64,000 nt of DNA. Origin: Mucilaginibacter myungsuensis. Lineage in GTDB: Bacteria; Bacteroidota; Bacteroidia; Sphingobacteriales; Sphingobacteriaceae. Position 1 is the first letter of the stretch. Every line of letters begins with the position of its first letter. A program made the position numbers and the translations under genes. Under the pieces are notes generated by a model. It ran no database searches. It had not been told where the DNA came from and worked only from the letters and a program-made list of their open reading frames with translations. The stretch covers positions 124,001 through 188,000 of the forward strand of contig NZ_JADFFL010000002.1 of the NCBI RefSeq assembly GCF_015222005.1, written 5' to 3'. Positions 1 through 64,000 of this stretch are shown piece by piece.

Positions 1-90
1 CACCTGCAAATAGCACTGACACTGCTTTCCCCTAAATTAGGTAAAGATCACAGTCCCTGCCTTAGCACTTCCGTTAATAAGGGGTAGTTC
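1..90. repeat. Dispersed palindromic repeat, copy A (left-truncated by window edge)
   Basis: This stretch is nearly identical to 133-220 and similar to 32198-32287. All three share TGCAAAT(A/T)GCACTG, a TTTCCCCTAAATTAGG palindrome core and a right end of TAATAAGGGGTAG (in copy B TGATAAGGGGTAG). The left end lies outside the window. It is noncoding. The function is unknown; it resembles a short MITE or REP-like sequence. Confidence 0.75.
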
Positions 91-117
91 GCTCGCAAGG
101 GTCGAACGCATATCGTT

Positions 118-220
118 TACCCTTTATCAAAGCACCTGCAAATTGCACTGACACTGCTTTCCCCTAAATTAGGGGAAGACCACGGACTCTGCTTTAGCAC
201 TTCCGTTGATAAGGGGTAGA
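118..220. repeat. Dispersed palindromic repeat, copy B (complete)
   Basis: A complete unit of about 100 bp. The ends are imperfect terminal inverted repeats: TACCCTTTATCAA on the left and TTGATAAGGGGTA on the right. The centre is the palindrome CCCCTAAATTAGGGG. It lies directly upstream of the acyl-CoA dehydrogenase promoter and about 30 bp after copy A. Confidence 0.75.
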
Positions 221-249
221 TCATACCGATAAATAAATTAGTACAAAAG

Positions 250-280
250 TTTTACTATGCGTGCATAATAACTATTTTTG
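250..280 (+). promoter_or_regulatory. Bacteroidota-type promoter of the acyl-CoA dehydrogenase gene
   Basis: A -7 element TATTTTTG (273-280) matches the consensus TAnnTTTG. It is preceded, at the standard 19-bp spacing, by TTTT (250-253), one mismatch from the -33 element TTTG. Transcription would start near 284, about 20 nt before the ATG at 303. Confidence 0.55.
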
Positions 281-302
281 AAATTAGATAAACCCTGCAA
301 CC

Positions 303-1442
303 ATGCATTTTGAATTTACCGAAGAGCAACTGATGATACGCCAGGCCGCGCGCGATTTTGCGCAGAATGAGCTTAAACCCGGCGTGATAGAACGTGATGA
401 GCACCAAAAATTCCCGGCCGAGCAGATCAAAAAACTGGGCGAACTGGGCTTTTTAGGTCTGATGGTATCGCCCGAATACGGCGGCAGCGGTATGGACGCG
501 ATCAGTTATGTACTGGCGATGGAAGAGCTGTCCAAGATAGACTCATCGGCATCGGTAGTGGTATCGGTAAATAACTCGCTGGTGTGCTACGGTCTGGAAA
601 AATTTGGCACCGAGGAGCAAAAGCAAAAATATCTGGTCCCTTTAGCAAGCGGACAAGTACATGGCGCATTCTGTCTGTCAGAACCCGAGGCGGGTAGTGA
701 TGCCACCTCGCAACGTACCACAGCTATCGACATGGGCGACCACTATCTGCTTAACGGAACCAAAAATTGGATCACCAATGGCGGCACCGCGTCAACCTAT
801 CTGGTGATCGCACAAACCGATGTTGCCAAGGGGCACAAAGGCATTAACGCGCTCATTGTAGAAAAAGGTATGCCTGGTTTCACCGTCGGCCCAAAAGAAA
901 ATAAGATGGGGATCCGCGGATCTGATACACATTCGCTGATGTTCACAGATGTGAAAGTGCCCAAAGAGAACCGCATTGGTGAGGACGGCTTCGGATTTAA
1001 ATTCGCTATGCAAACGTTGGAAGGTGGGCGCATTGGTATCGCCGCACAGGCTTTGGGTATCGCATCAGGGGCGTTCGAGCTGGCTACCGCCTATGCTAAA
1101 GAACGCAAAACTTTCGGCAAGCCAATTGCCGACCATCAAGCTATTCAATTTAAACTGGCCGATATGGCTACCGAGATAGAGGCCGCACGACTGCTTTGTC
1201 TGAAGGCGGCCTGGTTAAAAGACAATCACAAACCTTACGGCCCGGCCAGCGCTATGGCCAAACTCTTCGCATCTGAAGTGGCCATGAAAACCACCGTTGA
1301 GGCCGTGCAGATCCACGGTGGTTATGGCTTTGTAAAGGAATACCATGTAGAGCGCCTGATGCGTGATGCCAAGATCACGCAGATCTATGAGGGCACGTCC
1401 GAAATTCAGAAGATCGTCATATCCCGCGATGTGTTGAAATAG
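303..1442 (+). CDS. Acyl-CoA dehydrogenase (short/medium-chain, FAD-dependent)
   Basis: The 379-residue protein is full length for the acyl-CoA dehydrogenase family. These enzymes introduce the alpha,beta double bond into acyl-CoA in beta-oxidation or branched-chain amino acid breakdown and pass electrons to ETF. The flavin-contact signature FCLSEPEAGSD lies near residues 120-135, and the C-terminal IYEGTSEIQ motif supplies the likely catalytic base Glu363, as in butyryl-CoA dehydrogenases. The ATG at 303 is the natural start because MHFEFTEEQ aligns with the family N-terminus. No Shine-Dalgarno site is visible, which is normal in Bacteroidota. It stands alone, 61 bp before a TlpA-like lipoprotein gene. 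Chain-length preference cannot be read from sequence alone. Confidence 0.93.
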   Translation: MHFEFTEEQLMIRQAARDFAQNELKPGVIERDEHQKFPAEQIKKLGELGFLGLMVSPEYGGSGMDAISYVLAMEELSKIDSSASVVVSVNNSLVCYGLEKFGTEEQKQKYLVPLASGQVHGAFCLSEPEAGSDATSQRTTAIDMGDHYLLNGTKNWITNGGTASTYLVIAQTDVAKGHKGINALIVEKGMPGFTVGPKENKMGIRGSDTHSLMFTDVKVPKENRIGEDGFGFKFAMQTLEGGRIGIAAQALGIASGAFELATAYAKERKTFGKPIADHQAIQFKLADMATEIEAARLLCLKAAWLKDNHKPYGPASAMAKLFASEVAMKTTVEAVQIHGGYGFVKEYHVERLMRDAKITQIYEGTSEIQKIVISRDVLK

Positions 1443-1503
1443 TTACACCATTTAGATGCCCTGCTTAATTAAGAATACTAATTTAGTAGGGTATTTTATT
1501 TTT

Positions 1504-2721
1504 ATGCGTAACAGACTATTCTTATTGCTGATCGGTATCATTACCATCAGCGCTTGCCATACCACACCCACCGAATTGCAGACCGGCATTTGGCGCGGTG
1601 TACTGACCATGAAGACCGGCGACGAACTGCCCTTTAACTTTGAGGTTAAAGGCAAAGGCCCCAAACAACAGCTCACCATATTTAACGGAGCAGAAGAATT
1701 CCCGGTAGATGATGTGCGTTTGGTGGATGATTCAGTATTTATCAAAATGCCTTTGTTCGATTCAGAGTTCAAATTGAAGCAAGCCGACGGTAAACTCGTA
1801 GGCAAGTGGGTAAAACACCTTGCCCAAAAAGACAGCGAACTCGACTTTGTGGCCACTCCCGGGCAAGATTGGCGCTTTTTTGAAAAGCCAGAAACCGCTA
1901 AAGCTAATGTGGGTGGCCGCTGGTCGGCCGTGTTTACCAGCGATGGCGTGCGCGATACTACCGTTGGCGAGTTTAAGCAAGACGGCAACAAGGTTACCGG
2001 CACCTTCCTCACCACCACCGGCGATTACCGCTTTTTAGAGGGGACAATTAACGGCGATAAGCTTTATCTCTCTTGCTTTGAAGGCGGCCACGCTTTTTTG
2101 TTCAGTGCCGATGTTAAAGATAGTGTTACCCTCGTGAACGGAAAATTCGGTACCGATACCTGGGAAGCCGTTAAAAAATCTGATGCCAAACTGCCCGATG
2201 CCTACTCCCTCACCGCTTTAAAACCCGGCTTTAAAAAACTCGACTTTACCTTTAAAGACATCGACGGCAAACCCGTATCCCTTACCGACGACCGCTTTAA
2301 AGGCAAAGTGGTGATCGTACAATTTATGGGATCATGGTGCCCCAACTGCATGGACGAGACGGCTTACCTGGTCAACTATTACAAAAAGTATCAACCTAAG
2401 GGCGTGGAGATAGTCGGCCTGGCTTATGAGCGTACTACAGACTTTGAGCGGTCTAAAAAAACACTTACACAACTAAAAGACCGTTTTGATATCCCTTACC
2501 CGCTGCTGATCACCGGCTTTACTAACGATAAAAAAGAGACAGCTAAAAGTTTACCTATGCTGGCCAATTTTTTGGCCTTCCCTACCACCATCATTATCGA
2601 CAAAAAAGGCGATGTCCGCAAGATCCACACCGGCTTTAGCGGTCCGGGTACAGGCGAACATTATGTGGAATTTGTGAACGAGTTTGAGAAATTGACGGAT
2701 GATCTGCTGGCGGAAAAGTGA
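1504..2721 (+). CDS. TlpA-like thioredoxin-fold lipoprotein
   Basis: The start at 1504 (MRNRLFLLL) is preferred over an in-frame ATG at 1456, because it places a lipoprotein signal at the very N-terminus with acylated Cys18 (TISAC). The mature protein has a beta-rich N-terminal region of roughly 220 residues. A C-terminal AhpC/TSA-TlpA-type thioredoxin domain follows, with the redox motif CPNC at residues 279-282 in the context GSWCPNC. Such proteins act in the periplasm as thiol:disulfide oxidoreductases; the client is unknown. The N-terminal half is the kind of variable module seen in many Bacteroidota TlpA relatives. Length is 405 residues. Confidence 0.85.
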   Translation: MRNRLFLLLIGIITISACHTTPTELQTGIWRGVLTMKTGDELPFNFEVKGKGPKQQLTIFNGAEEFPVDDVRLVDDSVFIKMPLFDSEFKLKQADGKLVGKWVKHLAQKDSELDFVATPGQDWRFFEKPETAKANVGGRWSAVFTSDGVRDTTVGEFKQDGNKVTGTFLTTTGDYRFLEGTINGDKLYLSCFEGGHAFLFSADVKDSVTLVNGKFGTDTWEAVKKSDAKLPDAYSLTALKPGFKKLDFTFKDIDGKPVSLTDDRFKGKVVIVQFMGSWCPNCMDETAYLVNYYKKYQPKGVEIVGLAYERTTDFERSKKTLTQLKDRFDIPYPLLITGFTNDKKETAKSLPMLANFLAFPTTIIIDKKGDVRKIHTGFSGPGTGEHYVEFVNEFEKLTDDLLAEK

Positions 2722-2756
2722 ACCGGCGGTTTCTTTATTAGTGATCTGTTTCAAGT

Positions 2757-3003
2757 TCCCTACTTGGGGACTACCGTGTACCCACATTTTTAAAATTGGT
2801 TTATCTGCCCCTGGAGGGGGCTACCTGTTTATAGCAATGATCGTGAAAAATGAAATTCTTCCGGCGGAAGCACCCTTAAGCTAAGCATATCCACGAAGGG
2901 CAGCTTCTCTGAGGCATTATCATATCGGCTTGTTTTAATTATAAACAGGTAGTACCTCCGGCACATAGAAAGATGTGGGTCTGCGGTAGTCCCCAAGGAG
3001 GGA
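2757..3003. mobile_element. MITE-like 247-bp element with long terminal inverted repeats
   Basis: The outer 35 bases of each end pair almost perfectly when inverted (left CTTGGGGACTACCG, right CGGTAGTCCCCAAG). Inner arms pair again through CTACCTGTTTATA at 2821-2833 and TATAAACAGGTAG at 2940-2952. About 105 bp of unpaired centre remain. It carries no convincing gene, only a 69-codon open frame made mostly of repeat sequence. It fills the gap between the TlpA-like gene and the pyk terminator. This is the architecture of a nonautonomous element or a large RNA hairpin; no target-site duplication was recognised. Confidence 0.6.
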
Positions 3004-3037
3004 ATTAAAAGCAACTCTACCATCAGCAACCATGACA

Positions 3038-3070
3038 TAAAAAAACGCCCCGAGGAAACCCCAGGGCGTT
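3038..3070 (-). terminator. Rho-independent terminator of pyk
   Basis: Read on the minus strand, a GC-rich hairpin with AACGCCC/GGGCGTT outer stem is followed by a run of seven T. It lies about 45 bp past the pyk stop codon. Confidence 0.85.
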
Positions 3071-3112
3071 CGATATTTTAACAAGGCCAATCAAGATCGA
3101 CCGGTCACCGAA

Positions 3113-4549
3113 TTAGTCGATAACCGAAACTTTCAGCATGTTGGTCTTACCTTTTTCGTAAATTGGTACTGATGCTGTATTGATCACCAGGTCGCCTTCA
3201 ATTACGTGGCCTTCGGCTTTCAGCATGGCGTTGATGTCGGCGATAGATTTATCGGTGCTTTCAAAACCATCGTAGTAGAACGCTTTAACACCCCACAGTA
3301 AGCTTAACGAGTTAAGTAATTGCGTGTTGGCAGTAAAGATAAAAGTACCCGCTTTAGGGCGGTAACTTGATATCTCGAACGCGGTGTAACCCGATGTGGT
3401 CATAGATACGATACCTGTTGCGTTTACTTGTTTAGCTAAGTGAACAGCTGTTTCGCAAACGGCGTTGCTGGTCTTGGCAGCCTCAGGTACTTTATCATAA
3501 GATTCTTTAGGAGAGTTGAAAGGATAACCCAACTCTTCTACGTTACGTACGATCTTAGCCATGGTCTCGATAACGATCAGCGGGAATTCACCAACCGACG
3601 TCTCGCCGCTTAGCATCACCGCGTCGGCGCCATCTAATACGGAGTTAGCAACGTCATTCACCTCGGCACGTGTAGGGCGCGGGGTAGTGATCATCGACTC
3701 TAACATCTGCGTAGCAACGATAACCGGTTTAGAAGCTGCGCGACATTTGCGTGCGATCATTTTTTGCAGCAATGGTACTTCCTCTAAAGGCATTTCCACA
3801 CCAAGGTCACCACGGGCCACCATCACACCGTCGGTAGCCTCTATAATAGCGTCGATGTTATCGATCGCCTCTGGTTTTTCAATCTTAGCGATGACGCGAG
3901 AGGCTTTACCGGCCCGGGCGATCACACGTTTCAGGTCAACAATGTCTTCAGCATTACGAACAAATGAAAGACCGATCCACTCTACGTCATTCTCTAAAGC
4001 CTGATCCAGATTGATCAGATCCTCTGGTGTTAAACTTGGGATAGATACTTTAGTGTTTGGCAGGTTAACACCTTTACGTGAAGTTAAGATACCACCGTGA
4101 ACAACTTCGCAAACAACAAGGTCAACGCGGTTGGTCTCAATAACTTTCATTTGCAGTTTACCGTCGTCTAACAAGATGATCTCGTTAGGTTTTACGTCCT
4201 GCGGGAAAGTGTCATAAGTAATGTAGATCTGGTTCTCGTCGCCAATGCACTCTTTGGTGGTCATGTTGATGCGAGCACCGTTAGCAAGGTGGATACCACC
4301 GTCTTTTACCAATCCGATACGGATCTTTGGTCCTTGCAGGTCGGCCAGGATGCTGACATTGGTCTTGTACTCCTGGTTGATCTCGCGGATCAGGTCGATG
4401 GTTTTCTGGTGAACCTCGGGTTTACCGTGCGAAAAGTTCAAGCGGCAAACATTCACACCGGCTTGTATCATAGCTACCAATACGTCCTTTTGTGCCGAAG
4501 CAGGGCCCATAGTGGCAACTATTTTAGTTTTGTTGTTAGATAGTTTCAT
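3113..4549 (-). CDS. pyk: Pyruvate kinase
   Basis: This glycolytic enzyme transfers phosphate from phosphoenolpyruvate to ADP, giving pyruvate and ATP in the cytoplasm. The 478 residues match the usual bacterial length. Visible hallmarks are the N-terminal TKIVATMGPAS strand, the active-site KIEKPEAI segment with the catalytic lysine, the metal-binding MVARGDLGVE, and the MLSGETSVGEFP loop. The C-terminal allosteric domain is complete. The gene has its own terminator and sits 76 bp downstream of the IPExxxVDY gene on the same strand, so the two may be cotranscribed. Confidence 0.97.
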   Translation of the reverse strand: MKLSNNKTKIVATMGPASAQKDVLVAMIQAGVNVCRLNFSHGKPEVHQKTIDLIREINQEYKTNVSILADLQGPKIRIGLVKDGGIHLANGARINMTTKECIGDENQIYITYDTFPQDVKPNEIILLDDGKLQMKVIETNRVDLVVCEVVHGGILTSRKGVNLPNTKVSIPSLTPEDLINLDQALENDVEWIGLSFVRNAEDIVDLKRVIARAGKASRVIAKIEKPEAIDNIDAIIEATDGVMVARGDLGVEMPLEEVPLLQKMIARKCRAASKPVIVATQMLESMITTPRPTRAEVNDVANSVLDGADAVMLSGETSVGEFPLIVIETMAKIVRNVEELGYPFNSPKESYDKVPEAAKTSNAVCETAVHLAKQVNATGIVSMTTSGYTAFEISSYRPKAGTFIFTANTQLLNSLSLLWGVKAFYYDGFESTDKSIADINAMLKAEGHVIEGDLVINTASVPIYEKGKTNMLKVSVID

Positions 4550-4625
4550 ATTTTGAGGTTAATGAAAGAAGGCTCTTGTCCCAAGCATTGATGGTGTATT
4601 TATAACACCTTCGTAAAAATCTGCG

Positions 4626-5048
4626 CTAAAATAGGAGATTTTCTCTGGATTTCACTTTTTTTGGATCGATCTTTATTGCAGCCACCACTTCGGGTATCTT
4701 ATTAAGGCCATTCACGATATTAACAAGGTCCTGATCATCTATATAATTTTTGATCAGCATAAAATAATCGGCCTCGCGCATTTCGGGGATTAGCAGGCCA
4801 TCGGGGCTGCGGTTAGCTATAATATAGAACATCGTTTCGCTGGCTTCCCAAAAATCTTCGAACATAGCGAACTGCACAGGCTCGGGCGAATTGGGGTAGA
4901 TATTTACCTCATGATCATCAACACGCTTAAAATTAAAGTGTAAAAACTTATTGATAAGATAACACATGCGGTAATCCTTTTGCGCTGATGTGATGGCAAT
5001 TAGCACAAAATCAAGGTCGAATTCTAATTTTAAAACCTTTTTGTTCAA
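4626..5048 (-). CDS. IPExxxVDY family protein (unknown function)
   Basis: The 140-residue protein contains IPEMREADY, a variant of the IPExxxVDY motif that names this small Bacteroidota-restricted family. No catalytic residues, signal peptide or membrane segment are visible, so it is probably cytoplasmic. In this window it lies between pyk and the acpP-fabF-rnc cluster, divergent from acpP. Placement beside lipid and glycolysis genes suggests a housekeeping role, but none is known to me. Confidence 0.8.
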   Translation of the reverse strand: MNKKVLKLEFDLDFVLIAITSAQKDYRMCYLINKFLHFNFKRVDDHEVNIYPNSPEPVQFAMFEDFWEASETMFYIIANRSPDGLLIPEMREADYFMLIKNYIDDQDLVNIVNGLNKIPEVVAAIKIDPKKVKSRENLLF

Positions 5049-5130
5049 AACAATATTATTAAGTTCGTAAACTTACAAACAGAAACATCAGGGCTAAAAT
5101 TTTGTTATCAATGATGGCAAAGATTTTAGG

Positions 5131-5161
5131 TTTGATATTTGATTTAATTTATTTTTCTTTG
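5131..5161 (+). promoter_or_regulatory. Promoter of acpP
   Basis: TTTG at 5131-5134 and TTTCTTTG at 5154-5161 are separated by exactly 19 bp. This fits the Bacteroidota TTTG-N19-TAnnTTTG consensus with one mismatch. It leaves a leader of about 30 nt before the acpP ATG. Confidence 0.7.
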
Positions 5162-5195
5162 CACAGAATTTATTAATCATTAAAAACAAAAGACT

Positions 5196-5432
5196 ATGTC
5201 TGATATCGCTTCAAGAGTAAAAGCTATTATCGTAGAAAAATTAGGTGTTGACGAATCTGAAGTTACACCTGAGGCAAGTTTCACGAATGACCTGGGTGCT
5301 GACTCTTTAGACACCGTAGAGCTGATCATGGAATTTGAAAAAGAATTTAACGTGGCTATCCCTGACGATCAGGCAGAAACTATCGGTACTGTTGGTCAAG
5401 CTGTAGCTTACCTTGAAAAAAACGTTAAATAA
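5196..5432 (+). CDS. acpP: Acyl carrier protein
   Basis: This is the carrier of growing acyl chains in type II fatty acid synthesis. The 78-residue acidic protein has the phosphopantetheine attachment motif GADSLD with Ser37. Length and charge are typical. It is the first gene of a compact run acpP-fabF-rnc, with 24 bp to fabF, a layout conserved in many bacteria. A good promoter lies just upstream. Confidence 0.97.
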
Positions 5433-5456
5433 TCTTTTCCATCTAAGAGATCTTGA

Positions 5457-6710
5457 ATGGAGTTTAAAAGAGTTGTAGTAACCGGGCTTGGTGCGCTTAC
5501 TCCGATCGGTAACACGGTTTCAGAATACTGGAACGGTCTGATCAGCGGAGTAAGCGGCGCAGCCATGATCAAGAGTTTTGATACTACCAAGTTCAAAACC
5601 CAATTCGCTTGCGAAGTAAAGAATTTTGATGCCGATGGCTTTTTAGGCCGTAAGGATGCCCGTAAACTGGACCCATTTGTTCAGTATGCGCTCTTTTCGA
5701 CCGAAGAGGCTGTGAACGATGCCGGCTTAGATTTTTCTAAGTTGGATACCAGCCGCATAGGTGTGATCTGGGGTTCGGGCATAGGCGGTCTGAAGACTTT
5801 CCTTGACGAGGTTACCGCTTTCGCTAAAGGCGATGGTACACCACGTTTTAATCCATTCTTTATCCCTAAGATGATAGCTGATATCGCTCCCGGGCATATC
5901 TCTATAAAATACGGCTTACGCGGGCCAAACTTTACCACAGTTTCTGCTTGTGCATCATCTAACAACTCGTTAATTGATGCCTTTAATTACATCCGTTTAG
6001 GAAAAGCCAATATGTTTATCAGCGGCGGCTCCGAAGCGATCATTAATGAAGCAGGTATCGGTGGTTTTAATGCCATGCACGCCCTGTCTACCCGTAATGA
6101 TGACCCTGCAACGGCCTCGCGCCCGTTCGACCTTGACCGCGACGGTTTTGTTGCCGGCGAAGGTGCAGGTACTATCATACTGGAAGAACTGGAGCATGCT
6201 AAAGCACGCGGAGCAAAGATCTATGCTGAAATGATGGGTGGCGGCATGAGTGCCGACGCTTACCACATGACAGCACCGCATCCTGAAGGCATGGGCGCAG
6301 CCCTTGTAATGAAGGCCGCGTTAGAAGATGCAGGCATGACACCGGCTGACATCGACTACGTGAACGTTCATGGTACATCGACCCCGATCGGTGACCCGCA
6401 GGAAGTTAAAGCGATTACAGAAGCTTACGGCGAGGATATCTATCGCATCAATATCAGCTCTACCAAATCAATGACCGGTCACCTGTTGGGTGCTGCCGGC
6501 GCTGTTGAGGCTATCGCTGCTATTATGTCCGTTAAGCACAATATCATTCCACCGACCATCAACCACTTTACTGATGATCCGGCTTTTGACCCTAAGATCA
6601 ACTTCACCTTTAACAAGTCGCAAGAGCGTATTGTTAGGGCTGCGCAAAGCAACGGATTTGGTTTTGGCGGACACAATGCTTCCGTGATATTCAAAAAGTT
6701 CGAAGAATAA
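5457..6710 (+). CDS. fabF: Beta-ketoacyl-ACP synthase II
   Basis: This condensing enzyme extends acyl-ACP with malonyl-ACP in fatty acid synthesis. The full catalytic triad is present: Cys165 in TVSACASS, His305 in NVHGTSTP and His342 in SMTGHLLGA. The length of 417 residues matches FabF (KAS II) rather than KAS III. It follows acpP by 24 bp and precedes rnc by 11 bp, so the three genes are very likely one transcript. Confidence 0.97.
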   Translation: MEFKRVVVTGLGALTPIGNTVSEYWNGLISGVSGAAMIKSFDTTKFKTQFACEVKNFDADGFLGRKDARKLDPFVQYALFSTEEAVNDAGLDFSKLDTSRIGVIWGSGIGGLKTFLDEVTAFAKGDGTPRFNPFFIPKMIADIAPGHISIKYGLRGPNFTTVSACASSNNSLIDAFNYIRLGKANMFISGGSEAIINEAGIGGFNAMHALSTRNDDPATASRPFDLDRDGFVAGEGAGTIILEELEHAKARGAKIYAEMMGGGMSADAYHMTAPHPEGMGAALVMKAALEDAGMTPADIDYVNVHGTSTPIGDPQEVKAITEAYGEDIYRINISSTKSMTGHLLGAAGAVEAIAAIMSVKHNIIPPTINHFTDDPAFDPKINFTFNKSQERIVRAAQSNGFGFGGHNASVIFKKFEE

Positions 6711-6721
6711 TAGCCTGTAGA

Positions 6722-7447
6722 ATGCCAATAACCGGGTTTTATAAGCTGTATTTTTCTAAGAACAAGACTTACGTTAAGCAATTAAAGAATTTGCTCGGCT
6801 TCGTGCCGGGCAATTTGTCGTTATACCGTAATGCATTTCGGCACAAATCAGCAGCCACCAACGTACGTAAAGGCGTAAAGAACAGTAACGAGCGTTTAGA
6901 ATTTTTAGGCGATGCCGTGTTAGGCAGCGTGGTGGCCGAAGTTTTGTTTAAACTTTACCCTTACGAGGACGAGGGCTTTTTGACCGAGCTACGTTCTAAG
7001 ATCGTTAACCGAGCTAACCTTAACCAGTTGGCCCGGAAAATGGGTTTTGAGCAATTGGTAGAATACGATGCCCGCATGGTAGGCAGCACCCGCCAGGGTT
7101 CGCTGTTAGGCGATGCTTTTGAAGCGTTGATCGGCGCCGTTTATCTGGACAAGGGTTACGAGTTCACTAAGAGTTTCCTAATCAACCACATCATTAAATC
7201 CCACATCGATATCCACACTCTGGAGCAGACCGAGACCAACTTCAAGAGCAAGTTGATCGAATGGTGCCAGCGCCACGGCAAGGATATCAGCTTTGATCTG
7301 GTAGAGAACAAAGAGGGCGAAAGCAACAAGCTATTCAGCATCCACGCTATTATTGATGGCGAAGTGATGGGCTTGGGTAAGGAGTTCTCTAAAAAGAATG
7401 CGGAGAAACTTGCGGCAGAGAAAGCATGCGAGGTGTTGGGGATCTGA
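6722..7447 (+). CDS. rnc: Ribonuclease III
   Basis: This double-strand-specific endoribonuclease processes rRNA precursors and structured mRNAs. The signature NERLEFLGDAVLG carries the acidic metal ligands, a second acidic site lies in GDAFEALIGAVYLD, and a double-stranded RNA-binding domain occupies about the last 70 residues. The 241 residues include a slightly extended N-terminus (MPITGFYKLYF), common in this phylum. It begins 11 bp after fabF. An S23/IVS-like remnant lies immediately downstream. Confidence 0.96.
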   Translation: MPITGFYKLYFSKNKTYVKQLKNLLGFVPGNLSLYRNAFRHKSAATNVRKGVKNSNERLEFLGDAVLGSVVAEVLFKLYPYEDEGFLTELRSKIVNRANLNQLARKMGFEQLVEYDARMVGSTRQGSLLGDAFEALIGAVYLDKGYEFTKSFLINHIIKSHIDIHTLEQTETNFKSKLIEWCQRHGKDISFDLVENKEGESNKLFSIHAIIDGEVMGLGKEFSKKNAEKLAAEKACEVLGI

Positions 7448-7466
7448 GGTTAGTTAATTAGTGATC

Positions 7467-7491
7467 AGTTAATTAGAGATTAGGTGGAATT
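7467..7491. repeat. Left 25-bp inverted repeat flanking the S23 pseudogene
   Basis: These 25 bp (core TTAATTAGAGATTAGGTGG) recur in inverted orientation at 7890-7914 with a single mismatch. The stop codon of the S23-like frame falls next to the inner edge of this repeat. Confidence 0.75.
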
Positions 7492-7857
7492 AGCTACCTT
7501 TCTTTCGCAAGAACTCGATATAGCCATTTATCATTTTCATACATTCCTCGCACTCCGCTCTCAATTCGATCAATACATCTTTCGTTATGTAGTCCTCGTC
7601 GAAAGCTATTATTAAATGATCGATAGTTTCAGCAGCTGAACCCCTTGCGTTAATAAAAAATTTTGCGGCATCAGCGTAGTGATAGCGACCGTGGCCTTCG
7701 GCAATATTATTACCGATAGATCTGGAGGAACGAACGATCTGGTCTGTCAATCTATATTTCTCTTCAGAAGGAAAAGACGTTTTGTTAATTGAGATATAGT
7801 TTTTCTAAATGCTCTGGATCTTTTCCAAACGTTTAGGTCATAAAGGCACTCATGCCA
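7490..7857 (-). pseudogene. Frameshifted four-helix-bundle (S23 / 23S rRNA intervening-sequence) protein
   Basis: The C-terminal 97 codons read FPSEEKYRLTDQIVRSSRSIG and onward, a clear S23-family four-helix-bundle protein. The matching N-terminus (DLNVWKRSRAF, then SQLTK) is present just upstream but in another frame. The two halves meet in the GTCTTTT tract near 7774-7781, where two extra bases or one missing base break the frame. No in-frame ATG begins the N-terminal part, which is preceded by TAA. The gene is therefore probably dead, unless the shift is a sequencing error. It is flanked by the 25-bp inverted repeats at 7467 and 7890. Confidence 0.75.
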
Positions 7858-7889
7858 TTAAGATAAGAAAAAACAGACGAATATCGACC

Positions 7890-7914
7890 AATCCCACCTA
7901 ATCTCTAATTAACT
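7890..7914. repeat. Right 25-bp inverted repeat flanking the S23 pseudogene
   Basis: This is the inverted partner of 7467-7491 (24 of 25 bases). Together they bracket the S23-like remnant, giving a unit of about 450 bp with the outline of an intervening-sequence element. Confidence 0.75.
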
Positions 7915-7925
7915 AATCTCTCTAC

Positions 7926-8672
7926 CTAAGGAATGATCGTATCCTTACTCACCAGTTTCGGCAGATCCCTTATCGGCCCCTTCTTATAATCCTCTAACGA
8001 CTTTTTGATATGCTTCATCACGTCGTACTCGTTCATCTTCATCAGATCGGCGTGGTGCGGTTTGTAAGCATCGTAAAAGATCTGCACTTCTTCATCCGGC
8101 AGGCCGGTTATTTTTTTGATCAGACCTTTGTTATATCTGCGGCTGTCCTGGGCGGCTTCCTCTTCGCGCTTAGCGTATTCTGCAAAGCGGCGGGCATTCT
8201 TAGGTTCGCGACCGAATAATGAATACAATCCATTCAACGGCGAACTGATCACCGAACCGACCGAAGGCTTACCACCGTAGTAGACGCCCTTTTTGTTATA
8301 GTCGCTCATGATGCTGTTCATCTCCTGTTGCTTGGTCTGCCCTTTAACGGTCACAGTTTTCAACATGGTAGCCTCATTTAAAAACACTACCATATCGGCA
8401 ATACCGGTAACGGGGATACGGTTGGTGGTGTAGTCGTACTTACTGAAGGCAAGGGTATCGCCAATGGCGGCCTTGATCATAAAAGTACCCTGATCATCGG
8501 TGATCTTGATCTCTTTGGTCCGCAGGTTCACTACCTGTACCTCGGCTACCCGTACAGATGTACCACGTGTACACACAAAGCCGGCAATACTGCGGTCGCC
8601 TTTGATCTGGGCCGAAGTACCAAGACAGGCCAAAACCAATATCAAAAAAAGTTGTATTCTTTTAAAACCCAT
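7926..8672 (-). CDS. Secreted protein with carboxypeptidase-like regulatory domain
   Basis: The 248-residue protein starts with a signal peptide ending near TSAQ. It continues into a beta-sandwich carboxypeptidase-regulatory-like domain (about residues 25-110), of the type found at the N-termini of TonB-linked outer-membrane proteins and DUF5686 proteins. The remaining 130 residues are charged and helical, contain no catalytic motif I recognise, and carry no barrel. It is probably a periplasmic or outer-membrane-associated accessory protein. It is a single gene, divergent from yicC. Confidence 0.7.
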   Translation of the reverse strand: MGFKRIQLFLILVLACLGTSAQIKGDRSIAGFVCTRGTSVRVAEVQVVNLRTKEIKITDDQGTFMIKAAIGDTLAFSKYDYTTNRIPVTGIADMVVFLNEATMLKTVTVKGQTKQQEMNSIMSDYNKKGVYYGGKPSVGSVISSPLNGLYSLFGREPKNARRFAEYAKREEEAAQDSRRYNKGLIKKITGLPDEEVQIFYDAYKPHHADLMKMNEYDVMKHIKKSLEDYKKGPIRDLPKLVSKDTIIP

Positions 8673-8783
8673 TATATAAGTGGGGGTAAATTTAACAATA
8701 GTTAACGGACTAAAATGCTAAAAAGTGTTAAAGTATAGACTTTGAGCCCTTTCTGCCATTTAGTCGGGATAAATTTAATTTCC

Positions 8784-8791
8784 TATCTTTG
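8784..8791 (+). promoter_or_regulatory. -7 element TATCTTTG abutting the yicC start
   Basis: TATCTTTG fits the TAnnTTTG consensus and ends 3 bp before the ATG at 8795. Transcription would therefore begin at or next to the start codon. No good -33 TTTG is present at the 19-bp spacing, so strength is uncertain. Confidence 0.5.
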
Positions 8792-8794
8792 CGC

Positions 8795-9670
8795 ATGATA
8801 AAATCCATGACAGGGTATGGTACGGCAAGCACCAACGCCGGCACTACAAAATATACTGTAGAGATCAAATCCCTGAACAGTAAATTCCTGGAGCTTTCGC
8901 TCCGCATCCCAAAAAACTTTTCTGATAAGGAGTTTCAGCTACGCACCGAGTGCAATAAGCAGATCGAGCGCGGTAAAGTGAACCTCTCTATTATGGTTGA
9001 AAAGACCGACGCTACCGTTAAGGCAGCCGGTATAAATACGGTATTGCTTAAACAATACTTTGAGCAACTTAAAGCTGTAAGCTTAGAATTGAACGAACCA
9101 TCAGGCAATTTATTACAGTTAGCCTTGGGCCTGCCGGATGTGGTGAGGTTTGACGAGGATAGCGTGTCTGAAGAAGAATGGAAGACCGTGGAGAAGACCT
9201 TTCAGGAGGCACTGAAGAATTTCCAACAGTTCCGTGCCGACGAAGGCGCTGTGTTAGAGAACGACGCCCGTTACCGCATCGGTCTGATCCAACAGAACCT
9301 AAAACTGATCGAGGTTGAGGAGCCAAAACGTGTACCGGTCATTCGCGAACGTTTAGATACTTTCCTGTCAGATGCTGTTGGCCGCGACTTAGTAGACAAG
9401 AACCGCTTTGAACAAGAACTGATCTATTTTATTGATAAGCTGGACATCACCGAAGAAAAGACCCGCCTGACCACCCATTGCGAGTACTTTTTACAAACGC
9501 TGAAAAGTGCGGATGCCAATGGTAAAAAGCTGGGCTTCATTTCGCAAGAGATAGGCAGAGAGATCAACACCATCGGATCCAAAGCTAACGACGCCAACAT
9601 CCAAAAACTGGTTGTAGGCATGAAAGAAGAACTGGAAAAGATAAAGGAGCAACTTTTAAATGTGTTGTAA
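8795..9670 (+). CDS. yicC: YicC family endoribonuclease-like protein
   Basis: The 291-residue protein opens with MIKSMTGYG, the invariant YicC start, so the ATG at 8795 is chosen over a TTG at 8789. The C-terminal DUF1732 region (from about residue 210) holds LGFISQEIGREINTIGSKAND. YicC of Escherichia coli has been described as an endoribonuclease involved in small-RNA turnover; activity here is inferred by family. It heads yicC-gmk-nadD, a cluster in which yicC and gmk are commonly neighbours. Confidence 0.92.
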   Translation: MIKSMTGYGTASTNAGTTKYTVEIKSLNSKFLELSLRIPKNFSDKEFQLRTECNKQIERGKVNLSIMVEKTDATVKAAGINTVLLKQYFEQLKAVSLELNEPSGNLLQLALGLPDVVRFDEDSVSEEEWKTVEKTFQEALKNFQQFRADEGAVLENDARYRIGLIQQNLKLIEVEEPKRVPVIRERLDTFLSDAVGRDLVDKNRFEQELIYFIDKLDITEEKTRLTTHCEYFLQTLKSADANGKKLGFISQEIGREINTIGSKANDANIQKLVVGMKEELEKIKEQLLNVL

Positions 9671-9677
9671 TGTTGGA

Positions 9678-9710
9678 AGGTTGTAAGGTTTGAATGTTAG
9701 CCTTACAACT
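9678..9710. repeat. Inverted repeat between yicC and gmk
   Basis: GTTGTAAGG (9678-9686) and CCTTACAAC (9702-9710) form a 9-bp stem with a 15-nt loop, followed by a T-rich stretch. It could be a weak terminator or processing site between yicC and gmk. Confidence 0.45.
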
Positions 9711-9736
9711 TTTCAATCTTCAAACTTTGAAACACA

Positions 9737-10315
9737 ATGACAGAAGAACCAGAAGGTAAACTCATCATATTCTCGGCACCATCGGGGGCGGGAAAAACCA
9801 CCATTGTAAGGCACTTGCTTACCAAGTTCCCTAATTTGGAGTTCTCGATATCGGCCACCACCCGCGAGGCGCGTGGCGAGGAGGTGAACGGCAAAGATTA
9901 TTACTTCATCAGTAAAGAAGAATTTTTGCACCGCATTGCCAAAAAGCAATTTGTGGAATTTGAAGAAGTTTACTCGGGCACTTTCTATGGCACTTTGCGA
10001 GAGGAGATCGAGCGCATATGGTCGACCGGTAAAACGGTGATCTTTGACATTGACGTAGAAGGCGGCCTTCACCTAAAACGCAAGTATGATGGGCAAGCTA
10101 TGGCGATCTTTGTCCAGCCGCCATCATTAGACGTGCTGAAACAACGTTTATCCGGTCGCGGTACAGATAGCCCTCAAAAGCTGTTAGAACGCTTTGATAA
10201 AGCCGAAAAAGAGCTGAACTACGCGCCAAAGTTTGATATTATCCTAAAAAATCACGATCTTGAGACAGCTTGCAACGAAGCGGAGGCTTTAGTGCGAAGT
10301 TTTTTAACCCCCTAA
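9737..10315 (+). CDS. gmk: Guanylate kinase
   Basis: This enzyme phosphorylates GMP to GDP using ATP, an essential step in GTP supply and (p)ppGpp turnover. The P-loop SAPSGAGKT occupies residues 13-21. The GMP-binding part follows with TTREARGEEVNGKDYYF, and the lid region contains the arginines expected in RLSGRGTDS. The length of 192 residues is usual. The last codons and the stop are built from the GC-rich palindrome that begins at 10305. Confidence 0.96.
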   Translation: MTEEPEGKLIIFSAPSGAGKTTIVRHLLTKFPNLEFSISATTREARGEEVNGKDYYFISKEEFLHRIAKKQFVEFEEVYSGTFYGTLREEIERIWSTGKTVIFDIDVEGGLHLKRKYDGQAMAIFVQPPSLDVLKQRLSGRGTDSPQKLLERFDKAEKELNYAPKFDIILKNHDLETACNEAEALVRSFLTP

Positions 10316-10370
10316 CCCCTGAAGGGGAAATGATGGTTAAACGCTCCCCTTTAGGGGCGGGGGGCTTAAC
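10305..10370. repeat. GC-rich palindrome between gmk and nadD
   Basis: The left arm TAACCCCCTAACCCCTGAAG pairs with the right arm CTTTAGGGGCGGGGGGCTTA. Each arm contains its own CCCCT-n-AGGGG hairpin. The gmk stop codon lies in the left arm. Related CCCCTAAAGGGG-type sequence occurs at 32130-32145. Confidence 0.6.
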
Positions 10371-10378
10371 TATAAATT

Positions 10379-10954
10379 ATGAAGATCGGTCTATTTTTCG
10401 GTTCATTCAACCCAATTCACATCGGTCACCTCATCATCGCCAATTACATGGCTAACCATACCACGCTGGATAAAGTGTGGCTGGTGGTGTCCCCGCAAAA
10501 TCCTTTTAAGAAATATGGCGACCTGGTGAACACCTACGATCGCCTGGAGATGGCCAAACTGGCTACCGAAAACGCTGATAATATCAGCGTAAGCGATGTA
10601 GAACTAAAACTGCCGCAACCATCGTACACCATCGATACGCTTGCTCACCTCAAGGAGCAATACCCACAACACGAATTCGCCATTATTATGGGGTCGGACA
10701 ATTTGGCCAGCCTGCACAAATGGAAGAATTACAAGCTGATCCTGCGCGACTACCAAATTTACGTTTACCCCCGACCGGGTTACGAAAACGCCGAATTAGC
10801 CTCGCACCCGTCCGTCACCATCACTATGACACCTCAGATGGAGTTATCGGCCACCTTTATCCGTAAGTCTATCACCGAAGGTAAAAACATCCAATATTTT
10901 GTTCCAGACCCCGTTCTGAAGTTTATAGACAGCAAGAGTTTGTATAAGCATTAA
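10379..10954 (+). CDS. nadD: Nicotinate-nucleotide adenylyltransferase
   Basis: It adenylates nicotinate mononucleotide to deamido-NAD in NAD synthesis. The nucleotidyltransferase signature FGSFNPIHIGH carries His14 and His17. The C-terminal SATFIRKSI segment corresponds to the family ISSTxIR phosphate-binding motif. At 191 residues it is complete. It follows gmk with only a palindrome between, suggesting cotranscription. Confidence 0.95.
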   Translation: MKIGLFFGSFNPIHIGHLIIANYMANHTTLDKVWLVVSPQNPFKKYGDLVNTYDRLEMAKLATENADNISVSDVELKLPQPSYTIDTLAHLKEQYPQHEFAIIMGSDNLASLHKWKNYKLILRDYQIYVYPRPGYENAELASHPSVTITMTPQMELSATFIRKSITEGKNIQYFVPDPVLKFIDSKSLYKH

Positions 10955-10962
10955 AGCATTAT

Positions 10963-11137
10963 GACCATCTCCAGAGCATTCGTAATAGCGATTATCGAAT
11001 GCCCTATGTGATCAATGTTGACGAACTGGTCAATAAGGTTATTTTGCATGCTAAGATAGCATTGGCCAGCAGCAGATAGCCAATGGCGACTTTCTGACCG
11101 AACAAGAGTTAGATAAAGAAGTATACTTTTGGAGTTA
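10963..11137 (+). pseudogene. Remnant of a small unidentified gene, frameshifted
   Basis: One frame reads PYVINVDELVNKVILHAK and runs to a stop just after IALASSR. A second frame continues sensibly with ANGDFLTEQELDKEV and ends at TAA (11135-11137). The two join in the repetitive GCCAGCAGCAG tract around 11070. The composition looks like a real helical protein of 50-60 residues that has lost its frame. I do not recognise the family. Confidence is limited because the piece is short. Confidence 0.35.
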
Positions 11138-11141
11138 ACCC

Positions 11142-13580
11142 TTACCTCAAACCATAAAATATCCTAAATCCCTGGTTAACTTTCTTGTTAGCATCAATAG
11201 CTACGCCGTAATCAAAGCGTAAGAATAGCCTTTTGATGCCAAAATAAGCCTCGTAGTAATTGGTGGTATTATGGGCGGCCAGGTAGTTCACGCCGATCAT
11301 CTCTTCTAACTTTAGCTTACGCAGCCCGGGCACCTTGTTAAAGAAGTATCCGGTAAAATTATGCTCTACGTGTCCTTCAAAAAAGCGGCCATCGGTACTG
11401 TGATCGTAGAAACCTAAATAGCGGAAACTACCAATAGTTGGATCGAACACGCTACCCTGGTTACCCTGAAAGTGGTTAAAATCCATAAAGTACACCTGTT
11501 TGGCATTGAAGAAGTGGCCTGCCGAAAATTTGTAAGCGGTGTAACCTAATAGCCCTACTGATACCTTATCGTCATATAGTTCGGCTGAACCAAAGTCGTA
11601 GTCAGCGCCTTTCATACCTTTGCGGTAATTCACTTTAAGGCGTGGCCATTCAGGGGCTTCGTAAACGCGTCCGGTCGGCCTGGTAACATACTCCTGGTTA
11701 AAGGTGAATAACACCGACGCTTTAAAAGTCAACGCATCGTGTGACGGAAAGAGCGGGCTTTCGGCCAATGGGGTGAGCGGGTTATTTGACGTATACTCTT
11801 TATCCTTATTATCAAAAATATGATTGCCCGATGTGTTATACAGTTGATCGCGCCTTGCGTATGATAATTCCGTATTCAACAATACACCATTCTTAACCTC
11901 GCGCTGAAAACCCAACTTAGCATAACGGGAACGGTAGTATTTAACAAAGTTATTCTCGCTGATAAGCGAGCTGATGGTGTTGAACGTTAAGGAACGGGTA
12001 CCTACATCGCTCAGATCCAATATATCGCCACCAAACGCAGCAAAGAAGGCACCCTGGTTTGGCACATCGTAATTATACGCAAAGTTTACGTTAGCATTGA
12101 ACATCTTATTACCAAAGCCATAGCGCAAAGCCGGGGTAATAGCATATGACGAACCATCCTTAAGCGTTTTACTGAATTTCACTCTTGGCATCACTCCCCA
12201 ACCCTCTACCGTGTTATAATAAATGCTGGTGTAGAATGGATAAACATATACCACCTTACCGCTTTTGCGGTTACTGTACTGGTATCCAGTGACCGTAAAA
12301 TTGAACGGACTAAGCTGATTATCGGCTCGTTCTAAAGAGTCGAGGTAAGGCAACGACTGCCTTATCTTCATGGTGCTGTCTTTCTTAATATAGTCGCGGT
12401 TCTCCTGAGTTGTTAGCGGTACGGGGCGGGTGAGTGCCCAATAGGCATCGTCTTTTTTATTAGCGGCCGTATCTATCCGCATGATCTCGCCGTTGAAATG
12501 GCCCTCAGGGAAATTGGGTTGTAAATTATAGTTGTTGTACACAGCGGCATAGTAGCCATCAAATTTAAAGCCCAAAACATCGCCTTTAAAAGCATATTGG
12601 GTTGATGCCGGCATCCAAATACTATCGCTTACAGGTACATATTGCTGGCTGATCTCTAACGTATCTACCAGGTTTATCATCGCATCCTTGGTGATCAGCA
12701 GGTCGGTGCCGTAAATTCGCCAATCGCCTTCCATGATGTAAATTACCCCACGGAACACGGGATCGTGCTTACGTTTAGGTAGCAACTGTATCTTATGGAT
12801 AGTCTTGCCGCTCTCGCTGGTAGATCCTAACAGCTTGTAATTATAAAAGGACATGGCGTTAGATGCCACCGGCGATACAAATCCCCGCGCGCTCAGTCCG
12901 GTCACCTCAAAAAGGTTCTTGTAAAAATTAACCTCCAGATCTGATGCTTTATTAAAGCTGAAAGCCGTATTCTGCCCCGCTACTTTAGAAGCGATCATCC
13001 GCTCCTTTACCTTGCCATCTTTATAATTGTATTCGGATAACGACTCTGACTGATATAGGATACCTTTGCCTGAACTATCCAGATCCAGCACTTTAGCTAC
13101 ATCCCTGCCTAAAAGTTTTTTAGGCGACTCTACCAATTTCTGTACCCCTTTGATATAAACGGCGGCGCTATATTCTTTCACCTGTTTTTCATACACTTCG
13201 CGCTTATCTATCGCCTGTTGCATAATGTCCTTGGCCACATCGCCACGGCGCGACTTTACATTTACTGTCTTTAACAGAAAACTATCGGCCACCATTTTAA
13301 TATCGCGGCGTTCTTCGGCTTGGTTAACCGTCACTTTTTCGGTACGCTCTTTATAGCCAACAAAACGGTAAACCACATTATAGGTGCCCGGTTTTAAGTT
13401 AAAGGCGTAAAAGCCGGCCTCGTTAGCTGAAGTGCCGTAGGTAGTATTTTTAATATATACTGATGCGAACCCAATGGGATGGTCTTGCGGATCGGTAATA
13501 CGGCCGCTCAGGCGATAGGTTTGCCCAAATGCCTTGATGCTCAATAGCGTTATAAATATTAGGAGTAGTTGTTTTTTCAT
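11142..13580 (-). CDS. DUF5686 outer-membrane protein with carboxypeptidase-like regulatory domain
   Basis: The start at 13580 (MKKQLLLIF) is preferred over 13592 because it gives a clean signal peptide ending at AFGQ. Residues about 22-110 form a carboxypeptidase-regulatory-like beta domain (SGRITDPQDHPIGFASVYI). The rest matches the large DUF5686 family, whose C-terminal part is rich in alternating aromatic strands and probably forms an outer-membrane barrel ending in an aromatic-rich strand. Length is 812 residues. These proteins are widespread in Bacteroidota surfaces, but their role is not established. It is transcribed alone, divergent from a thioredoxin-like gene. Confidence 0.85.
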   Translation of the reverse strand: MKKQLLLIFITLLSIKAFGQTYRLSGRITDPQDHPIGFASVYIKNTTYGTSANEAGFYAFNLKPGTYNVVYRFVGYKERTEKVTVNQAEERRDIKMVADSFLLKTVNVKSRRGDVAKDIMQQAIDKREVYEKQVKEYSAAVYIKGVQKLVESPKKLLGRDVAKVLDLDSSGKGILYQSESLSEYNYKDGKVKERMIASKVAGQNTAFSFNKASDLEVNFYKNLFEVTGLSARGFVSPVASNAMSFYNYKLLGSTSESGKTIHKIQLLPKRKHDPVFRGVIYIMEGDWRIYGTDLLITKDAMINLVDTLEISQQYVPVSDSIWMPASTQYAFKGDVLGFKFDGYYAAVYNNYNLQPNFPEGHFNGEIMRIDTAANKKDDAYWALTRPVPLTTQENRDYIKKDSTMKIRQSLPYLDSLERADNQLSPFNFTVTGYQYSNRKSGKVVYVYPFYTSIYYNTVEGWGVMPRVKFSKTLKDGSSYAITPALRYGFGNKMFNANVNFAYNYDVPNQGAFFAAFGGDILDLSDVGTRSLTFNTISSLISENNFVKYYRSRYAKLGFQREVKNGVLLNTELSYARRDQLYNTSGNHIFDNKDKEYTSNNPLTPLAESPLFPSHDALTFKASVLFTFNQEYVTRPTGRVYEAPEWPRLKVNYRKGMKGADYDFGSAELYDDKVSVGLLGYTAYKFSAGHFFNAKQVYFMDFNHFQGNQGSVFDPTIGSFRYLGFYDHSTDGRFFEGHVEHNFTGYFFNKVPGLRKLKLEEMIGVNYLAAHNTTNYYEAYFGIKRLFLRFDYGVAIDANKKVNQGFRIFYGLR

Positions 13581-13702
13581 GACCGTATCCAAATCACATA
13601 ATGATAGTTAGGCCCGAAATGTTTTAATACAATATATATCAATGAAAATTTTTGCCCTCATCCCCTTCCATAAGTCATTCTTGTGTTAACAAGCGCTTTA
13701 CA

Positions 13703-13733
13703 TTTGCAACAAACTCATATTCTGCTATATTTG
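13703..13733 (+). promoter_or_regulatory. Consensus Bacteroidota promoter
   Basis: TTTG (13703-13706), a 19-bp spacer and TATATTTG (13726-13733) match TTTG-N19-TAnnTTTG exactly. It drives the thioredoxin-family gene at 13755, with a leader of about 18 nt. Confidence 0.85.
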
Positions 13734-13754
13734 AATTAATTAAAAGTTGAAACA

Positions 13755-14342
13755 ATGAAAAAGTATTTCTTTATAGCTCTGATAACTGCCTTTGCTATTT
13801 GCGCAAAAGCACAGACGGCTACAACTGTAGCCCCGGCCGCAACGGTAAATCCGGCTGTGACGGCCGCTAAAGCGCGACTTGCCGAGGCAAAAACTAATCC
13901 TTTATATCACCCGGAGGCCGATGCCAAAGCCGAGATAGCCGCTGCCATTAAAAAGGCCGCTGCCGAAAATAAGAACGTGTTATTGCAATGGGGTGGCAAC
14001 TGGTGTATCTGGTGCCTGCGTTTCCATGATCTGGTAAAAAGCGATGCGGACCTGACCAAATACATGAACGATAACTTTGTGGTACTGCATGTAAACTATA
14101 GCCCCGAGAATAAGAACGAGGATATTTTGGCCAGCCAGGGATACCCGCAACGTTTCGGTTTCCCGGTGTTTGTGATCTTGGATAGCAAAGGCAACCGTCT
14201 GCACACCCAAGACTCGGCCTTTTTAGAGGAAGGCGATGGCCACAGCAAAAAGAAAGTGATGGAGTTTTTCAGGGCTTGGACAACGACGGCTATCGACCCT
14301 AAAACTTACGCCCCTAAACCAAAACCGGCTACAGCTAATTAA
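13755..14342 (+). CDS. Secreted thioredoxin-family protein (CxxC = CIWC)
   Basis: The 195-residue protein has a signal peptide ending near AKAQ, an Ala/Thr-rich linker (to about residue 50), and a thioredoxin-fold domain related to DUF255/thioredoxin_7. The redox motif is NWCIWC in the segment LLQWGGNWCIWC. It probably acts in the periplasm as a disulfide oxidoreductase or sensor. The tail is Pro/Lys-rich (APKPKPATAN). It has the best promoter in the window. Confidence 0.85.
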   Translation: MKKYFFIALITAFAICAKAQTATTVAPAATVNPAVTAAKARLAEAKTNPLYHPEADAKAEIAAAIKKAAAENKNVLLQWGGNWCIWCLRFHDLVKSDADLTKYMNDNFVVLHVNYSPENKNEDILASQGYPQRFGFPVFVILDSKGNRLHTQDSAFLEEGDGHSKKKVMEFFRAWTTTAIDPKTYAPKPKPATAN

Positions 14343-14485
14343 ACCATTGCCAAGGGCAATAGGTCAGATATAAATAATTGTTGAACCTAAAATTGTAAAG
14401 CCATGAGGATAGCGAGATTGTGCTGGGACTATTGCTTTGTAAGCAACCGCAAACTGCAAAGCAAAGTTTGTAAAGCACAGGTATT

Positions 14486-14968
14486 TTAACGTTCCGGGTG
14501 ATCGGTACGTGGCCTGACGGTTACCGAGGTATAGGCATTAGCATCATGATAGGTGGTAATGCCTGCCTCGTATTTAGCATCCTGATAAATGGCAATGGTG
14601 CGTTTAGGTTCGTTAATGGTACGCTTAAGGGCAAAGCCGGTACGTTTCATATCACCTATCAAACCGTTTGTGTAGCTCTTTTTGTTGTATGTAAAAGTGA
14701 TGCCGGCCGGTATCTTCCGTGCGGTATCTCCGGCGAAGATGGCCACATTCTCTATCCCATCCCCCAACTTTTTCTGAAACCTGATGGTAGCTGCGTTGTT
14801 CAGCTGGCCACTACCCGATATATTGAAGCCCCTGGCCTGCAGGTGCGCGGTCACGGTATTAAAAGGCGCACCAAGCTCCTTAACCAATTGGCCCACAGTG
14901 ATGCTTTGCGCCAGGGCACCAAAGCCGCCGAAGGCAATTATGCACGTTGTCAGCAGGTACTTAAACAT
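14486..14968 (-). CDS. Secreted hypothetical protein, tandem paralogue 1
   Basis: The 160-residue protein has a signal peptide (to about residue 20, ALAQS). Its mature part begins SITVGQLVKELGAPFNTVTA. The neighbouring upstream gene encodes a protein of the same size with the same order of elements (SLTLTELISQLEKPFDQTEA), a shared 'G..YMYNK' region and a C-terminal 'YHDANAYTSVTV' beta segment. Both are probably products of an old tandem duplication. The fold and role are unknown. There are no cysteines or catalytic motifs. Confidence 0.7.
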   Translation of the reverse strand: MFKYLLTTCIIAFGGFGALAQSITVGQLVKELGAPFNTVTAHLQARGFNISGSGQLNNAATIRFQKKLGDGIENVAIFAGDTARKIPAGITFTYNKKSYTNGLIGDMKRTGFALKRTINEPKRTIAIYQDAKYEAGITTYHDANAYTSVTVRPRTDHPER

Positions 14969-15004
14969 TTATACTCCCAAATATCCGATAAAGTTAATAT
15001 ATGA

Positions 15005-15493
15005 TCAGGGGGTTGTCAACTTGCGCTTATCAACCCAGGTAACCTGCATGGAGGTGTGCTTGGTAATATCATTATAAGCGCAAATGATCACTTCATATTT
15101 GGGGCTGATATAGTCCCAGGTGGTTTTTTCCTCGTCACTATACTTACGCCATAGTTTTAACGAGAGCGGTTTCATCTGCTCCAAAAAGTTTTCGGTGAAC
15201 GACCACTTATTGTACATATAGTTTATGCCGGGCGCTATGTTCTTAGCACTGTCTTTAAGCGATTTCCCTATCGACTCGTGCACGCTGCCCGCCTGTTTTG
15301 AATACATCACTGTCCGGATACCTCCAAAGTCCCCCGTGCTTGCCTTTTTAAACTGCTTAGGTCTTAAAAAAGCTTCGGTCTGATCGAATGGTTTTTCTAA
15401 CTGGCTGATCAATTCTGTAAGCGTCAAGCTTTGGGCCTGCACGCCAATTGTCAGCAACAAGGCCGAGGCTAATGCGATAACATGTTTGGTCAT
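15005..15493 (-). CDS. Secreted hypothetical protein, tandem paralogue 2
   Basis: This 162-residue secreted protein has a signal peptide ending at VQAQS. It is the upstream partner and distant paralogue of the gene at 14486-14968, 36 bp away on the same strand, so they probably share a transcript. Similarity is clearest at the mature N-terminus and in the INYMYNKWSF region. No family is recognised. It is divergent from the glycosyltransferase gene. Confidence 0.7.
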   Translation of the reverse strand: MTKHVIALASALLLTIGVQAQSLTLTELISQLEKPFDQTEAFLRPKQFKKASTGDFGGIRTVMYSKQAGSVHESIGKSLKDSAKNIAPGINYMYNKWSFTENFLEQMKPLSLKLWRKYSDEEKTTWDYISPKYEVIICAYNDITKHTSMQVTWVDKRKLTTP

Positions 15494-15545
15494 GGATATG
15501 TAGGTTATATTTTGATAAATATAGGGCTAAAAATAACAAACGCAA

Positions 15546-16715
15546 ATGCCGTTTATTGGCAGCCTTTCGTTATTATTGTCTACAAGGCTTTCTGCTGCGG
15601 CTACCAAACTAAAAAGAAATTTACGCGTGTTCCTGCTACTGTCCGTTATCTTCTTTTTTATCATTCTGCGGTTCGTGGTAAGCCTGTTCAATTTTTTATC
15701 GGACCCTAAGCTGCGCCGTGTAGGCAAGCAGCATTATGATAAAATATCGATACTGATCCCCGCCCGTAACGAGGCCGATAATATCCTCACCCTGCTCAAC
15801 TCTATTTTAGACCAGGACCATCCTGAGTACGAGGTGATCATTTTGGACGATAATTCTACCGACGATACTTACCGCATTTGCCAACGATTTGCCAATGCGC
15901 ATCCCCGCTTCTCGGTCATCAAAGGCGAACCATTGCCCGACGGCTGGCTCGGCAAAAACTTTGCCTGCCATCAGCTGGCCCAACAAGCTACGGGAGAATA
16001 TCTGCTGTTTATTGATGCCGACACCCGCATTGCCCCCGGATTGCTCAATAGCGCCCTGCACCGTATGCAGCTGCGCAAACTAAATCTGCTGAGTGTTTTT
16101 GCCGATGCCGAAATGCGTACCCTGGCCGAGCTGACTGTTACCCCGCTGACACATTACCTATTGCTGAACCTGCTGCCCTTGCAACTGATCTACCTCGTTA
16201 AAAACAAGATCATTGCCGAAGCCAGTGGACAATTCATGCTTTTCGATGCCGCTCATTATCGCACCAATCAATGGCATACCGCCGTGAAACATAAAGTAGT
16301 GGAGGATGTGGACATTATGCGTCTTGTTAAACAACGTAAACTGAACGGCGAGGCTTTGTTAGCCAATGGCCTTTTTAGTAGCCGCAATTTTAAAACTTAT
16401 GGCGATGCGGTGAATGGCTTGAGCCGGGGTGTCCTATCAGCGTTTAACTATAATGTACTGTCGCTGTTGTTCTACCTTATCATCCTGTTAGGCGGTCCGT
16501 TAATGGTGGTAGCCACGTTGGATCTTAGTCTGATCATGTTCATGTGCGGGTTGATCATCTTGGGGCGCATCATGATATCTCTGTCTGCCCGGCAAAGTGC
16601 CTGGAGGAACATGTTGCTGCACCCTATACAAATGCTCAACCTGATGCTGATCGCCTTTTTAGCTATTCAGCGCTATTTGACCAAGACTACGGTGTGGAAA
16701 GGGAGACGGGTGTAA
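15546..16715 (+). CDS. Membrane glycosyltransferase, family 2
   Basis: The 389-residue protein has an N-terminal membrane segment (about residues 28-50), a GT-A catalytic domain and two or three C-terminal membrane helices. The domain shows the GT2 signature ILIPARNEADNI, the nucleotide-sugar strand VIILDDNSTDDT, and the DAD motif in LLFIDADTRIAPG that binds metal. The arrangement resembles CrtQ-like and other lipid-linked GT2 enzymes that glycosylate carotenoids or lipids; the acceptor cannot be told. The first 25 residues lack a recognisable motif, so a later start remains possible. Confidence 0.85.
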   Translation: MPFIGSLSLLLSTRLSAAATKLKRNLRVFLLLSVIFFFIILRFVVSLFNFLSDPKLRRVGKQHYDKISILIPARNEADNILTLLNSILDQDHPEYEVIILDDNSTDDTYRICQRFANAHPRFSVIKGEPLPDGWLGKNFACHQLAQQATGEYLLFIDADTRIAPGLLNSALHRMQLRKLNLLSVFADAEMRTLAELTVTPLTHYLLLNLLPLQLIYLVKNKIIAEASGQFMLFDAAHYRTNQWHTAVKHKVVEDVDIMRLVKQRKLNGEALLANGLFSSRNFKTYGDAVNGLSRGVLSAFNYNVLSLLFYLIILLGGPLMVVATLDLSLIMFMCGLIILGRIMISLSARQSAWRNMLLHPIQMLNLMLIAFLAIQRYLTKTTVWKGRRV

Positions 16716-16749
16716 TCTTGACTTGGGATTTCCGGACTTTATTTCCTTT

Positions 16750-16864
16750 CACTGGCTTCAGTTTATAACTGAAGCTTTAGAGATGGTTGGAAGTCTGTGA
16801 CTTCCTTAACAAGTCCCAGACTTGTTTTTATTCGTTAAGCTTCAGTCACAGACTGAAGCCAGCG
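16750..16864. repeat. Array of four perfect hairpins, each with a 3-nt loop
   Basis: Four consecutive perfect stem-loops lie at 16755-16775 (9-bp stem), 16789-16805 (7 bp), 16809-16825 (7 bp) and 16839-16859 (9 bp). Every loop is three bases. The first and last share the GCTTCAGT stem, and the whole array is bounded by an inverted pair CACTGGCTTCAGT/ACTGAAGCCAGCG. It is noncoding and lies between converging genes. Confidence 0.8.
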
Positions 16865-16870
16865 AGGGGT

Positions 16871-16890
16871 AACCCCAACGGGGTTTATTG
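16871..16890 (+). terminator. Probable terminator of the glycosyltransferase gene
   Basis: AACCCC-AAC-GGGGTT forms a perfect 6-bp stem with a 3-nt loop and is followed by a T-rich stretch on the plus strand. It lies between the end of the glycosyltransferase gene and the converging anti-sigma-like gene. Confidence 0.5.
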
Positions 16891-16901
16891 TTCAGTCCCT
16901 A

Positions 16902-18368
16902 CTACTCTTTACTAAACACCACCTTCTGGGTAATAGTAGTCACCTTCCCGCTAACGTCACCCAACCAGGCGGGGCCGCTCTTAATAAGCTCGATCGCTTT
17001 TTTGTCGACGGTTTCATTAATGCCTTTAACGACCTTAAGGTCGCCGAGCCGGCCTTTGGCATCTACGGTGAATGATACGCGCACCGTGCCGCTTGTTGTG
17101 CCGGTGGCTTTTGCTTTCAGGTATTTGTCGTAAGCATCCCAGCCCATTTTAGGGTGAGCGGTTTTAATAACTTCGGTATTCATTTTATCAAAACCGCCAA
17201 CTTTAGCCTGGGCCGCCTTTTCGCTAACCGTTTTTTCGCGATCGCTTAAGCCGGCATGGCTGCTTACCGGCGCGTTGAATTTACCTAAAGAGTTATCCTT
17301 AGCTTCTTTCTTTACCGCGGCCTCTAAGTTAGGGCTCACCGGCGCGCCGAGTTCTTTCATCAGGATGCTGCTTGGTTTAGGGGGGGTGGTCAGGTTCACG
17401 TCTTTTACTTTGCCATCAAGCGCCTGTGGCTGCGCGGCTTTATTGGCAGCAATGCTACTCTCGGTCACCTTGGGTACGCCGGGCAGACTGATCTCGGTTA
17501 CTTTAGTAGTGTCCTTTTGATCTTTCGAAACGTAACCCCTAACAACCATATTCGCATCAGCACGACCGATGTTTCCAACGCTGTTGTTCTTATTACTAAC
17601 TAAACTTGCCGCCAAAATACTATCTGTCGACTTCTTGCCGGCTACGTTGCCATTCTTGTCGACAACATATCCGTTTATGTTTTTCAATATCGAGTCCAGC
17701 TTTCCTTTAGGATATCTTTTATCTGCCGGCACTTGTCTTACATCGGTAATGTAAACCTGTGTATCGGCCTTCCCAACAGCGCCATATGCTTTAGCTTGCG
17801 CCATACGCGCCTTAGCCACTACAGCCGCTATCATCTGCTCTTGCTGAACCTCTGCTGCAAAAGCTTCTGCAACGGCCGGGCTTTGCTGCGCCTCTTTATT
17901 AGGTGCTACCTTATTAGCTAATACCGGTGTGTGTGTTACCTGCTTTTCGGCAGCAATTGCAGCCTCTTTAGCTAAGGTTTTAGATGTGGTGTCTATCGGC
18001 GCAGCCGTACGGTCTTCAGTTGCTGGTGGGGTGATCAGATCCGCCACTTGTTGCTTTTCTACTTCGGCACCTTTTGGCCAAAGGATGTAGCCTATGCTGA
18101 AGAACAGCAACACTGCAGCCGCCGCGGCATAATATCTCCACGGGGTAATGCTACGCACCTTGGCCGGGGCTATGCGCTGCGCCAAACGGGCATCAAGCTC
18201 ATCGAAATTAAAAGCATCAGGACCACCGGCCGACTCAAAGCCTTCCAGTGCGTCCATCAAGAAAGGATCATCCTGTGCCTCACGCTCCAGTTTGTGCATG
18301 GCGCGGGCATCAAGCTCCCCTTCAAGGTACTTTTTAATTTGCGATATGTCTTTCTTACTATCGTCCAC
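16902..18368 (-). CDS. Anti-sigma-like membrane protein with C-terminal TonB-type domain
   Basis: The first 70 residues are a short acidic anti-sigma-like region (ISQIKKYLEGELDARAMHKLE). A single membrane helix follows at residues 78-97. A long low-complexity Ala/Lys-rich periplasmic linker runs to about residue 390. The last 90 residues form a TonB C-terminal-like domain (GTVRVSFTVDAKGRL, VDKKAIELIKSGPAW). The zinc-binding HxxxCxxC of classical anti-sigma factors is absent. The start overlaps the end of the ECF sigma gene by 11 bp, so the two are translationally coupled. It likely holds the sigma factor at the membrane and senses an envelope signal. Confidence 0.8.
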   Translation of the reverse strand: MDDSKKDISQIKKYLEGELDARAMHKLEREAQDDPFLMDALEGFESAGGPDAFNFDELDARLAQRIAPAKVRSITPWRYYAAAAAVLLFFSIGYILWPKGAEVEKQQVADLITPPATEDRTAAPIDTTSKTLAKEAAIAAEKQVTHTPVLANKVAPNKEAQQSPAVAEAFAAEVQQEQMIAAVVAKARMAQAKAYGAVGKADTQVYITDVRQVPADKRYPKGKLDSILKNINGYVVDKNGNVAGKKSTDSILAASLVSNKNNSVGNIGRADANMVVRGYVSKDQKDTTKVTEISLPGVPKVTESSIAANKAAQPQALDGKVKDVNLTTPPKPSSILMKELGAPVSPNLEAAVKKEAKDNSLGKFNAPVSSHAGLSDREKTVSEKAAQAKVGGFDKMNTEVIKTAHPKMGWDAYDKYLKAKATGTTSGTVRVSFTVDAKGRLGDLKVVKGINETVDKKAIELIKSGPAWLGDVSGKVTTITQKVVFSKE

Positions 18369-18930
18369 CGTTCTTTTCCAGGCAAATTTTTAAGTTACGT
18401 TTGCCGTTCTGTATATAGCTTTTCACTTCGTTAAGGGAGTAGCCTGTCTCGTCGGCTATTTCCTTGTAACACTTATCGTTATAGTAGAACATGTCCACAC
18501 TTTGCTTTTGCGCGGCGGGCAGTTTATCCATACAACGCTCAAGCGCCGTTAACGTTTCTTCTTTGTCTTCGGTATCAGGATGCATAATGATGTTATTTTC
18601 CATAACGTCATCCAAATTAATTACATCCATTTTTTTGCCCGACCGTAACTGCATCAAACAATGGTTCCTTGCCAGCACATACAACCACGGGCGAAACTGC
18701 TTGATATCGTGCTTGCCCGCCTTGGTCACCAGTTCCTCAAATATCTGCATTACAGCGTCTTTACACAACTCCTCGTCCTTTAAATATTTAAGGCACACAC
18801 CATAAACCAGGCCCATGTAGGGTTTGTAAAGTTTCCCCAACACGGCCAGATCGCCGCTTTGGCGGTACTGATCAAGCAGGGCAAGGTCGCCCGCTTCGTC
18901 GTGCCGTTTTGTGGATGGGAATACGCTCAT
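18358..18930 (-). CDS. ECF-type RNA polymerase sigma factor
   Basis: The 190-residue protein contains region 2 (LYKPYMGLVYGVCLKYL, then QIFEEL), a short linker and region 4 (KCYKEIADETGYSLNEVKSY helix-turn-helix). There is no region 1 or 3, which is the ECF layout. Its 3' end overlaps the membrane anti-sigma-like gene. It is divergent from the VWA protein gene at 19083, which is a plausible target. No signal or operator is clear in the 150-bp divergent region. Confidence 0.9.
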   Translation of the reverse strand: MSVFPSTKRHDEAGDLALLDQYRQSGDLAVLGKLYKPYMGLVYGVCLKYLKDEELCKDAVMQIFEELVTKAGKHDIKQFRPWLYVLARNHCLMQLRSGKKMDVINLDDVMENNIIMHPDTEDKEETLTALERCMDKLPAAQKQSVDMFYYNDKCYKEIADETGYSLNEVKSYIQNGKRNLKICLEKNGGR

Positions 18931-19082
18931 TTAACAGGGCTCAAAATAAAAGTTTAAAATGGTTTATGGAAATGGCGTTTTGGCTGCATCATGAGGGTAT
19001 AGAATCTGAAAAATAAATTTTTCACCGCCGTATGGAAACCGGATCCCCACGGCATCCTAACCACATAAAACCAATAAGCGTT

Positions 19083-21086
19083 ATGAAAAAGATCTTATTA
19101 CTACTGATGACCATACTTGCCTCAGTTGCAAGTTTCGGCCAATCGACCGGCAATAAAAAACCCGCCGAACAATATACCCTGACCGGAACAGTGACCGATG
19201 CCATCGCAAAATTTCCGCTGCCCGGAGCTACTGTCTCATTGCATGGCAGAGCCATTACCGCTACCAACATGGATGGTAAATACAGTATTATGGTTAAACC
19301 CGGCGATACATTGTCCTTTATGTCATTAGGCTACGCACAGCGGTTTTATAAGCTTAAACCCGGCCAAAAGATATTAGATGTTACTTTGATGGAGGGCAAC
19401 AACGCCGCCTTGAAAGATGTGGTGATCCGCGGCTATGTCCGCCGCACCCGCGAACAAACTACGGGCGCATCTACCATTATCACCGCCCCCGAGGTGAGCA
19501 ACAACAAGGTTGCCAACGTTGAGCAGTTGTTGCAAGGAAAAGTAGCCGGGCTTAACATACAGAACGCTAATAGCGCGAAGGCGGCGCCAGTAAACTACGG
19601 CAATGCGGACAGAAATACTTTAACGCCGTTGCCTGATAGGCGGGAAACTAATGAGGCTTACGGCAAGGTTACCGACAATAAATTTTTACAACCCACCGAT
19701 CAGCCGCTATCTACCTTCTCGGTAGATGTGGACAAGGCATCGTACACCAATATTCGCCGCTATATTAACGCGGGGCAACTCCCTCCTAAAGATGCCGTGC
19801 GCATTGAGGAGATGATCAATTATTTTAAATATCAACTACCTGAACCGAAAGGCAACGAGCCGGTGGCCATAGCCACCGCGCTTGCAGCCGCCCCCTGGGC
19901 GCCAACGCACCGACTGCTACGCATTGGTCTGAAAGCGCGCGAGATCCCGACCGACAAATTACCCGCAAGTAACCTGGTATTCCTGATCGATGTATCGGGA
20001 TCGATGGAGGACAGTAATAAACTGCCGCTGGTAAAAGAATCGATGAAGATGCTGGTAGAGCAACTGCGCGAGCAGGACCGCGTAGCCATTGTGGTGTACG
20101 CCGGCAGCGCCGGACTGGTTCTGCCATCAACCCCGGGCGATCAAAAGCAGACCATTATTGATGCCCTTGATAAACTGAGCGCGGGCGGATCCACAGCCGG
20201 TGGCGCGGGTATTAAACTTGCCTACAAAGTAGCCCGCGATAATTTTAAGAAAGGCGGCAACAACCGCGTAGTAATGGCAACCGACGGCGACTTTAACGTT
20301 GGCGCCAGCAGCGACAAAAGCATGGAAGAGCTGATCACCATAGAGCGCGCCAGCGGCGTGGCCCTATCGGTTTTAGGTTACGGCATGGGTAATTACAAGG
20401 ACAAAAAGATGGAGATACTGGCCGATAAAGGCGACGGTAACTATGCCTACATCGACAATATGGACGAGGCCCGCCGTGCCTTGGTGAGCGAGTTCGGCGG
20501 CACTATGTTTACGGTAGCCAAGGATGTGAAATTGCAGATCGAGTTCAACCCGGCCAAGGTGCAGGCATACCGGTTGATCGGTTACGAGAACCGCCTGCTG
20601 GCCAAGGAGGATTTTAATAATGATAAAAAAGATGCCGGCGATATGGGATCAGGCCATACGGTGACGGCTTTGTACGAGATCATCCCGGCGGGTATTAAAG
20701 ACGACTATGCGGGCAGTGTAGATCCGTTGAAATATCAAAAGGTAGAAGAAAAAGCCCCGGCTAAGTCAACGTCTGACGAAATGCTGACCATCAAATTCCG
20801 CTACAAGCAACCGGAGAGTTTGAGCAGCAAACTGCAACAGGTAACCGTTAACGATGACCCTAAAGACTTTGATAAACAATCGGCCGATTTCCGTTTCGCC
20901 GCCGCCGTGGCCGAGGTTGGTATGCTGCTCCGCGACTCGGAGTTTAAAGGACAGGCCACCTATGATCAGGCCATAAAGATAGCCGAAAAAGCTAAGGCTA
21001 ACGACGAGGAAGGCTACCGCTCGGAGTTTATCCGTATGGTAAAAACAGCCCGCTCATTAAGCAAAAGCGAACTGGCACAGAAATAA
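19083..21086 (+). CDS. VWA-domain lipoprotein-like YfbK-type protein with carboxypeptidase-regulatory and TonB-plug-like N-terminus
   Basis: The start at 19083 gives a signal peptide (MKKILLLLMTIL) ending near SFGQ; an in-frame ATG at 19032 would bury it. Domains in order are: carboxypeptidase-regulatory-like (about 35-115); a short stretch resembling a TonB-receptor plug start (VEQLLQGKVAGLNI, about 145-160); a YfbK-type N-terminal region; and a von Willebrand A domain with the MIDAS motif DVSGS near residue 302 and TDGDF later. A C-terminal YfbK-family domain closes the 667 residues. The location is periplasm or outer membrane. It is divergent from the ECF sigma gene. Confidence 0.88.
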   Translation: MKKILLLLMTILASVASFGQSTGNKKPAEQYTLTGTVTDAIAKFPLPGATVSLHGRAITATNMDGKYSIMVKPGDTLSFMSLGYAQRFYKLKPGQKILDVTLMEGNNAALKDVVIRGYVRRTREQTTGASTIITAPEVSNNKVANVEQLLQGKVAGLNIQNANSAKAAPVNYGNADRNTLTPLPDRRETNEAYGKVTDNKFLQPTDQPLSTFSVDVDKASYTNIRRYINAGQLPPKDAVRIEEMINYFKYQLPEPKGNEPVAIATALAAAPWAPTHRLLRIGLKAREIPTDKLPASNLVFLIDVSGSMEDSNKLPLVKESMKMLVEQLREQDRVAIVVYAGSAGLVLPSTPGDQKQTIIDALDKLSAGGSTAGGAGIKLAYKVARDNFKKGGNNRVVMATDGDFNVGASSDKSMEELITIERASGVALSVLGYGMGNYKDKKMEILADKGDGNYAYIDNMDEARRALVSEFGGTMFTVAKDVKLQIEFNPAKVQAYRLIGYENRLLAKEDFNNDKKDAGDMGSGHTVTALYEIIPAGIKDDYAGSVDPLKYQKVEEKAPAKSTSDEMLTIKFRYKQPESLSSKLQQVTVNDDPKDFDKQSADFRFAAAVAEVGMLLRDSEFKGQATYDQAIKIAEKAKANDEEGYRSEFIRMVKTARSLSKSELAQK

Positions 21087-21115
21087 GTTTTTTGAGGTGT
21101 TTTGATGTAGAGTGG

Positions 21116-21145
21116 GCCCGGTACGCGAAAACTGCCGGGCTTTTT
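21116..21145 (+). terminator. Rho-independent terminator of the VWA gene
   Basis: GCCCGG (21116-21121) pairs with CCGGGC (21135-21140), followed by five T. It lies 30 bp past the stop codon. Confidence 0.85.
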
Positions 21146-21670
21146 GTAGTATTTACTCTCACTTCCGCGTCGTTCGTGTTCACGGTGAACACGAGGCACC
21201 CGAGAGGCTTAACTTACTGACCATCAGTACCAATTTTTTTTGTCGTGAACAAGTCGCCATGAACAACTTTTATAAACTCCTACAAAACAACACCTTAGCT
21301 CGCCAAAACGAAAAATTTGCCGTGAACGATCATGAACAAGGTCGTCTGCATGAATATTTTGTCGCCCGATATCGCTATTCACGGTTGATCTTGAAGGTGA
21401 AATGACAAGCTCAGGACTCCCCGCTTGAGCGGGGAAGCACTGAACGAACCTGAAGCAGCACCTCTCATAGGGGTGTGTCCTTTCACCGCCCTCAATTTGC
21501 AAACGGAGGACACACCCCTGCCCCCGCTCGAGCGGGGAAGCGAGACTTTAAGGTATTTCCGGCAACCTTGTTATCCGACCCTTGCCGCAGAAACACACCC
21601 CTATCAATGCTCCTGCAAATTGCGTTGTTTGTGGTTACCCTCTCGAGAGGGGAGACCACAGACCGTAGTT
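21146..21670. repeat. Gene-free region of nested palindromes
   Basis: No gene is supported here. Visible palindromes are CGTGTTCAC/GTGAACACG around 21174-21192, CCCCGCT/AGCGGGG at 21419-21434, and AGGGGTGTGTCCT (21469-21481) with its inverse at 21507-21519. Two more are the perfect CCCCGCTCGAGCGGGG at 21522-21537 and CCCTCTCGAGAGGG at 21638-21651. The text CCTGCAAATTGC near 21612 also occurs in the repeats at 133 and 32198. It looks like a scrap heap of short repeat elements beside an accessory island. Confidence 0.6.
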
Positions 21671-21967
21671 TTACCACGGACAAAAACAGGGGTGTGTTGT
21701 GAGGCCAACGCCTACCTCCTCCTCTGTCAACTCCAAACTCTCAAACTCGTGAAAGCCGTGATCCAACTCCTCATCCCAGGGGTGGGTATGCAGATCCGGC
21801 ACCTGCCACTCCCCGGCGTAGAACCATTGGCCATCGATCAGTTTGGAGCGGATGCGGGCCTCCAACTCTTGCAGACTTAAATGATCCGGATCAGCAAACA
21901 TTACCGAGCCGAAAGTTTTATAATTGCCGGCATCGCGGTAGAGGTAGTTGAATTTGATGTTGGGCAT
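21671..21967 (-). CDS. Hypothetical protein, N-terminus related to upstream neighbour
   Basis: The 98-residue protein begins MPNIKFNYLYRDAGNYKTFG, matching the pattern of the adjacent larger protein (MRNYKLNYIYIDAQNIKRFG). The rest is acidic with HTHPWDEELDHG. The last residues (THPCFCPW) are encoded by the flanking AGGGGTGTGT repeat, so the natural C-terminus may have been replaced. No family or catalytic motif is recognised. It lies 4 bp downstream of its neighbour in one transcript. Confidence 0.65.
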   Translation of the reverse strand: MPNIKFNYLYRDAGNYKTFGSVMFADPDHLSLQELEARIRSKLIDGQWFYAGEWQVPDLHTHPWDEELDHGFHEFESLELTEEEVGVGLTTHPCFCPW

Positions 21968-21971
21968 GGCG

Positions 21972-22538
21972 TTAGGTTAGAAGAATGTTGAAGCTTTCGC
22001 TTTCCGACCAACGAACGGACGTATTAAAGAATAAGTACTCCGCAAATGGCTCAGGCCAAAAGAAGTCTGGGTTAAGTCCGTCGCTTGTCTGCTTGAAAAT
22101 GGCGTGATGCTCTATCCCATTAAACGTACCGGTCCAAACCTCGCTCTCACAAAAGCCGCTCCCTAAAGCCAAGAGGAAGCGCTTCCACTTATAGTTATAA
22201 ATGAAGTGTTCATAGTCACGTCCAAGACCGAGTGGATCCTCCTCTTTTAATAGCCTGCACAATTCTACTGAGGTTAACTCGTAACGAGGTTGGATCATAC
22301 TTATCGCGGCTTCAAATAGCTCCGGAAACTTAGAGTCGACCATCATTAGGTTAAGACGCAGTTTGGAAGAGATCTCTGCCCCTACAGTCGAAAATAATAC
22401 GGCGGAGCTTTTACCTGATACTATCCGCTCTTTTACCCCTTCAATGTACCGCGCATCATTTTCTGAAAGGTGGAGCACGCCAAAACGTTTGATGTTTTGG
22501 GCATCGATGTAGATGTAATTCAGCTTGTAGTTGCGCAT
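21972..22538 (-). CDS. Hypothetical protein divergent from the controller-like regulator
   Basis: This 188-residue cytoplasmic-looking protein is of unknown function. Its first 20 residues share the (K)LNYIYIDAxNxKxFG pattern with the gene just downstream, which suggests duplication of an N-terminal module. The remainder is mixed alpha/beta without motifs I know. It is divergently transcribed from the HTH gene at 22651, and the C-box-like operator lies in the shared 112-bp gap. The operator could therefore affect both directions. Confidence 0.65.
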   Translation of the reverse strand: MRNYKLNYIYIDAQNIKRFGVLHLSENDARYIEGVKERIVSGKSSAVLFSTVGAEISSKLRLNLMMVDSKFPELFEAAISMIQPRYELTSVELCRLLKEEDPLGLGRDYEHFIYNYKWKRFLLALGSGFCESEVWTGTFNGIEHHAIFKQTSDGLNPDFFWPEPFAEYLFFNTSVRWSESESFNILLT

Positions 22539-22598
22539 AATGCAAAGCTACCTTGGGCGGGAAGTTTTGTCAATCGGATATAAGTGAACTTTTATTAA

Positions 22599-22633
22599 AT
22601 GACACTTATAGTCCGTTGACTTATAGTCGACAT
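22599..22633. promoter_or_regulatory. C-box-like duplicated operator
   Basis: Two identical ACTTATAGTC half-operators lie at 22604-22613 and 22619-22628, 15 bp centre to centre, with CGTTG between. The 35-bp segment is bounded by ATG and CAT, giving overall dyad symmetry. This is the layout of operators bound by controller proteins of type II restriction-modification systems (GACTnnnAGTC repeats). It ends 17 bp before the ATG of the HTH gene, so it probably serves autoregulation. Confidence 0.75.
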
Positions 22634-22650
22634 TAAGCCAACTTGCTCAC

Positions 22651-22872
22651 ATGAGTATCAAGGTCAAAGTTGGCCAACGAATAAGGGAACTACGTAACGA
22701 GTTAGGTATTTCTCAAGAGGCTTTGGCTAACAAGGCCGAAATTGATAGAACCTACGTAACTGATGTCGAAAACGGCCGACGAAATATCTCTATTGAGAAC
22801 CTGGAAAAGCTTATAGACGCTTTACAGGTACAGTTAAAGGATTTTTTTGACGCTCCTAATTTTATAAAATAA
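22651..22872 (+). CDS. Controller-type (C protein-like) XRE helix-turn-helix regulator
   Basis: The 73-residue protein is almost entirely one XRE domain: helices 2-3 (SQEALANKAEIDRTYVTDVE) make the helix-turn-helix. The pattern RTYVxxVENGRRNISIENLEKL is very close to controller proteins of restriction-modification systems in size and sequence. It follows a C-box-like operator by 17 bp and ends in TAATG, overlapping the next gene by one base. It is thus likely an autoregulator that times expression of the nuclease-helicase downstream, as C proteins do for endonucleases. No methyltransferase gene is present nearby. Confidence 0.85.
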   Translation: MSIKVKVGQRIRELRNELGISQEALANKAEIDRTYVTDVENGRRNISIENLEKLIDALQVQLKDFFDAPNFIK

Positions 22873-24860
22873 TGGGAGCCTATTATTCAAATTCCTTGGC
22901 AGGTTTTCTTAAAGACGATACGCTCAAGATATCGGGCACACTCACGCATGGAGCCGGTCTTTCTGGCTTCTATCAGCAAAAGCATACTCAGACCCTTTCC
23001 TGGGGAGACGCTATCAATACGTTAAAAACAGCATTTGATCAGATCATTGCCGAAGTCGATGGTGCAGAGCAATGGGGCATAATGCTTGAGTATCCAATCG
23101 CAAGGCGGCAGAAAAGGGTCGATGCGGTGATACTCGCTGGCGATTTAGTTATCGTATTAGAATTCAAAGTCGGCAAAGCTGACTATACAAATGCTGACAA
23201 AGAACAAGTGCTCGACTACTGTTTGGATCTTAGAGATTTCCATTTCGAATCAAAAGACAAGATCCTTGTTCCCGTTCTGTTAGCCACAGAAGGTAAAAAC
23301 ATCAGCAACGAATTTTCAAGAACAGAAGACCAAGTTCAGAATATCATATTTAGCAACGCAGCCGACCTTGCTTTTAATTTATTCAAGATCTTTGCGGTGT
23401 ACCAAACAGGTAATGCGCAGATCGATACGAAAAGATGGGACGATAGCGACTACTCGCCAACACCAACTATTGTAGAGGCAGCAAGGTCGCTATATGCAGG
23501 CAAAGAAGTAGTAGAGATATCTCGCTCACATGCTCGTGGCAAAAACCTCACCAAGACCTCTAACGCTGTCGTGACAGCGATCAAGCAAGCAAAAGCCGAC
23601 GGTCAAAAGATAATTTGCTTTATTACTGGAGTGCCTGGTGCTGGTAAAACTTTAGCAGGTTTGAATATCGCACATGACGCAAGTGTTCAACAGGACGGCC
23701 GCTCTTTAGCAACATTTATTTCTGGTAATGCTCCTCTGATCAAGGTGCTCAAAAAAGCGCTGTCAAATGATGCCCATAAGCGTAGGTTTGATAAAACGGC
23801 CAAACAGAAAGAGTCCGATAGGATAATTTCATTTGTAGAAAATGCGCACGGATTTTTGGAGTTATACTTTGCCAACAAAGCCAAGGTGCCAAATAACAAA
23901 ATTGTGATCTTTGACGAAGCGCAAAGGGCTTGGGATGCAAAACACTCTGAACAAAAATTCAAGCGTCCTCATTCAGAAGCTGAAATGATGTTCGAGATCA
24001 TGGATCGCCATAAAGATTGGGCTGTTATCGTCGCATTGATAGGCGGAGGGCAAGAGATCAATAAGGGCGAGGCCGGCTTACCTGAATGGGGTAAGGTCAT
24101 CCAAGAAAAATACAGTGATTGGAAAGTTTATATATCTCCGCAATTAAAAGTTGGCCATCATAGTACTGGCGATCTGACCTTGTTTACCGAAGAGCCAGAA
24201 AACCTATCTATCGTTGAGGACAGCAATTTACACCTGGATGTCTCGATAAGATCTTATAAAGCTGAGAAGCTATCTCAATGGGTGAGCTTTGTATTAAATA
24301 ATGAGGCCGAACAGGCAAAGTCATTGTTTAAAGAACACCTATCAAAATATCAAATTCGGCTAACAAGAGACTTGGATCAAGCAAAAGATTGGCTGAGGTC
24401 TAAATGTAAAGGCACTCGGCGCATGGGCTTGGTCGCTACTTCCGGAGCGAGACGATTATTGCCCTACGGCTTTGACATCCGTCAGCCATTAGAAGAAGCA
24501 GAATGGTTTTTGAATGACCGCAACGACGTTCGGTCGTCCTACTTCTTAGAACTTGCCGCCACTGAATATCGGATACAAGGTTTGGAATTAGATTGGGTAG
24601 GTGTTTGTTGGGATCTCGACCTAAGAAGAAAAGCAGGCCGTTGGAGTTTCAATTCTTTTAGTGGGACAAAATGGCAAGATGTTAAGAGTGCCGAGAAGCA
24701 GCAATTCTACATCAATAAATATAGAGTGTTACTCACTCGAGCCAGAGAAGGTATGGTCATATTTATTCCACCGGGAGACATAAATGATCAAACTCGTCCA
24801 CCCGCAGTTTACGATGCTGTTGCGAACTATCTTATTTCTTGCGGAGTGCAGCCACTTTAA
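22872..24860 (+). CDS. PD-(D/E)XK nuclease-like / Schlafen-group-3 (DUF2075) helicase fusion, candidate defence effector
   Basis: The 662-residue protein has two parts. Residues about 65-140 look like a PD-(D/E)XK nuclease core: Asp84, then Glu97-x-Lys99 in IVLEFKVG, then Gln112 in EQVLDY. From about 245 it is a DUF2075 helicase-like ATPase with Walker A GVPGAGKT (253-260), Walker B IVIFDEA (344-350), a GGGQE motif (391-395), a motif V-like RIQGLE and a motif VI-like YRVLLTRAREG (617-627). No signal or membrane segment is seen. The ATG overlaps the stop of the controller gene. Codon usage looks more AT-rich than the neighbours. By architecture it is a nucleic-acid-degrading immunity protein; the target is unknown. 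Confidence 0.8.
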   Translation: MGAYYSNSLAGFLKDDTLKISGTLTHGAGLSGFYQQKHTQTLSWGDAINTLKTAFDQIIAEVDGAEQWGIMLEYPIARRQKRVDAVILAGDLVIVLEFKVGKADYTNADKEQVLDYCLDLRDFHFESKDKILVPVLLATEGKNISNEFSRTEDQVQNIIFSNAADLAFNLFKIFAVYQTGNAQIDTKRWDDSDYSPTPTIVEAARSLYAGKEVVEISRSHARGKNLTKTSNAVVTAIKQAKADGQKIICFITGVPGAGKTLAGLNIAHDASVQQDGRSLATFISGNAPLIKVLKKALSNDAHKRRFDKTAKQKESDRIISFVENAHGFLELYFANKAKVPNNKIVIFDEAQRAWDAKHSEQKFKRPHSEAEMMFEIMDRHKDWAVIVALIGGGQEINKGEAGLPEWGKVIQEKYSDWKVYISPQLKVGHHSTGDLTLFTEEPENLSIVEDSNLHLDVSIRSYKAEKLSQWVSFVLNNEAEQAKSLFKEHLSKYQIRLTRDLDQAKDWLRSKCKGTRRMGLVATSGARRLLPYGFDIRQPLEEAEWFLNDRNDVRSSYFLELAATEYRIQGLELDWVGVCWDLDLRRKAGRWSFNSFSGTKWQDVKSAEKQQFYINKYRVLLTRAREGMVIFIPPGDINDQTRPPAVYDAVANYLISCGVQPL

Positions 24861-24887
24861 GCTACCCTCTCCCCTTTGTTCCAAAAA

Positions 24888-24914
24888 AAATGCCCGACTC
24901 ATCGCCGGGCATTT
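24888..24914. terminator. Bidirectional terminator between converging genes
   Basis: AAATGCCCG (24888-24896) pairs with CGGGCATTT (24906-24914). A-rich and T-rich flanks are present on the two sides. It separates the nuclease-helicase gene from the converging M28 peptidase gene. Confidence 0.8.
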
Positions 24915-24934
24915 CTATAAATATCATGTAATTC

Positions 24935-26245
24935 TTATCGCTCCAGTTTAGGGATCCTTGTTGGGGTGTCCTTGCCTGATACGATGGTGCGCGATGCCAG
25001 GGCAATGGCGCGGATGGTGGAGATGATGTTCTTCACGTTCAGGGTACTGTAATCGTCGCTGGCGTGATGGTAGTGCGGGTCCACGTCTATCATGTCGGTA
25101 GATATGGTGTGCGCCGGTACGCCCAGGGCGGCAAGGGTAGCGTTATCGCTGCGGTAGAATAGGTTCTCTTTAATGTACGGATCGGGGTGGAACTTAAAGG
25201 CCGTGCCTTCCAGGTTCTTTTGCAAGATTGGGCCAAAGTCAGATCGCTCGTAGCCGGTAATAAAGGCCGTGTTAGGGCCAAATTTCGAGTCCTTACCGAT
25301 CATCTCGATATTGAACATCGCCGCCACCTTATCCGGGTTAACGGTGGTGGTGAAATGGCGCGCGCCGTAACCGCCTATCTCTTCGGCACAAAAGGCCACA
25401 AAGATCAGCGTACGCTCGTTGTTCTTCACCTTGTTAAAGTATTTGGCTAAAGATATCATGGCCGTAGTGCCCGATGCATCGTCGTCGGCACCGTTAAAGA
25501 TGCTGTCTTGCGATCCGGCTGCCGGTTTTTGGATACCCAGGTGATCATAATGACCCGAGAATACCACAAACTCGTCGGCTTTGCTTTTGCCCGGGATCAT
25601 ACCTGCAACGTTAAACAAAGGAGCAGCTTCGGTCTTCACCTCGGCAGTAAGGCTTATACTTTTAATATCACCATAGCTGCCTACCACAGTAACGATCTGG
25701 TCGGGACTTGGCTTGGCAGATACACTTCCGCCTGCCGCGCGAGCCTTCGCAGCCGGAAACATCTGCACCGCGGCAGAATCAAGCAGTATCAAAAGCTTAC
25801 GCGGAGCTGCCGCGCCATTAGCGCCGCCGCGACCGCCCATACGGATGCCACGGGCGGTGGTCTGTTTCACGATCTCGACACCGGTCATATCAGCCCAGCT
25901 GAAAGACGCGCCCGAAGAAGCATAAAATTTATCGGCAGGGACAGTCACCCCGTTAATGGTCAGCTTAGCGCCCACTACCCTGGTCTTCACCATCGGCGGG
26001 ATGTTCTGGCGGAAGCCGGTCTCGCCTTTCAACGGCTGCAAGCCTGCGGCTTTAAATTCACCCTCAATAAAGGTCGCGGCTTTGTCTATCCCTTTGGTAA
26101 AGGTAGCGCGGCCTTCCATCTCGTCGGACGCTAAGGTTTTGATGATGCGGTCAACGTCTTTCTCGTCTATCAGTTTATTTACGTCCTGCGCGTAGCCGCT
26201 GCCAAATGTCAGGGCCAGCGCGCCCGCTAAAATGTATCTCTTCAT
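24935..26245 (-). CDS. Secreted M28-family metallopeptidase
   Basis: This zinc aminopeptidase-like enzyme has 436 residues with a signal peptide ending at GYAQ. The M28 catalytic region shows FSGHYDHLG, NGADDDASGT and FCAEEIGGYGARH, which supply the zinc ligands and catalytic Glu. Between about residues 110 and 200 lies an inserted domain of the PA type seen in several M28 proteins. It probably works in the periplasm or outside the cell on peptides. It lies 9 bp downstream of an M61 peptidase gene, so the two form an operon. Confidence 0.92.
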   Translation of the reverse strand: MKRYILAGALALTFGSGYAQDVNKLIDEKDVDRIIKTLASDEMEGRATFTKGIDKAATFIEGEFKAAGLQPLKGETGFRQNIPPMVKTRVVGAKLTINGVTVPADKFYASSGASFSWADMTGVEIVKQTTARGIRMGGRGGANGAAAPRKLLILLDSAAVQMFPAAKARAAGGSVSAKPSPDQIVTVVGSYGDIKSISLTAEVKTEAAPLFNVAGMIPGKSKADEFVVFSGHYDHLGIQKPAAGSQDSIFNGADDDASGTTAMISLAKYFNKVKNNERTLIFVAFCAEEIGGYGARHFTTTVNPDKVAAMFNIEMIGKDSKFGPNTAFITGYERSDFGPILQKNLEGTAFKFHPDPYIKENLFYRSDNATLAALGVPAHTISTDMIDVDPHYHHASDDYSTLNVKNIISTIRAIALASRTIVSGKDTPTRIPKLER

Positions 26246-26254
26246 GTTCGTTTG

Positions 26255-28123
26255 TTATTTTACTTTGCTTGATAACCATGCCGTGCGGAAGGCCGACTGG
26301 TCTTTGGTTAATTCTTTACCTGCTTTCTCGTAAGTGATCACCTCGTAAGCCGGGCTTTCTTCCAGCGTCAGGGTGGTCTCGTGTTCACCTGCGCGGTTCT
26401 TGTACGTAATGCTGATCTTATCGCCCGGTTTTTTACCGCTGATGATCTCTTGCAAGCTGCCGGCGTCGGCCAGTTCTTTGCCGTCGGCTTTCAGCATGGT
26501 ATCGCCTGCATCTAACCCGGCTTTATACAATGGCGAGTTTTGCGCGGTGCTGCCCGTAAGCGGTATGCCCGATGTGGTGGCCACGGTACGTGCGGCACCA
26601 GAGCGACCGCGTTGTGCCAGCCCGCCAATGTTGCCTGCCCAGGCTTTGCCGGGCGCGGCTTTGCGCAAGATCATGCCGGCCTTATCCAGCAGCGGGGCAT
26701 AGTCTATCTTTTTAATGCCGTTAACGTAGTTATCAAAAAAGTCGGCAGCGTAAGTCGGGGTGGTCACTTTGGCTAATACGGCCTGCAGATCGGCAGTGGT
26801 GTAAGGCTTCATGTTCTTGCCAAGGGTCTTCCAAACGGCGGTCATGTAATCATCCAGCGTAATGCCGCGATCGGCACGCAGTTTCAGATCCAGACCTAAG
26901 GCGATAGCGCCGCCATAGGTATAATAGCTGGTGAATACGTTGGCGTTATTGTTCGGGTCGATAGATACACCCGCGTCGGCAAATACCGAGTAGCGGCTCA
27001 TTTGCGTAGGCGTGTATTTCAGGGCCGCAGGCGATGTCAGCACGGTATTGATCAAACCATTAGCGGTGAACACATAATCCTCGGGCTTACCAAAACCCGC
27101 GCGGGTAAGCGTTAAGCCGCCGTAGTATTGGGTGAAGCCCTCGGCAAACCAAAGGTCGCTGCTCATATCCGCGTGCGAATAATCAAATGGCTCTAACGAC
27201 TTCGGCCTGATCCGCTTTACATTCCAGGCATGGAAAAACTCGTGCGCGTAAGTGCTCAACAAGCGTGTTTCGTTACCTTCTATCTTTTCGGCGGGATGGA
27301 CGATGCAGGTAGAGTTGCGGTGCTCCATACCATCGCCCGATACGGTTGGGTGTACATCATCTAAAAAGATGTAATCGCCATAATCATAAGCCGGCAACTC
27401 GCCAAAAATAGCTTGCTCTTCCAGCACGATCTTTTTAATGTGTTCGGCAAATTTATCTATCGTAGCCTGGGTATCATCCGAGTGGATGGCCAGGCGGATG
27501 CTCTGCTCCTTGCCGTCGGCATTCTTCACTTTCCAGCTGGCGATGTTGAAGTTAGATAGCTCGGTCGGGCTATCCATCATGTACTGAAAGTTGGGGGCAA
27601 AGTAAGCTCCCGGTGCGCCTTCGGGTTTGAGTTGGGTGGCAAATTTCCAGCCGTATTTTTCGTAGTCGGTAAATTTCAGGTGGATAGGGCGCGCGTCCAT
27701 CCCAACGGCCCACATCATGGTAGGCGGCATATTCAGGTGGGCATGGCTTGGGTCTATGCTGGCGTAGGTGCCGTCGGTCCAGTTGGCAAAAAGTGTGTAG
27801 GTCACCTTAACCACCGGGCCGTGCTTGGCCACTACCCAAACGTCGCCTTCTAATTGTTCAATGGCTAAGGGCTTGCCCGCGCCGTCCCAGGCTTTCACGT
27901 TATACACATTCTTACCGAACTCGTGCGTGGCATACCTGCCGGCAGATGAACGGCTCATGCGCACTTTCAGCGGGGCCGCGGTGAGGGCGTTAGCCGTCAG
28001 GCTGATCTCGGCCTCGTGATGGGCCGCGTTGGCGAACGACAGGGTGTATTTAATATCGGCCTGCGCCAGGGCCGACATAGCCGCGCCCAGGGCGACGGCA
28101 GTAGTAAGTAAAAGTTTTTTCAT
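26255..28123 (-). CDS. Secreted M61-family glycyl aminopeptidase-like protease with PDZ domain
   Basis: The start at 28123 gives a clean signal peptide (MKKLLLTTAVALG to LAQA); an in-frame start at 28228 would add 35 residues upstream. The 622-residue protein has an N-terminal beta domain, the zinc motif HEFFH at residues 294-298 with the downstream acid in WFAEGFTQYYGG, and a C-terminal PDZ domain (GLDAGDTMLKADGKEL). M61 enzymes are aminopeptidases with a preference for small residues. It is cotranscribed with the M28 peptidase 9 bp downstream. Confidence 0.92.
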   Translation of the reverse strand: MKKLLLTTAVALGAAMSALAQADIKYTLSFANAAHHEAEISLTANALTAAPLKVRMSRSSAGRYATHEFGKNVYNVKAWDGAGKPLAIEQLEGDVWVVAKHGPVVKVTYTLFANWTDGTYASIDPSHAHLNMPPTMMWAVGMDARPIHLKFTDYEKYGWKFATQLKPEGAPGAYFAPNFQYMMDSPTELSNFNIASWKVKNADGKEQSIRLAIHSDDTQATIDKFAEHIKKIVLEEQAIFGELPAYDYGDYIFLDDVHPTVSGDGMEHRNSTCIVHPAEKIEGNETRLLSTYAHEFFHAWNVKRIRPKSLEPFDYSHADMSSDLWFAEGFTQYYGGLTLTRAGFGKPEDYVFTANGLINTVLTSPAALKYTPTQMSRYSVFADAGVSIDPNNNANVFTSYYTYGGAIALGLDLKLRADRGITLDDYMTAVWKTLGKNMKPYTTADLQAVLAKVTTPTYAADFFDNYVNGIKKIDYAPLLDKAGMILRKAAPGKAWAGNIGGLAQRGRSGAARTVATTSGIPLTGSTAQNSPLYKAGLDAGDTMLKADGKELADAGSLQEIISGKKPGDKISITYKNRAGEHETTLTLEESPAYEVITYEKAGKELTKDQSAFRTAWLSSKVK

Positions 28124-28227
28124 ATAAACCGAATGCTGCTTTAAAACAGCGGTTAAATTACTATTAAATTGCCGGAAAATTAAATGGGCCGCCCCGTGGC
28201 CGCCAAGTGTAACAGCTATTTTGTACA

Positions 28228-29133
28228 ATGGACCAACCCGCTTTCGCTAAAACACGCATTGCGCCAACGCCAAGTGGTTACCTGCATTTAGGTAACGTGC
28301 TGTCGTTCGCCATCACGGCCGGCATTGCCCAGCGGACGGGCGCCAGGATCCTGCTCCGTATTGACGACCTTGACCGTGCCCGGGTATATCACGCTTATGT
28401 GCAGGACGTGTTCGATACCCTTGAGTTTTTGCAAATACCCTATCACCAAGGGCCTGGAGATTTTAAAGAGTTCGAGACCCAATGGTCGCAACTGCAGCGG
28501 ATGGGTATGTACAATGCCACCCTAAAAAAACTGGCGGATGACGGTGCCGTTTTCGCTTGCGATTGCTCGCGCGCCCAGATCAAAAGCATCACCGGGGGTG
28601 AAAGTTACCCGGGCACTTGTCTGCATAAAAATTTACCGTTAGATGCCCCCAACGTAAGCTGGCGTTTAAAGACCGACGCTGCACCCGTAATTATCAAAGA
28701 TCTTTTTGGCGATGCCGTTGCTACCTCGTTACCAGCCACTATGCAGCACTTTGTGGTCCGTAAAAAGGATGGCTATCCGGCTTATCAATTGACCTCGGTT
28801 TTGGATGATATACATTACCGGGTCGACCTCATCGTCCGCGGATCTGACCTTTGGGACTCTACGCTGGCGCAATTGTATTTAGCGCCACTGATCGGGGCGG
28901 ATGCTATTTTGCAGACTACCTTTTATCACCACACCCTGCTGATGGCGACCAACGGCGAAAAGCTATCCAAATCAGCCGGATCAACATCCATAAAATATTT
29001 AAGGGAAACTGGGAAATCGGCGACAGATATTTTTACGATGATCGCCCAACTGATCGGCTCGAATGAACCAATAAACAATTGGGACGACCTGTCAAGGCTA
29101 ATATTACCGCCATTAAGCCCACCGACTAAATAG
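28228..29133 (+). CDS. gluQ: Glutamyl-Q tRNA(Asp) synthetase-like protein
   Basis: This paralogue of the GluRS catalytic domain lacks the anticodon-binding part; at 301 residues it fits GluQRS. It glutamylates the queuosine base of tRNA(Asp). The HIGH-type motif is YLHLGN within PSGYLHLGN, and the KMSKS loop is KLSKS. Cysteines in FACDCSR and GTCLH match the zinc site. A TATTTTG sequence ends 4 bp before the ATG and may be a -7 element. Single-gene unit, divergent from the M61 peptidase gene. Confidence 0.9.
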   Translation: MDQPAFAKTRIAPTPSGYLHLGNVLSFAITAGIAQRTGARILLRIDDLDRARVYHAYVQDVFDTLEFLQIPYHQGPGDFKEFETQWSQLQRMGMYNATLKKLADDGAVFACDCSRAQIKSITGGESYPGTCLHKNLPLDAPNVSWRLKTDAAPVIIKDLFGDAVATSLPATMQHFVVRKKDGYPAYQLTSVLDDIHYRVDLIVRGSDLWDSTLAQLYLAPLIGADAILQTTFYHHTLLMATNGEKLSKSAGSTSIKYLRETGKSATDIFTMIAQLIGSNEPINNWDDLSRLILPPLSPPTK

Positions 29134-29140
29134 TCTACGC

Positions 29141-29887
29141 CTATATCCCGAACCTTTCGCGCAGCATATCGCCATTGCTGCGGCTGGATGTAAGGCGGGC
29201 ATCGCTGTGGTTCATCAAAAATATCAATGCGCCATTAAAGCCCTTGCGGATCTCTTTGATATGATCGGCATTAATGATCGTCCCCCGGTGGATGCGGATA
29301 AATTGCTCGGGGAGTTTGTCTTCTAAAGATGATATGGTAAAGTCCGTTAGGTGTTTTTTTCCATCGGCCGTGTGCAGGAAAACGTATTTCTCCTCGGCAT
29401 CAATAAACAGGATATCATTCAGTTTGATGAGCAGGATACGGTCGCCTATTTTAACGGTAAGGGTCTTGATATCCTTCTTCACCATCAGCTGTTTCATCAG
29501 CGCCTCTAAAGGCAAAGGCGGGGCCGTTTGTAGCTGACCGAGTTTTTTGATGGTCTTCTCCAACCGTTCGGCCTCGACAGGTTTAAGCAAATAATCGATA
29601 GAATCTTCCTCGAAAGCTTTGATCGCATACTGATCATAAGCCGTGGTGAAAACAACTTTTGGCTGTTTATCCAGTTTGGCCAGCATCTCAAAACCGTTCA
29701 ACAGCGGCATTTCGATATCCAGGAAGATCAGATCGGGGTTCAAAGTTTGTATCTGCTCCAAACCATCTTGCCCGTTAGCTGCCTCGCCAATGATGTCCAG
29801 TTCATCAAATGGTTTCAGCAAGCGTTTCAGGCGCTGGCGGGCCAGTTGTTCATCGTCTATAATGAGGGTCTTCCAAACTTTGCTCAT
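29141..29887 (-). CDS. LytTR-type response regulator
   Basis: The 248-residue protein has a receiver domain (1-120; acidic DDE at 11-13, phospho-accepting Asp57, Lys102) and a C-terminal LytTR DNA-binding domain (about 145-245, with FIRIHRGTIINADHIKEI). The gene overlaps the kinase gene by 4 bp (ATGA type), forming a two-gene operon. Target genes cannot be told; the kinase is membrane-bound. Confidence 0.93.
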   Translation of the reverse strand: MSKVWKTLIIDDEQLARQRLKRLLKPFDELDIIGEAANGQDGLEQIQTLNPDLIFLDIEMPLLNGFEMLAKLDKQPKVVFTTAYDQYAIKAFEEDSIDYLLKPVEAERLEKTIKKLGQLQTAPPLPLEALMKQLMVKKDIKTLTVKIGDRILLIKLNDILFIDAEEKYVFLHTADGKKHLTDFTISSLEDKLPEQFIRIHRGTIINADHIKEIRKGFNGALIFLMNHSDARLTSSRSNGDMLRERFGI

Positions 29888-30954
29888 GATGCTTTTACAG
29901 GTATGGTGATCTTAATGTGTTTTTGCGGCAGGTTACTGATGTGCAGGCGATAGTCCTCGCCGTACAGCAGAGCCAATTTATCGTAAGTACTTTGCAGACC
30001 GTAACCCATGTTAATATCATCCGGGAACGGCTGACCATTATCGGCAATGGTGATGAAAATCTCGGTCCCGTCGGTATCGATCAGTATCTCTAAACGGCCG
30101 TCGCTGGCTTTGTTATTCAGGCCATGTTTAAGACTGTTCTCTACCAGTGGCTGGATCAAGAAGCGGGGTATCGGCAGAGCCATGGCATCCGGCGCAATGG
30201 TCGATAGAAAATTGATGCGTTCTCCGAAGCGGACCTTCTCAATATCGAGGTAAGTATTTACGATCTCCATTTCCTCCCTCACCGATGCCATATTTTCCTG
30301 CTGCGAGTTAATGCTGTAGCGGAACAGTTTGGATAGTTTCAGCGTCATGTCCTCGGCTTTGTCGGCATCCTCGTGGATCAAACTGGCGATGGAGTTAAGC
30401 GAATTATACAAAAAATGTGGGTTGATCTTGGATTGCAGGGTCTGCAACTCGGCTTGGGTCTTCAGTTGCATCAGCTTGGCCAGGTCCAGCTCTTTCTCTT
30501 TCAGGCGGGCCTCCATGCGGGCCTTTTGTACGTGGTAAAAATAAATGAAAGTCCCCACAATGAGCACCAGCATGCCGCTGAACTGGTACTCACGGTAATG
30601 CCTCAAAAAGTTGAACGGATCGCCAAAGATCAGCGATACGATGGCATATGATATCTCTATACCGATCAGCATCCCCAGCGCGTTGCAAACGTAATAAACG
30701 GTTATCAGCAGCCAGGGCCTGCTATTGTCCTTGAACAAAAAATACTCGAAAATGAACAAGCTGTTGGTGATGCTCAGCGTGATCACGACCGAGAACATGA
30801 TATTGATCAACGCCGTAGGCAAGGACATTACTTTTCCCGTAAACGCGAATTTCAACGCCACGATCACAATACCCACCAGCACCCCTATCGCCCCATAGCG
30901 AATATTGGTTTGCAGGTAAGATCGTTTGCCGGTACGGAAAATGCTTTTATCCAT
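29884..30954 (-). CDS. LytS-type sensor histidine kinase
   Basis: The start at 30954 (MDKSIF) is favoured over a distant upstream ATG at 31119, because the family begins close to the first helix. Four membrane helices fill about residues 15-145, followed by a coiled coil and a His_kinase domain with INPHFLYNSLNS (phospho-accepting His), a nucleotide-binding FLIQPLVENSLKHG and GYGLQSTYDKL. There is no recognisable sensory domain, so the membrane part itself may sense. It overlaps the response-regulator gene by 4 bp. Confidence 0.9.
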   Translation of the reverse strand: MDKSIFRTGKRSYLQTNIRYGAIGVLVGIVIVALKFAFTGKVMSLPTALINIMFSVVITLSITNSLFIFEYFLFKDNSRPWLLITVYYVCNALGMLIGIEISYAIVSLIFGDPFNFLRHYREYQFSGMLVLIVGTFIYFYHVQKARMEARLKEKELDLAKLMQLKTQAELQTLQSKINPHFLYNSLNSIASLIHEDADKAEDMTLKLSKLFRYSINSQQENMASVREEMEIVNTYLDIEKVRFGERINFLSTIAPDAMALPIPRFLIQPLVENSLKHGLNNKASDGRLEILIDTDGTEIFITIADNGQPFPDDINMGYGLQSTYDKLALLYGEDYRLHISNLPQKHIKITIPVKAS

Positions 30955-31241
30955 AGGGTTCAAAAATGCGTTGGCGGGGTTTAATATCGTAATAAAAACG
31001 GATGAATGGTTGCGGGGAGTGGATGGATGGTGGAGACTATGTCCGAAGGATCGGTTATTGGTCTGTATGGCTTCGTTCTTAGAGAGCACAGCCGTCAACT
31101 TAAGCTTTTCTACGGCCAAGGCGGTACATCATATCTTCCTGAAAAGTTTGCACTTTTACCTGCGAATATCAACAGTGATCATTACACCATTATGGCCTAT
31201 ACAGCACCTATCAAACCCTTGCATCCCCCGTCGTAAATCCC

Positions 31242-31249
31242 TAAACTTG
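31242..31249 (+). promoter_or_regulatory. Possible -7 element of the amidase gene
   Basis: TAAACTTG differs from TAnnTTTG by one base and lies 7 bp before the ATG at 31257. A TTG sits about 20 bp upstream. The leader would be only a few bases long. Confidence 0.4.
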
Positions 31250-31256
31250 CGGGAAT

Positions 31257-32129
31257 ATGAAACAAGCTTATCAGATCGGCTTAGGAGTGTTGTTAATGGC
31301 GATGTTTGCGGCATGTTCGCCTAAGGTTGTGCCGAAGGTGTCAGAAGCGGCATCATCGGTGGTGCCACCAGTGGCCCTTGCAGTTACCAACAAGGTTTAT
31401 AGCGGCCAAAAGGATTCGTTACTGAGCCTGGCCGCGGCCGAGGACGCTCCGATGATCATCGACAGTGCCGGCAACCAGCTACCTGCCGAGTGGGTAGCTA
31501 CTGTGAACTTTGGTATCCGCAAACCGAACTATGTGGTGCTGCACTATACCGCTCAGGATAGTCTTGGGCAAACCATCCGCACGTTCACACTTAAACACAC
31601 CCAGGTGAGCGCCCATTACGTGATCGGTAAGACCGGTCGCATCGTTCGTATGGCTAATGATTACCTGCGCGCCAACCACGCCGGCGTTGGCAAATGGGGT
31701 AGCATTACGGATATGAATAGCTGTTCCATCGGTATCGAGATAGACAATAATGGTAAAGAACCCTATGCCGAGCCTCAGATCAAGGCGCTCATCTATCTGC
31801 TAAAACAATTAAAGACCAATTACAGCATACCGCAGGCCAACTTCATCGGTCACCAGGATTGGGCGCCTAAGCGCAAGCCAGATCCGGGTCCGCTATTCCC
31901 GTGGCAACTGATGGCCGCCAACGGCATCGGCTTTTGGCCTGATGAACTGCTGGTCCCGGCCCCGTTCAACTACGACTACCTGACGGCACTACGCCTTATC
32001 GGTTACGATATCAGTTCGCCCAAGGACGCCGTAGTAGCCTTTAAGCGCCACTTTATACAAACCGACGTTACTCCAGTGATGACCCAGCTGGATCTGAATG
32101 TGTTGTATAATTTGAGTAAGAAGTATTAG
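31257..32129 (+). CDS. N-acetylmuramoyl-L-alanine amidase lipoprotein (Amidase_2)
   Basis: It cleaves the amide bond between MurNAc and L-alanine in peptidoglycan. The 290-residue protein has a lipoprotein signal with a Cys in MFAACSPK, a linker, and an amidase_2/PGRP-type domain. Zinc-ligand regions are VVLHYTAQ, ANHAGVG and GHQDWAPKRKPDPGP, the last also holding the catalytic pair. It is probably anchored in the outer membrane facing the periplasm and used for turnover or recycling of muropeptides. It is a single gene. Confidence 0.92.
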   Translation: MKQAYQIGLGVLLMAMFAACSPKVVPKVSEAASSVVPPVALAVTNKVYSGQKDSLLSLAAAEDAPMIIDSAGNQLPAEWVATVNFGIRKPNYVVLHYTAQDSLGQTIRTFTLKHTQVSAHYVIGKTGRIVRMANDYLRANHAGVGKWGSITDMNSCSIGIEIDNNGKEPYAEPQIKALIYLLKQLKTNYSIPQANFIGHQDWAPKRKPDPGPLFPWQLMAANGIGFWPDELLVPAPFNYDYLTALRLIGYDISSPKDAVVAFKRHFIQTDVTPVMTQLDLNVLYNLSKKY

Positions 32130-32328
32130 AGCCCCCTAAAGGGGAGTTCCTGAGCGCATAGGTAATGCTCCGGTGCATGGTTTTGACCCCTTTTTAAAGC
32201 AACAGCAAATTGCACTGGCATTGCTTTCCCCTAAATTAGGGGATGGGCACTGACGCTGCGTTAGCAGTTACGGTAATAAGGGGTAGCTACTCCACCAGCC
32301 CACTGCCCACTCAAAACACTGATCAAGG
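32130..32328. repeat. Intergenic region with third copy of the 100-bp palindromic repeat
   Basis: Copy C of the repeat seen at 1-90 and 118-220 occupies about 32185-32287, with the CCCCTAAATTAGGGG core at 32228-32242 and the TAATAAGGGGTAG end. A short CCCCTAAAGGGG hairpin precedes it. It lies between converging genes (amidase and thiL). Confidence 0.7.
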
Positions 32329-33375
32329 CTACGCCTTGAACGCATTCCACCCTTGCGCCGTCAATTTATGCACATTGCCCGACTTGCTCACCAGATTACA
32401 ACCGGCAGATGCTTCGGTCATGTAGCCAATGATGCTGATATCAGGGTGATGTTTGATCTTGTCGTGGTCGGCTTGTTTAACAGTGAAAAGCAGTTCGTAA
32501 TCCTCGCCACCGCTTAGGGCGCATATGGTCGGGTCCAGTCCAAATTCGCGGGCGGTCTCGTAGGTCATCGGGTCGATCGGGATCTTCTCTTCGTAAAGCT
32601 GCACACCTTTGTCGCTTTGCTTGCAGATGTGCAATACTTCGGATGCCAGGCCGTCAGATACGTCTATCATCGATGTAGGGGTCACACCCCATGCTTTCAA
32701 AAGCTCTACCACATCTTTACGGGCATCGGGTTTAAGCTGGCGTTCTACAATGTAATCCTTGCCTTCCAAATCGGGTTGGATCTTTGGATTTTCCAGGTAC
32801 ACCAGTTTCTCGCGCTCTAATAACTGCAGGCCAACGTAAGCGCCGCCCAGATCGCCCGATACGCAAAGCAGGTCACCCTCTTGCGCACCGTTACGGTAAA
32901 CGATGTCTTTTTCATCAGCCTCGCCTAAAACCGTTACGCTGATCACCAGGCCTTGTTTTGATGCCGACGTATCGCCACCGATCAGGTCGACATTGTATTT
33001 TTCGCAAGCGATATGGATGCCTTGGTAAAGCTCTTCGATAGCCTCTAACGGGAATTTGCTCGATACACCTATCGATACTGTCACCTGGGTAGGCGTGCCG
33101 TTCATGGCGTAAACATCGCTCAGGTTAACCTGGATGGCTTTATAGCCTAAATGTTTAAAGGGCGTATAAGCCAGATCGAAGTGGATGCCTTCCAGCAGCA
33201 TATCGGTAGATACCAGTACCTTTTTGTTGGCAAAGTCCAGCACGGCGGCATCATCGCCAATGCCTTTCAGGGATCCGGCTTGTTTTAGTTCTATATTTTT
33301 GGTCAGGTGGTCTATCAGGCCAAACTCGCCTAAATGGCTTAATCCTGTGGTCTCGCTGTTGTCGAACATATCCAT
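32329..33375 (-). CDS. thiL: Thiamine-monophosphate kinase
   Basis: It phosphorylates thiamine monophosphate to the active cofactor thiamine diphosphate. The 348-residue protein shows the N-terminal GIGDDAAVLDF ATP/metal region, the GGDTSASK loop and the C-terminal IDVSDGLASEV and SGGEDYELLF motifs. The ATG at 33375 (MDMFDNSE) is chosen because it lies 4 bp after a TACCTTTG -7 element; an upstream in-frame start at 33390 would overlap that element. Confidence 0.95.
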   Translation of the reverse strand: MDMFDNSETTGLSHLGEFGLIDHLTKNIELKQAGSLKGIGDDAAVLDFANKKVLVSTDMLLEGIHFDLAYTPFKHLGYKAIQVNLSDVYAMNGTPTQVTVSIGVSSKFPLEAIEELYQGIHIACEKYNVDLIGGDTSASKQGLVISVTVLGEADEKDIVYRNGAQEGDLLCVSGDLGGAYVGLQLLEREKLVYLENPKIQPDLEGKDYIVERQLKPDARKDVVELLKAWGVTPTSMIDVSDGLASEVLHICKQSDKGVQLYEEKIPIDPMTYETAREFGLDPTICALSGGEDYELLFTVKQADHDKIKHHPDISIIGYMTEASAGCNLVSKSGNVHKLTAQGWNAFKA

Positions 33376-33379
33376 GGCG

Positions 33380-33387
33380 CAAAGGTA
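33380..33387 (-). promoter_or_regulatory. -7 element TACCTTTG abutting the thiL start
   Basis: On the minus strand TACCTTTG is followed by CGCC and then ATG. This is the same spacing pattern as at yicC. It would give a leaderless or nearly leaderless mRNA. No convincing -33 TTTG is seen. Confidence 0.5.
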
Positions 33388-33540
33388 CAAAAACTACCGC
33401 TTATGGCAGTGAACCAAAACCTTAGCCTACCCATCGCCGTAAAAAGAGATACTATTGTTTAATAAAAATTCTACGTTGTTTAAAAAATTAACAGCAGGTT
33501 AATATCAAAAACACATCTTTGCCCCGATAAACAAACAGAC

Positions 33541-35049
33541 ATGAAGAAAACATTACTCATCACCTTTGCCGCGATGGCATTTTTAGTCACCGGCTGTAAA
33601 AAGAATACAGACGAAATGATAACACCGGTCACTCCGCCGGTAGTCAATCCTCCTGCGGTCCCTAAGGACTATGCCCTTAACGAAAACTTCGAGAGCGGTG
33701 TTAAGCAAGGCTACGATGCCGGTAATTTGGTTTTGGCCACCGGATCCTGGAACATCGACGGCGGTTTGTTAGGATCGGATCCTAACGATACAAAAAACGG
33801 CAGCAAGTCGATACGCTTGCAAGGCACCCCAGCCAATCCTTTACGTGTTGGTACATTGACCATGAATTTCGACATCAAGCACCTGACCTCGTTTTCGGTT
33901 AAAGCGGCATTGACAAATTTCTCTGATAAAGCACGCGGCGCGAATGCGACCTTGAAAGGTTATTTTGAGGTCCAAATATCTACCGACGCCGGAAAAACCT
34001 TTAAAAAGATCGGCCAGACTGTGAATTGCGACACCGTACTTAAAGCAACTAAATATACGATCACAGATAGCGTTGTACGTTTCCGCATCATAAACACATC
34101 CGATATGAACGGATCAAACAAGGTCCGCATCAATATTGATGACATTGAATTTGCAGGTAAAGGTGACCCAGGTATCACCGTTGGTACGCCTGAAGCACCG
34201 ACCGATCCGGACCCGGGTACAGGAGCGCCCGCTGCTACGCCGCGTCCTGCAGTTACTACAGGCACCGATGTGCCGCCAACTACAGGTGATAACAGCAACT
34301 TGCTGATGGGTAATCCATCTAACGCCCAAGCGTCAATCGCCACAAGTGATAACTACCTGATCGATATGGGTTACTATACCGAATCGTACAATGCAACAAA
34401 AGGTACACCAAACTGGGTAAGCTGGCATTTGGATAATTCCAATACCACTAATGCGACCGGCCGTCTGGATAACTTTGCTGCCTGGAGTGGTTTACCTTCG
34501 ACGTTTTTTGCGGTGCAGAGCAATAGCTATTCAGGTTCAGGCTTTGACAGGGGACACAACTGCCCGTCGGCCGACAGGACAAGTTCTACCGCGGCTAACG
34601 GTGCTACTTTCCTGATGACCAATATGATCCCGCAGGCACCAAATAACAATCAGCAAATTTGGAATGAGTTTGAGCAATACCTTCGTCTGCAAACACTACA
34701 AGGTAACGAGGTTTACATCATTATGGGCAGTTACGGGATAGGCGGCGTAGGGTCTTTAAGTACTACTACTGTCACCACCATCGCAAGTGGAAAGATCACC
34801 GTACCGGCTAATGTATGGAAAGTAGCAGTGATCATCCCGGCAGGAAATGGCGATATCATCCGCACCGGCGCCGGCACTCGCGTAATTGCTATCAACACAC
34901 CAAATCTTAATTCTGTTACCGGCAAAGATTGGGCAAAATATATTGTTACCGTTCGCTCTATCGAGCAGGCTACCGGTTACAACCTGTTATCATCATTGCC
35001 GCAGAGCGTTCAGGATGCGATCGAGACCGGCAAAGATTCGGGCATTTAA
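33541..35049 (+). CDS. Secreted lipoprotein DNA/RNA non-specific endonuclease, copy 1
   Basis: The 502-residue protein has a lipoprotein signal (FLVTGCKKN), an N-terminal region of about 190 residues with carbohydrate-binding-like or jelly-roll character, a Pro/Thr linker, and a DNA/RNA non-specific nuclease domain. The active-site motif DRGH (in GFDRGHNCPSADRT) carries the catalytic His, and the metal-binding Asn is in TNMIPQAPNNN. It probably degrades extracellular nucleic acids. It is followed 134 bp later by a paralogue of the same architecture. CATCTTTG at 33514-33521 is a likely -7 element. Confidence 0.93.
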   Translation: MKKTLLITFAAMAFLVTGCKKNTDEMITPVTPPVVNPPAVPKDYALNENFESGVKQGYDAGNLVLATGSWNIDGGLLGSDPNDTKNGSKSIRLQGTPANPLRVGTLTMNFDIKHLTSFSVKAALTNFSDKARGANATLKGYFEVQISTDAGKTFKKIGQTVNCDTVLKATKYTITDSVVRFRIINTSDMNGSNKVRINIDDIEFAGKGDPGITVGTPEAPTDPDPGTGAPAATPRPAVTTGTDVPPTTGDNSNLLMGNPSNAQASIATSDNYLIDMGYYTESYNATKGTPNWVSWHLDNSNTTNATGRLDNFAAWSGLPSTFFAVQSNSYSGSGFDRGHNCPSADRTSSTAANGATFLMTNMIPQAPNNNQQIWNEFEQYLRLQTLQGNEVYIIMGSYGIGGVGSLSTTTVTTIASGKITVPANVWKVAVIIPAGNGDIIRTGAGTRVIAINTPNLNSVTGKDWAKYIVTVRSIEQATGYNLLSSLPQSVQDAIETGKDSGI

Positions 35050-35073
35050 TTGATCTCCGATCATCATATTTAT

Positions 35074-35100
35074 CGAAAGGCTCCTTAATGGGGCCTTTCG
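35074..35100 (+). terminator. Terminator between the two nuclease genes
   Basis: CGAAAGG (35074-35080) pairs with CCTTTCG (35094-35100), followed by TGTTTT. This indicates that the two paralogues are transcribed separately. Confidence 0.7.
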
Positions 35101-35183
35101 TGTTTTCAGGTCGCTATGCAAAAATATCGGTAGGCGATAGCTCTAAAACCCCCATCTTTGCCCCATCACGATCCGATAATAAG

Positions 35184-36593
35184 ATGAGAAAGCCCCTGCT
35201 GATAACCTTTACGCTACTTACCCTGTTTACTGCAAGCTGTACTTTAGATACCAGGCAACCTATACAGACCGCCGTAGCCCCCGCAGGATTCTCCCTTGCC
35301 GAGGATATGGAAAAAGGCGTTAAAGCCGGTTACGCCACAGGCAATGTCACGCTAACTGACGGAAGCTGGACCTTTGTTGATGCCCTCATCGGCACACAAG
35401 ATGCCGACGCTAAGAATGGAACAAGGTCGGCAAGGCTGCGCAACGGCTACATCAGCATGAATTTCGATATCGCTAATGTGAGCAGTATCAAGATCAGCCA
35501 CGCTAAATATGGCAACGATGCCGACGCTAAATGGCAACTGATGATATCGACCGATGGCGGCGCTACTTATACCCAATTGGGCGATACCATTAATGAGACA
35601 TCGACCGATCTAACGACCGATATCTTTGCGGTGACCGATACCGGTAACATCCGTTTTAAGTTACAGAAGAAGGGTAACGCACGCATCAATATTGATGATA
35701 TTGTGATCAGCGGAAAAGGGACATTGGCTATCACAGCAGATGCACCTCGAGTGCCGGTAAACACAGGTGGCGGCATAGCCGCCGAGCCGCGACCGATAGA
35801 TAAGTCGGGCGATGATGTGCAGCCCGTTAGCGGCGATAACAGCAATATGCTGATGGGCAATCCCTCGGGCGCTAAGACCTCATTAATATCAAAAGATAAC
35901 TACCTAATAGACATGGGCTATTACGTCGAGTCGTACAATGCTACCCGCGGTACACCAAATTGGGTAAGCTGGCACCTGGATAATAGCAATACTACCGGCA
36001 CCGCCGACAGAATGAATGATTTTGCCGCCTGGAGCGATCTGCCCAAAAGTTTCTTCGCTGTGCAGAGCAACAGTTACATGGGCTCGGGTTTTGACAGGGG
36101 GCATAACTGCCCGTCGGCCGATAGGACCAGTTCGACAGCGGCCAACAGCGCGACGTTCCTGATGACGAACATGATCCCGCAAGCGCCTAAAAACAATCAG
36201 GATACCTGGAGCGAATTTGAACAACATCTGCGCCGATTGGCCCGGCAAGGTAACGAGGTCTACATTATTATGGGCTGCTACGGCGAAGGAGGCATCGGTT
36301 CAGCAAGTTCAGCTACGGTCAAAACCCTTGCTAAAGGCAAGATCACCGTGCCATCTAACATTTGGAAAGTGGCCGTGATACTCCCTGCTGGTAACGGCGA
36401 TATCATCCGCACAGGCAGCAACGCGCGGGTGATCGCTATCAATACGCCTAACGTAAATACGGTGGTTAAAGATTGGCGCAAATACATAGTGACCGTAAGA
36501 TCGATAGAGCAGGCTACCGGGTATGATCTGCTATCGGCCTTGCCTCAGCGCGTGCAGGATGAGTTGGAGGTTGGTAAGGATAGGGGGATATAA
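35184..36593 (+). CDS. Secreted lipoprotein DNA/RNA non-specific endonuclease, copy 2
   Basis: The ATG at 35184 (MRKPLLITF) gives a lipoprotein signal with Cys in TASCTLD; the much longer in-frame opening at 34929 runs inside the previous gene. Length is 469 residues. The nuclease domain is very like copy 1, including FDRGHNCPSADRTSS and TNMIPQAPKNN. The N-terminal region is more diverged and has shorter linkers. A CATCTTTGCCCC segment upstream of both copies shows that the promoter was duplicated too. Confidence 0.93.
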   Translation: MRKPLLITFTLLTLFTASCTLDTRQPIQTAVAPAGFSLAEDMEKGVKAGYATGNVTLTDGSWTFVDALIGTQDADAKNGTRSARLRNGYISMNFDIANVSSIKISHAKYGNDADAKWQLMISTDGGATYTQLGDTINETSTDLTTDIFAVTDTGNIRFKLQKKGNARINIDDIVISGKGTLAITADAPRVPVNTGGGIAAEPRPIDKSGDDVQPVSGDNSNMLMGNPSGAKTSLISKDNYLIDMGYYVESYNATRGTPNWVSWHLDNSNTTGTADRMNDFAAWSDLPKSFFAVQSNSYMGSGFDRGHNCPSADRTSSTAANSATFLMTNMIPQAPKNNQDTWSEFEQHLRRLARQGNEVYIIMGCYGEGGIGSASSATVKTLAKGKITVPSNIWKVAVILPAGNGDIIRTGSNARVIAINTPNVNTVVKDWRKYIVTVRSIEQATGYDLLSALPQRVQDELEVGKDRGI

Positions 36594-36833
36594 AAAGTTC
36601 ATTTAATTATTCTACAAGCAAATTGATCCGTAACTAAGAGCGTCGTAAGCAAATATTCATATTGTTGCAAATTGTTGATTGTCAAATGATTATGAAAATA
36701 GAATTTTGAAAATGTTAACCTTTGTAAACTTTCACCCCGTCGTTTGTGTCCCTACAAATGACCGACCGCGAGGGCAGCTATAGTCGCCTGTGCCCCACGG
36801 GCGACGGAGCGGATCATATCAGATGGCAAATTG
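36594..36833. other. Intergenic region with hairpin, no gene
   Basis: AT-rich for the first 120 bases. GTCGCC and GGGCGAC around 36784-36807 form a hairpin that may end the nuclease or exonuclease transcripts. No open frame has a recognisable product. Confidence 0.4.
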
Positions 36834-37865
36834 CTAACTGCCAACCGCTACCTGCCCGCTCTCCACTACCTCCATCGAGTCGTCATCTTCCGTTCCATAC
36901 AGCGTATGTACCTCGTGTGCATCAAAACCTATCTCGTTAAGGTAACGGGTAAAGCTGGCGGTGTAACCGTGGGTGAGATAGACCTTTTCGCAACCGGTGG
37001 CATCTATGGCGCTGATGAGGCCGTCCCAGTCGGCATGATCGGACATAATAAACCCACGGTCGGCGGCGCGGCGGCGTTTGGCCCCGCGGATGGCCATCCA
37101 TCCCGAGCAATAGCCAAAACTATACGGCCCGAACTTGCGCATCCAGGGCGTACCAACGGACGATGGCGGGGCTATGATGATGCCTTTACGTACATCTTCT
37201 TTAGGTGTTTCTTGCGTTATGCGTGTTGTAGGGTTAAGGATGATACCATTACGACGGAGTGCGTCGTTGGTATTCTCGATCACACCATGGGTGTAAACCT
37301 GCCCGATAGAAAGATCCAGATTTTGCAGGATTCGTTGGGCTTTGCCCAACGAATAACCGACAATAACCGTAGCGACGTTATTCTCTACATTCTGCCGCCA
37401 CCAGCTGTTCACCTCGTTAAATATATCTAACTGTGGTTTCCATTTGTAAACCGGCATGCCAAACGTACACTCGGATATAAAATGGTGGCAATTGACCGGT
37501 TCGAAGGGTGCGCAAACGCCGTCGTCATCAACTTTATAGTCGCCGGAAACGACCCATATCTCACCTTTGTACACCACCCGTATTTGCGCCGACCCTATCA
37601 CATGCCCGGCAGGGAACAAGGTGATCTCGACACCGTTCTTGGTCACCGTTTCGCCGTATTCAATGGTTTGCAGGTTGATATCGCCCAATCGGTACAACAT
37701 TACCTCACGCGACAGGTGGTGTGCCAGGTAACGCTTATGCCCCACGTAGGCATGGTCGGCATGGGCATGGGTGATCACCGCATCATCCACAGGTTTCCAT
37801 GGGTCGATGTAGAATTTGCCTTTGGCACAATAGATACCGCGGTCGGTGAATTCGAGTAAAGCCAT
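36834..37865 (-). CDS. Metallo-beta-lactamase-fold exonuclease (ligase-associated type)
   Basis: The 343-residue protein has the MBL metal motif THAHADH at about residues 32-38, further ligands in FPAGHVIGS and VVSGDYK, and a C-terminal beta-CASP-like part with SDHADWDGL. It matches the family of exonucleases usually encoded with an ATP-dependent DNA ligase and an Lhr-type helicase. Neither partner is in this window, so the gene stands alone. It probably acts in DNA repair. Confidence 0.85.
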   Translation of the reverse strand: MALLEFTDRGIYCAKGKFYIDPWKPVDDAVITHAHADHAYVGHKRYLAHHLSREVMLYRLGDINLQTIEYGETVTKNGVEITLFPAGHVIGSAQIRVVYKGEIWVVSGDYKVDDDGVCAPFEPVNCHHFISECTFGMPVYKWKPQLDIFNEVNSWWRQNVENNVATVIVGYSLGKAQRILQNLDLSIGQVYTHGVIENTNDALRRNGIILNPTTRITQETPKEDVRKGIIIAPPSSVGTPWMRKFGPYSFGYCSGWMAIRGAKRRRAADRGFIMSDHADWDGLISAIDATGCEKVYLTHGYTASFTRYLNEIGFDAHEVHTLYGTEDDDSMEVVESGQVAVGS

Positions 37866-37957
37866 GTTTTGTTGACCAGTGATCGGTTAACCGGTGACCG
37901 GTTGATCAGTGATCAGTTTTAAGATAACCATCGGCCCGCCAATTAGTTTAAACCAAA

Positions 37958-37982
37958 AACGTCCCGCTAAAAGCGGGACGTT
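37958..37982 (-). terminator. Terminator of the C-terminal processing protease gene
   Basis: AACGTCCCGCT and AGCGGGACGTT form an 11-bp perfect stem with a 3-nt loop, with a T run on the minus strand. It lies 50 bp after the protease stop. Confidence 0.85.
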
Positions 37983-38031
37983 CGTATTACTTCTTGTCTT
38001 GTCTCTTGAATCTATATTCTTGACTCTAACC

Positions 38032-40224
38032 CTACTGCATGATCTGCTGTTTCACCGTAGCGGCATAGTTAGGGTCAAGGGCAATATAGTCGGTCAGGAT
38101 CTGGCCTGCTTCTATCTTTAAGAAATCAAGGTCGCTTGGTTTTTTGCCGGCTTTTTTATCAACCTCTTTAGCAATATCGCCTTTCTTTAAAGCCGGGAAG
38201 CCTGAGGCTACACGTTTTAAGTTCACGCGCTCAAAAGCGGTCTTTTCGTCCTCGTCGCGTTGTTTTTTAAGGGTCGCTTCGTTCAGGCTTACCGTAGTTT
38301 CGGCATCACGCTTTTTGTATTCCTGAATATCGGCCAACATGTATTTGTAATTGTCGTTCTTAGCCATGCGGTCGTTGTGTAACTTGGCAAGCTTAGGCAA
38401 CACGGTGGCTACACTGCCCACAGGGGTGTAGTTACTCTTGGCGATCATATCGAATGGCAATGCCGAAGGCTCGGTATCCTCGCCGTATTTATCCATCGGG
38501 ATAATAGACGGGAACTTGATATCAGGCATTACACCTTTATGTTGTGTAGAACTGCCGCTCACACGGTAGAATTTAGCCACAGTAAGGTTCAACTGACCGA
38601 ACATGTTCTGGCTGCCCGGCGCATTGGCAACTATTTTAGTATCGTTCTTTTTTAAAGCTGCCAACTGGTTCTTGATCTCTTGCGGGATCTGTTTGTCCAG
38701 GTCGATAGCATTTTGCACCGTACCTTTACCATAGGTTTGTGAACCAACAATGATACCGCGACCGTAGTCCTGTATCGCACCCGAGAATATCTCTGAAGCC
38801 GACGCACTAAAGCGATCTACCATAACGGCTAAAGGACCGTTCCAGGCGATGTTAGGGTCTTCATCCTCTTCCACGTCAGTTTTACGGGTATCGCGTACTT
38901 GTACAACCGGGCCGGTCTTAATGAATAAGCCGGTCAGCTCTACAGCCTCGATCAGCGAGCCGCCACCATTTTGACGAAGGTCCATTACCACACCGTCTAC
39001 ACCTTCTTTTTTAAGGGTATCTAAGATCAGCCTAACGTCGCGGGTTGTGCTCTTATAGTTAGGATTACCGGCACGGTAATCAGCAAAGTCCAGATAGAAT
39101 GCAGGTACCGATATGATACCGATCTTTACCTGCTTGCCATTGTTATTATAAGTACGGATCTCTTTTTGAGCCGATTGATCTTTCAGGATGATCTTCTCCC
39201 GCACTAAAGCCAGCTCGCGTGGTTTGTCTGTAGTCCCTTTACCTTTTGGCAGAATCATTAACCGCACCATGGTACCCTTGCTACCGCGGATCAGCGCGAT
39301 AGCGTTCTCTATCCTCCAGCCGATCACTTCAGAGAATTTGCCATCTTTACCTTGCGCTACCGCAACAATACGGTCACCTATCTCTAACTGCTTGCTTTTA
39401 TCGGCAGGGCCGCCGGCAACAACGCTCTTAATGGTCACGTACTCGTTCTCTGATTGTAGCGTGGCACCAATACCCTCTAACGAGCGCGACATATCAATAT
39501 TAAAATTGGCCGCGTTTGATGGGTTAAAGTAATTGGTATGCGGATCTATGGTCTCGGTAAAAGCATCCATATAGATCTGGAACACGTCCTGATTGTTCAA
39601 CTTGTTAGAGTTGCTCAGCAGGTCTTTATAACGTTTTTTCAAACTTTCGCGATTGGCGGCCATATCTGCTTTAGCCAATTTTAGGTTCAGCAGATCGTAT
39701 TTAACACGCTTGTTCCATAGCTCGTCCATATCGGTAACTGTGGCTACCCATGGCATTTTAGAACGGTCGTAAGTGAAATTCTCGGTCTTGTTAAAGTCAA
39801 ATACTTTATCAACCTGAGCCAAAGAGTAGTTCACACGTTCGTTGTAGCGTTTTTGATAAACGTTGAAGATGTAGAACACATCGTTCAGGTTGCCTTCGCG
39901 CATATCATCGTCTAACACGGTACGGAATTTCTCGAATTCCTTCACGTCCGATGCCAGCAGGTAATTGTGGTTTTCGTCCAAGCGTTTCAAGTATTTATCA
40001 AATACCAGCGCCGATATCGAATCATTCAGCGGTACCTTTTTATAGTTCAGGTTGGTGATGAACTGGGTAACGGCACGTACGGCAACGCTTTGCTGCTCAT
40101 CAGGCTCAATATCATTTGATCCTTTTACTTTAACAATTGGTTTTTTCTCCGGCAGTTTTTCTGATGCTGCGGTGCAGGCAAAGGCCGAGCCAAGGAGAAG
40201 CGCTATATATAATCTCTTGAACAT
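38032..40224 (-). CDS. prc: C-terminal (tail-specific) processing protease, S41 family
   Basis: The start at 40224 gives a lipoprotein-type signal (ALLLGSAFACTA). The 730 residues contain an N-terminal helical domain, a PDZ domain (about 235-325; GGPADKSKQLEIGDRIVAV) and the S41 protease core with the nucleophile in RFSASASEIFSG and the catalytic lysine in YGKGTVQ. The length fits Prc of Gram-negative bacteria. It degrades periplasmic proteins with exposed C-termini. It is a single gene with its own terminator. Confidence 0.94.
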   Translation of the reverse strand: MFKRLYIALLLGSAFACTAASEKLPEKKPIVKVKGSNDIEPDEQQSVAVRAVTQFITNLNYKKVPLNDSISALVFDKYLKRLDENHNYLLASDVKEFEKFRTVLDDDMREGNLNDVFYIFNVYQKRYNERVNYSLAQVDKVFDFNKTENFTYDRSKMPWVATVTDMDELWNKRVKYDLLNLKLAKADMAANRESLKKRYKDLLSNSNKLNNQDVFQIYMDAFTETIDPHTNYFNPSNAANFNIDMSRSLEGIGATLQSENEYVTIKSVVAGGPADKSKQLEIGDRIVAVAQGKDGKFSEVIGWRIENAIALIRGSKGTMVRLMILPKGKGTTDKPRELALVREKIILKDQSAQKEIRTYNNNGKQVKIGIISVPAFYLDFADYRAGNPNYKSTTRDVRLILDTLKKEGVDGVVMDLRQNGGGSLIEAVELTGLFIKTGPVVQVRDTRKTDVEEDEDPNIAWNGPLAVMVDRFSASASEIFSGAIQDYGRGIIVGSQTYGKGTVQNAIDLDKQIPQEIKNQLAALKKNDTKIVANAPGSQNMFGQLNLTVAKFYRVSGSSTQHKGVMPDIKFPSIIPMDKYGEDTEPSALPFDMIAKSNYTPVGSVATVLPKLAKLHNDRMAKNDNYKYMLADIQEYKKRDAETTVSLNEATLKKQRDEDEKTAFERVNLKRVASGFPALKKGDIAKEVDKKAGKKPSDLDFLKIEAGQILTDYIALDPNYAATVKQQIMQ

Positions 40225-40301
40225 ATCTTTAGTTGATTTTAGATCGGTTTTGATATTAAACATCAATAGTTGTGCCTTATTGTATTTTGCTAATGTAATA
40301 A

Positions 40302-40332
40302 AAAAGAGACTCGCTGTACCGGAGTCTCTTTT
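40302..40332 (-). terminator. Terminator of the gene at 40448-41077
   Basis: AAAAGAGACTC (40302-40312) and GAGTCTCTTTT (40322-40332) make an 11-bp perfect stem with a 9-nt loop, with A/T flanks on both sides. It lies between the gene at 40448 and the prc start, about 115 bp past the former's stop. Confidence 0.75.
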
Positions 40333-40447
40333 ATGAATAACAATATTACAAATTATGTTTTACGGAAAGTGCGAGGGCAAAATTTATTTACCGTTGGATC
40401 ACAATGCTTATGTACATTTTATAGGATGTGTTGTACAGGATGTGCTA

Positions 40448-41077
40448 TCACTCCTGGAAAGCCATATCAAAGGTCACCCCTGCGGCGTAGCGGGTGTTGC
40501 GCGTGGCGGCATAGCGGGTGTGTTGGATATAATTCAACTTTTTCTCTATCTCTATCAGATCGATCAGCCATCCTTTGGACGATGCCATATTGCGGGCATC
40601 TAAAAGATCCTGATTGGCCAGCGCAAAGTCGCCTATCTCATACTTAAGCATCGCCAGCTTTATCAGGTTAGCCAGTATCAGTTTATGGTCGCTTTGGCGG
40701 CGAGCCAAATTAGTGCTTTGCAAAAAATACCACTTAGCCTCGGAATAACGGCTTTGCCTCACATAAAGATCTGCCAGCAGACCAAATTGATAACTGGCCT
40801 GACCGTAAATGCGGTAGCGCATACTGTGCTGGGCGGCCTTCATGGTGTATGATTGGGCAACTTCTAATTCGCGGTCGCTCATAGGTAAGGGTTGGAGCGC
40901 CAGATGCGGGGTGCGGAGCTTTAGTTTTAACAGACTGGTGGTCTTGTAAGCCGGACCGAGCAGGTCCATCGGTTCAAATTGACGTAGCGGCGGCTTTTTA
41001 AATTTTAGCTTCCACCATTGGGCCGAGGCCGTAAAGCTAATAACAGTGCAACAAATTAAAAGTAGGAATTTCCTCAC
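40448..41077 (-). CDS. Secreted hypothetical protein with TPR-like helices
   Basis: The 209-residue protein has a signal peptide ending at TASAQ. The mature part from about residue 75 is helical, with spacing like tetratricopeptide repeats (AQSYTMKAAQ, YQFGLLADLYVRQSRYSEAKWYFLQST, LIKLAMLKYEIGDFALA). This suggests a protein-protein interaction role in the periplasm. No family name is recognised. TATATTTG at 41121-41128 (minus strand) is a likely -7 element. Confidence 0.7.
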   Translation of the reverse strand: MRKFLLLICCTVISFTASAQWWKLKFKKPPLRQFEPMDLLGPAYKTTSLLKLKLRTPHLALQPLPMSDRELEVAQSYTMKAAQHSMRYRIYGQASYQFGLLADLYVRQSRYSEAKWYFLQSTNLARRQSDHKLILANLIKLAMLKYEIGDFALANQDLLDARNMASSKGWLIDLIEIEKKLNYIQHTRYAATRNTRYAAGVTFDMAFQE

Positions 41078-41120
41078 GCTTTAACTTTAAGTATTGGAGC
41101 TTAATTGAATAACCGGCAAG

Positions 41121-41128
41121 CAAATATA
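41121..41128 (-). promoter_or_regulatory. -7 element for the TPR-like gene
   Basis: On the minus strand TATATTTG, a perfect TAnnTTTG, lies about 43 bp upstream of the start codon at 41077. Confidence 0.55.
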
Positions 41129-41217
41129 GCTCTAAATAAACCACTTGTACTTGTTTGCAATAAAATATGCGAATGGAGCAAGGCGACGAACAGGAAATTA
41201 ACGCTCACAGCACCGAT

Positions 41218-41844
41218 TTATTTCCTCGGTGTCGATAAATAATAATGCCAAAGGATCATGGTTGCGACTGAGCGGTTAGGCCGCCATTGTTCGGCCAATG
41301 CGATGAGTTCTTCGCGGGTAATAGCCGCGGGCAAACCTTTCAATCGTTTAAAAGCATTCACCGCAGCAAGATCGCCAGCAGGGAAGATATCCGCCCGTTG
41401 CAGTACGAACATCAGGTAAACATCCACCGTCCAATTACCGATCCCTTTTAATGAAACGAGCTTGGCGCGGACATCGTCGTCAGCCATGGTCTCAAATGCT
41501 TTCAGGTCGATATTAACATTGATAATAGCCTCGGCCAGATACCTTACATAAGCCGTTTTTTGGCGACTGAAATAGCAGGCTTTTAGTTCCTCGTCGCTTA
41601 ATTCTAATACGCCTTTGGGTGTAATTTTGGTCAACCGTTCCCGCAATTTATTTAAGACTGATAGCGCAGAAGCCAATGACACCTGCTGCTCTAAAATGAT
41701 ATGCACCAGCGACTCAAAGGTATTAGGCCGGCTCCACATGGGCGGGTAGCCATACCGTCGGATCACGCTTGCCAGGTGAAGGTCACGTTCAGCCAGTTGA
41801 TGGCAAATAGTGTGGAATGTGGATATGGTGACCTGGTTGAGCAT
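41218..41844 (-). CDS. DNA-3-methyladenine glycosylase II-like (HhH-GPD, AlkA type)
   Basis: The 208-residue base-excision glycosylase has the helix-hairpin-helix motif LKGIGNWTVDVYLM at about residues 129-142 and the catalytic Asp in IFPAGDLAAV. It lacks the N-terminal domain of Escherichia coli AlkA, as the shorter bacterial forms do. It removes alkylated purines. The 68-bp gap to rarA on the other strand must hold both promoters. Confidence 0.9.
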   Translation of the reverse strand: MLNQVTISTFHTICHQLAERDLHLASVIRRYGYPPMWSRPNTFESLVHIILEQQVSLASALSVLNKLRERLTKITPKGVLELSDEELKACYFSRQKTAYVRYLAEAIINVNIDLKAFETMADDDVRAKLVSLKGIGNWTVDVYLMFVLQRADIFPAGDLAAVNAFKRLKGLPAAITREELIALAEQWRPNRSVATMILWHYYLSTPRK

Positions 41845-41912
41845 ACGTTTGTTAATTTCAAATTTACTAAATATTTTAGGATAGCTCGTTTCAAATCCCC
41901 AACTTTACTTTT

Positions 41913-43193
41913 ATGAATAATTTGCCTCCATTGGCCGAGCGGATGCGGCCGGCCACGCTTGATGATTATGCCGGGCAACAGCACCTGGTAGGGAAGGGTG
42001 CGGTGTTGCGCAAAGCTATCGAGTCGGGCACGCTTCCGTCTATGATATTTTGGGGGCCGCCGGGTGTGGGTAAAACTACGCTGGCTTATATTATTTCACA
42101 GTCGTTGTACAGGCCGTTCTTTTCGTTAAGCGCCATCAACTCGGGCGTGAAGGATGTGCGCGAGGTGATCGAGAAAGCATCTATCCTAAAACAACAGGGC
42201 GAGGTGTTGCCGATCTTGTTTATCGACGAGATACACCGCTTCTCTAAATCGCAACAGGATTCCTTACTGGGCGCCGTCGAGCGCGGCATTGTCACGCTGA
42301 TCGGCGCGACTACTGAAAATCCATCCTTCGAAGTTATCTCGGCTTTGCTATCCCGGTGCCAGGTCTACATCCTGAAACATCTGGAAGAAAGCGATCTGAT
42401 GGGCCTGCTCGACAAAGCATCTAAAGAAGACCCCATCCTAAAGGAGAAGAAGATAGAGATCGTAGAGAACGAAGCCATCCTTCGCCTCTCCGGTGGGGAT
42501 GCCCGCAAGTTGCTCAACGTTTTTGAGCTGCTGGTCAATTCCACCGATAAAAAGCAGATCAAGCTGACCAACAAATACGTGCTTGACCATGTGCAGCAGA
42601 ACATGGCCCTGTACGATAAGACCGGAGAGCAACACTACGATATTATTTCGGCCTTCATCAAATCAATGCGGGGCAGCGACCCTAATGGTGCAGTTTATTG
42701 GCTGGCGCGAATGATCGTAGGGGGCGAGGACCCGGTATTTATATCGCGCCGTATGCTAATATTAGCTTCCGAGGATATCGGTAATGCTAACCCTAACGCC
42801 TTGTTACTGGCACAGGCCTGTTTTGACTCGGTACGGGCGATCGGCATGCCCGAGTCACAATTGATCATGTCACAAACGGCTATATATTTGGCTACATCGC
42901 CTAAAAGTAACGCGGCTACTACGGCCATCAGCGCGGCCATTGCTTTAGTGAAAGCTACAGGCGATCTGCCTGTCCCGCTACATTTGCGCAACGCACCTAC
43001 CAAGCTGATGAAGAACATTGGGTACGGAAAGGATTACAAATACGCCCACAGTTACGAGGGTAACTTTACCGACCAGGATTTCCTTCCAGATGCCGTCAGC
43101 GGTACGCAGATCTTTCAACCGGGAAATAATGCTAAGGAGAACGAGATACGTGAAAAAATGCGGAAGCTTTGGGGGAACAGGTATAAATACTAA
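41913..43193 (+). CDS. rarA: Replication-associated recombination protein A (AAA+ ATPase)
   Basis: This clamp-loader-like ATPase acts at stalled replication forks. The 426-residue protein has Walker A GPPGVGKTT (about 47-55), Walker B LFIDEIHRF, sensor-1 GATTENPSFEV and a C-terminal helical tetramerisation part ending in the MgsA domain. Length is typical. It is divergent from the alkA-like gene, so two DNA maintenance genes share one intergenic region. Confidence 0.95.
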   Translation: MNNLPPLAERMRPATLDDYAGQQHLVGKGAVLRKAIESGTLPSMIFWGPPGVGKTTLAYIISQSLYRPFFSLSAINSGVKDVREVIEKASILKQQGEVLPILFIDEIHRFSKSQQDSLLGAVERGIVTLIGATTENPSFEVISALLSRCQVYILKHLEESDLMGLLDKASKEDPILKEKKIEIVENEAILRLSGGDARKLLNVFELLVNSTDKKQIKLTNKYVLDHVQQNMALYDKTGEQHYDIISAFIKSMRGSDPNGAVYWLARMIVGGEDPVFISRRMLILASEDIGNANPNALLLAQACFDSVRAIGMPESQLIMSQTAIYLATSPKSNAATTAISAAIALVKATGDLPVPLHLRNAPTKLMKNIGYGKDYKYAHSYEGNFTDQDFLPDAVSGTQIFQPGNNAKENEIREKMRKLWGNRYKY

Positions 43194-43196
43194 ATG

Positions 43197-43511
43197 TTAA
43201 TCTATCTCTACGGTCTTGCCCTTGCGCGGGTCTTCGGGCAGGATCTCCATATTGGGATAGTCTACATATTCGGCATACCATTGTATAGCGTCTATTACGT
43301 CGAGCGCATCGTCGGGCGTTACATTGATGGTTTCGAAAGCGTAAAGTTTGCCGTAAGCAGATCCATAAAGTTGAATTTCGTTAGGATCGGGTTCAAAGCG
43401 GTTTTCGTCAACGCATATAACGCTGACTTTAAGACCTGTGTCGCGGGAGTGTATCACGTCTCGGCAAGGATCCCTGGGGTCGGTAGCTAATAAATATATA
43501 TTGTGATCCAT
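43197..43511 (-). CDS. Hypothetical protein, small and acidic
   Basis: The chosen start at 43511 (MDHNIYLLATD) gives 104 residues; the frame stays open to 43595, but the upstream part is low-quality sequence. The protein is acidic, ends in DPRKGKTVEID and has no motif I recognise. Its stop lies 3 bp from the converging rarA stop. Confidence 0.6.
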   Translation of the reverse strand: MDHNIYLLATDPRDPCRDVIHSRDTGLKVSVICVDENRFEPDPNEIQLYGSAYGKLYAFETINVTPDDALDVIDAIQWYAEYVDYPNMEILPEDPRKGKTVEID

Positions 43512-43860
43512 CTTACAACCATAACATCGGTCATTAAAATTTGATTTAATTTTTTTTTGGAATGACCGTGGTAAAGTCTTTTTAACGGCAGCCACGTGGT
43601 AAAGGTTATGCTGTATCAGTTAACCTCGCCAATATTAATAATTAATTCCTCACCACACGAGTTAAAAAATACCCAATTTGAGTAACGGATTTCCCGGCGA
43701 TATTCTCTACATCACTCAAAAACACTGTTTTTACCCATAATAGCCCCTTTTATGCCCTTGGCATAGCAATTGAATTAAATTAAATGCCCTTCCAAAGGGC
43801 TGTTTTTCATAGGTAGATGTAGAGGCCGAAGTACTGCGAGAGTGTTTCGGTCTTTTTTGT
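43512..43860. other. Intergenic region with three stem-loops, possible small RNA
   Basis: No protein gene is supported. Hairpins lie at 43751-43765 (TATGCC/GGCATA, 3-nt loop), 43786-43800 (GCCCTT/AAGGGC followed by TGTTTTT) and 43824-43852 (GGCCGAA/TTCGGTC followed by six T). The last two look like rho-independent terminators on the plus strand. No plus-strand gene ends here, since rarA stops far upstream, so an unannotated plus-strand RNA may end at one of them. Confidence 0.4.
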
Positions 43861-44070
43861 GTCTTGATTTCACAGATTTGACGATGATTTCACAGATTTT
43901 CTTTTCTTGAACTTCACAGATCTAAGCAGAACATCTCCGATCATCTTTAAATCGTAACAAGACTATTCGGCGATGAGATCCTTAAAGATCTGTGGAATCC
44001 TCCGCCAATCGGTGGAATCAAGAAAAATAAGATCTGTGGAATCCTCCTACCATCTGTGAGATCAAGAAAA
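43861..44070. repeat. Palindromic element with CTTGATTTCACAGATT arms, copy 1
   Basis: The left half repeats TTTCACAGAT with CTTGA and TTTTCTT pieces. The right half carries the inverse, ATCTGTGGAATC and ATCAAGAAAA. The two halves fold on each other over about 210 bp. A related element is at 54596-54732. It lies directly upstream of the LytS-type kinase at 44145. Confidence 0.7.
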
Positions 44071-44109
44071 TGGACTCGTCACATTTTTTGCACCCTTCGT
44101 CACATTTTA

Positions 44110-44140
44110 TTTATCAAGCCCTTTGCATGCTGTAACCTTG
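44110..44140 (+). promoter_or_regulatory. Candidate promoter abutting the kinase start
   Basis: TTTA at 44110-44113 and TAACCTTG at 44133-44140 are 19 bp apart, each one base off the Bacteroidota consensus. The -7 element ends 4 bp before the ATG at 44145. Confidence 0.45.
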
Positions 44141-44144
44141 TGGC

Positions 44145-45611
44145 ATGGAAAAGAAACCTTCATTTATTTCTTATCGCCGAGTAGAATTCGCTATTGCTAC
44201 CTTTATTACCATATACATTCTATTTCTGGCCTTAACCGACGCACCCCGGGAAAGAATGTGGGCTGCCTGCTTGATAACAGTATCGACCTATTGCAGTTTT
44301 TTGATCTTGAATTATTGGGTATGGCCACAATACGTGCAAAAAAAGCGCTATTGGGAAGCCGTGGGGCTAACAGTGATCTTAGCGTTTTTAGCCAGCCTGA
44401 CCTACATGGTCTATTTCAGTTATAAATACAACTGGATACGTAAAATCGAAGATGACCCCAACCGTTTCTTTCTGCAACAGGGATGCAGCATGGCCTTGGC
44501 TTTCCTTATGTTTTACATTGTCTATGTGATCGTTCGCGAAATAGTTGCTTATCAGCATCGATCGGCATTGAACACATCCGATCTGAGTTCACGCATTACC
44601 CGCGAAATTATGTTGGTGTTTGGCCTTTGGTTCGGTGGCATGATGCTCTTGTTGGTCTTTCAACATACCGGCCTCTTCAGGGTGATATTAGGGTTCTACT
44701 TTTTCTTTCTGCCCTACGCGTTCATCGTCTATTTCGTGAATTTGTATTGGCTTATCCCGGCTTATAAGCAAGGGCGTATTCAAAGCAGTTTGCTGTACTT
44801 CTTCGCTGTTTTAGCAGTTTGTGTGTCGTTCGGTATCATCGAGGTAGCGTTTCTACTGCAAACCTACCGACTACCTTTTATGGGATACGTATTGTTTTAT
44901 TGGGTGATACCTACTCCGCTGATCATTGGGTTAACATGGCGGGTTTACTTAAATAACGAGGCAACCTATCAACAACTCCAAAAACTTAAGACCGCTCTCG
45001 GCACCAGCGATGCTAACCTGCAATACCTGCGGGCGCAGATCAACCCGCACTTCCTATTCAACGCGCTAAATACGCTTTACGGCACAGCCCTGTTAGAAAA
45101 AGCCGAGAAGACTGGCGAGGGCATCCAAAAGCTGGGCGATATGATGCGCTTTATGCTGCATGAAAATAATATGGACAAGATAGCCCTGAGCCGCGAGCTG
45201 GATTATATCCACAACTATATCGATCTGCAAAATATGCGTCTGGCCTTATCGCCGGAGATGAATATTGATATACAGATAGAGGATATAATCGGTTACTACG
45301 AGATAGCCCCGATGTTATTGATACCGTTTATAGAGAACGCATATAAACATGGCATCAGTCACCAAAATAAGTCGTGGATAAACGTTAACCTTTACAAGCG
45401 CGATAACATCCTGCACCTGGATGTACACAACAGCATGCACCCATATAACGAGAATGATCCCGAACGCGACCGATCGGGTACCGGCCTCAACAACGTTAAA
45501 CAACGCTTGCAACTGAGCTATCCCGACAAGCACGAACTGGTGGTGCGCGAGAACGGTAAGGAATTTTTCATCCACCTATCTATCGAATTGACGATCATCA
45601 AAACTTTGTAA
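44145..45611 (+). CDS. LytS-type sensor histidine kinase with eight membrane helices
   Basis: The 488-residue kinase has about eight membrane helices filling residues 18-270. The His_kinase domain carries INPHFLFNALNT (phospho-accepting His) and the ATP-binding segments LLIPFIENAYKHG and GTGLNNVKQRL. Its partner regulator is not next to it but 3.2 kb downstream (48806). Two secreted thioredoxin-fold genes lie between, at close spacing (7 bp to the first). The sensory input is therefore probably linked to the envelope and perhaps to redox state. Confidence 0.9.
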   Translation: MEKKPSFISYRRVEFAIATFITIYILFLALTDAPRERMWAACLITVSTYCSFLILNYWVWPQYVQKKRYWEAVGLTVILAFLASLTYMVYFSYKYNWIRKIEDDPNRFFLQQGCSMALAFLMFYIVYVIVREIVAYQHRSALNTSDLSSRITREIMLVFGLWFGGMMLLLVFQHTGLFRVILGFYFFFLPYAFIVYFVNLYWLIPAYKQGRIQSSLLYFFAVLAVCVSFGIIEVAFLLQTYRLPFMGYVLFYWVIPTPLIIGLTWRVYLNNEATYQQLQKLKTALGTSDANLQYLRAQINPHFLFNALNTLYGTALLEKAEKTGEGIQKLGDMMRFMLHENNMDKIALSRELDYIHNYIDLQNMRLALSPEMNIDIQIEDIIGYYEIAPMLLIPFIENAYKHGISHQNKSWINVNLYKRDNILHLDVHNSMHPYNENDPERDRSGTGLNNVKQRLQLSYPDKHELVVRENGKEFFIHLSIELTIIKTL

Positions 45612-45618
45612 CATCATT

Positions 45619-47148
45619 ATGAAAAATATTTATTTAACCCTGATACTGGCAATCGGAGCGCTCGGTACATCAGCTCAGCAATTGGTGCTTAAAGGGCACG
45701 TAAAAGTACTACCGATAAACGACTCGATCGAGGTAAATACCTCTTACGACGGATATCATTGGAAGAAAGGGTCAATATATTTAAAGGCAAATGCTGCAGG
45801 TAATTTCAGTAAGATATTACCCTATAAACAAGCCAGGTTTGTCCAGCTGATCTATGGAAAAAGCACACAGTATATGCTGTTAACACCAGGCAGAGATGTG
45901 CAAGTATCGATCGCTGTTGATGCCGGATCAGCCCAATTTAACTTTACGGGCAAGGGCAAGCCGGAGAACGATCTGCTAAAAAAACTAAAATTAGAGGAGG
46001 AAGCGAACCTGCCATTTGTTAAAGAACTAAAATCGAAATATTCGTATGCAAACTGGTCCATAGATTCGGTGATCAGCATAAAGCTTCCGCTGATCAAAAG
46101 GAGTTTAGATAGTATCGGGTTATTGGTTAAAAAAGCCGGCCTGCCTATCGCTATTCAAGGCGCTATCAATACTCAACTTAAATACCAATATGCCAGCGGG
46201 CTGGCCAATAGTTTAGCCAATAAGCTAAACACAAGAACCAACAGGGCCGACTTTAACCTCAAATATATTGATGCTGTATTGACAAATTTTACCGTCCCGC
46301 AAAAACAAGAATTGGAGATAAGCGCAGCGGCAAATTATTACCTGGATGCTTACATGAAACTAAAATTGTGGAAAGGGATGTATCAATACCGCACCGATAA
46401 GGATACCATCCACGCGGCAGCTATATTTAAGAAAGACATGGGCGTTGTCTATGCCGATTTGGCGAACGACCCCGATCGCACTAACGAGGTTTATTTGTTC
46501 GGGACCCGGCTTAAAACCATTGTGCCGGCTTATGCCTGGGAAAAGCATCTCACCAATTTGTTATACCGTTTTTGTATGCAGGGACAATTGCAGACCGCAA
46601 CCAAAATGATGCGGTTCATTAAGAACAATTGCGAGGACAAGCAATATATATTAGTAAGCGAAAAAATGTTCGCTCCCTTAAAACAACAGCGCGACCAATA
46701 TGCCAATAATCTGAACATCAAGATACGCGCCGATTACCGCACCACTTCAACAGTGAAAGATATGGTGGCACCGTATAAAGGCAAAGTAGTTTTTGTTGAT
46801 ATGTGGGGGACCTGGTGCCCTTACTGTATATCGGATATGGAGTTTGAGCCGGCGCTAAAAGAACGCTTGAAAGATAAAGAGGTAGTGTTTTTATACATTG
46901 CCCGGGATGAAGATGAGGACGATGAAAAATGGCGCGACTTTATTTTTATCAACAACCTTACCGGCGAACACATCCGCAGAAATTCTGATCAGATATCGTC
47001 GGTATGGAACGAGTTCGGGATACCGGATAACGAACAGGCTTACCCGCGTTATTTGATATTTGACAAAGACGGTAAACTTGTCGAAAAGAATGCAAAACGG
47101 CCAACTGACAAAGCTGGCCTGGCCGTACAAATAGAAAAATACCTTTAA
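45619..47148 (+). CDS. Secreted TlpA-like thioredoxin, first of two
   Basis: The 509-residue protein has a signal peptide (to about residue 20, TSAQ), an N-terminal beta domain and a helical middle. A C-terminal TlpA-type thioredoxin domain carries the redox motif CPYC in WGTWCPYC. It lies 7 bp after the sensor-kinase gene and is followed by a paralogue. It is probably a periplasmic disulfide reductase or a redox partner of the sensor. Function in this operon is inferred from position only. Confidence 0.87.
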   Translation: MKNIYLTLILAIGALGTSAQQLVLKGHVKVLPINDSIEVNTSYDGYHWKKGSIYLKANAAGNFSKILPYKQARFVQLIYGKSTQYMLLTPGRDVQVSIAVDAGSAQFNFTGKGKPENDLLKKLKLEEEANLPFVKELKSKYSYANWSIDSVISIKLPLIKRSLDSIGLLVKKAGLPIAIQGAINTQLKYQYASGLANSLANKLNTRTNRADFNLKYIDAVLTNFTVPQKQELEISAAANYYLDAYMKLKLWKGMYQYRTDKDTIHAAAIFKKDMGVVYADLANDPDRTNEVYLFGTRLKTIVPAYAWEKHLTNLLYRFCMQGQLQTATKMMRFIKNNCEDKQYILVSEKMFAPLKQQRDQYANNLNIKIRADYRTTSTVKDMVAPYKGKVVFVDMWGTWCPYCISDMEFEPALKERLKDKEVVFLYIARDEDEDDEKWRDFIFINNLTGEHIRRNSDQISSVWNEFGIPDNEQAYPRYLIFDKDGKLVEKNAKRPTDKAGLAVQIEKYL

Positions 47149-47166
47149 ATATTCGCCTATTATCAT

Positions 47167-47290
47167 AACCACAAATCGCGTAAAGAGAAAACCACAAGTA
47201 CACAAAGGCATAGTTCGCTAATACATCGTGCAAAGCTTTGTGCCCTTTGTGTCTATAATGGATCTACCAGTCTTTGTGCGCTTTGTGGTT
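47167..47290. repeat. Palindromic element between the two thioredoxin genes
   Basis: The outer arms AACCACAAATCGCG and CGCTTTGTGGTT pair with few mismatches. An inner pair CACAAAGGCA/TGCCCTTTGTG adds a second hairpin. It occupies nearly all of the 166-bp gap, and the true start of the next gene (47315) lies after it. Confidence 0.65.
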
Positions 47291-47314
47291 AAATTCGTCA
47301 AACACCAACCAAAA

Positions 47315-48805
47315 ATGAAAAAAATAACCATAACCGTCCTCTTAGCCATAGCCACCCTAAGCAGCATGGCCCAATTTAAGATCAGTGGCCATATAGATCA
47401 TATATCCAGGCCCGACAGCATTATCCTGAACCTCCCTTATGTTTACGGATACTACCGCGAGAATAACCAGACCATTCCCGTTGATGCTAAAGGGAATTTC
47501 AGCTTTACCGTTCCGCTCAGAGAGCAAAAATTCGCGACTATCGATTGGCAAAATAAAGAGATATCGATATTGATGACCCCGGGGAAGTCGCTGCTGCTTA
47601 CGCTGGATACCGGTCGCCAATTTAAAAAGTTTGCCGGGACCGCCGGTATTGAGAACGATCTGTTACATCAAGCCAAACTGCACGACATTGCCTTTTTTAT
47701 GCAAGGCGACCGCACTAATAACAAATACGGTTTGCTCAACGCAGCCGAAATGGAAGCGCAAGTGGTAAAACCCTGGCTAAAAATGCGGGACGATATGATC
47801 ACTAAGATCAACGCGTCGGCCTTACCTACCCAAACTAAAACGCTTATCGCATCAGAAGTGAAGTATTTCCATTATGCTATTCTGAGCGATTTTGGCCGGG
47901 TGATGATACCCGTCGATATGAAAAAGGTGGATGACTTTATTTTATCCGTTTTTGACGGCACTACACCCCAAGCCGATGTATTCCCCGCAGGACCGATGTA
48001 TTACTACTTTCACAAGGCTTATTTGAATTACACCGAGACCAAAGCGGTGGCCAAGTACGGCCAAAAAGATCCGCGGGCGTTTTTGGAAATTTATAAAATG
48101 CCGCTGGATAGTGCCAAGGTGTTAGTGAACGCCAAAGGAAAGCCTTACATCAATTGGATATTGGTAAAAAACAACGCCGACCCTAAAGTGGCCGAGCAAT
48201 ACCTTGCCCAGGCTATCTTTACCCAGATCCACGATAAGAATATCAATTTTGCCGAAACGCTGATGAGCGAGTTGGAAAAGACCTTCCCGCAAAGCGTGCA
48301 TAAACAGTTCCTGCAAAACAAGATCACCGGGTTGAACGCGTTGTATCTGGCTAATAAGAATAACGAGAGCATACAGGTTTTTAAAGGTTATGAAAAGGTA
48401 AAGTCGATATATAACATCGTGAGTACCCTAAAAGGTAAAGTGGTTTACCTGGACATTTGGGGAACATGGTGCGGCCCTTGTAAAGAGGAGATCGCTTATC
48501 TGCCTAAGCTTAAAAAGCATTTTGAAGGTAAGGATGTAGTGTACCTTTACCTGGATATGGACGACGACGAAAAGGACGAAGCCTGGAAACAATTTATCCG
48601 CGTTAACGGGATGACCGGCATCCACATCCGCAAGAACGGCAAAGATGTACAAGCCTTTTGGGCCGAGTTACAAGCCGACGAAAACAAGCGTGGTTATTAC
48701 CCAACTTACTTTATCTTCAACAAAGATGGTAAATTAGTCCAGCCAAATGCCGAGCGCCCAAGCGCCGAAGATGCGCTGTACAAACAATTAGAAAAATACC
48801 TGTAA
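47315..48805 (+). CDS. Secreted TlpA-like thioredoxin, second of two
   Basis: The start at 47315 (MKKITITVLL) gives a signal peptide ending at SMAQ; an opening at 47228 would start in repeat DNA. The 496-residue protein has the same order of regions as its neighbour and the redox motif CGPC in WGTWCGPC, the classical thioredoxin sequence. Its stop codon directly adjoins the ATG of the response-regulator gene (TAAATG), so the genes are translationally linked. Confidence 0.87.
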   Translation: MKKITITVLLAIATLSSMAQFKISGHIDHISRPDSIILNLPYVYGYYRENNQTIPVDAKGNFSFTVPLREQKFATIDWQNKEISILMTPGKSLLLTLDTGRQFKKFAGTAGIENDLLHQAKLHDIAFFMQGDRTNNKYGLLNAAEMEAQVVKPWLKMRDDMITKINASALPTQTKTLIASEVKYFHYAILSDFGRVMIPVDMKKVDDFILSVFDGTTPQADVFPAGPMYYYFHKAYLNYTETKAVAKYGQKDPRAFLEIYKMPLDSAKVLVNAKGKPYINWILVKNNADPKVAEQYLAQAIFTQIHDKNINFAETLMSELEKTFPQSVHKQFLQNKITGLNALYLANKNNESIQVFKGYEKVKSIYNIVSTLKGKVVYLDIWGTWCGPCKEEIAYLPKLKKHFEGKDVVYLYLDMDDDEKDEAWKQFIRVNGMTGIHIRKNGKDVQAFWAELQADENKRGYYPTYFIFNKDGKLVQPNAERPSAEDALYKQLEKYL

Positions 48806-49489
48806 ATGATCAAAGCCATAGCTGTAGACGATGAACCGTTAGCGTTAGAGGTGATCCGCTCGCATGCCGGGCGGGTGCCCTTTTTGCAGATGGCGGGTTA
48901 TTTTACCAACGCCTTTGAGGCTATCGACTTTATGGCCCGCGAACGTATGGATCTGCTTTTCCTGGATATTAAAATGCCCGATATCTCGGGCATCGAATTG
49001 ATGGAAGGCCTGCAGCAAAAACCAATGGTGATCTTCACCACGGCCTATGCCGAGCATGCCGTGACCAGCTATGAATTGAACGCGACGGACTATCTGCTCA
49101 AGCCATTCTCCTATCCCCGCTTTTTAAAAGCCTGCCACAAGGCGCACGAGCAATTGCAATTAAAACAAGGCAACAAACCCGCCGTGGCCGACAGCGTATT
49201 TGTAAAAACAGGCTACGAGCAAGTGAAGATCATGTTCGACGAGTTACTTTACCTGGAAGGGGGCGGCAATTACATGAGTTTTGTAATGGCCGATGGCCGC
49301 ACGATCCTATCGCGACTGACCATGACCGATGCCTTGGCCCTGCTCCCTGCCGAATTATTTGCGCGGGTGCACCGATCCTACATCATCAACAAAAGCAAAG
49401 TAGATAAAATAGAACGGCATCAATTGCACCTTGGCGGACAAACCGTGCCCGTTGGTAGTGCATTTGATGCCGTTAATATATTGAAATAG
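48806..49489 (+). CDS. LytTR-type response regulator
   Basis: The 227-residue protein has a receiver domain (DDE at 8-10, Asp54, Lys99) and a LytTR DNA-binding domain from about residue 130 (FARVHRSYIINKSKVDKIE). It follows the second thioredoxin gene with no gap. It is most likely the partner of the kinase at 44145, since no other kinase lies on this transcript. Confidence 0.93.
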   Translation: MIKAIAVDDEPLALEVIRSHAGRVPFLQMAGYFTNAFEAIDFMARERMDLLFLDIKMPDISGIELMEGLQQKPMVIFTTAYAEHAVTSYELNATDYLLKPFSYPRFLKACHKAHEQLQLKQGNKPAVADSVFVKTGYEQVKIMFDELLYLEGGGNYMSFVMADGRTILSRLTMTDALALLPAELFARVHRSYIINKSKVDKIERHQLHLGGQTVPVGSAFDAVNILK

Positions 49490-49501
49490 CCGTTGCGGCT
49501 A

Positions 49502-49966
49502 TTAGCGCATGCTCAACAGATCGACCGTGAACATCAACACCGAGTTTGGCGGGATACGGCCATTATCTGTATTGCCATAACCTAAACCCGACGGGATGTA
49601 CAGGATAATGCGACCACCTACGTTTATCTTCTGTAAACCAAGCGTCCAGCCCCTTATCACACGACCCATATCAAAGCTGATGCCATTGTTCTTATCGAAT
49701 TGCGCACCACTGCTCAGGAATTTACCCTCGTAGTTAACCGTAACGTTAGAGTTTGCGGTAGGGAATGCTCCGGTACCCGGGGTAACGACGGTGTAGTAAA
49801 AGCCAGCACTATCTTTAGTTGCCGTAAGGTTATTGCTTTTTAAATAAGCCTTGATCTGCGCGTCATCTGCAGCGGCTTGTACAGCAGCATCGAACGGGGC
49901 TTCTTTTTTACTACAAGCAGCCAGTCCGGCTACCATTACAAACAGTACTAATATGTATTTTTTCAT
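49502..49966 (-). CDS. FKBP-type peptidyl-prolyl isomerase lipoprotein
   Basis: The 154-residue protein has a lipoprotein signal with Cys in GLAACSKK and a C-terminal FKBP domain (YTVVTPGTGAFP to LMFTVDLL). Residues such as GWTLGLQKINVGGR and YIPSGLGYG are those of the isomerase fold. It probably aids folding of periplasmic or outer-membrane proteins. The stop lies 13 bp from the converging response-regulator stop. Confidence 0.92.
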   Translation of the reverse strand: MKKYILVLFVMVAGLAACSKKEAPFDAAVQAAADDAQIKAYLKSNNLTATKDSAGFYYTVVTPGTGAFPTANSNVTVNYEGKFLSSGAQFDKNNGISFDMGRVIRGWTLGLQKINVGGRIILYIPSGLGYGNTDNGRIPPNSVLMFTVDLLSMR

Positions 49967-50009
49967 CTTTTCTATAAACTCAAAACAGGGCTAAAAATTG
50001 CCCGGACCT

Positions 50010-50057
50010 CTCAACGTGATGTTCCTGATCTCTAATTAACTGATCTCTAACCTCTGA
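50010..50057. repeat. AATTAACT/CTCTAA-rich intergenic repeat
   Basis: The text GATCTCTAATTAACT at 50028-50042 also occurs in nearly the same form inside the inverted repeats that flank the S23 remnant (7467 and 7890). It is a short dispersed motif of unknown role. Confidence 0.5.
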
Positions 50058-51803
50058 CTAAAGAACCGTCCTTATCTTCAACTCCTGCATTTGCGCCTCG
50101 GCAATGGTAGATGGCGAGTCTATCATCACATCGCGGCCTGAGTTGTTCTTAGGGAAGGCGATCACATCACGGATCGAGTCCAGCTCGGCAAAGATCGATG
50201 CCAAACGGTCGAAACCGAAAGCGATACCACCATGCGGAGGTGCGCCAAACTCGAAAGCATCCAGCAAGAAGCCGAATTGCTTTTGAGCCTCTTCAGGCGA
50301 AAAGCCCAGGTGCTTGAACATCAGCGATTGCAGTTTTTTGTCAGATATACGGATAGATCCGCCACCGATCTCGGTACCGTTGATCACCAGGTCATACGCG
50401 TTAGCGCGAACTTCGCCCGGGTTGGTATCCAGCATGTCGATATCCTCCGGCTTAGGCGAGGTGAACGGGTGGTGCATAGCATGATAGCGTGCGCTCTCCT
50501 CGTCCCACTCCAACAGCGGGAAATCAAGCACCCATAAAGGCGCGAATTTGCTCTTATCGCGTAAGCCTAAACGGCCGCCTATCTCTAAGCGTAACTCGTT
50601 CATTTGCTTGCGCACTTTGTCGATCCCACCGGCCAAGATCAAAATTAAGTCGCCTGCTTCGGTGTTCAGTGCTTTGCTCCACTCGGCTAAAGCAGCTTCA
50701 TCGTAAAATTTATCTACGGACGACTTGATCGTTCCGTCCTCGTTATGGCGGGCATAGATCAGGCCAGTAGCGCCAATTTGCGGGCGTTTTAACCACTCGG
50801 TCAGCTCGTCTAATTGCTTGCGTGTGTAGTTAGCGCAACCTTTAGCGTTGATAGCTACAACCAATTCAGCATTGTCAAATACGCCAAAGTTCTTGCCTTT
50901 TACGATGTCGTTCATCTCTACAAACTCCATCCCGAAACGGATATCCGGTTTATCAGATCCGTACAGGCGCATCGCGTCCGCATAATACATTCTTGGGAAG
51001 TCTGTTAACTCCACACCTTTCACTTTGCTGAACAAGTGGCGGGTCATGCCCTCAAATATGTTCAGGATATCTTCTTGCGTAATGAAAGACATTTCGCAAT
51101 CTATCTGGGTAAACTCCGGCTGACGATCTGCACGCAGGTCCTCGTCACGGAAACATTTCACGATCTGGAAATAACGGTCGAACCCGCTCACCATCAGCAA
51201 TTGCTTAAATGTTTGCGGCGATTGTGGCAGGGCATAAAACTCGCCCGGGTTCATGCGGCTTGGTACTACGAAATCGCGCGCACCTTCCGGGGTCGATTTG
51301 ATCAGTACCGGGGTCTCTACCTCAATAAAGTCAAGGTCGCTCAGGTAACGGCGCACCTCTTGTGCCATTTTATGGCGTAGCACCAGGTTATTACGTACCG
51401 GCGTACGGCGCAGATCCAGGTAACGGTATTTAGCACGCAGCTCCTCGCCGCCGTCGGTATCATCCTCTATCATGAATGGCGGGATCTTCGACTCGTTCAG
51501 GATCTCCAGTTCTTCTACATTGATCTCGATATCGCCTGTAGCCATTTTAGCGTTCTTGCTGGTACGCTCTAACACGGTACCGGTAACGCGGATAACAAAT
51601 TCGCGGCCAAGGCTGCGGCTTTTATCGCGCAGGGCAGCGTCGGTATCGCTGTGCAGCACCAGTTGGGTCAGACCATAACGGTCGCGCACGTCAATAAAGG
51701 TAGTGCCGCCAAGGTCGCGGGATTTTTGCACCCATCCGCAAAGGGTAACCTTCTGACCAACATGGCTGATCTGTAATTCGCCGCAAGTGTGTGTACGTAG
51801 CAT
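50058..51803 (-). CDS. aspS: Aspartate--tRNA ligase
   Basis: The start at 51803 ([10 protein letters not shown]) matches the family N-terminus; an in-frame codon at 51887 adds an unrelated leader. The 581-residue protein has an OB anticodon domain (to about 110), class II motif 2 ([18 protein letters not shown]) and motif 3 (GIAFGFDRL), and the bacterial GAD insertion. It charges tRNA(Asp) with aspartate. Whether it is discriminating cannot be decided from the window. Confidence 0.96.
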
Positions 51804-52001
51804 AGCTAAATTGTTGTAAAAGCGCAAAAGTAACCTTTTGACGTGAAAGCTGAAAGGTAAAAGGCGAAAGGTTTTAGCCCAACTCATTCATTCTTACCAA
51901 ATACTCTCCCAACCTTTACGGATACTCGATCTGGATTGCTACACCTCGTTTTGTTGAACACTTTTGTGATGTCAATAAAAAACACGTAAACTTAAAACAC
52001 A

Positions 52002-53819
52002 ATGAGAAAGACCAAACTCCTTATCCTTTCCCTGCTGATTACCGCAGCAGGTACCGTCGGGCCAGTTAATGCACAGGATGCCCCAAAGCAGCAAACTCAG
52101 CCAAAACAAGTAGACCTGCACAACCCTCCGGCTACAGGCCAGTTCGTATTTTATCAAAGCGGGGTAGACACAAGGACAATGATCAGAGCGCGTTCTTATA
52201 GCGTGACAGAGGCGGACAAGCTTTATACCGTGCCTTACTCGATCTATAAGGATACGGTGATCCATATCAAAGAAAAGAGCGAGTATATTGCATATGGCAA
52301 AGGCATTATTAAAGATGTACAACATAACAGCCCGATCATGCTGGGCGTCAAAGTAAGTAGTTCGAAGCGTAACTACGGCGCCAGTATTAGGCTCATGTCT
52401 AAGATCTACCCAAGTTATTTGATTAGTGATAATGCCGATGCCGAGATTGTGGCGATGGGCATAAACAAGGGAAATGTCAACGATTTTCGATACCGGGTGG
52501 TTCAGGATGATAGCATTGAAGTAGTGCATTGGTCAAAGGTGCCGCTCGATAAAAGATTTGGTGCGATGGTACCTTACGGTGCGGTGGGTAATTACAAAGC
52601 ATTGGGTAAGCTGCTGATGGTGGAAGTTGTAAATGTTAAGGACTACAGCATTCGCGATGGTGTTATCTTAGATTGGCGCAAAGATGTTAGGCCTTTAATA
52701 GAGCAGATCTATCTGAGCTTTTCACACACCGATAATAAGCAAGAATCTGCCGCAAATATTACCAGTGTTAGCAAGAATAGAGGGTATGCAAAAAAGTTTA
52801 TTAATGGTACAACTATCCCTGCCGATCTCAAATTCCCTGCCGATAGCGTGTCGTCCTTCCGGGTGAACGTCAAACCACATTCTACGGTGCCTTATCGCAT
52901 TATAATGCAGTTCGACGATGGCAAGGAGCCTAACGAATATGAGTTAGCATATTACATGTTGGGGGACCATATAGATATCCAAAGCGACGATTTTGAAAAG
53001 CCCGGAAAATACAAAGTAATCATCAGTCCGCTAAGTGCCGGGGAACAAAAGGTTGTCATCCCTTTTGAAGTGACTCCGCCTCCCTTAGGCGAAAAAAAAG
53101 TATCCATTAAACAGATCCTGCCTTACACAATAGCGACCCTTAGCGGGGTCGCATTTTTATTTTTTATATACCGCCGGCGTGGACGGATACGATTAGCGAG
53201 ATCTGAACAGGAGAAACAAGTAGCCAACCTCAAACTCAACTCTGTCCGCTCGCAACTGAATCCGCATTTTATGTTCAATGCGCTAACGTCGATACAGAAC
53301 CTGATGAACCAGCAGGATACCGAGGGTGCTAACCATTACCTGAGCAAGTTTGCCGGGTTGACCCGCCAAGTGCTGAGCACCAGCGCGCAGGAACTGGTAA
53401 GTTTAGCCGATGAGCTTAAGTTGATGACCGACTACCTGCAAATGGAGCAATTGCGCTTTGGTTTTGAATATGATATTAATGTTGATGCCGGCATTAACCA
53501 GGCCAATACCGATATGCCCAATATGCTGTTGCAGCCTTTTATTGAGAATGCCGCCAAGCACGGCGTGAGCGCTTTGCAAAGCAAAGGCAAGATCAGTGTA
53601 AACATTATCAAACAGCAACGCGACCTGGTGCTGACGGTTGCTGATAACGGCCCGGGCTTTGGCAACGGAAACAGCACCGGCAATGGCGTAGGCGTTAAAA
53701 TAAGTAAAGAACGTATTGATCTGCTGAACCAGATCTACAAGGACCAGCCGATCTTAATGAACATAGACAGCACAACCGGCGGCGCAACCATTACCATCAC
53801 CTTGACCAACTGGCTTTAA
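52002..53819 (+). CDS. LytS-type sensor histidine kinase with large periplasmic domain
   Basis: The 605-residue protein has a signal peptide (to about 24), a periplasmic region of about 340 residues without a recognised fold, and one membrane helix at about 371-390 (TIATLSGVAFLFFIY). A His_kinase domain follows with LNPHFMFNALTS and LLQPFIENAAKHG. The extracytoplasmic part distinguishes it from the two multi-helix kinases in this window. It precedes its response regulator by 18 bp. Confidence 0.92.
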   Translation: MRKTKLLILSLLITAAGTVGPVNAQDAPKQQTQPKQVDLHNPPATGQFVFYQSGVDTRTMIRARSYSVTEADKLYTVPYSIYKDTVIHIKEKSEYIAYGKGIIKDVQHNSPIMLGVKVSSSKRNYGASIRLMSKIYPSYLISDNADAEIVAMGINKGNVNDFRYRVVQDDSIEVVHWSKVPLDKRFGAMVPYGAVGNYKALGKLLMVEVVNVKDYSIRDGVILDWRKDVRPLIEQIYLSFSHTDNKQESAANITSVSKNRGYAKKFINGTTIPADLKFPADSVSSFRVNVKPHSTVPYRIIMQFDDGKEPNEYELAYYMLGDHIDIQSDDFEKPGKYKVIISPLSAGEQKVVIPFEVTPPPLGEKKVSIKQILPYTIATLSGVAFLFFIYRRRGRIRLARSEQEKQVANLKLNSVRSQLNPHFMFNALTSIQNLMNQQDTEGANHYLSKFAGLTRQVLSTSAQELVSLADELKLMTDYLQMEQLRFGFEYDINVDAGINQANTDMPNMLLQPFIENAAKHGVSALQSKGKISVNIIKQQRDLVLTVADNGPGFGNGNSTGNGVGVKISKERIDLLNQIYKDQPILMNIDSTTGGATITITLTNWL

Positions 53820-53837
53820 TATCGCTAATTTTATCGC

Positions 53838-54593
53838 ATGGATATCAACTGTGTCATTATCGACGACGAGCCTAACAATATTACTAACCTGCAAACCTTG
53901 TTGCAAGCGCATTGCAGCGGCTTAACCATAGCCGCTGCCGCGCTTAATGCTGATGATGGTATTGCCGCTATCCGTCAACACCGGCCGGGATTGGTTTTTT
54001 TGGATATCCAAATGCCGGGCAAATCGGGCTTTGAGGTATTGAAGGCTTTTGCCCATCCCGATTTTGAGGTGATCTTTATTACCGCTTATGATCAGTACGG
54101 CATCCAGGCCATCAAATTCTCAGCCCTCGATTACCTACTTAAACCGATCGACATCCCCGAACTGAAAGCAGCTGTAGAGAAAGCCCGCCAAAAATTATCG
54201 GCCAAAGCCCATGATGCCAAGCTGGAGAACCTAATGGCCTACATGCAACGCGGGCAAAAAGAGGTGCCCAAGATCGCGCTGCCCACCCTCACCGAAACAC
54301 GCTACATCAAAATAGACGAGATAGCCCGTTGCGAAGCATCCGACAATTACACCACCTTCTTCACCCGCGATGAGCAATTACTGGTCTGTAAAACTTTGAA
54401 AGACTTTGCCGAATTGCTGCAACCACACGGCTTCGTACGCACCCATCAATCGCACCTGGTGAATATCGATATGGTAAAAAGTCTGCTGAAAGAGGACGGC
54501 GGCGTACTGTTGATGAAGGATGGCGCCAAAGTGCCCATATCCCGGCAGAACCGTGATACGGTGAAAGGGGCGTTGAGGGGGTTGGGGGTGTAG
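53838..54593 (+). CDS. LytTR-type response regulator
   Basis: The 251-residue protein has a receiver (DDE at 9-11, Asp56, Lys102) and a C-terminal LytTR domain (about 145-250; FVRTHQSHLVNIDMVKSLLK). It is the second gene of the operon that begins at 52002. It ends just before a palindromic element. Confidence 0.93.
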   Translation: MDINCVIIDDEPNNITNLQTLLQAHCSGLTIAAAALNADDGIAAIRQHRPGLVFLDIQMPGKSGFEVLKAFAHPDFEVIFITAYDQYGIQAIKFSALDYLLKPIDIPELKAAVEKARQKLSAKAHDAKLENLMAYMQRGQKEVPKIALPTLTETRYIKIDEIARCEASDNYTTFFTRDEQLLVCKTLKDFAELLQPHGFVRTHQSHLVNIDMVKSLLKEDGGVLLMKDGAKVPISRQNRDTVKGALRGLGV

Positions 54594-54595
54594 TG

Positions 54596-54732
54596 CTTGA
54601 TCTCACCGATTTGAGGAGGATTTCACCGATTTTTTGAACTCTCTTGTTTAGCGAGCTCTTGCAGGAATCTTATTACCATTCTGCAAATGAAAATCTGTGG
54701 ACTCCTTCCAAAATCTGTGGAATCAAGAAAAG
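54596..54732. repeat. Palindromic element with TTCACCGATT arms, copy 2
   Basis: The left arm CTTGATCTCACCGATT and following ATTTCACCGATT pair with the right arm AAAATCTGTGG-n-ATCAAG. This is the same family as 43861-44070. It lies downstream of a response-regulator gene and converges with the FISUMP gene, where it may serve as a terminator for both. Confidence 0.65.
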
Positions 54733-54733
54733 C

Positions 54734-55360
54734 TCAATCCCTCACACAACGAACAGATTTTGCGTGAGCAACAGAACTGTCAAAACGGAACGCTTTTGTT
54801 CGAAGCGGCTTTTCTCCGGGGCCGCCATAGCTGAAGTTCCATCCCCAGGCTTTGCCCTCCTCTGCCGAGGGTGTGGATGTCCACCAAAAACCCATAACAC
54901 TCCGCACCTCATAACCATTATTTCTTCCAATGCCTCCCGGCAACCCGTTAAACCCACTGCTATTAGTACCGTTGCCACCTTCCATCCATCCCTCAACGCT
55001 TTTCAAGGCTTCACCAGCCTTGTCAGTCCCGCCGAATTGAGCTACCAATGCGGACCATTCGGCATCCGTGGCTAAATGCCAACCTTTGGGGCAGGCTTTT
55101 TTAGCGGCCTCCCAGGTATAAAGCAAGCCCAGCTTTTTTTGATTCTCCTCTTTCTCATCATAAGCATAACTTCCCTGTATCTTAAAGTTCAGGTTTTGGG
55201 CCATCCAGGTAACCTTTTCGCCGGTCAAAGGATCTGTATAGCTGACCGTTTTATACTTTTGTCCATCCCGCGCGTCGGTAAAGGTGCCGGTGGTTTGGGC
55301 TATTCCTGCCTGAGTGAAAAGAAATATAATAAGTAGCCTAACGATGTGTTGTTTTATCAT
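54734..55360 (-). CDS. FISUMP-domain secreted protein
   Basis: The 208-residue protein has a signal peptide ending near GIAQ. It then has the FISUMP (Fibrobacter succinogenes major paralogous) domain: FTDARDGQKYKTVSY, WMAQNLNF, CPKGWHLATDAEWSAL and the closing FWWTSTPS, SVRCVRD. Such proteins are surface-exposed or lipoprotein-like and of unknown function. Single gene. Confidence 0.88.
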   Translation of the reverse strand: MIKQHIVRLLIIFLFTQAGIAQTTGTFTDARDGQKYKTVSYTDPLTGEKVTWMAQNLNFKIQGSYAYDEKEENQKKLGLLYTWEAAKKACPKGWHLATDAEWSALVAQFGGTDKAGEALKSVEGWMEGGNGTNSSGFNGLPGGIGRNNGYEVRSVMGFWWTSTPSAEEGKAWGWNFSYGGPGEKPLRTKAFRFDSSVAHAKSVRCVRD

Positions 55361-55402
55361 GACAGATCATTTTCTGTTACAAATTTCACTAAGCTAAGAT
55401 CA

Positions 55403-56509
55403 TTAACAACCCTTGTTAGGCATCACATAGATCACGTCGCCCGAGGCGGTTAAATTGAAGCCCATATTTTCGACAGCAGGGAGCGACAATTTTTCCCATG
55501 TTTTGCCCATATCGGTCGAGCGGAATATGCCATTTGTGCAGCCACACACCAAATATTTGCCTGTTTGTTTAACTGATATGATCGCCGGTGCGTATTTAAT
55601 GATGCCCATTTTGGTCATCATTAGATCCACCCATGATGCTTGCAGGTCTTTGCCTGTGTTACTCCAAGTCTTGCCATTATCCATAGAAATGTGCAGACTG
55701 TTAGTTTCGTTGATTGGATTGTTCAGAATGGCGGCAAATCCTCCGTCTATACGTTCTACAGCTACGCCAAGGCCGCCTTCGGTGACCACACGCTCCCAGT
55801 TCTGTCCATCATCGGCCGATCTGAATATGCCATCTTTGCTGGTGGTCAGCAACACGCCGTCCGACTCTACCAATTGCATCCGGCCGTTCCCAACGTGCAA
55901 TTGTTGCCAGGTCTTGCCGGCGTTAGCTGATCTGAAAAGACTATTGCTGGAACCTATCAGTACGGTGCCTTTGGCCGTTTCGAAAGCCGTACGCACTTCT
56001 TTCATTTTATAATTCTTGTACATCCAATCCATGGTGCTGTCTATGCGCACGGCCTGCTTCTGAAAATCAGTGTACATGGGCGACCAGTTGTTCGTCCCGT
56101 TCGCTTTTTTCAAAAACTTACCCCAAAGGTCATAGGCAAGTATCCCATTGTTGCCAAGGGTAATATTACGTTGGTTGCCGGGGAAATTTTCTTTTGTCCA
56201 ATTAGACGTTGCAGCATTTGATCCGTTATGATAGATCCCGTTCCCGGTACGTATGTATAACCCACCTTCATTTGCCAACAAGCCGTTTGCCGGTAAACCT
56301 GTTCTCTGCGTTCCTTCAGGCAGTCCCGCGCTAATATCCGTCCATGTTTGTCCGCCATCGTCAGATCTGAAAATGACGTTGGAAACGACCGATGACTTAA
56401 CTTCTTTTTTTACGGGTTTCTTTTTTGGTTCCCTTTCTGTCAACACAAAAGAATTAAGTAGAAACACGACCAATAAAATAGCCGGGGCAAATACGAATAA
56501 CTTTTTCAT
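55403..56509 (-). CDS. Secreted beta-propeller protein with BNR/Asp-box repeats
   Basis: The start at 56509 (MKKLFVFAPA) gives a signal or membrane anchor. The 368-residue protein contains several Asp-box repeats of the SxDxGxTW type: RSDDGGQTW, RSANAGKTW, RSADDGQNW, SMDNGKTW and RSTDMGKTW. These occur at regular spacing, as in sialidase and sortilin propellers. The catalytic arginines of sialidases are not evident, so a binding role is more likely. It is Lys/Val-rich near residue 30. Confidence 0.85.
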   Translation of the reverse strand: MKKLFVFAPAILLVVFLLNSFVLTEREPKKKPVKKEVKSSVVSNVIFRSDDGGQTWTDISAGLPEGTQRTGLPANGLLANEGGLYIRTGNGIYHNGSNAATSNWTKENFPGNQRNITLGNNGILAYDLWGKFLKKANGTNNWSPMYTDFQKQAVRIDSTMDWMYKNYKMKEVRTAFETAKGTVLIGSSNSLFRSANAGKTWQQLHVGNGRMQLVESDGVLLTTSKDGIFRSADDGQNWERVVTEGGLGVAVERIDGGFAAILNNPINETNSLHISMDNGKTWSNTGKDLQASWVDLMMTKMGIIKYAPAIISVKQTGKYLVCGCTNGIFRSTDMGKTWEKLSLPAVENMGFNLTASGDVIYVMPNKGC

Positions 56510-56693
56510 CTTTTTAATTTTAATGATGACCCTATCAGAATTAACAACAACAAAATTAGGCTGATACATTGCCGGGCAACGAATTTGGATCGTAAATAAA
56601 AATGTAAATTTTGTAAATATGATGCTTTACATCCCTGACAGCTTCAGATAGCGAGCACTGGCATGCCTTCGCAAAGGAGAAATTGCAATTATT

Positions 56694-57668
56694 CTAAAAC
56701 TCCGTCCGCATGTCAAAATACGGCTGCATACTTTCCGCTGTCGATTCTTTGTTGTACACACGATGGAACAATAACTTTTTATCCTTGTCTATTCCGGGTA
56801 ACACGTTGCCTATCACTTTCATCACGGCAAGGTTTTCGGCTTTAACGGCAAGGGTGTCGTTAATATCGATCGTAGACAGGTAACCGATCATTGGGTAAAA
56901 ACCGTTGGGCGTTTCTTTAGTGTATACGCCCAATATTTGTGGTTTAGAGCTTACATCGCCCAGCGTGATCGGGAATTCCTGAATCTCTTTGGCCCTGTTC
57001 ATAAATAGGCGGTATGTATTCACGAAAGCGCTATCGTCCGGGTACTTCACAATGTCGCTCGGCCTAAGGCAGGCCGACGCCATTTGCATGGTCAGCCGGG
57101 TGTCGCTGATGTAATTTTGAGCGATCTGGCGTTTGGCCAGTTCCAGCAGCTCGAGCGCGGTATGGCCGTTGTACATGTACGGGCGGATATCCCAGTGATA
57201 AAGTTTCCACCCGTAGTCAAATTTGGCATATACCAGCGTGATCATTTTACGGTTGATGCCTGTTCGCGGCAAATAAAAGGTGGTGTACATTTGGCGCGCT
57301 ACGGTGTAGGTATGCACATCGTAACTATTAAGTCCCCGGTTACGGTTCTGTATCTTCAACATGGTATCGGGCTGGGCCACGGTATAGTACTCATCAAATA
57401 ATTGGTAATCGCGCGTACGCAGTTCATGGCCCAAGATCTCTACGTTCTGCCGTGTGCGCGAGTGGTTGATCAGCTCTAAAGCCAGGTTATATTCCAGGTG
57501 AAGCTCGCGCTTTTGTTTCAGGTCGTCAAAAACCTCTTCGTTCAGCGCGTGCAGTTTTTGGCGGATGCCTGCGTCTATCTCGTCGTTCTTCCAAACGCCA
57601 TCGGCCGGGCCGCAACTTTGCAAGGCAATGAACAGACCAAATAGCACGATATAAGTGATGCGGAACAT
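56694..57668 (-). CDS. Hypothetical lipoprotein
   Basis: The 324-residue protein has a lipoprotein signal with Cys in ALQSCGPAD. The mature part is mixed alpha/beta with no known motif. It is the upstream-most gene of no obvious operon. I do not recognise the family. The length and signal support a real gene. Confidence 0.65.
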   Translation of the reverse strand: MFRITYIVLFGLFIALQSCGPADGVWKNDEIDAGIRQKLHALNEEVFDDLKQKRELHLEYNLALELINHSRTRQNVEILGHELRTRDYQLFDEYYTVAQPDTMLKIQNRNRGLNSYDVHTYTVARQMYTTFYLPRTGINRKMITLVYAKFDYGWKLYHWDIRPYMYNGHTALELLELAKRQIAQNYISDTRLTMQMASACLRPSDIVKYPDDSAFVNTYRLFMNRAKEIQEFPITLGDVSSKPQILGVYTKETPNGFYPMIGYLSTIDINDTLAVKAENLAVMKVIGNVLPGIDKDKKLLFHRVYNKESTAESMQPYFDMRTEF

Positions 57669-57721
57669 AGGCAGGGATTGAATAACTAAAAATACCGTTA
57701 TTGCGAATACCCTCCAAATTT

Positions 57722-58036
57722 TTAAAGAAATTCCTGCAAAGCCAATTTCAGTACAACCACCAATTCCGGGTCATTAAATTGATAGTCATCGGGAATGTGC
57801 AGTACGGTTAGCTTTTTACCGGTCAGATCAAAGCGTTGCTTCAACTTATCCCGATGTTTCACCTCCATCACAAATATCAGGTCGGCGCGGTCTATCATCT
57901 TTTGGTTTACCCGTATGCGGGCCTGCTCGCTTGTTCCTGCTGAACGGGCCTCATGCTCGGGGTGGTTGCGGAACAACTGCTCGGCCGTAGGGCTGCGCCA
58001 TTGATTTTTACTGCAGATAAAGAGGAGCTGGGCCAA
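57722..58036 (-). CDS. Short low-molecular-weight protein tyrosine phosphatase-like protein
   Basis: The 104-residue protein starts LLFICSKNQWRSPTAE, which contains the CX5R phosphatase signature with the Cys and Arg in place. It also has a candidate general acid in IPDDYQF. Classical LMW-PTPs have about 150 residues, so this is the short variety. The role is unknown. It lies 14 bp downstream of the gene at 58051, in one transcript. Confidence 0.82.
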   Translation of the reverse strand: MAQLLFICSKNQWRSPTAEQLFRNHPEHEARSAGTSEQARIRVNQKMIDRADLIFVMEVKHRDKLKQRFDLTGKKLTVLHIPDDYQFNDPELVVVLKLALQEFL

Positions 58037-58050
58037 ATTCGGTTACGGAA

Positions 58051-58908
58051 TTAATTTTGAGAAGTACCCGGCTTGCTTTTAGCCTCATTGGCCTTTTTCC
58101 AGGCGTCCTGCGTTTGTATGGTCAGCTTATTTGCGGTACAGTCCCAGGTAGATACATAGTTTTTTGTGGTGACGATGTGTTGGCGCCAGGTGGTCATCTT
58201 CTCGTACAGCATCATGGTGCAAATATCTATCGCGGTCATAAAGGGGCTGTACTCATCCAAATGGTTATGGATGCCCGCATCGCTGATCTGTCCATCGGTA
58301 GCTCGCGTCGTTATCGGGATCAACGCTTTGTGTTGTTTTTCTACACTTTTTATCTCGTCATTTTTATTAAAGCGGATCAAACAGTCATTCCCGAACAATA
58401 CCACGCCACTGATCTTGGGTCCGGTTAGTACGTAAACCCGCTTCTCGCCATTTAATATGATCGGGACAAAATTAACGTTGGCATTATTGTATGGCCGAAC
58501 AAGGGTGTCCGACATGATCTTTTTGATACTGGCCAAACGGATCTTAAAAAGTTCGGCTTCTGTTTTATTGAATTTGCGCGAGGTGGTATCCACCTGGTAC
58601 TTGTTAATATCCTGGTCGTAACCAAAGTTGATGAGCGCTAAAACTGTGGGATCTTCGCCTTCGGTAAAGATGACGTTCACCATGCCTTTGCCGGTATCAT
58701 AGGACAGGAACCCTCTTGACCGACTCATTTTTGCAGGATACTTTGCATGAAATATATCGCTGCCATGCCACGATGCCCACTCCGAGTTGTAAAGCAATTT
58801 TCCTTCGGTCTCGATGCTATCAGTGATCTTTTTAAGATCTTTTTGCTGGGCCGATGCGCTGAAAATAATTGTAAATAGTGTGATGAGGGTTAACAAGGTT
58901 TTGGTCAT
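58051..58908 (-). CDS. Secreted hypothetical protein
   Basis: The 285-residue protein has a signal peptide ending at ASAQ. It contains VYVLTGPKISGVVLFGNDCLIRF and a late conserved HNHLDEYSPFM region, the histidines of which could bind metal. No family is recognised. It is followed 14 bp later by the phosphatase-like gene. Confidence 0.65.
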   Translation of the reverse strand: MTKTLLTLITLFTIIFSASAQQKDLKKITDSIETEGKLLYNSEWASWHGSDIFHAKYPAKMSRSRGFLSYDTGKGMVNVIFTEGEDPTVLALINFGYDQDINKYQVDTTSRKFNKTEAELFKIRLASIKKIMSDTLVRPYNNANVNFVPIILNGEKRVYVLTGPKISGVVLFGNDCLIRFNKNDEIKSVEKQHKALIPITTRATDGQISDAGIHNHLDEYSPFMTAIDICTMMLYEKMTTWRQHIVTTKNYVSTWDCTANKLTIQTQDAWKKANEAKSKPGTSQN

Positions 58909-59022
58909 GATAAGTTGTCTTTGGTGTTTGAAAGATAAGCAAAATTTTTGATGAGATACCCCAAATTAGCAGAAAGACCAAGGCTCGCCATTTGCATGGC
59001 ATCTCACCAGCTGCACAGCCAA

Positions 59023-60342
59023 TTATTTCTTCATCGCCATATAATCCAACGTTAAATTGCACAAGGCTTTCACGCCAAGGGTAAACCCGGCTTCGTCAAT
59101 AAAAAAATCGGGCGTATGGTGGGCCGGCGCTTTGGTTGGCTCCGTTCCCTTTGGTAAGCCACCCAGGTGGAAGAAGATGCCCGGCACTTTTTCCTCGTAA
59201 AAGCTAAAGTCTTCGGCACCTGTCTCAGCCTGCCGCACAAATACGTTGGCTTTGCCGGCCGTGGCCTCAAAGGTAGGCACCATTTTGGCCACCAAGGCAG
59301 GATCATTATAGGTTACGGGATAGTGTGCGCTGTAGGGGATCTTCACCTCGGCGGTAGCGCCATTGCTTTCTGCCGTCTTGGTCACGATGGTTTTGATGCG
59401 GTCGATGATCATCTTTTCATCCTCGGGCGTGAACGTGCGCACCGTGCCCAGCATGGTCACATTTTCGGGTATGATGTTAGATCGGTTGCCGCCATTGATC
59501 GCGCCGATGGTTACCACTGCCGGGTTGGCCGTGATGTGCAGGTTGCGGCTCACAATGGTTTGCAGGTTATTCACGATCTGGGCCGATGTCACTACCGCAT
59601 CCACGCCCGACCATGGATAGGCCCCGTGCGATTGCTTGCCTTTAATCACGATCTGCATATCGTTCACAGCTGCCATATCGCCACCCGGGCGGTAGCTGAT
59701 CGTGCCCGATGGTTGGTACGATTGGATATGCAGACCAAAGATCACATCAACCTTAGGGTTCTCCATCACCCCCTCAGCCACCATCTGCTCTGCTCCCGAT
59801 TTTTTGCCGTCGACCAATTCAGATGGCAGTACGCCCTCTTCAGCCGGTTGAAAGATGAATTTCACAGTGCCACGCAACTCGCTTTTCATACCCGATAATA
59901 TCTCGGCCACACCCATCAATATCGCCATGTGCGAATCGTGCCCGCAGGCATGCATCACGCCGGCTTCGTTACCGTTGTACATGGTCTTTACTTTAGATCT
60001 GAATGGCAGATCTCCGCGCTCGGTCACCGGCAAGGCATCCATATCGGCACGCAGGGCAACTACCGGTCCCGGCTTGCCGCCTTTTAGTATGCCGACCACA
60101 CCCGTTTTAGCCACGCCGGTCTTTACCTCTATCCCAAGTGCGGTCAGGTGCTTGGCAATGATATCTGCCGAACGCACTTCGTGGTTGCCCAGCTCAGGGT
60201 TCTGATGAAAATCGCGCCGCCAGGCGATCACTTTACTTTCGATGGCGTTAGCTTTTTTATCAACGATAGCTTTCGACGCTGTGGTTTGGGCGATAGCGGG
60301 TATCGTGAATAGTAGGGAGGCGAAGAGGACGATATTTTTCAT
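59023..60342 (-). CDS. Secreted M20-family amidohydrolase (hippurate/IAA-amino acid hydrolase-like)
   Basis: The 439-residue protein has a signal peptide ending at AIAQT. The M20/M40 metal motif is MHACGHDSHMAI and the catalytic Glu lies in FQPAEEGVLPS. The family hydrolyses N-acylated or N-carbamoyl amino acids. The exact substrate is unknown; a secreted location suggests peptide or amide scavenging. It is a single gene, divergent from the YpfJ-like peptidase. Confidence 0.92.
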   Translation of the reverse strand: MKNIVLFASLLFTIPAIAQTTASKAIVDKKANAIESKVIAWRRDFHQNPELGNHEVRSADIIAKHLTALGIEVKTGVAKTGVVGILKGGKPGPVVALRADMDALPVTERGDLPFRSKVKTMYNGNEAGVMHACGHDSHMAILMGVAEILSGMKSELRGTVKFIFQPAEEGVLPSELVDGKKSGAEQMVAEGVMENPKVDVIFGLHIQSYQPSGTISYRPGGDMAAVNDMQIVIKGKQSHGAYPWSGVDAVVTSAQIVNNLQTIVSRNLHITANPAVVTIGAINGGNRSNIIPENVTMLGTVRTFTPEDEKMIIDRIKTIVTKTAESNGATAEVKIPYSAHYPVTYNDPALVAKMVPTFEATAGKANVFVRQAETGAEDFSFYEEKVPGIFFHLGGLPKGTEPTKAPAHHTPDFFIDEAGFTLGVKALCNLTLDYMAMKK

Positions 60343-60587
60343 AGTATGATGCGTGAGTTATGCCTCTAATATAGTTATCGGTAGCGGAAATTTGAGTCCC
60401 CTCTCTGGAATATTGCCGTCAATTTAATCTGAACGTGGTGAAGGAACTTCGCCACAAGGTATCCGGTACCGACTTGCCCGCTTTGCATTATCGCCACCCT
60501 CCCACGCTCCCCCGGCATCAGACAATTCAGCGGTCCAAACAAATACAATATATCCCACGTTATACCCACAAATTCAAACACATCATT

Positions 60588-61454
60588 ATGAAATGGTTCG
60601 GCGGAAGGGAAAGCAATAATGTAGAGCAAGGAAGCGGCGGCGGTGGCCGCGGATTAGCTTTTGGCGGTGGTATTATTGGACTTATTGGCGCAGTGATCTA
60701 TATGTTCACCGGGATAAACCCGGCCGAATTGTTAAACGGCAGTGGGCAACCCGACCAGTCGCAACAGACCACCAAGGTGGAAGGCAACATCAGCATGGAT
60801 AAACGTTTTGTGCGTGTAGTTGTGGCCGGTACCGAGGATGTTTGGGACAGCCTTTTTGTAAGTATCGGCAAAACCTACGAGCACCCTACCTTGCAACTGT
60901 TTACCGACGAAGTGAATGCTGAAGGCTGCGGCTATGCAACATCAGCAACCGGACCATTTTATTGCCCCGCCAACCGAAGGATGTATCTAGATATGACCTT
61001 TTTTGACGACCTTAGCCAACGTTTCGGTGCGCCGGGCGATGCCGCCAAAGCTTATGTAATAGCCCACGAGGTTGGCCACCACGTGCAGAACCTGCTGGGC
61101 GTGACCGAGCAAATGGACCGTGCCCGTAGCCAAATGAGTGAGACCCAATACAACAAACTCTCCGTTGCCTTAGAACTTCAGGCCGACTTTTACGCCGGCG
61201 TTTGGGCGCACTACGAGCAGGATACCCGTGCTAAAGGTATTGTTATTAGCCGTAGTGATATTGACAGCGCCCTGGTAGCCGCTAACGCCATTGGCGATGA
61301 CCGCCTGCAGCAACAAGGCAGCGGCCACGTTAATCCAGACAGCTTTACCCACGGGACCAGTGCCCAGCGGGCCTTCTGGTTCAAGAAAGGTTTTGATACC
61401 GGCGATATCCGGCAAGGGGATACTTTTGCGGCTTTGAAACGGGAAGAGTATTGA
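60588..61454 (+). CDS. ypfJ: YpfJ-type neutral zinc metallopeptidase
   Basis: The start at 60588 (MKWFGGRE) matches the family N-terminus; the in-frame opening at 60435 is upstream DNA. The 288-residue protein has a Gly-rich cytoplasmic stretch, one membrane helix (about 24-42; GGIIGLIGAVIYMF) and a zinc motif HEVGHH in VIAHEVGHHVQN. It is a membrane-anchored metallopeptidase of unknown substrate. Confidence 0.92.
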   Translation: MKWFGGRESNNVEQGSGGGGRGLAFGGGIIGLIGAVIYMFTGINPAELLNGSGQPDQSQQTTKVEGNISMDKRFVRVVVAGTEDVWDSLFVSIGKTYEHPTLQLFTDEVNAEGCGYATSATGPFYCPANRRMYLDMTFFDDLSQRFGAPGDAAKAYVIAHEVGHHVQNLLGVTEQMDRARSQMSETQYNKLSVALELQADFYAGVWAHYEQDTRAKGIVISRSDIDSALVAANAIGDDRLQQQGSGHVNPDSFTHGTSAQRAFWFKKGFDTGDIRQGDTFAALKREEY

Positions 61455-61506
61455 TCGTTAAATTTTCTTATTGATGATGATGGCGCTGATGCCGCTGAAC
61501 TACTTA

Positions 61507-61887
61507 TTAAAGCGCGGTTGCTTGCTTATCATGCAGATGCAGCGTGAGACCAAAAGTGATGAGGTAGATCATTTGCTGGCCGGCCGCGTTCCAATCCTGT
61601 TTAGCGGTGGAGCCAAATATCAACACGCTGATCAGTAAGCCGCCGGCGATAAGCCCCAGGCGGCCGATCTTCCCATTAAAAAAGATCAGCAAACCGACCA
61701 ACGCTTCGGCAAAAGGCAGTACGGTCAGGAAAGCTTTCACCAGCACCATCCGCAAAAAAGAATCAGCGAAACCGCTGCTCATTTTCTCTACAAACCCTTG
61801 AACGTTAGATACGCGTGACAGACCGTGCATCAGCATATTGATACCTAAGCCTATCTTTAACAGGTGCAGTGGTTTTATTTTATCCAT
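61507..61887 (-). CDS. DoxX-like membrane protein
   Basis: The 126-residue protein has four membrane helices (about 8-24, 45-66, 72-92 and 101-118) and the GLGINMLMHGLSRV start typical of DoxX-type proteins. The exact role is unknown; some members act in redox or quinone-linked processes. It is a single gene between converging neighbours. Confidence 0.75.
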   Translation of the reverse strand: MDKIKPLHLLKIGLGINMLMHGLSRVSNVQGFVEKMSSGFADSFLRMVLVKAFLTVLPFAEALVGLLIFFNGKIGRLGLIAGGLLISVLIFGSTAKQDWNAAGQQMIYLITFGLTLHLHDKQATAL

Positions 61888-61960
61888 AGATGACCGCAGA
61901 ATTTATTATTAATGATGCCGCTCTGATGCCGCTAATACATTTGAACAGATCGGGGGCGTT

Positions 61961-62542
61961 TTAAACGCCTTCAAAAACGGTATCCAGATCCAACACAAAG
62001 CCCGGCAGGACAGGCGTTTCGATGTTATCGCCAATGGTCATTAACCGCGATGGCTGGTATTTCCTATCTACCAAAGTGTATTTTAAAAAGGTTTTATCCT
62101 GCGGCGATATGATCCAATATTCCAGCACGCCCGACTCTTCATAAACCTCGTACTTATTCCGCAGTTCTTTCTGATTATTGCCGGGAGACAGGATCTCTAC
62201 CACGATGTCGGGTGCGCCGGTACAGCCACGTTTATCTAACTTGCTGACATCGCATACCACACAAATATCAGGCTGTACTACAGTGAAGATCTGTTCATCG
62301 ATATTACTTTTACGCGCTAAACGAACGTCAAAAGGAGCGGTATAAACCTTACAAGTTTTACCTTTTAAATAGTTAAATATCTCATTAGATACCACAGCCG
62401 AGATATCTTGATGATACAAATTCGGCGCGGGTGTCATCTTAAAGATCTTCCCCTTGATCAGCTCGATGCGCTCCTCAAAGGTCCACTTTAGATAATCCGC
62501 GTAGCTGTACGTTTTATTAAGATCCAGATCAGATAATTGCAT
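61961..62542 (-). CDS. Uma2-family (DUF820) putative endonuclease
   Basis: The start at 62542 (MQLSDLDLNKT) is preferred to a TTG at 62563. The 193-residue protein belongs to the Uma2/DUF820 family of predicted PD-(D/E)XK restriction-like nucleases: QPDICVVCD and IVVEILSPGNNQKEL provide the acidic residues, followed by KYEVYEESGVLEYWII. Copies are often many in a genome; function is unknown. There is no partner gene. Confidence 0.85.
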   Translation of the reverse strand: MQLSDLDLNKTYSYADYLKWTFEERIELIKGKIFKMTPAPNLYHQDISAVVSNEIFNYLKGKTCKVYTAPFDVRLARKSNIDEQIFTVVQPDICVVCDVSKLDKRGCTGAPDIVVEILSPGNNQKELRNKYEVYEESGVLEYWIISPQDKTFLKYTLVDRKYQPSRLMTIGDNIETPVLPGFVLDLDTVFEGV

Positions 62543-62594
62543 AACATCCTGACTTTGTAACAAATATGGCGAATTTGTTTAAAACGCTTCGCAC

Positions 62595-64000
62595 TTAACT
62601 AAATTTCTCCAACATCATTTTCTCCAACGCGAACATCTCGTCGCGCAGTTTGGCGGCCGATAAAAAGTCCATATCCTTGGCGGCGGCCATCATATCTTTT
62701 TTGGTGTTGTCGATAGACTTTTGCAGGTCCTTTTTGCTCATGTACTGCACGATAGGGTCGGCGGCCAGGGCGTTGGTTACCGATTCTTCTTCTACGTAAG
62801 CTTTCTGTACCCCACCAATGAAATCCATTACGGATGTCTGTTCGATGATGGCTTCCCGTGTTTTACCTACCGTGCGTGGCGTGATGCCATGCTCTGCATT
62901 GTAAGCCATCTGTTTTTCGCGACGGCGGTTGGTCTCATCCATGGTGATCTGCATCGAATCGGTTATCTTATCTGCATACATGATCACCCGGCCACGGTCA
63001 TTACGGGCCGCACGACCAATGGTCTGTATCAACGAACGCTCTGACCGCAGGAAACCTTCTTTATCGGCATCCAAAATGGCCACCAGAGATACTTCGGGAA
63101 GGTCAAGCCCTTCGCGTAATAAGTTGATCCCGATCAGTACATCAAACTCTCCTAAACGCAGGCCGCGCAAGATCTCTACCCGCTGTAAGGTCTTCACCTC
63201 CGAGTGGATATAGCGGCACTTGATACCCAGGCGGTCCATGTATTTAGCTAACTCCTCGGCCATACGTTTGGTGAGGGTGGTCACCAGCACACGGTCGCCC
63301 ATTTTAATGGTATTGTCTACCTCTTCCAGCAGGTCATCAACCTGGTTGATCACCGGGCGTACATCGATCAGCGGATCTAATAGACCCGTTGGGCGGATAA
63401 CTTGCTCTACCACCACACCTTGCGATTTTTCCAATTCAAAATCGCCCGGAGTGGCGCTAACATATAGGGTCTGCGGGGCAAGGCGCTCAAATTCTTCGAA
63501 GTTTAGCGGGCGGTTATCCAAAGCCGCCGGTAAACGGAAACCGTGGTCGACCAATGATATCTTGCGCGAACGGTCACCACCGTACATGGCACGGATCTGC
63601 CCAACGGTCACGTGGCTCTCATCGATCACCATTAGGTAATCGTCCGGGAAATAATCCAGTAAACAGAACGGTCGACCGCCCGGTTGGCGGCCATCAAAAA
63701 AGCGCGAATAATTCTCTATGCCCGAGCAATAGCCCAACTCGCGGATCATCTCCAGATCGTAATTGGTCCGCTCTTCTAAACGCTTAGCTTCAAGGAATCG
63801 GCCGTCGGCAATAAATTGTTTTTTACGGGTCTCCAATTCTTCCTGTATCGCCCAAATAGATTTTAAGAACCTGTCGCGCGGGGCCACATAAAGGTTAGCG
63901 GGATAGACCACCATGTGGGTCATCTTCTCAACCGTTTTTCCGTTGGCCGGATCGAACATACTTAACTCTTCAATATCATCGCCAAAGAAAGATATGCGGT
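62595..64000 (-). CDS. uvrB: Excinuclease ABC subunit B, C-terminal part (cut by window edge)
   Basis: The frame is open to the window end: the codons past 63959 read RISFFGDDIEELS, the family sequence before MFDPANGK, so the true start lies beyond the window. The visible 468 or so residues contain the later helicase motifs (YVSATPGDFE, RVLVTTLTKRMAEEL, GINLLREGLDLPEVSLVAILDADKEG in separate parts, IQTIGRAARN) and the C-terminal UVR domain that binds UvrC. It acts in nucleotide-excision repair with UvrA and UvrC. Confidence 0.96.
   Translation of the reverse strand, partial: RISFFGDDIEELSMFDPANGKTVEKMTHMVVYPANLYVAPRDRFLKSIWAIQEELETRKKQFIADGRFLEAKRLEERTNYDLEMIRELGYCSGIENYSRFFDGRQPGGRPFCLLDYFPDDYLMVIDESHVTVGQIRAMYGGDRSRKISLVDHGFRLPAALDNRPLNFEEFERLAPQTLYVSATPGDFELEKSQGVVVEQVIRPTGLLDPLIDVRPVINQVDDLLEEVDNTIKMGDRVLVTTLTKRMAEELAKYMDRLGIKCRYIHSEVKTLQRVEILRGLRLGEFDVLIGINLLREGLDLPEVSLVAILDADKEGFLRSERSLIQTIGRAARNDRGRVIMYADKITDSMQITMDETNRRREKQMAYNAEHGITPRTVGKTREAIIEQTSVMDFIGGVQKAYVEEESVTNALAADPIVQYMSKKDLQKSIDNTKKDMMAAAKDMDFLSAAKLRDEMFALEKMMLEKFS

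Follow-up and report, generated by a model that had tools for sequence, protein, structure and literature searches.

Why does a sensor kinase of Mucilaginibacter myungsuensis stand apart from its response regulator, with two genes for predicted secreted thioredoxins lying between them? The locus belongs to a stretch of 64,000 nucleotides (contig NZ_JADFFL010000002.1, positions 124,001 to 188,000), here called the window. A thioredoxin in this position could be part of the signalling device, a product that the device controls, or a passenger.

A kinase and its regulator split by two thioredoxin genes

All four genes are read from the forward strand. The first (44145..45611) encodes a sensor histidine kinase of 488 aa, with a Pfam His_kinase domain (PF06580) followed by an ATPase domain. 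The last (48806..49489) encodes a response regulator of 227 aa with a receiver and a LytTR DNA-binding domain (Pfam Response_reg and LytTR), whose top NCBIfam match, BtsR, stays under its cut-off. Between them lie thioredoxin 1 (T1; 45619..47148, 509 aa, motif WCPYC within GTWCPYC) and thioredoxin 2 (T2; 47315..48805, 496 aa, WCGPC within GTWCGPC). Both start with a predicted signal peptide and carry Redoxin, AhpC-TSA and Thioredoxin_8 domains (Pfam) at their C-termini only. The kinase and T1 are separated by 7 nt, T1 and T2 by a spacer of 166 nt, and T2 meets the regulator with a joint of 0 nt. ORF coordinates and Pfam bear out the order kinase-thioredoxin-thioredoxin-regulator, with its 7- and 0-nt end joints, that the first-pass annotation had described. 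As a PF06580 kinase and a REC-LytTR regulator lie within one operon, the locus has the composition of a LytTR two-component system.

The genome holds 19 PF06580 kinases and 20 LytTR domains. By coordinates, a LytTR domain lies 741-923 bp 3' of 18 of the 19 kinases, and 3978 bp 3' of the kinase at 44145. The split is therefore unusual, as had been claimed: it is the sole exception among the 19, and both further pairs within the window are unsplit.

A palindrome had also been noticed between the thioredoxin genes, and it proved to be an inverted repeat (47166..47291, no strand assigned) with 21-nt arms that are 86% complementary. Despite the good folding of the spacer (z -4.27), we ruled it out as a regulatory element of the operon, since similar DNA gives 63 matches, several of them overlapping, across the genome. 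It belongs to a genome-wide interspersed family and is incidental to the operon.

The promoter consensus of Bacteroidetes is -33/-7. Scanning the window for it returned 2 matches against 1.88 expected by chance, neither near the operon, and a scan for sigma-70-like promoters found fewer sites than shuffled sequences. Paired ATCTGTGRRATC 12-mers, inverted and 20 nt apart, occur at 43866-44063, upstream of the kinase, and at 54599-54724, close to where the second LytTR regulator ends. Such ATCTGTG-type pairs were considered as LytTR operators and rejected: 17 pair matches are scattered through the genome, and most of them do not lie near LytTR genes. They are probably another interspersed repeat.

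Recurrence and history of the three-gene order

In relatives the slot between kinase and regulator can hold a single protein of this kind, which we call T. The kinase was searched in 201 genomes of the family (E <= 1e-60) and found in 86, and the neighbourhoods of all matches were read, giving 90 kinase loci including the window. T lies between kinase and LytTR regulator in 21 of the 90. The remaining 69 keep kinase and regulator without it, so T is dispensable.

A profile built from 21 T proteins (alignment A1) was then searched on its own in genome samples that overlap. It matched 25 of 201 genomes in the family sample (26 matches), 28 of 149 in the genus sample (30 matches), 48 of 400 in the order sample, all 48 from the family of the window, and 2 of 395 in the phylum-wide sample, both from its genus. 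In total these searches placed 58 distinct T genes, and we inspected the neighbourhood of each. Kinase and regulator flank 44 of them (42 loci), the regulator alone flanks two (L166, and L190 at a contig end), and neither flanks 12; L169, a doubtful member on a very long branch, is counted among the 58 as lacking both. In L109 T is split over two frames; the locus counts as T-plus and was excluded from the T tree. Among 12 additional T loci chosen by the T profile alone in the order search, eight have the order kinase-T-regulator and one further T precedes a regulator at a contig end. An earlier search for related loci over genome contigs gave 3 weak loci only and is superseded by these counts.

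T and the kinase keep company: T occurs in 22 of the 86 genomes having the kinase versus 3 of the 115 lacking it. The first-pass annotation had reasoned that relatives with kinase and regulator adjacent and the thioredoxin elsewhere would point to a recent insertion. This is mostly not what we find. While 21 of the 86 kinase genomes hold T in the slot, just one of the other 65 (G076) has T elsewhere; T-less pairs do occur. The gene order whose conservation was in question is kept in 42 loci, in each of which, as in three-component systems of the QseEGF type, an accessory gene is conserved between kinase and regulator. Joints in these loci are mostly -7 to +9 nt, with exceptions reaching 60-90 nt in one group, so the three genes are probably translationally coupled. 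Among the papers listed by literature searches on LytTR systems, thioredoxins and three-component systems in Bacteroidetes, no title or abstract start describes the arrangement. With its central thioredoxin gene, this three-gene signalling cassette is real and conserved, and it is apparently undescribed; its recurrence across one family suggests that the thioredoxin may be part of the signalling device.

Pairwise distances over 29 complete loci correlate equally for kinase and T (0.75), regulator and T (0.76) and kinase and regulator (0.76), with 0 of 2000 permutations as high; the set excludes three loci with a short T (L073, L079 and L167) as well as L160, whose kinase runs into a contig end. 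These correlations indicate that the trio shares one history. Together with the order kept in 42 loci, this supports a functional linkage of the thioredoxin with kinase and regulator. A specific coevolution of T with the kinase membrane domain, also raised beforehand, did not emerge: given the kinase catalytic domain and the regulator (29 loci), the partial correlation of the membrane domain is just 0.12 with the N-terminal region of T (25 of 1000 permutations as high) and 0.16 with its thioredoxin domain (2 of 1000).

T is scattered on the kinase tree, requiring 11 changes, at least 9 of them forced by starred branches, counts that alone do not separate gain from loss. However, deep lineages with T are found in several genera, and the remains of a decayed T (tblastn E 6e-5) are still recognisable in the T-less slot of L101 (554 nt), which makes that slot a case of loss. 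The distribution thus reads as early presence of T followed by repeated loss.

The slot admits other genes as well. Second thioredoxin-type genes are found in L057 (362 aa), L066 (419 aa), L077 (387 aa, CSPC) and L180 (a tandem T). We considered a non-random recruitment of these extra copies and dropped it, as the binomial figures used assumed event numbers and background rates; only the recurrence stands. Thioredoxin-type genes also cluster elsewhere in the genome of the window, with two other close pairs among 30 matches. Non-thioredoxin occupants of the slot at other loci are an esterase, a small membrane protein and a small endonuclease-like gene. The secreted esterase gene lies between kinase and T in L098 and L181 (PF00756 in L098; the L181 homologue was judged by eye). 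In one genus (L124, L134, L137, L077) kinase and regulator are separated by a small gene with a resemblance to GIY-YIG proteins. In L183 and L184 T follows a secreted protein of ~480 aa, which resembles an S41-type protease, and kinase and regulator are not nearby. Since other genes occupy the slot too, a signalling role does not follow from position alone.

The two thioredoxins of the window are not equivalent, and the locus is a two-thioredoxin variant. T2, with its CGPC motif, shares 52% identity with T from the sister locus L057, and by this relationship it is the native middle protein. T1 is only ~28% identical to T2 and ~60% to solo T proteins with CPHC motifs. Members of the T1 clade elsewhere sit beside an ECF sigma factor: the solo T genes L076, L154, L164 and L191 (4 genomes, 3 genera) come after genes for a DUF6249 protein, the ECF sigma factor (Sigma70_r2 and r4, by Pfam on the L154 copies) and a small membrane protein. 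The genome of the window retains this cassette, with no T directly after it. The simplest reading is that T1 is an added copy, recruited into the kinase slot.

Architecture of the middle protein and of the kinase

T is composed of a predicted signal peptide, an unnamed region of ~330 residues and a thioredoxin domain of the ResA/TlpA kind. The N-termini are signal-peptide-like and the lipobox is absent. In the AlphaFold2 model of T2 (mean pLDDT 93.1, pTM 0.88) a beta domain (residues 20-107) is followed by a helical region (111-347) and the thioredoxin domain (353-496). The last matches 4ka0, 4grf and ResA with Z 13-14 at 24-30% identity, the value for 4ka0 being Z 14.4. Among the matches listed by Foldseek and VIA-align, all T2 rows fell on this domain. 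The N-terminal region matches no Pfam or NCBIfam family above cut-off, DUF4369 reaching just E 0.03 in one homologue.

W385, C386, C389, Y462 and P463 are invariant in A1. T has three marks of TlpA/ResA proteins, namely the thioredoxin fold, the WCxxC motif and, within the YP pair, the conserved Pro; T2 scores under the NCBIfam cut-offs for both (46 bits against 170 for ResA, 42 against 230 for TlpA). WCxxC is kept in 39 of 39 full-length T proteins of the tree set, and as they carry CxxC, the Sco-type copper motif CxxxC is absent. With a mean distance of 0.56 against 1.41, the thioredoxin domain is more conserved than the N-terminal region.

Five T proteins of 341-343 aa (L150, L165, L166, L167 and L168) consist of the N-terminal region alone, and their existence makes an independent function of this region probable. 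In L167 such a protein lies between a shortened kinase and the regulator; in L166 it precedes the regulator and the kinase is absent; in L150 and L168 kinase and regulator are gone, and in L165 neither is seen, the upstream flank being cut by a contig end. The five represent one locus type, which has a transglutaminase-like gene and a gene for an aminotransferase as its neighbours, in graded loss from kinase-T-regulator to T-regulator to T alone.

The kinase model (AlphaFold2, mean pLDDT 84.8) has eight membrane helices (residues 10-270). As these are joined by short loops, the kinase appears to have no extracytoplasmic sensor domain. Neither the whole protein nor its membrane part matches a 5TM domain of the LytS type or another Pfam sensor domain. 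Helices 1-4 and 5-8, aligned as a possible duplication, reached an hhalign probability of 44%. T accompanies none of six short kinases (Fisher p 0.33).

A proposed accessory role for the middle protein

A kinase lacking a sensor domain would need a signal from the membrane or a partner, which makes a secreted partner whose gene lies between those two a natural candidate for its input. As a functional analogue QseE-QseG-QseF of E. coli fits best, and the best thioredoxin-fold analogue is SenC/PrrC of the RegB/RegA systems. In QseE-QseG-QseF, an extracytoplasmic accessory protein, as T is predicted to be, shares one operon with kinase and regulator, and QseG binds the kinase in the periplasm and is required for QseE/QseF activity (PMC6075780, PMC12691602). 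QseG differs from T in being a lipoprotein of the outer membrane rather than a thioredoxin. The periplasmic domain of QseE comprises ~140 residues, and no such large domain lies between the helices of our kinase model; QseF acts on sigma54 promoters, whereas the regulator of the window is of the LytTR type.

RegB-SenC-RegA and PrrB-PrrC-PrrA are redox systems in which a periplasm-facing thioredoxin-fold protein is cotranscribed with the kinase, the regulator or both (PMC9147068, PMC7558416). SenC/PrrC are Sco copper chaperones, whose motif is CxxxC (PMC7558416), in contrast to the WCxxC, signal peptide and 330-residue N-terminal region of T. In HbpS-SenS-SenR of Streptomyces a secreted protein, a membrane kinase and a regulator form a redox pathway (PMC4991794). 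HbpS binds haem and iron. T resembles ResA/TlpA oxidoreductases in the thioredoxin domain, but differs from them and from the DUF4369-thioredoxin proteins of Bacteroidetes in its N-terminal region without a family match and in its coupling to a two-component system. The latter has the PF06580 and REC-LytTR domains of LytS/BtsS-type pairs; unlike these, it has the eight-helix membrane part without a Pfam sensor domain, and T between the pair. RegA/PrrA-type regulators are unrelated to the LytTR regulator of the window, and HbpS is not a thioredoxin.

On balance we lean towards a three-component signalling operon, made of an eight-helix, intramembrane-type kinase without a sensor domain, a LytTR regulator and, as secreted accessory protein, T. 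The most likely role of T is that of an extracytoplasmic accessory protein to the kinase, working as QseG does with QseE and QseF. T would act in the periplasm. There its N-terminal region, which consists of the beta domain and the helices and evolves fast, may recognise a ligand or partner and touch the outer face of the kinase, shifting the balance between autokinase and phosphatase activity. The highly conserved thioredoxin domain would control the redox state either of T itself or of some client protein, without disulfide exchange with the kinase. Several results count against an accessory role: 69 of 90 kinase neighbourhoods do without T, 12 of 58 T genes have neither kinase nor regulator beside them, a thioredoxin-less T persists in L150 and L168 where both are gone, and coevolution with the kinase membrane domain is weak.

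A real possibility, though short of probable, is that T is a co-transcribed effector: the two-component system would regulate its own operon, and T would be a periplasmic disulfide reductase whose production follows activation of the system, with no contact to the kinase. The thioredoxin domain being the more conserved part of T, the extra thioredoxin-type genes that accumulate in the slot (T1 of the window, L057, L066, L077, L180), the esterase also found there and the persistence of kinase and regulator without T all agree with this. However, T lies between kinase and regulator and not after them, and is co-inherited with them as tightly as they are with each other, which is more than usual for a target. 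Some T proteins have persisted without a thioredoxin domain, in one case with kinase and regulator on either side, and the scans found no promoter or operator upstream. It is improbable that T is a selfish or neutral insertion, functionally unlinked, which entered a permissive slot repeatedly: the scatter of T on the kinase tree and the entry of unrelated genes would fit, but the distances of T and kinase are congruent, the L101 remnant marks a loss, and T is rarely found elsewhere in kinase genomes. Least probable is a direct redox relay, in which the thioredoxin would oxidise or reduce a cysteine pair and so switch the kinase; precedents exist for redox-controlled kinases and the active-site motif is intact in every full-length T, but the best-populated cysteine column of the kinase reaches just 10 of 43 sequences, membrane parts hold 1-6 cysteines in T-plus and T-minus rows alike, and L167 keeps the three-gene order with its thioredoxin domain lost. 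Direct disulfide exchange is unlikely with no conserved kinase cysteine, and the first-pass suggestion that the thioredoxins report redox state to the kinase is unsupported insofar as it implies thiol exchange.

Returning to the accessory role, T1, from the ECF-sigma-linked clade, would have been added between the kinase and the native T, and the two proteins may work one after the other or each convey an input of its own. More speculatively, T could be an exchangeable extracytoplasmic input module for two unrelated transmembrane machines, LytTR two-component systems and pairs of an ECF sigma factor and a membrane protein. The window might then catch a T of the ECF clade that moved into a kinase-T-regulator operon, producing a two-thioredoxin sensor.

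Bacteroidota commonly have many-helix kinases that lack a sensor domain, most of them without a known input. For one clade of these, a conserved operon partner that is predicted to be secreted provides a concrete input candidate, and the natural variants in which T is missing, duplicated or without its thioredoxin domain are ready comparisons for the role of each domain.
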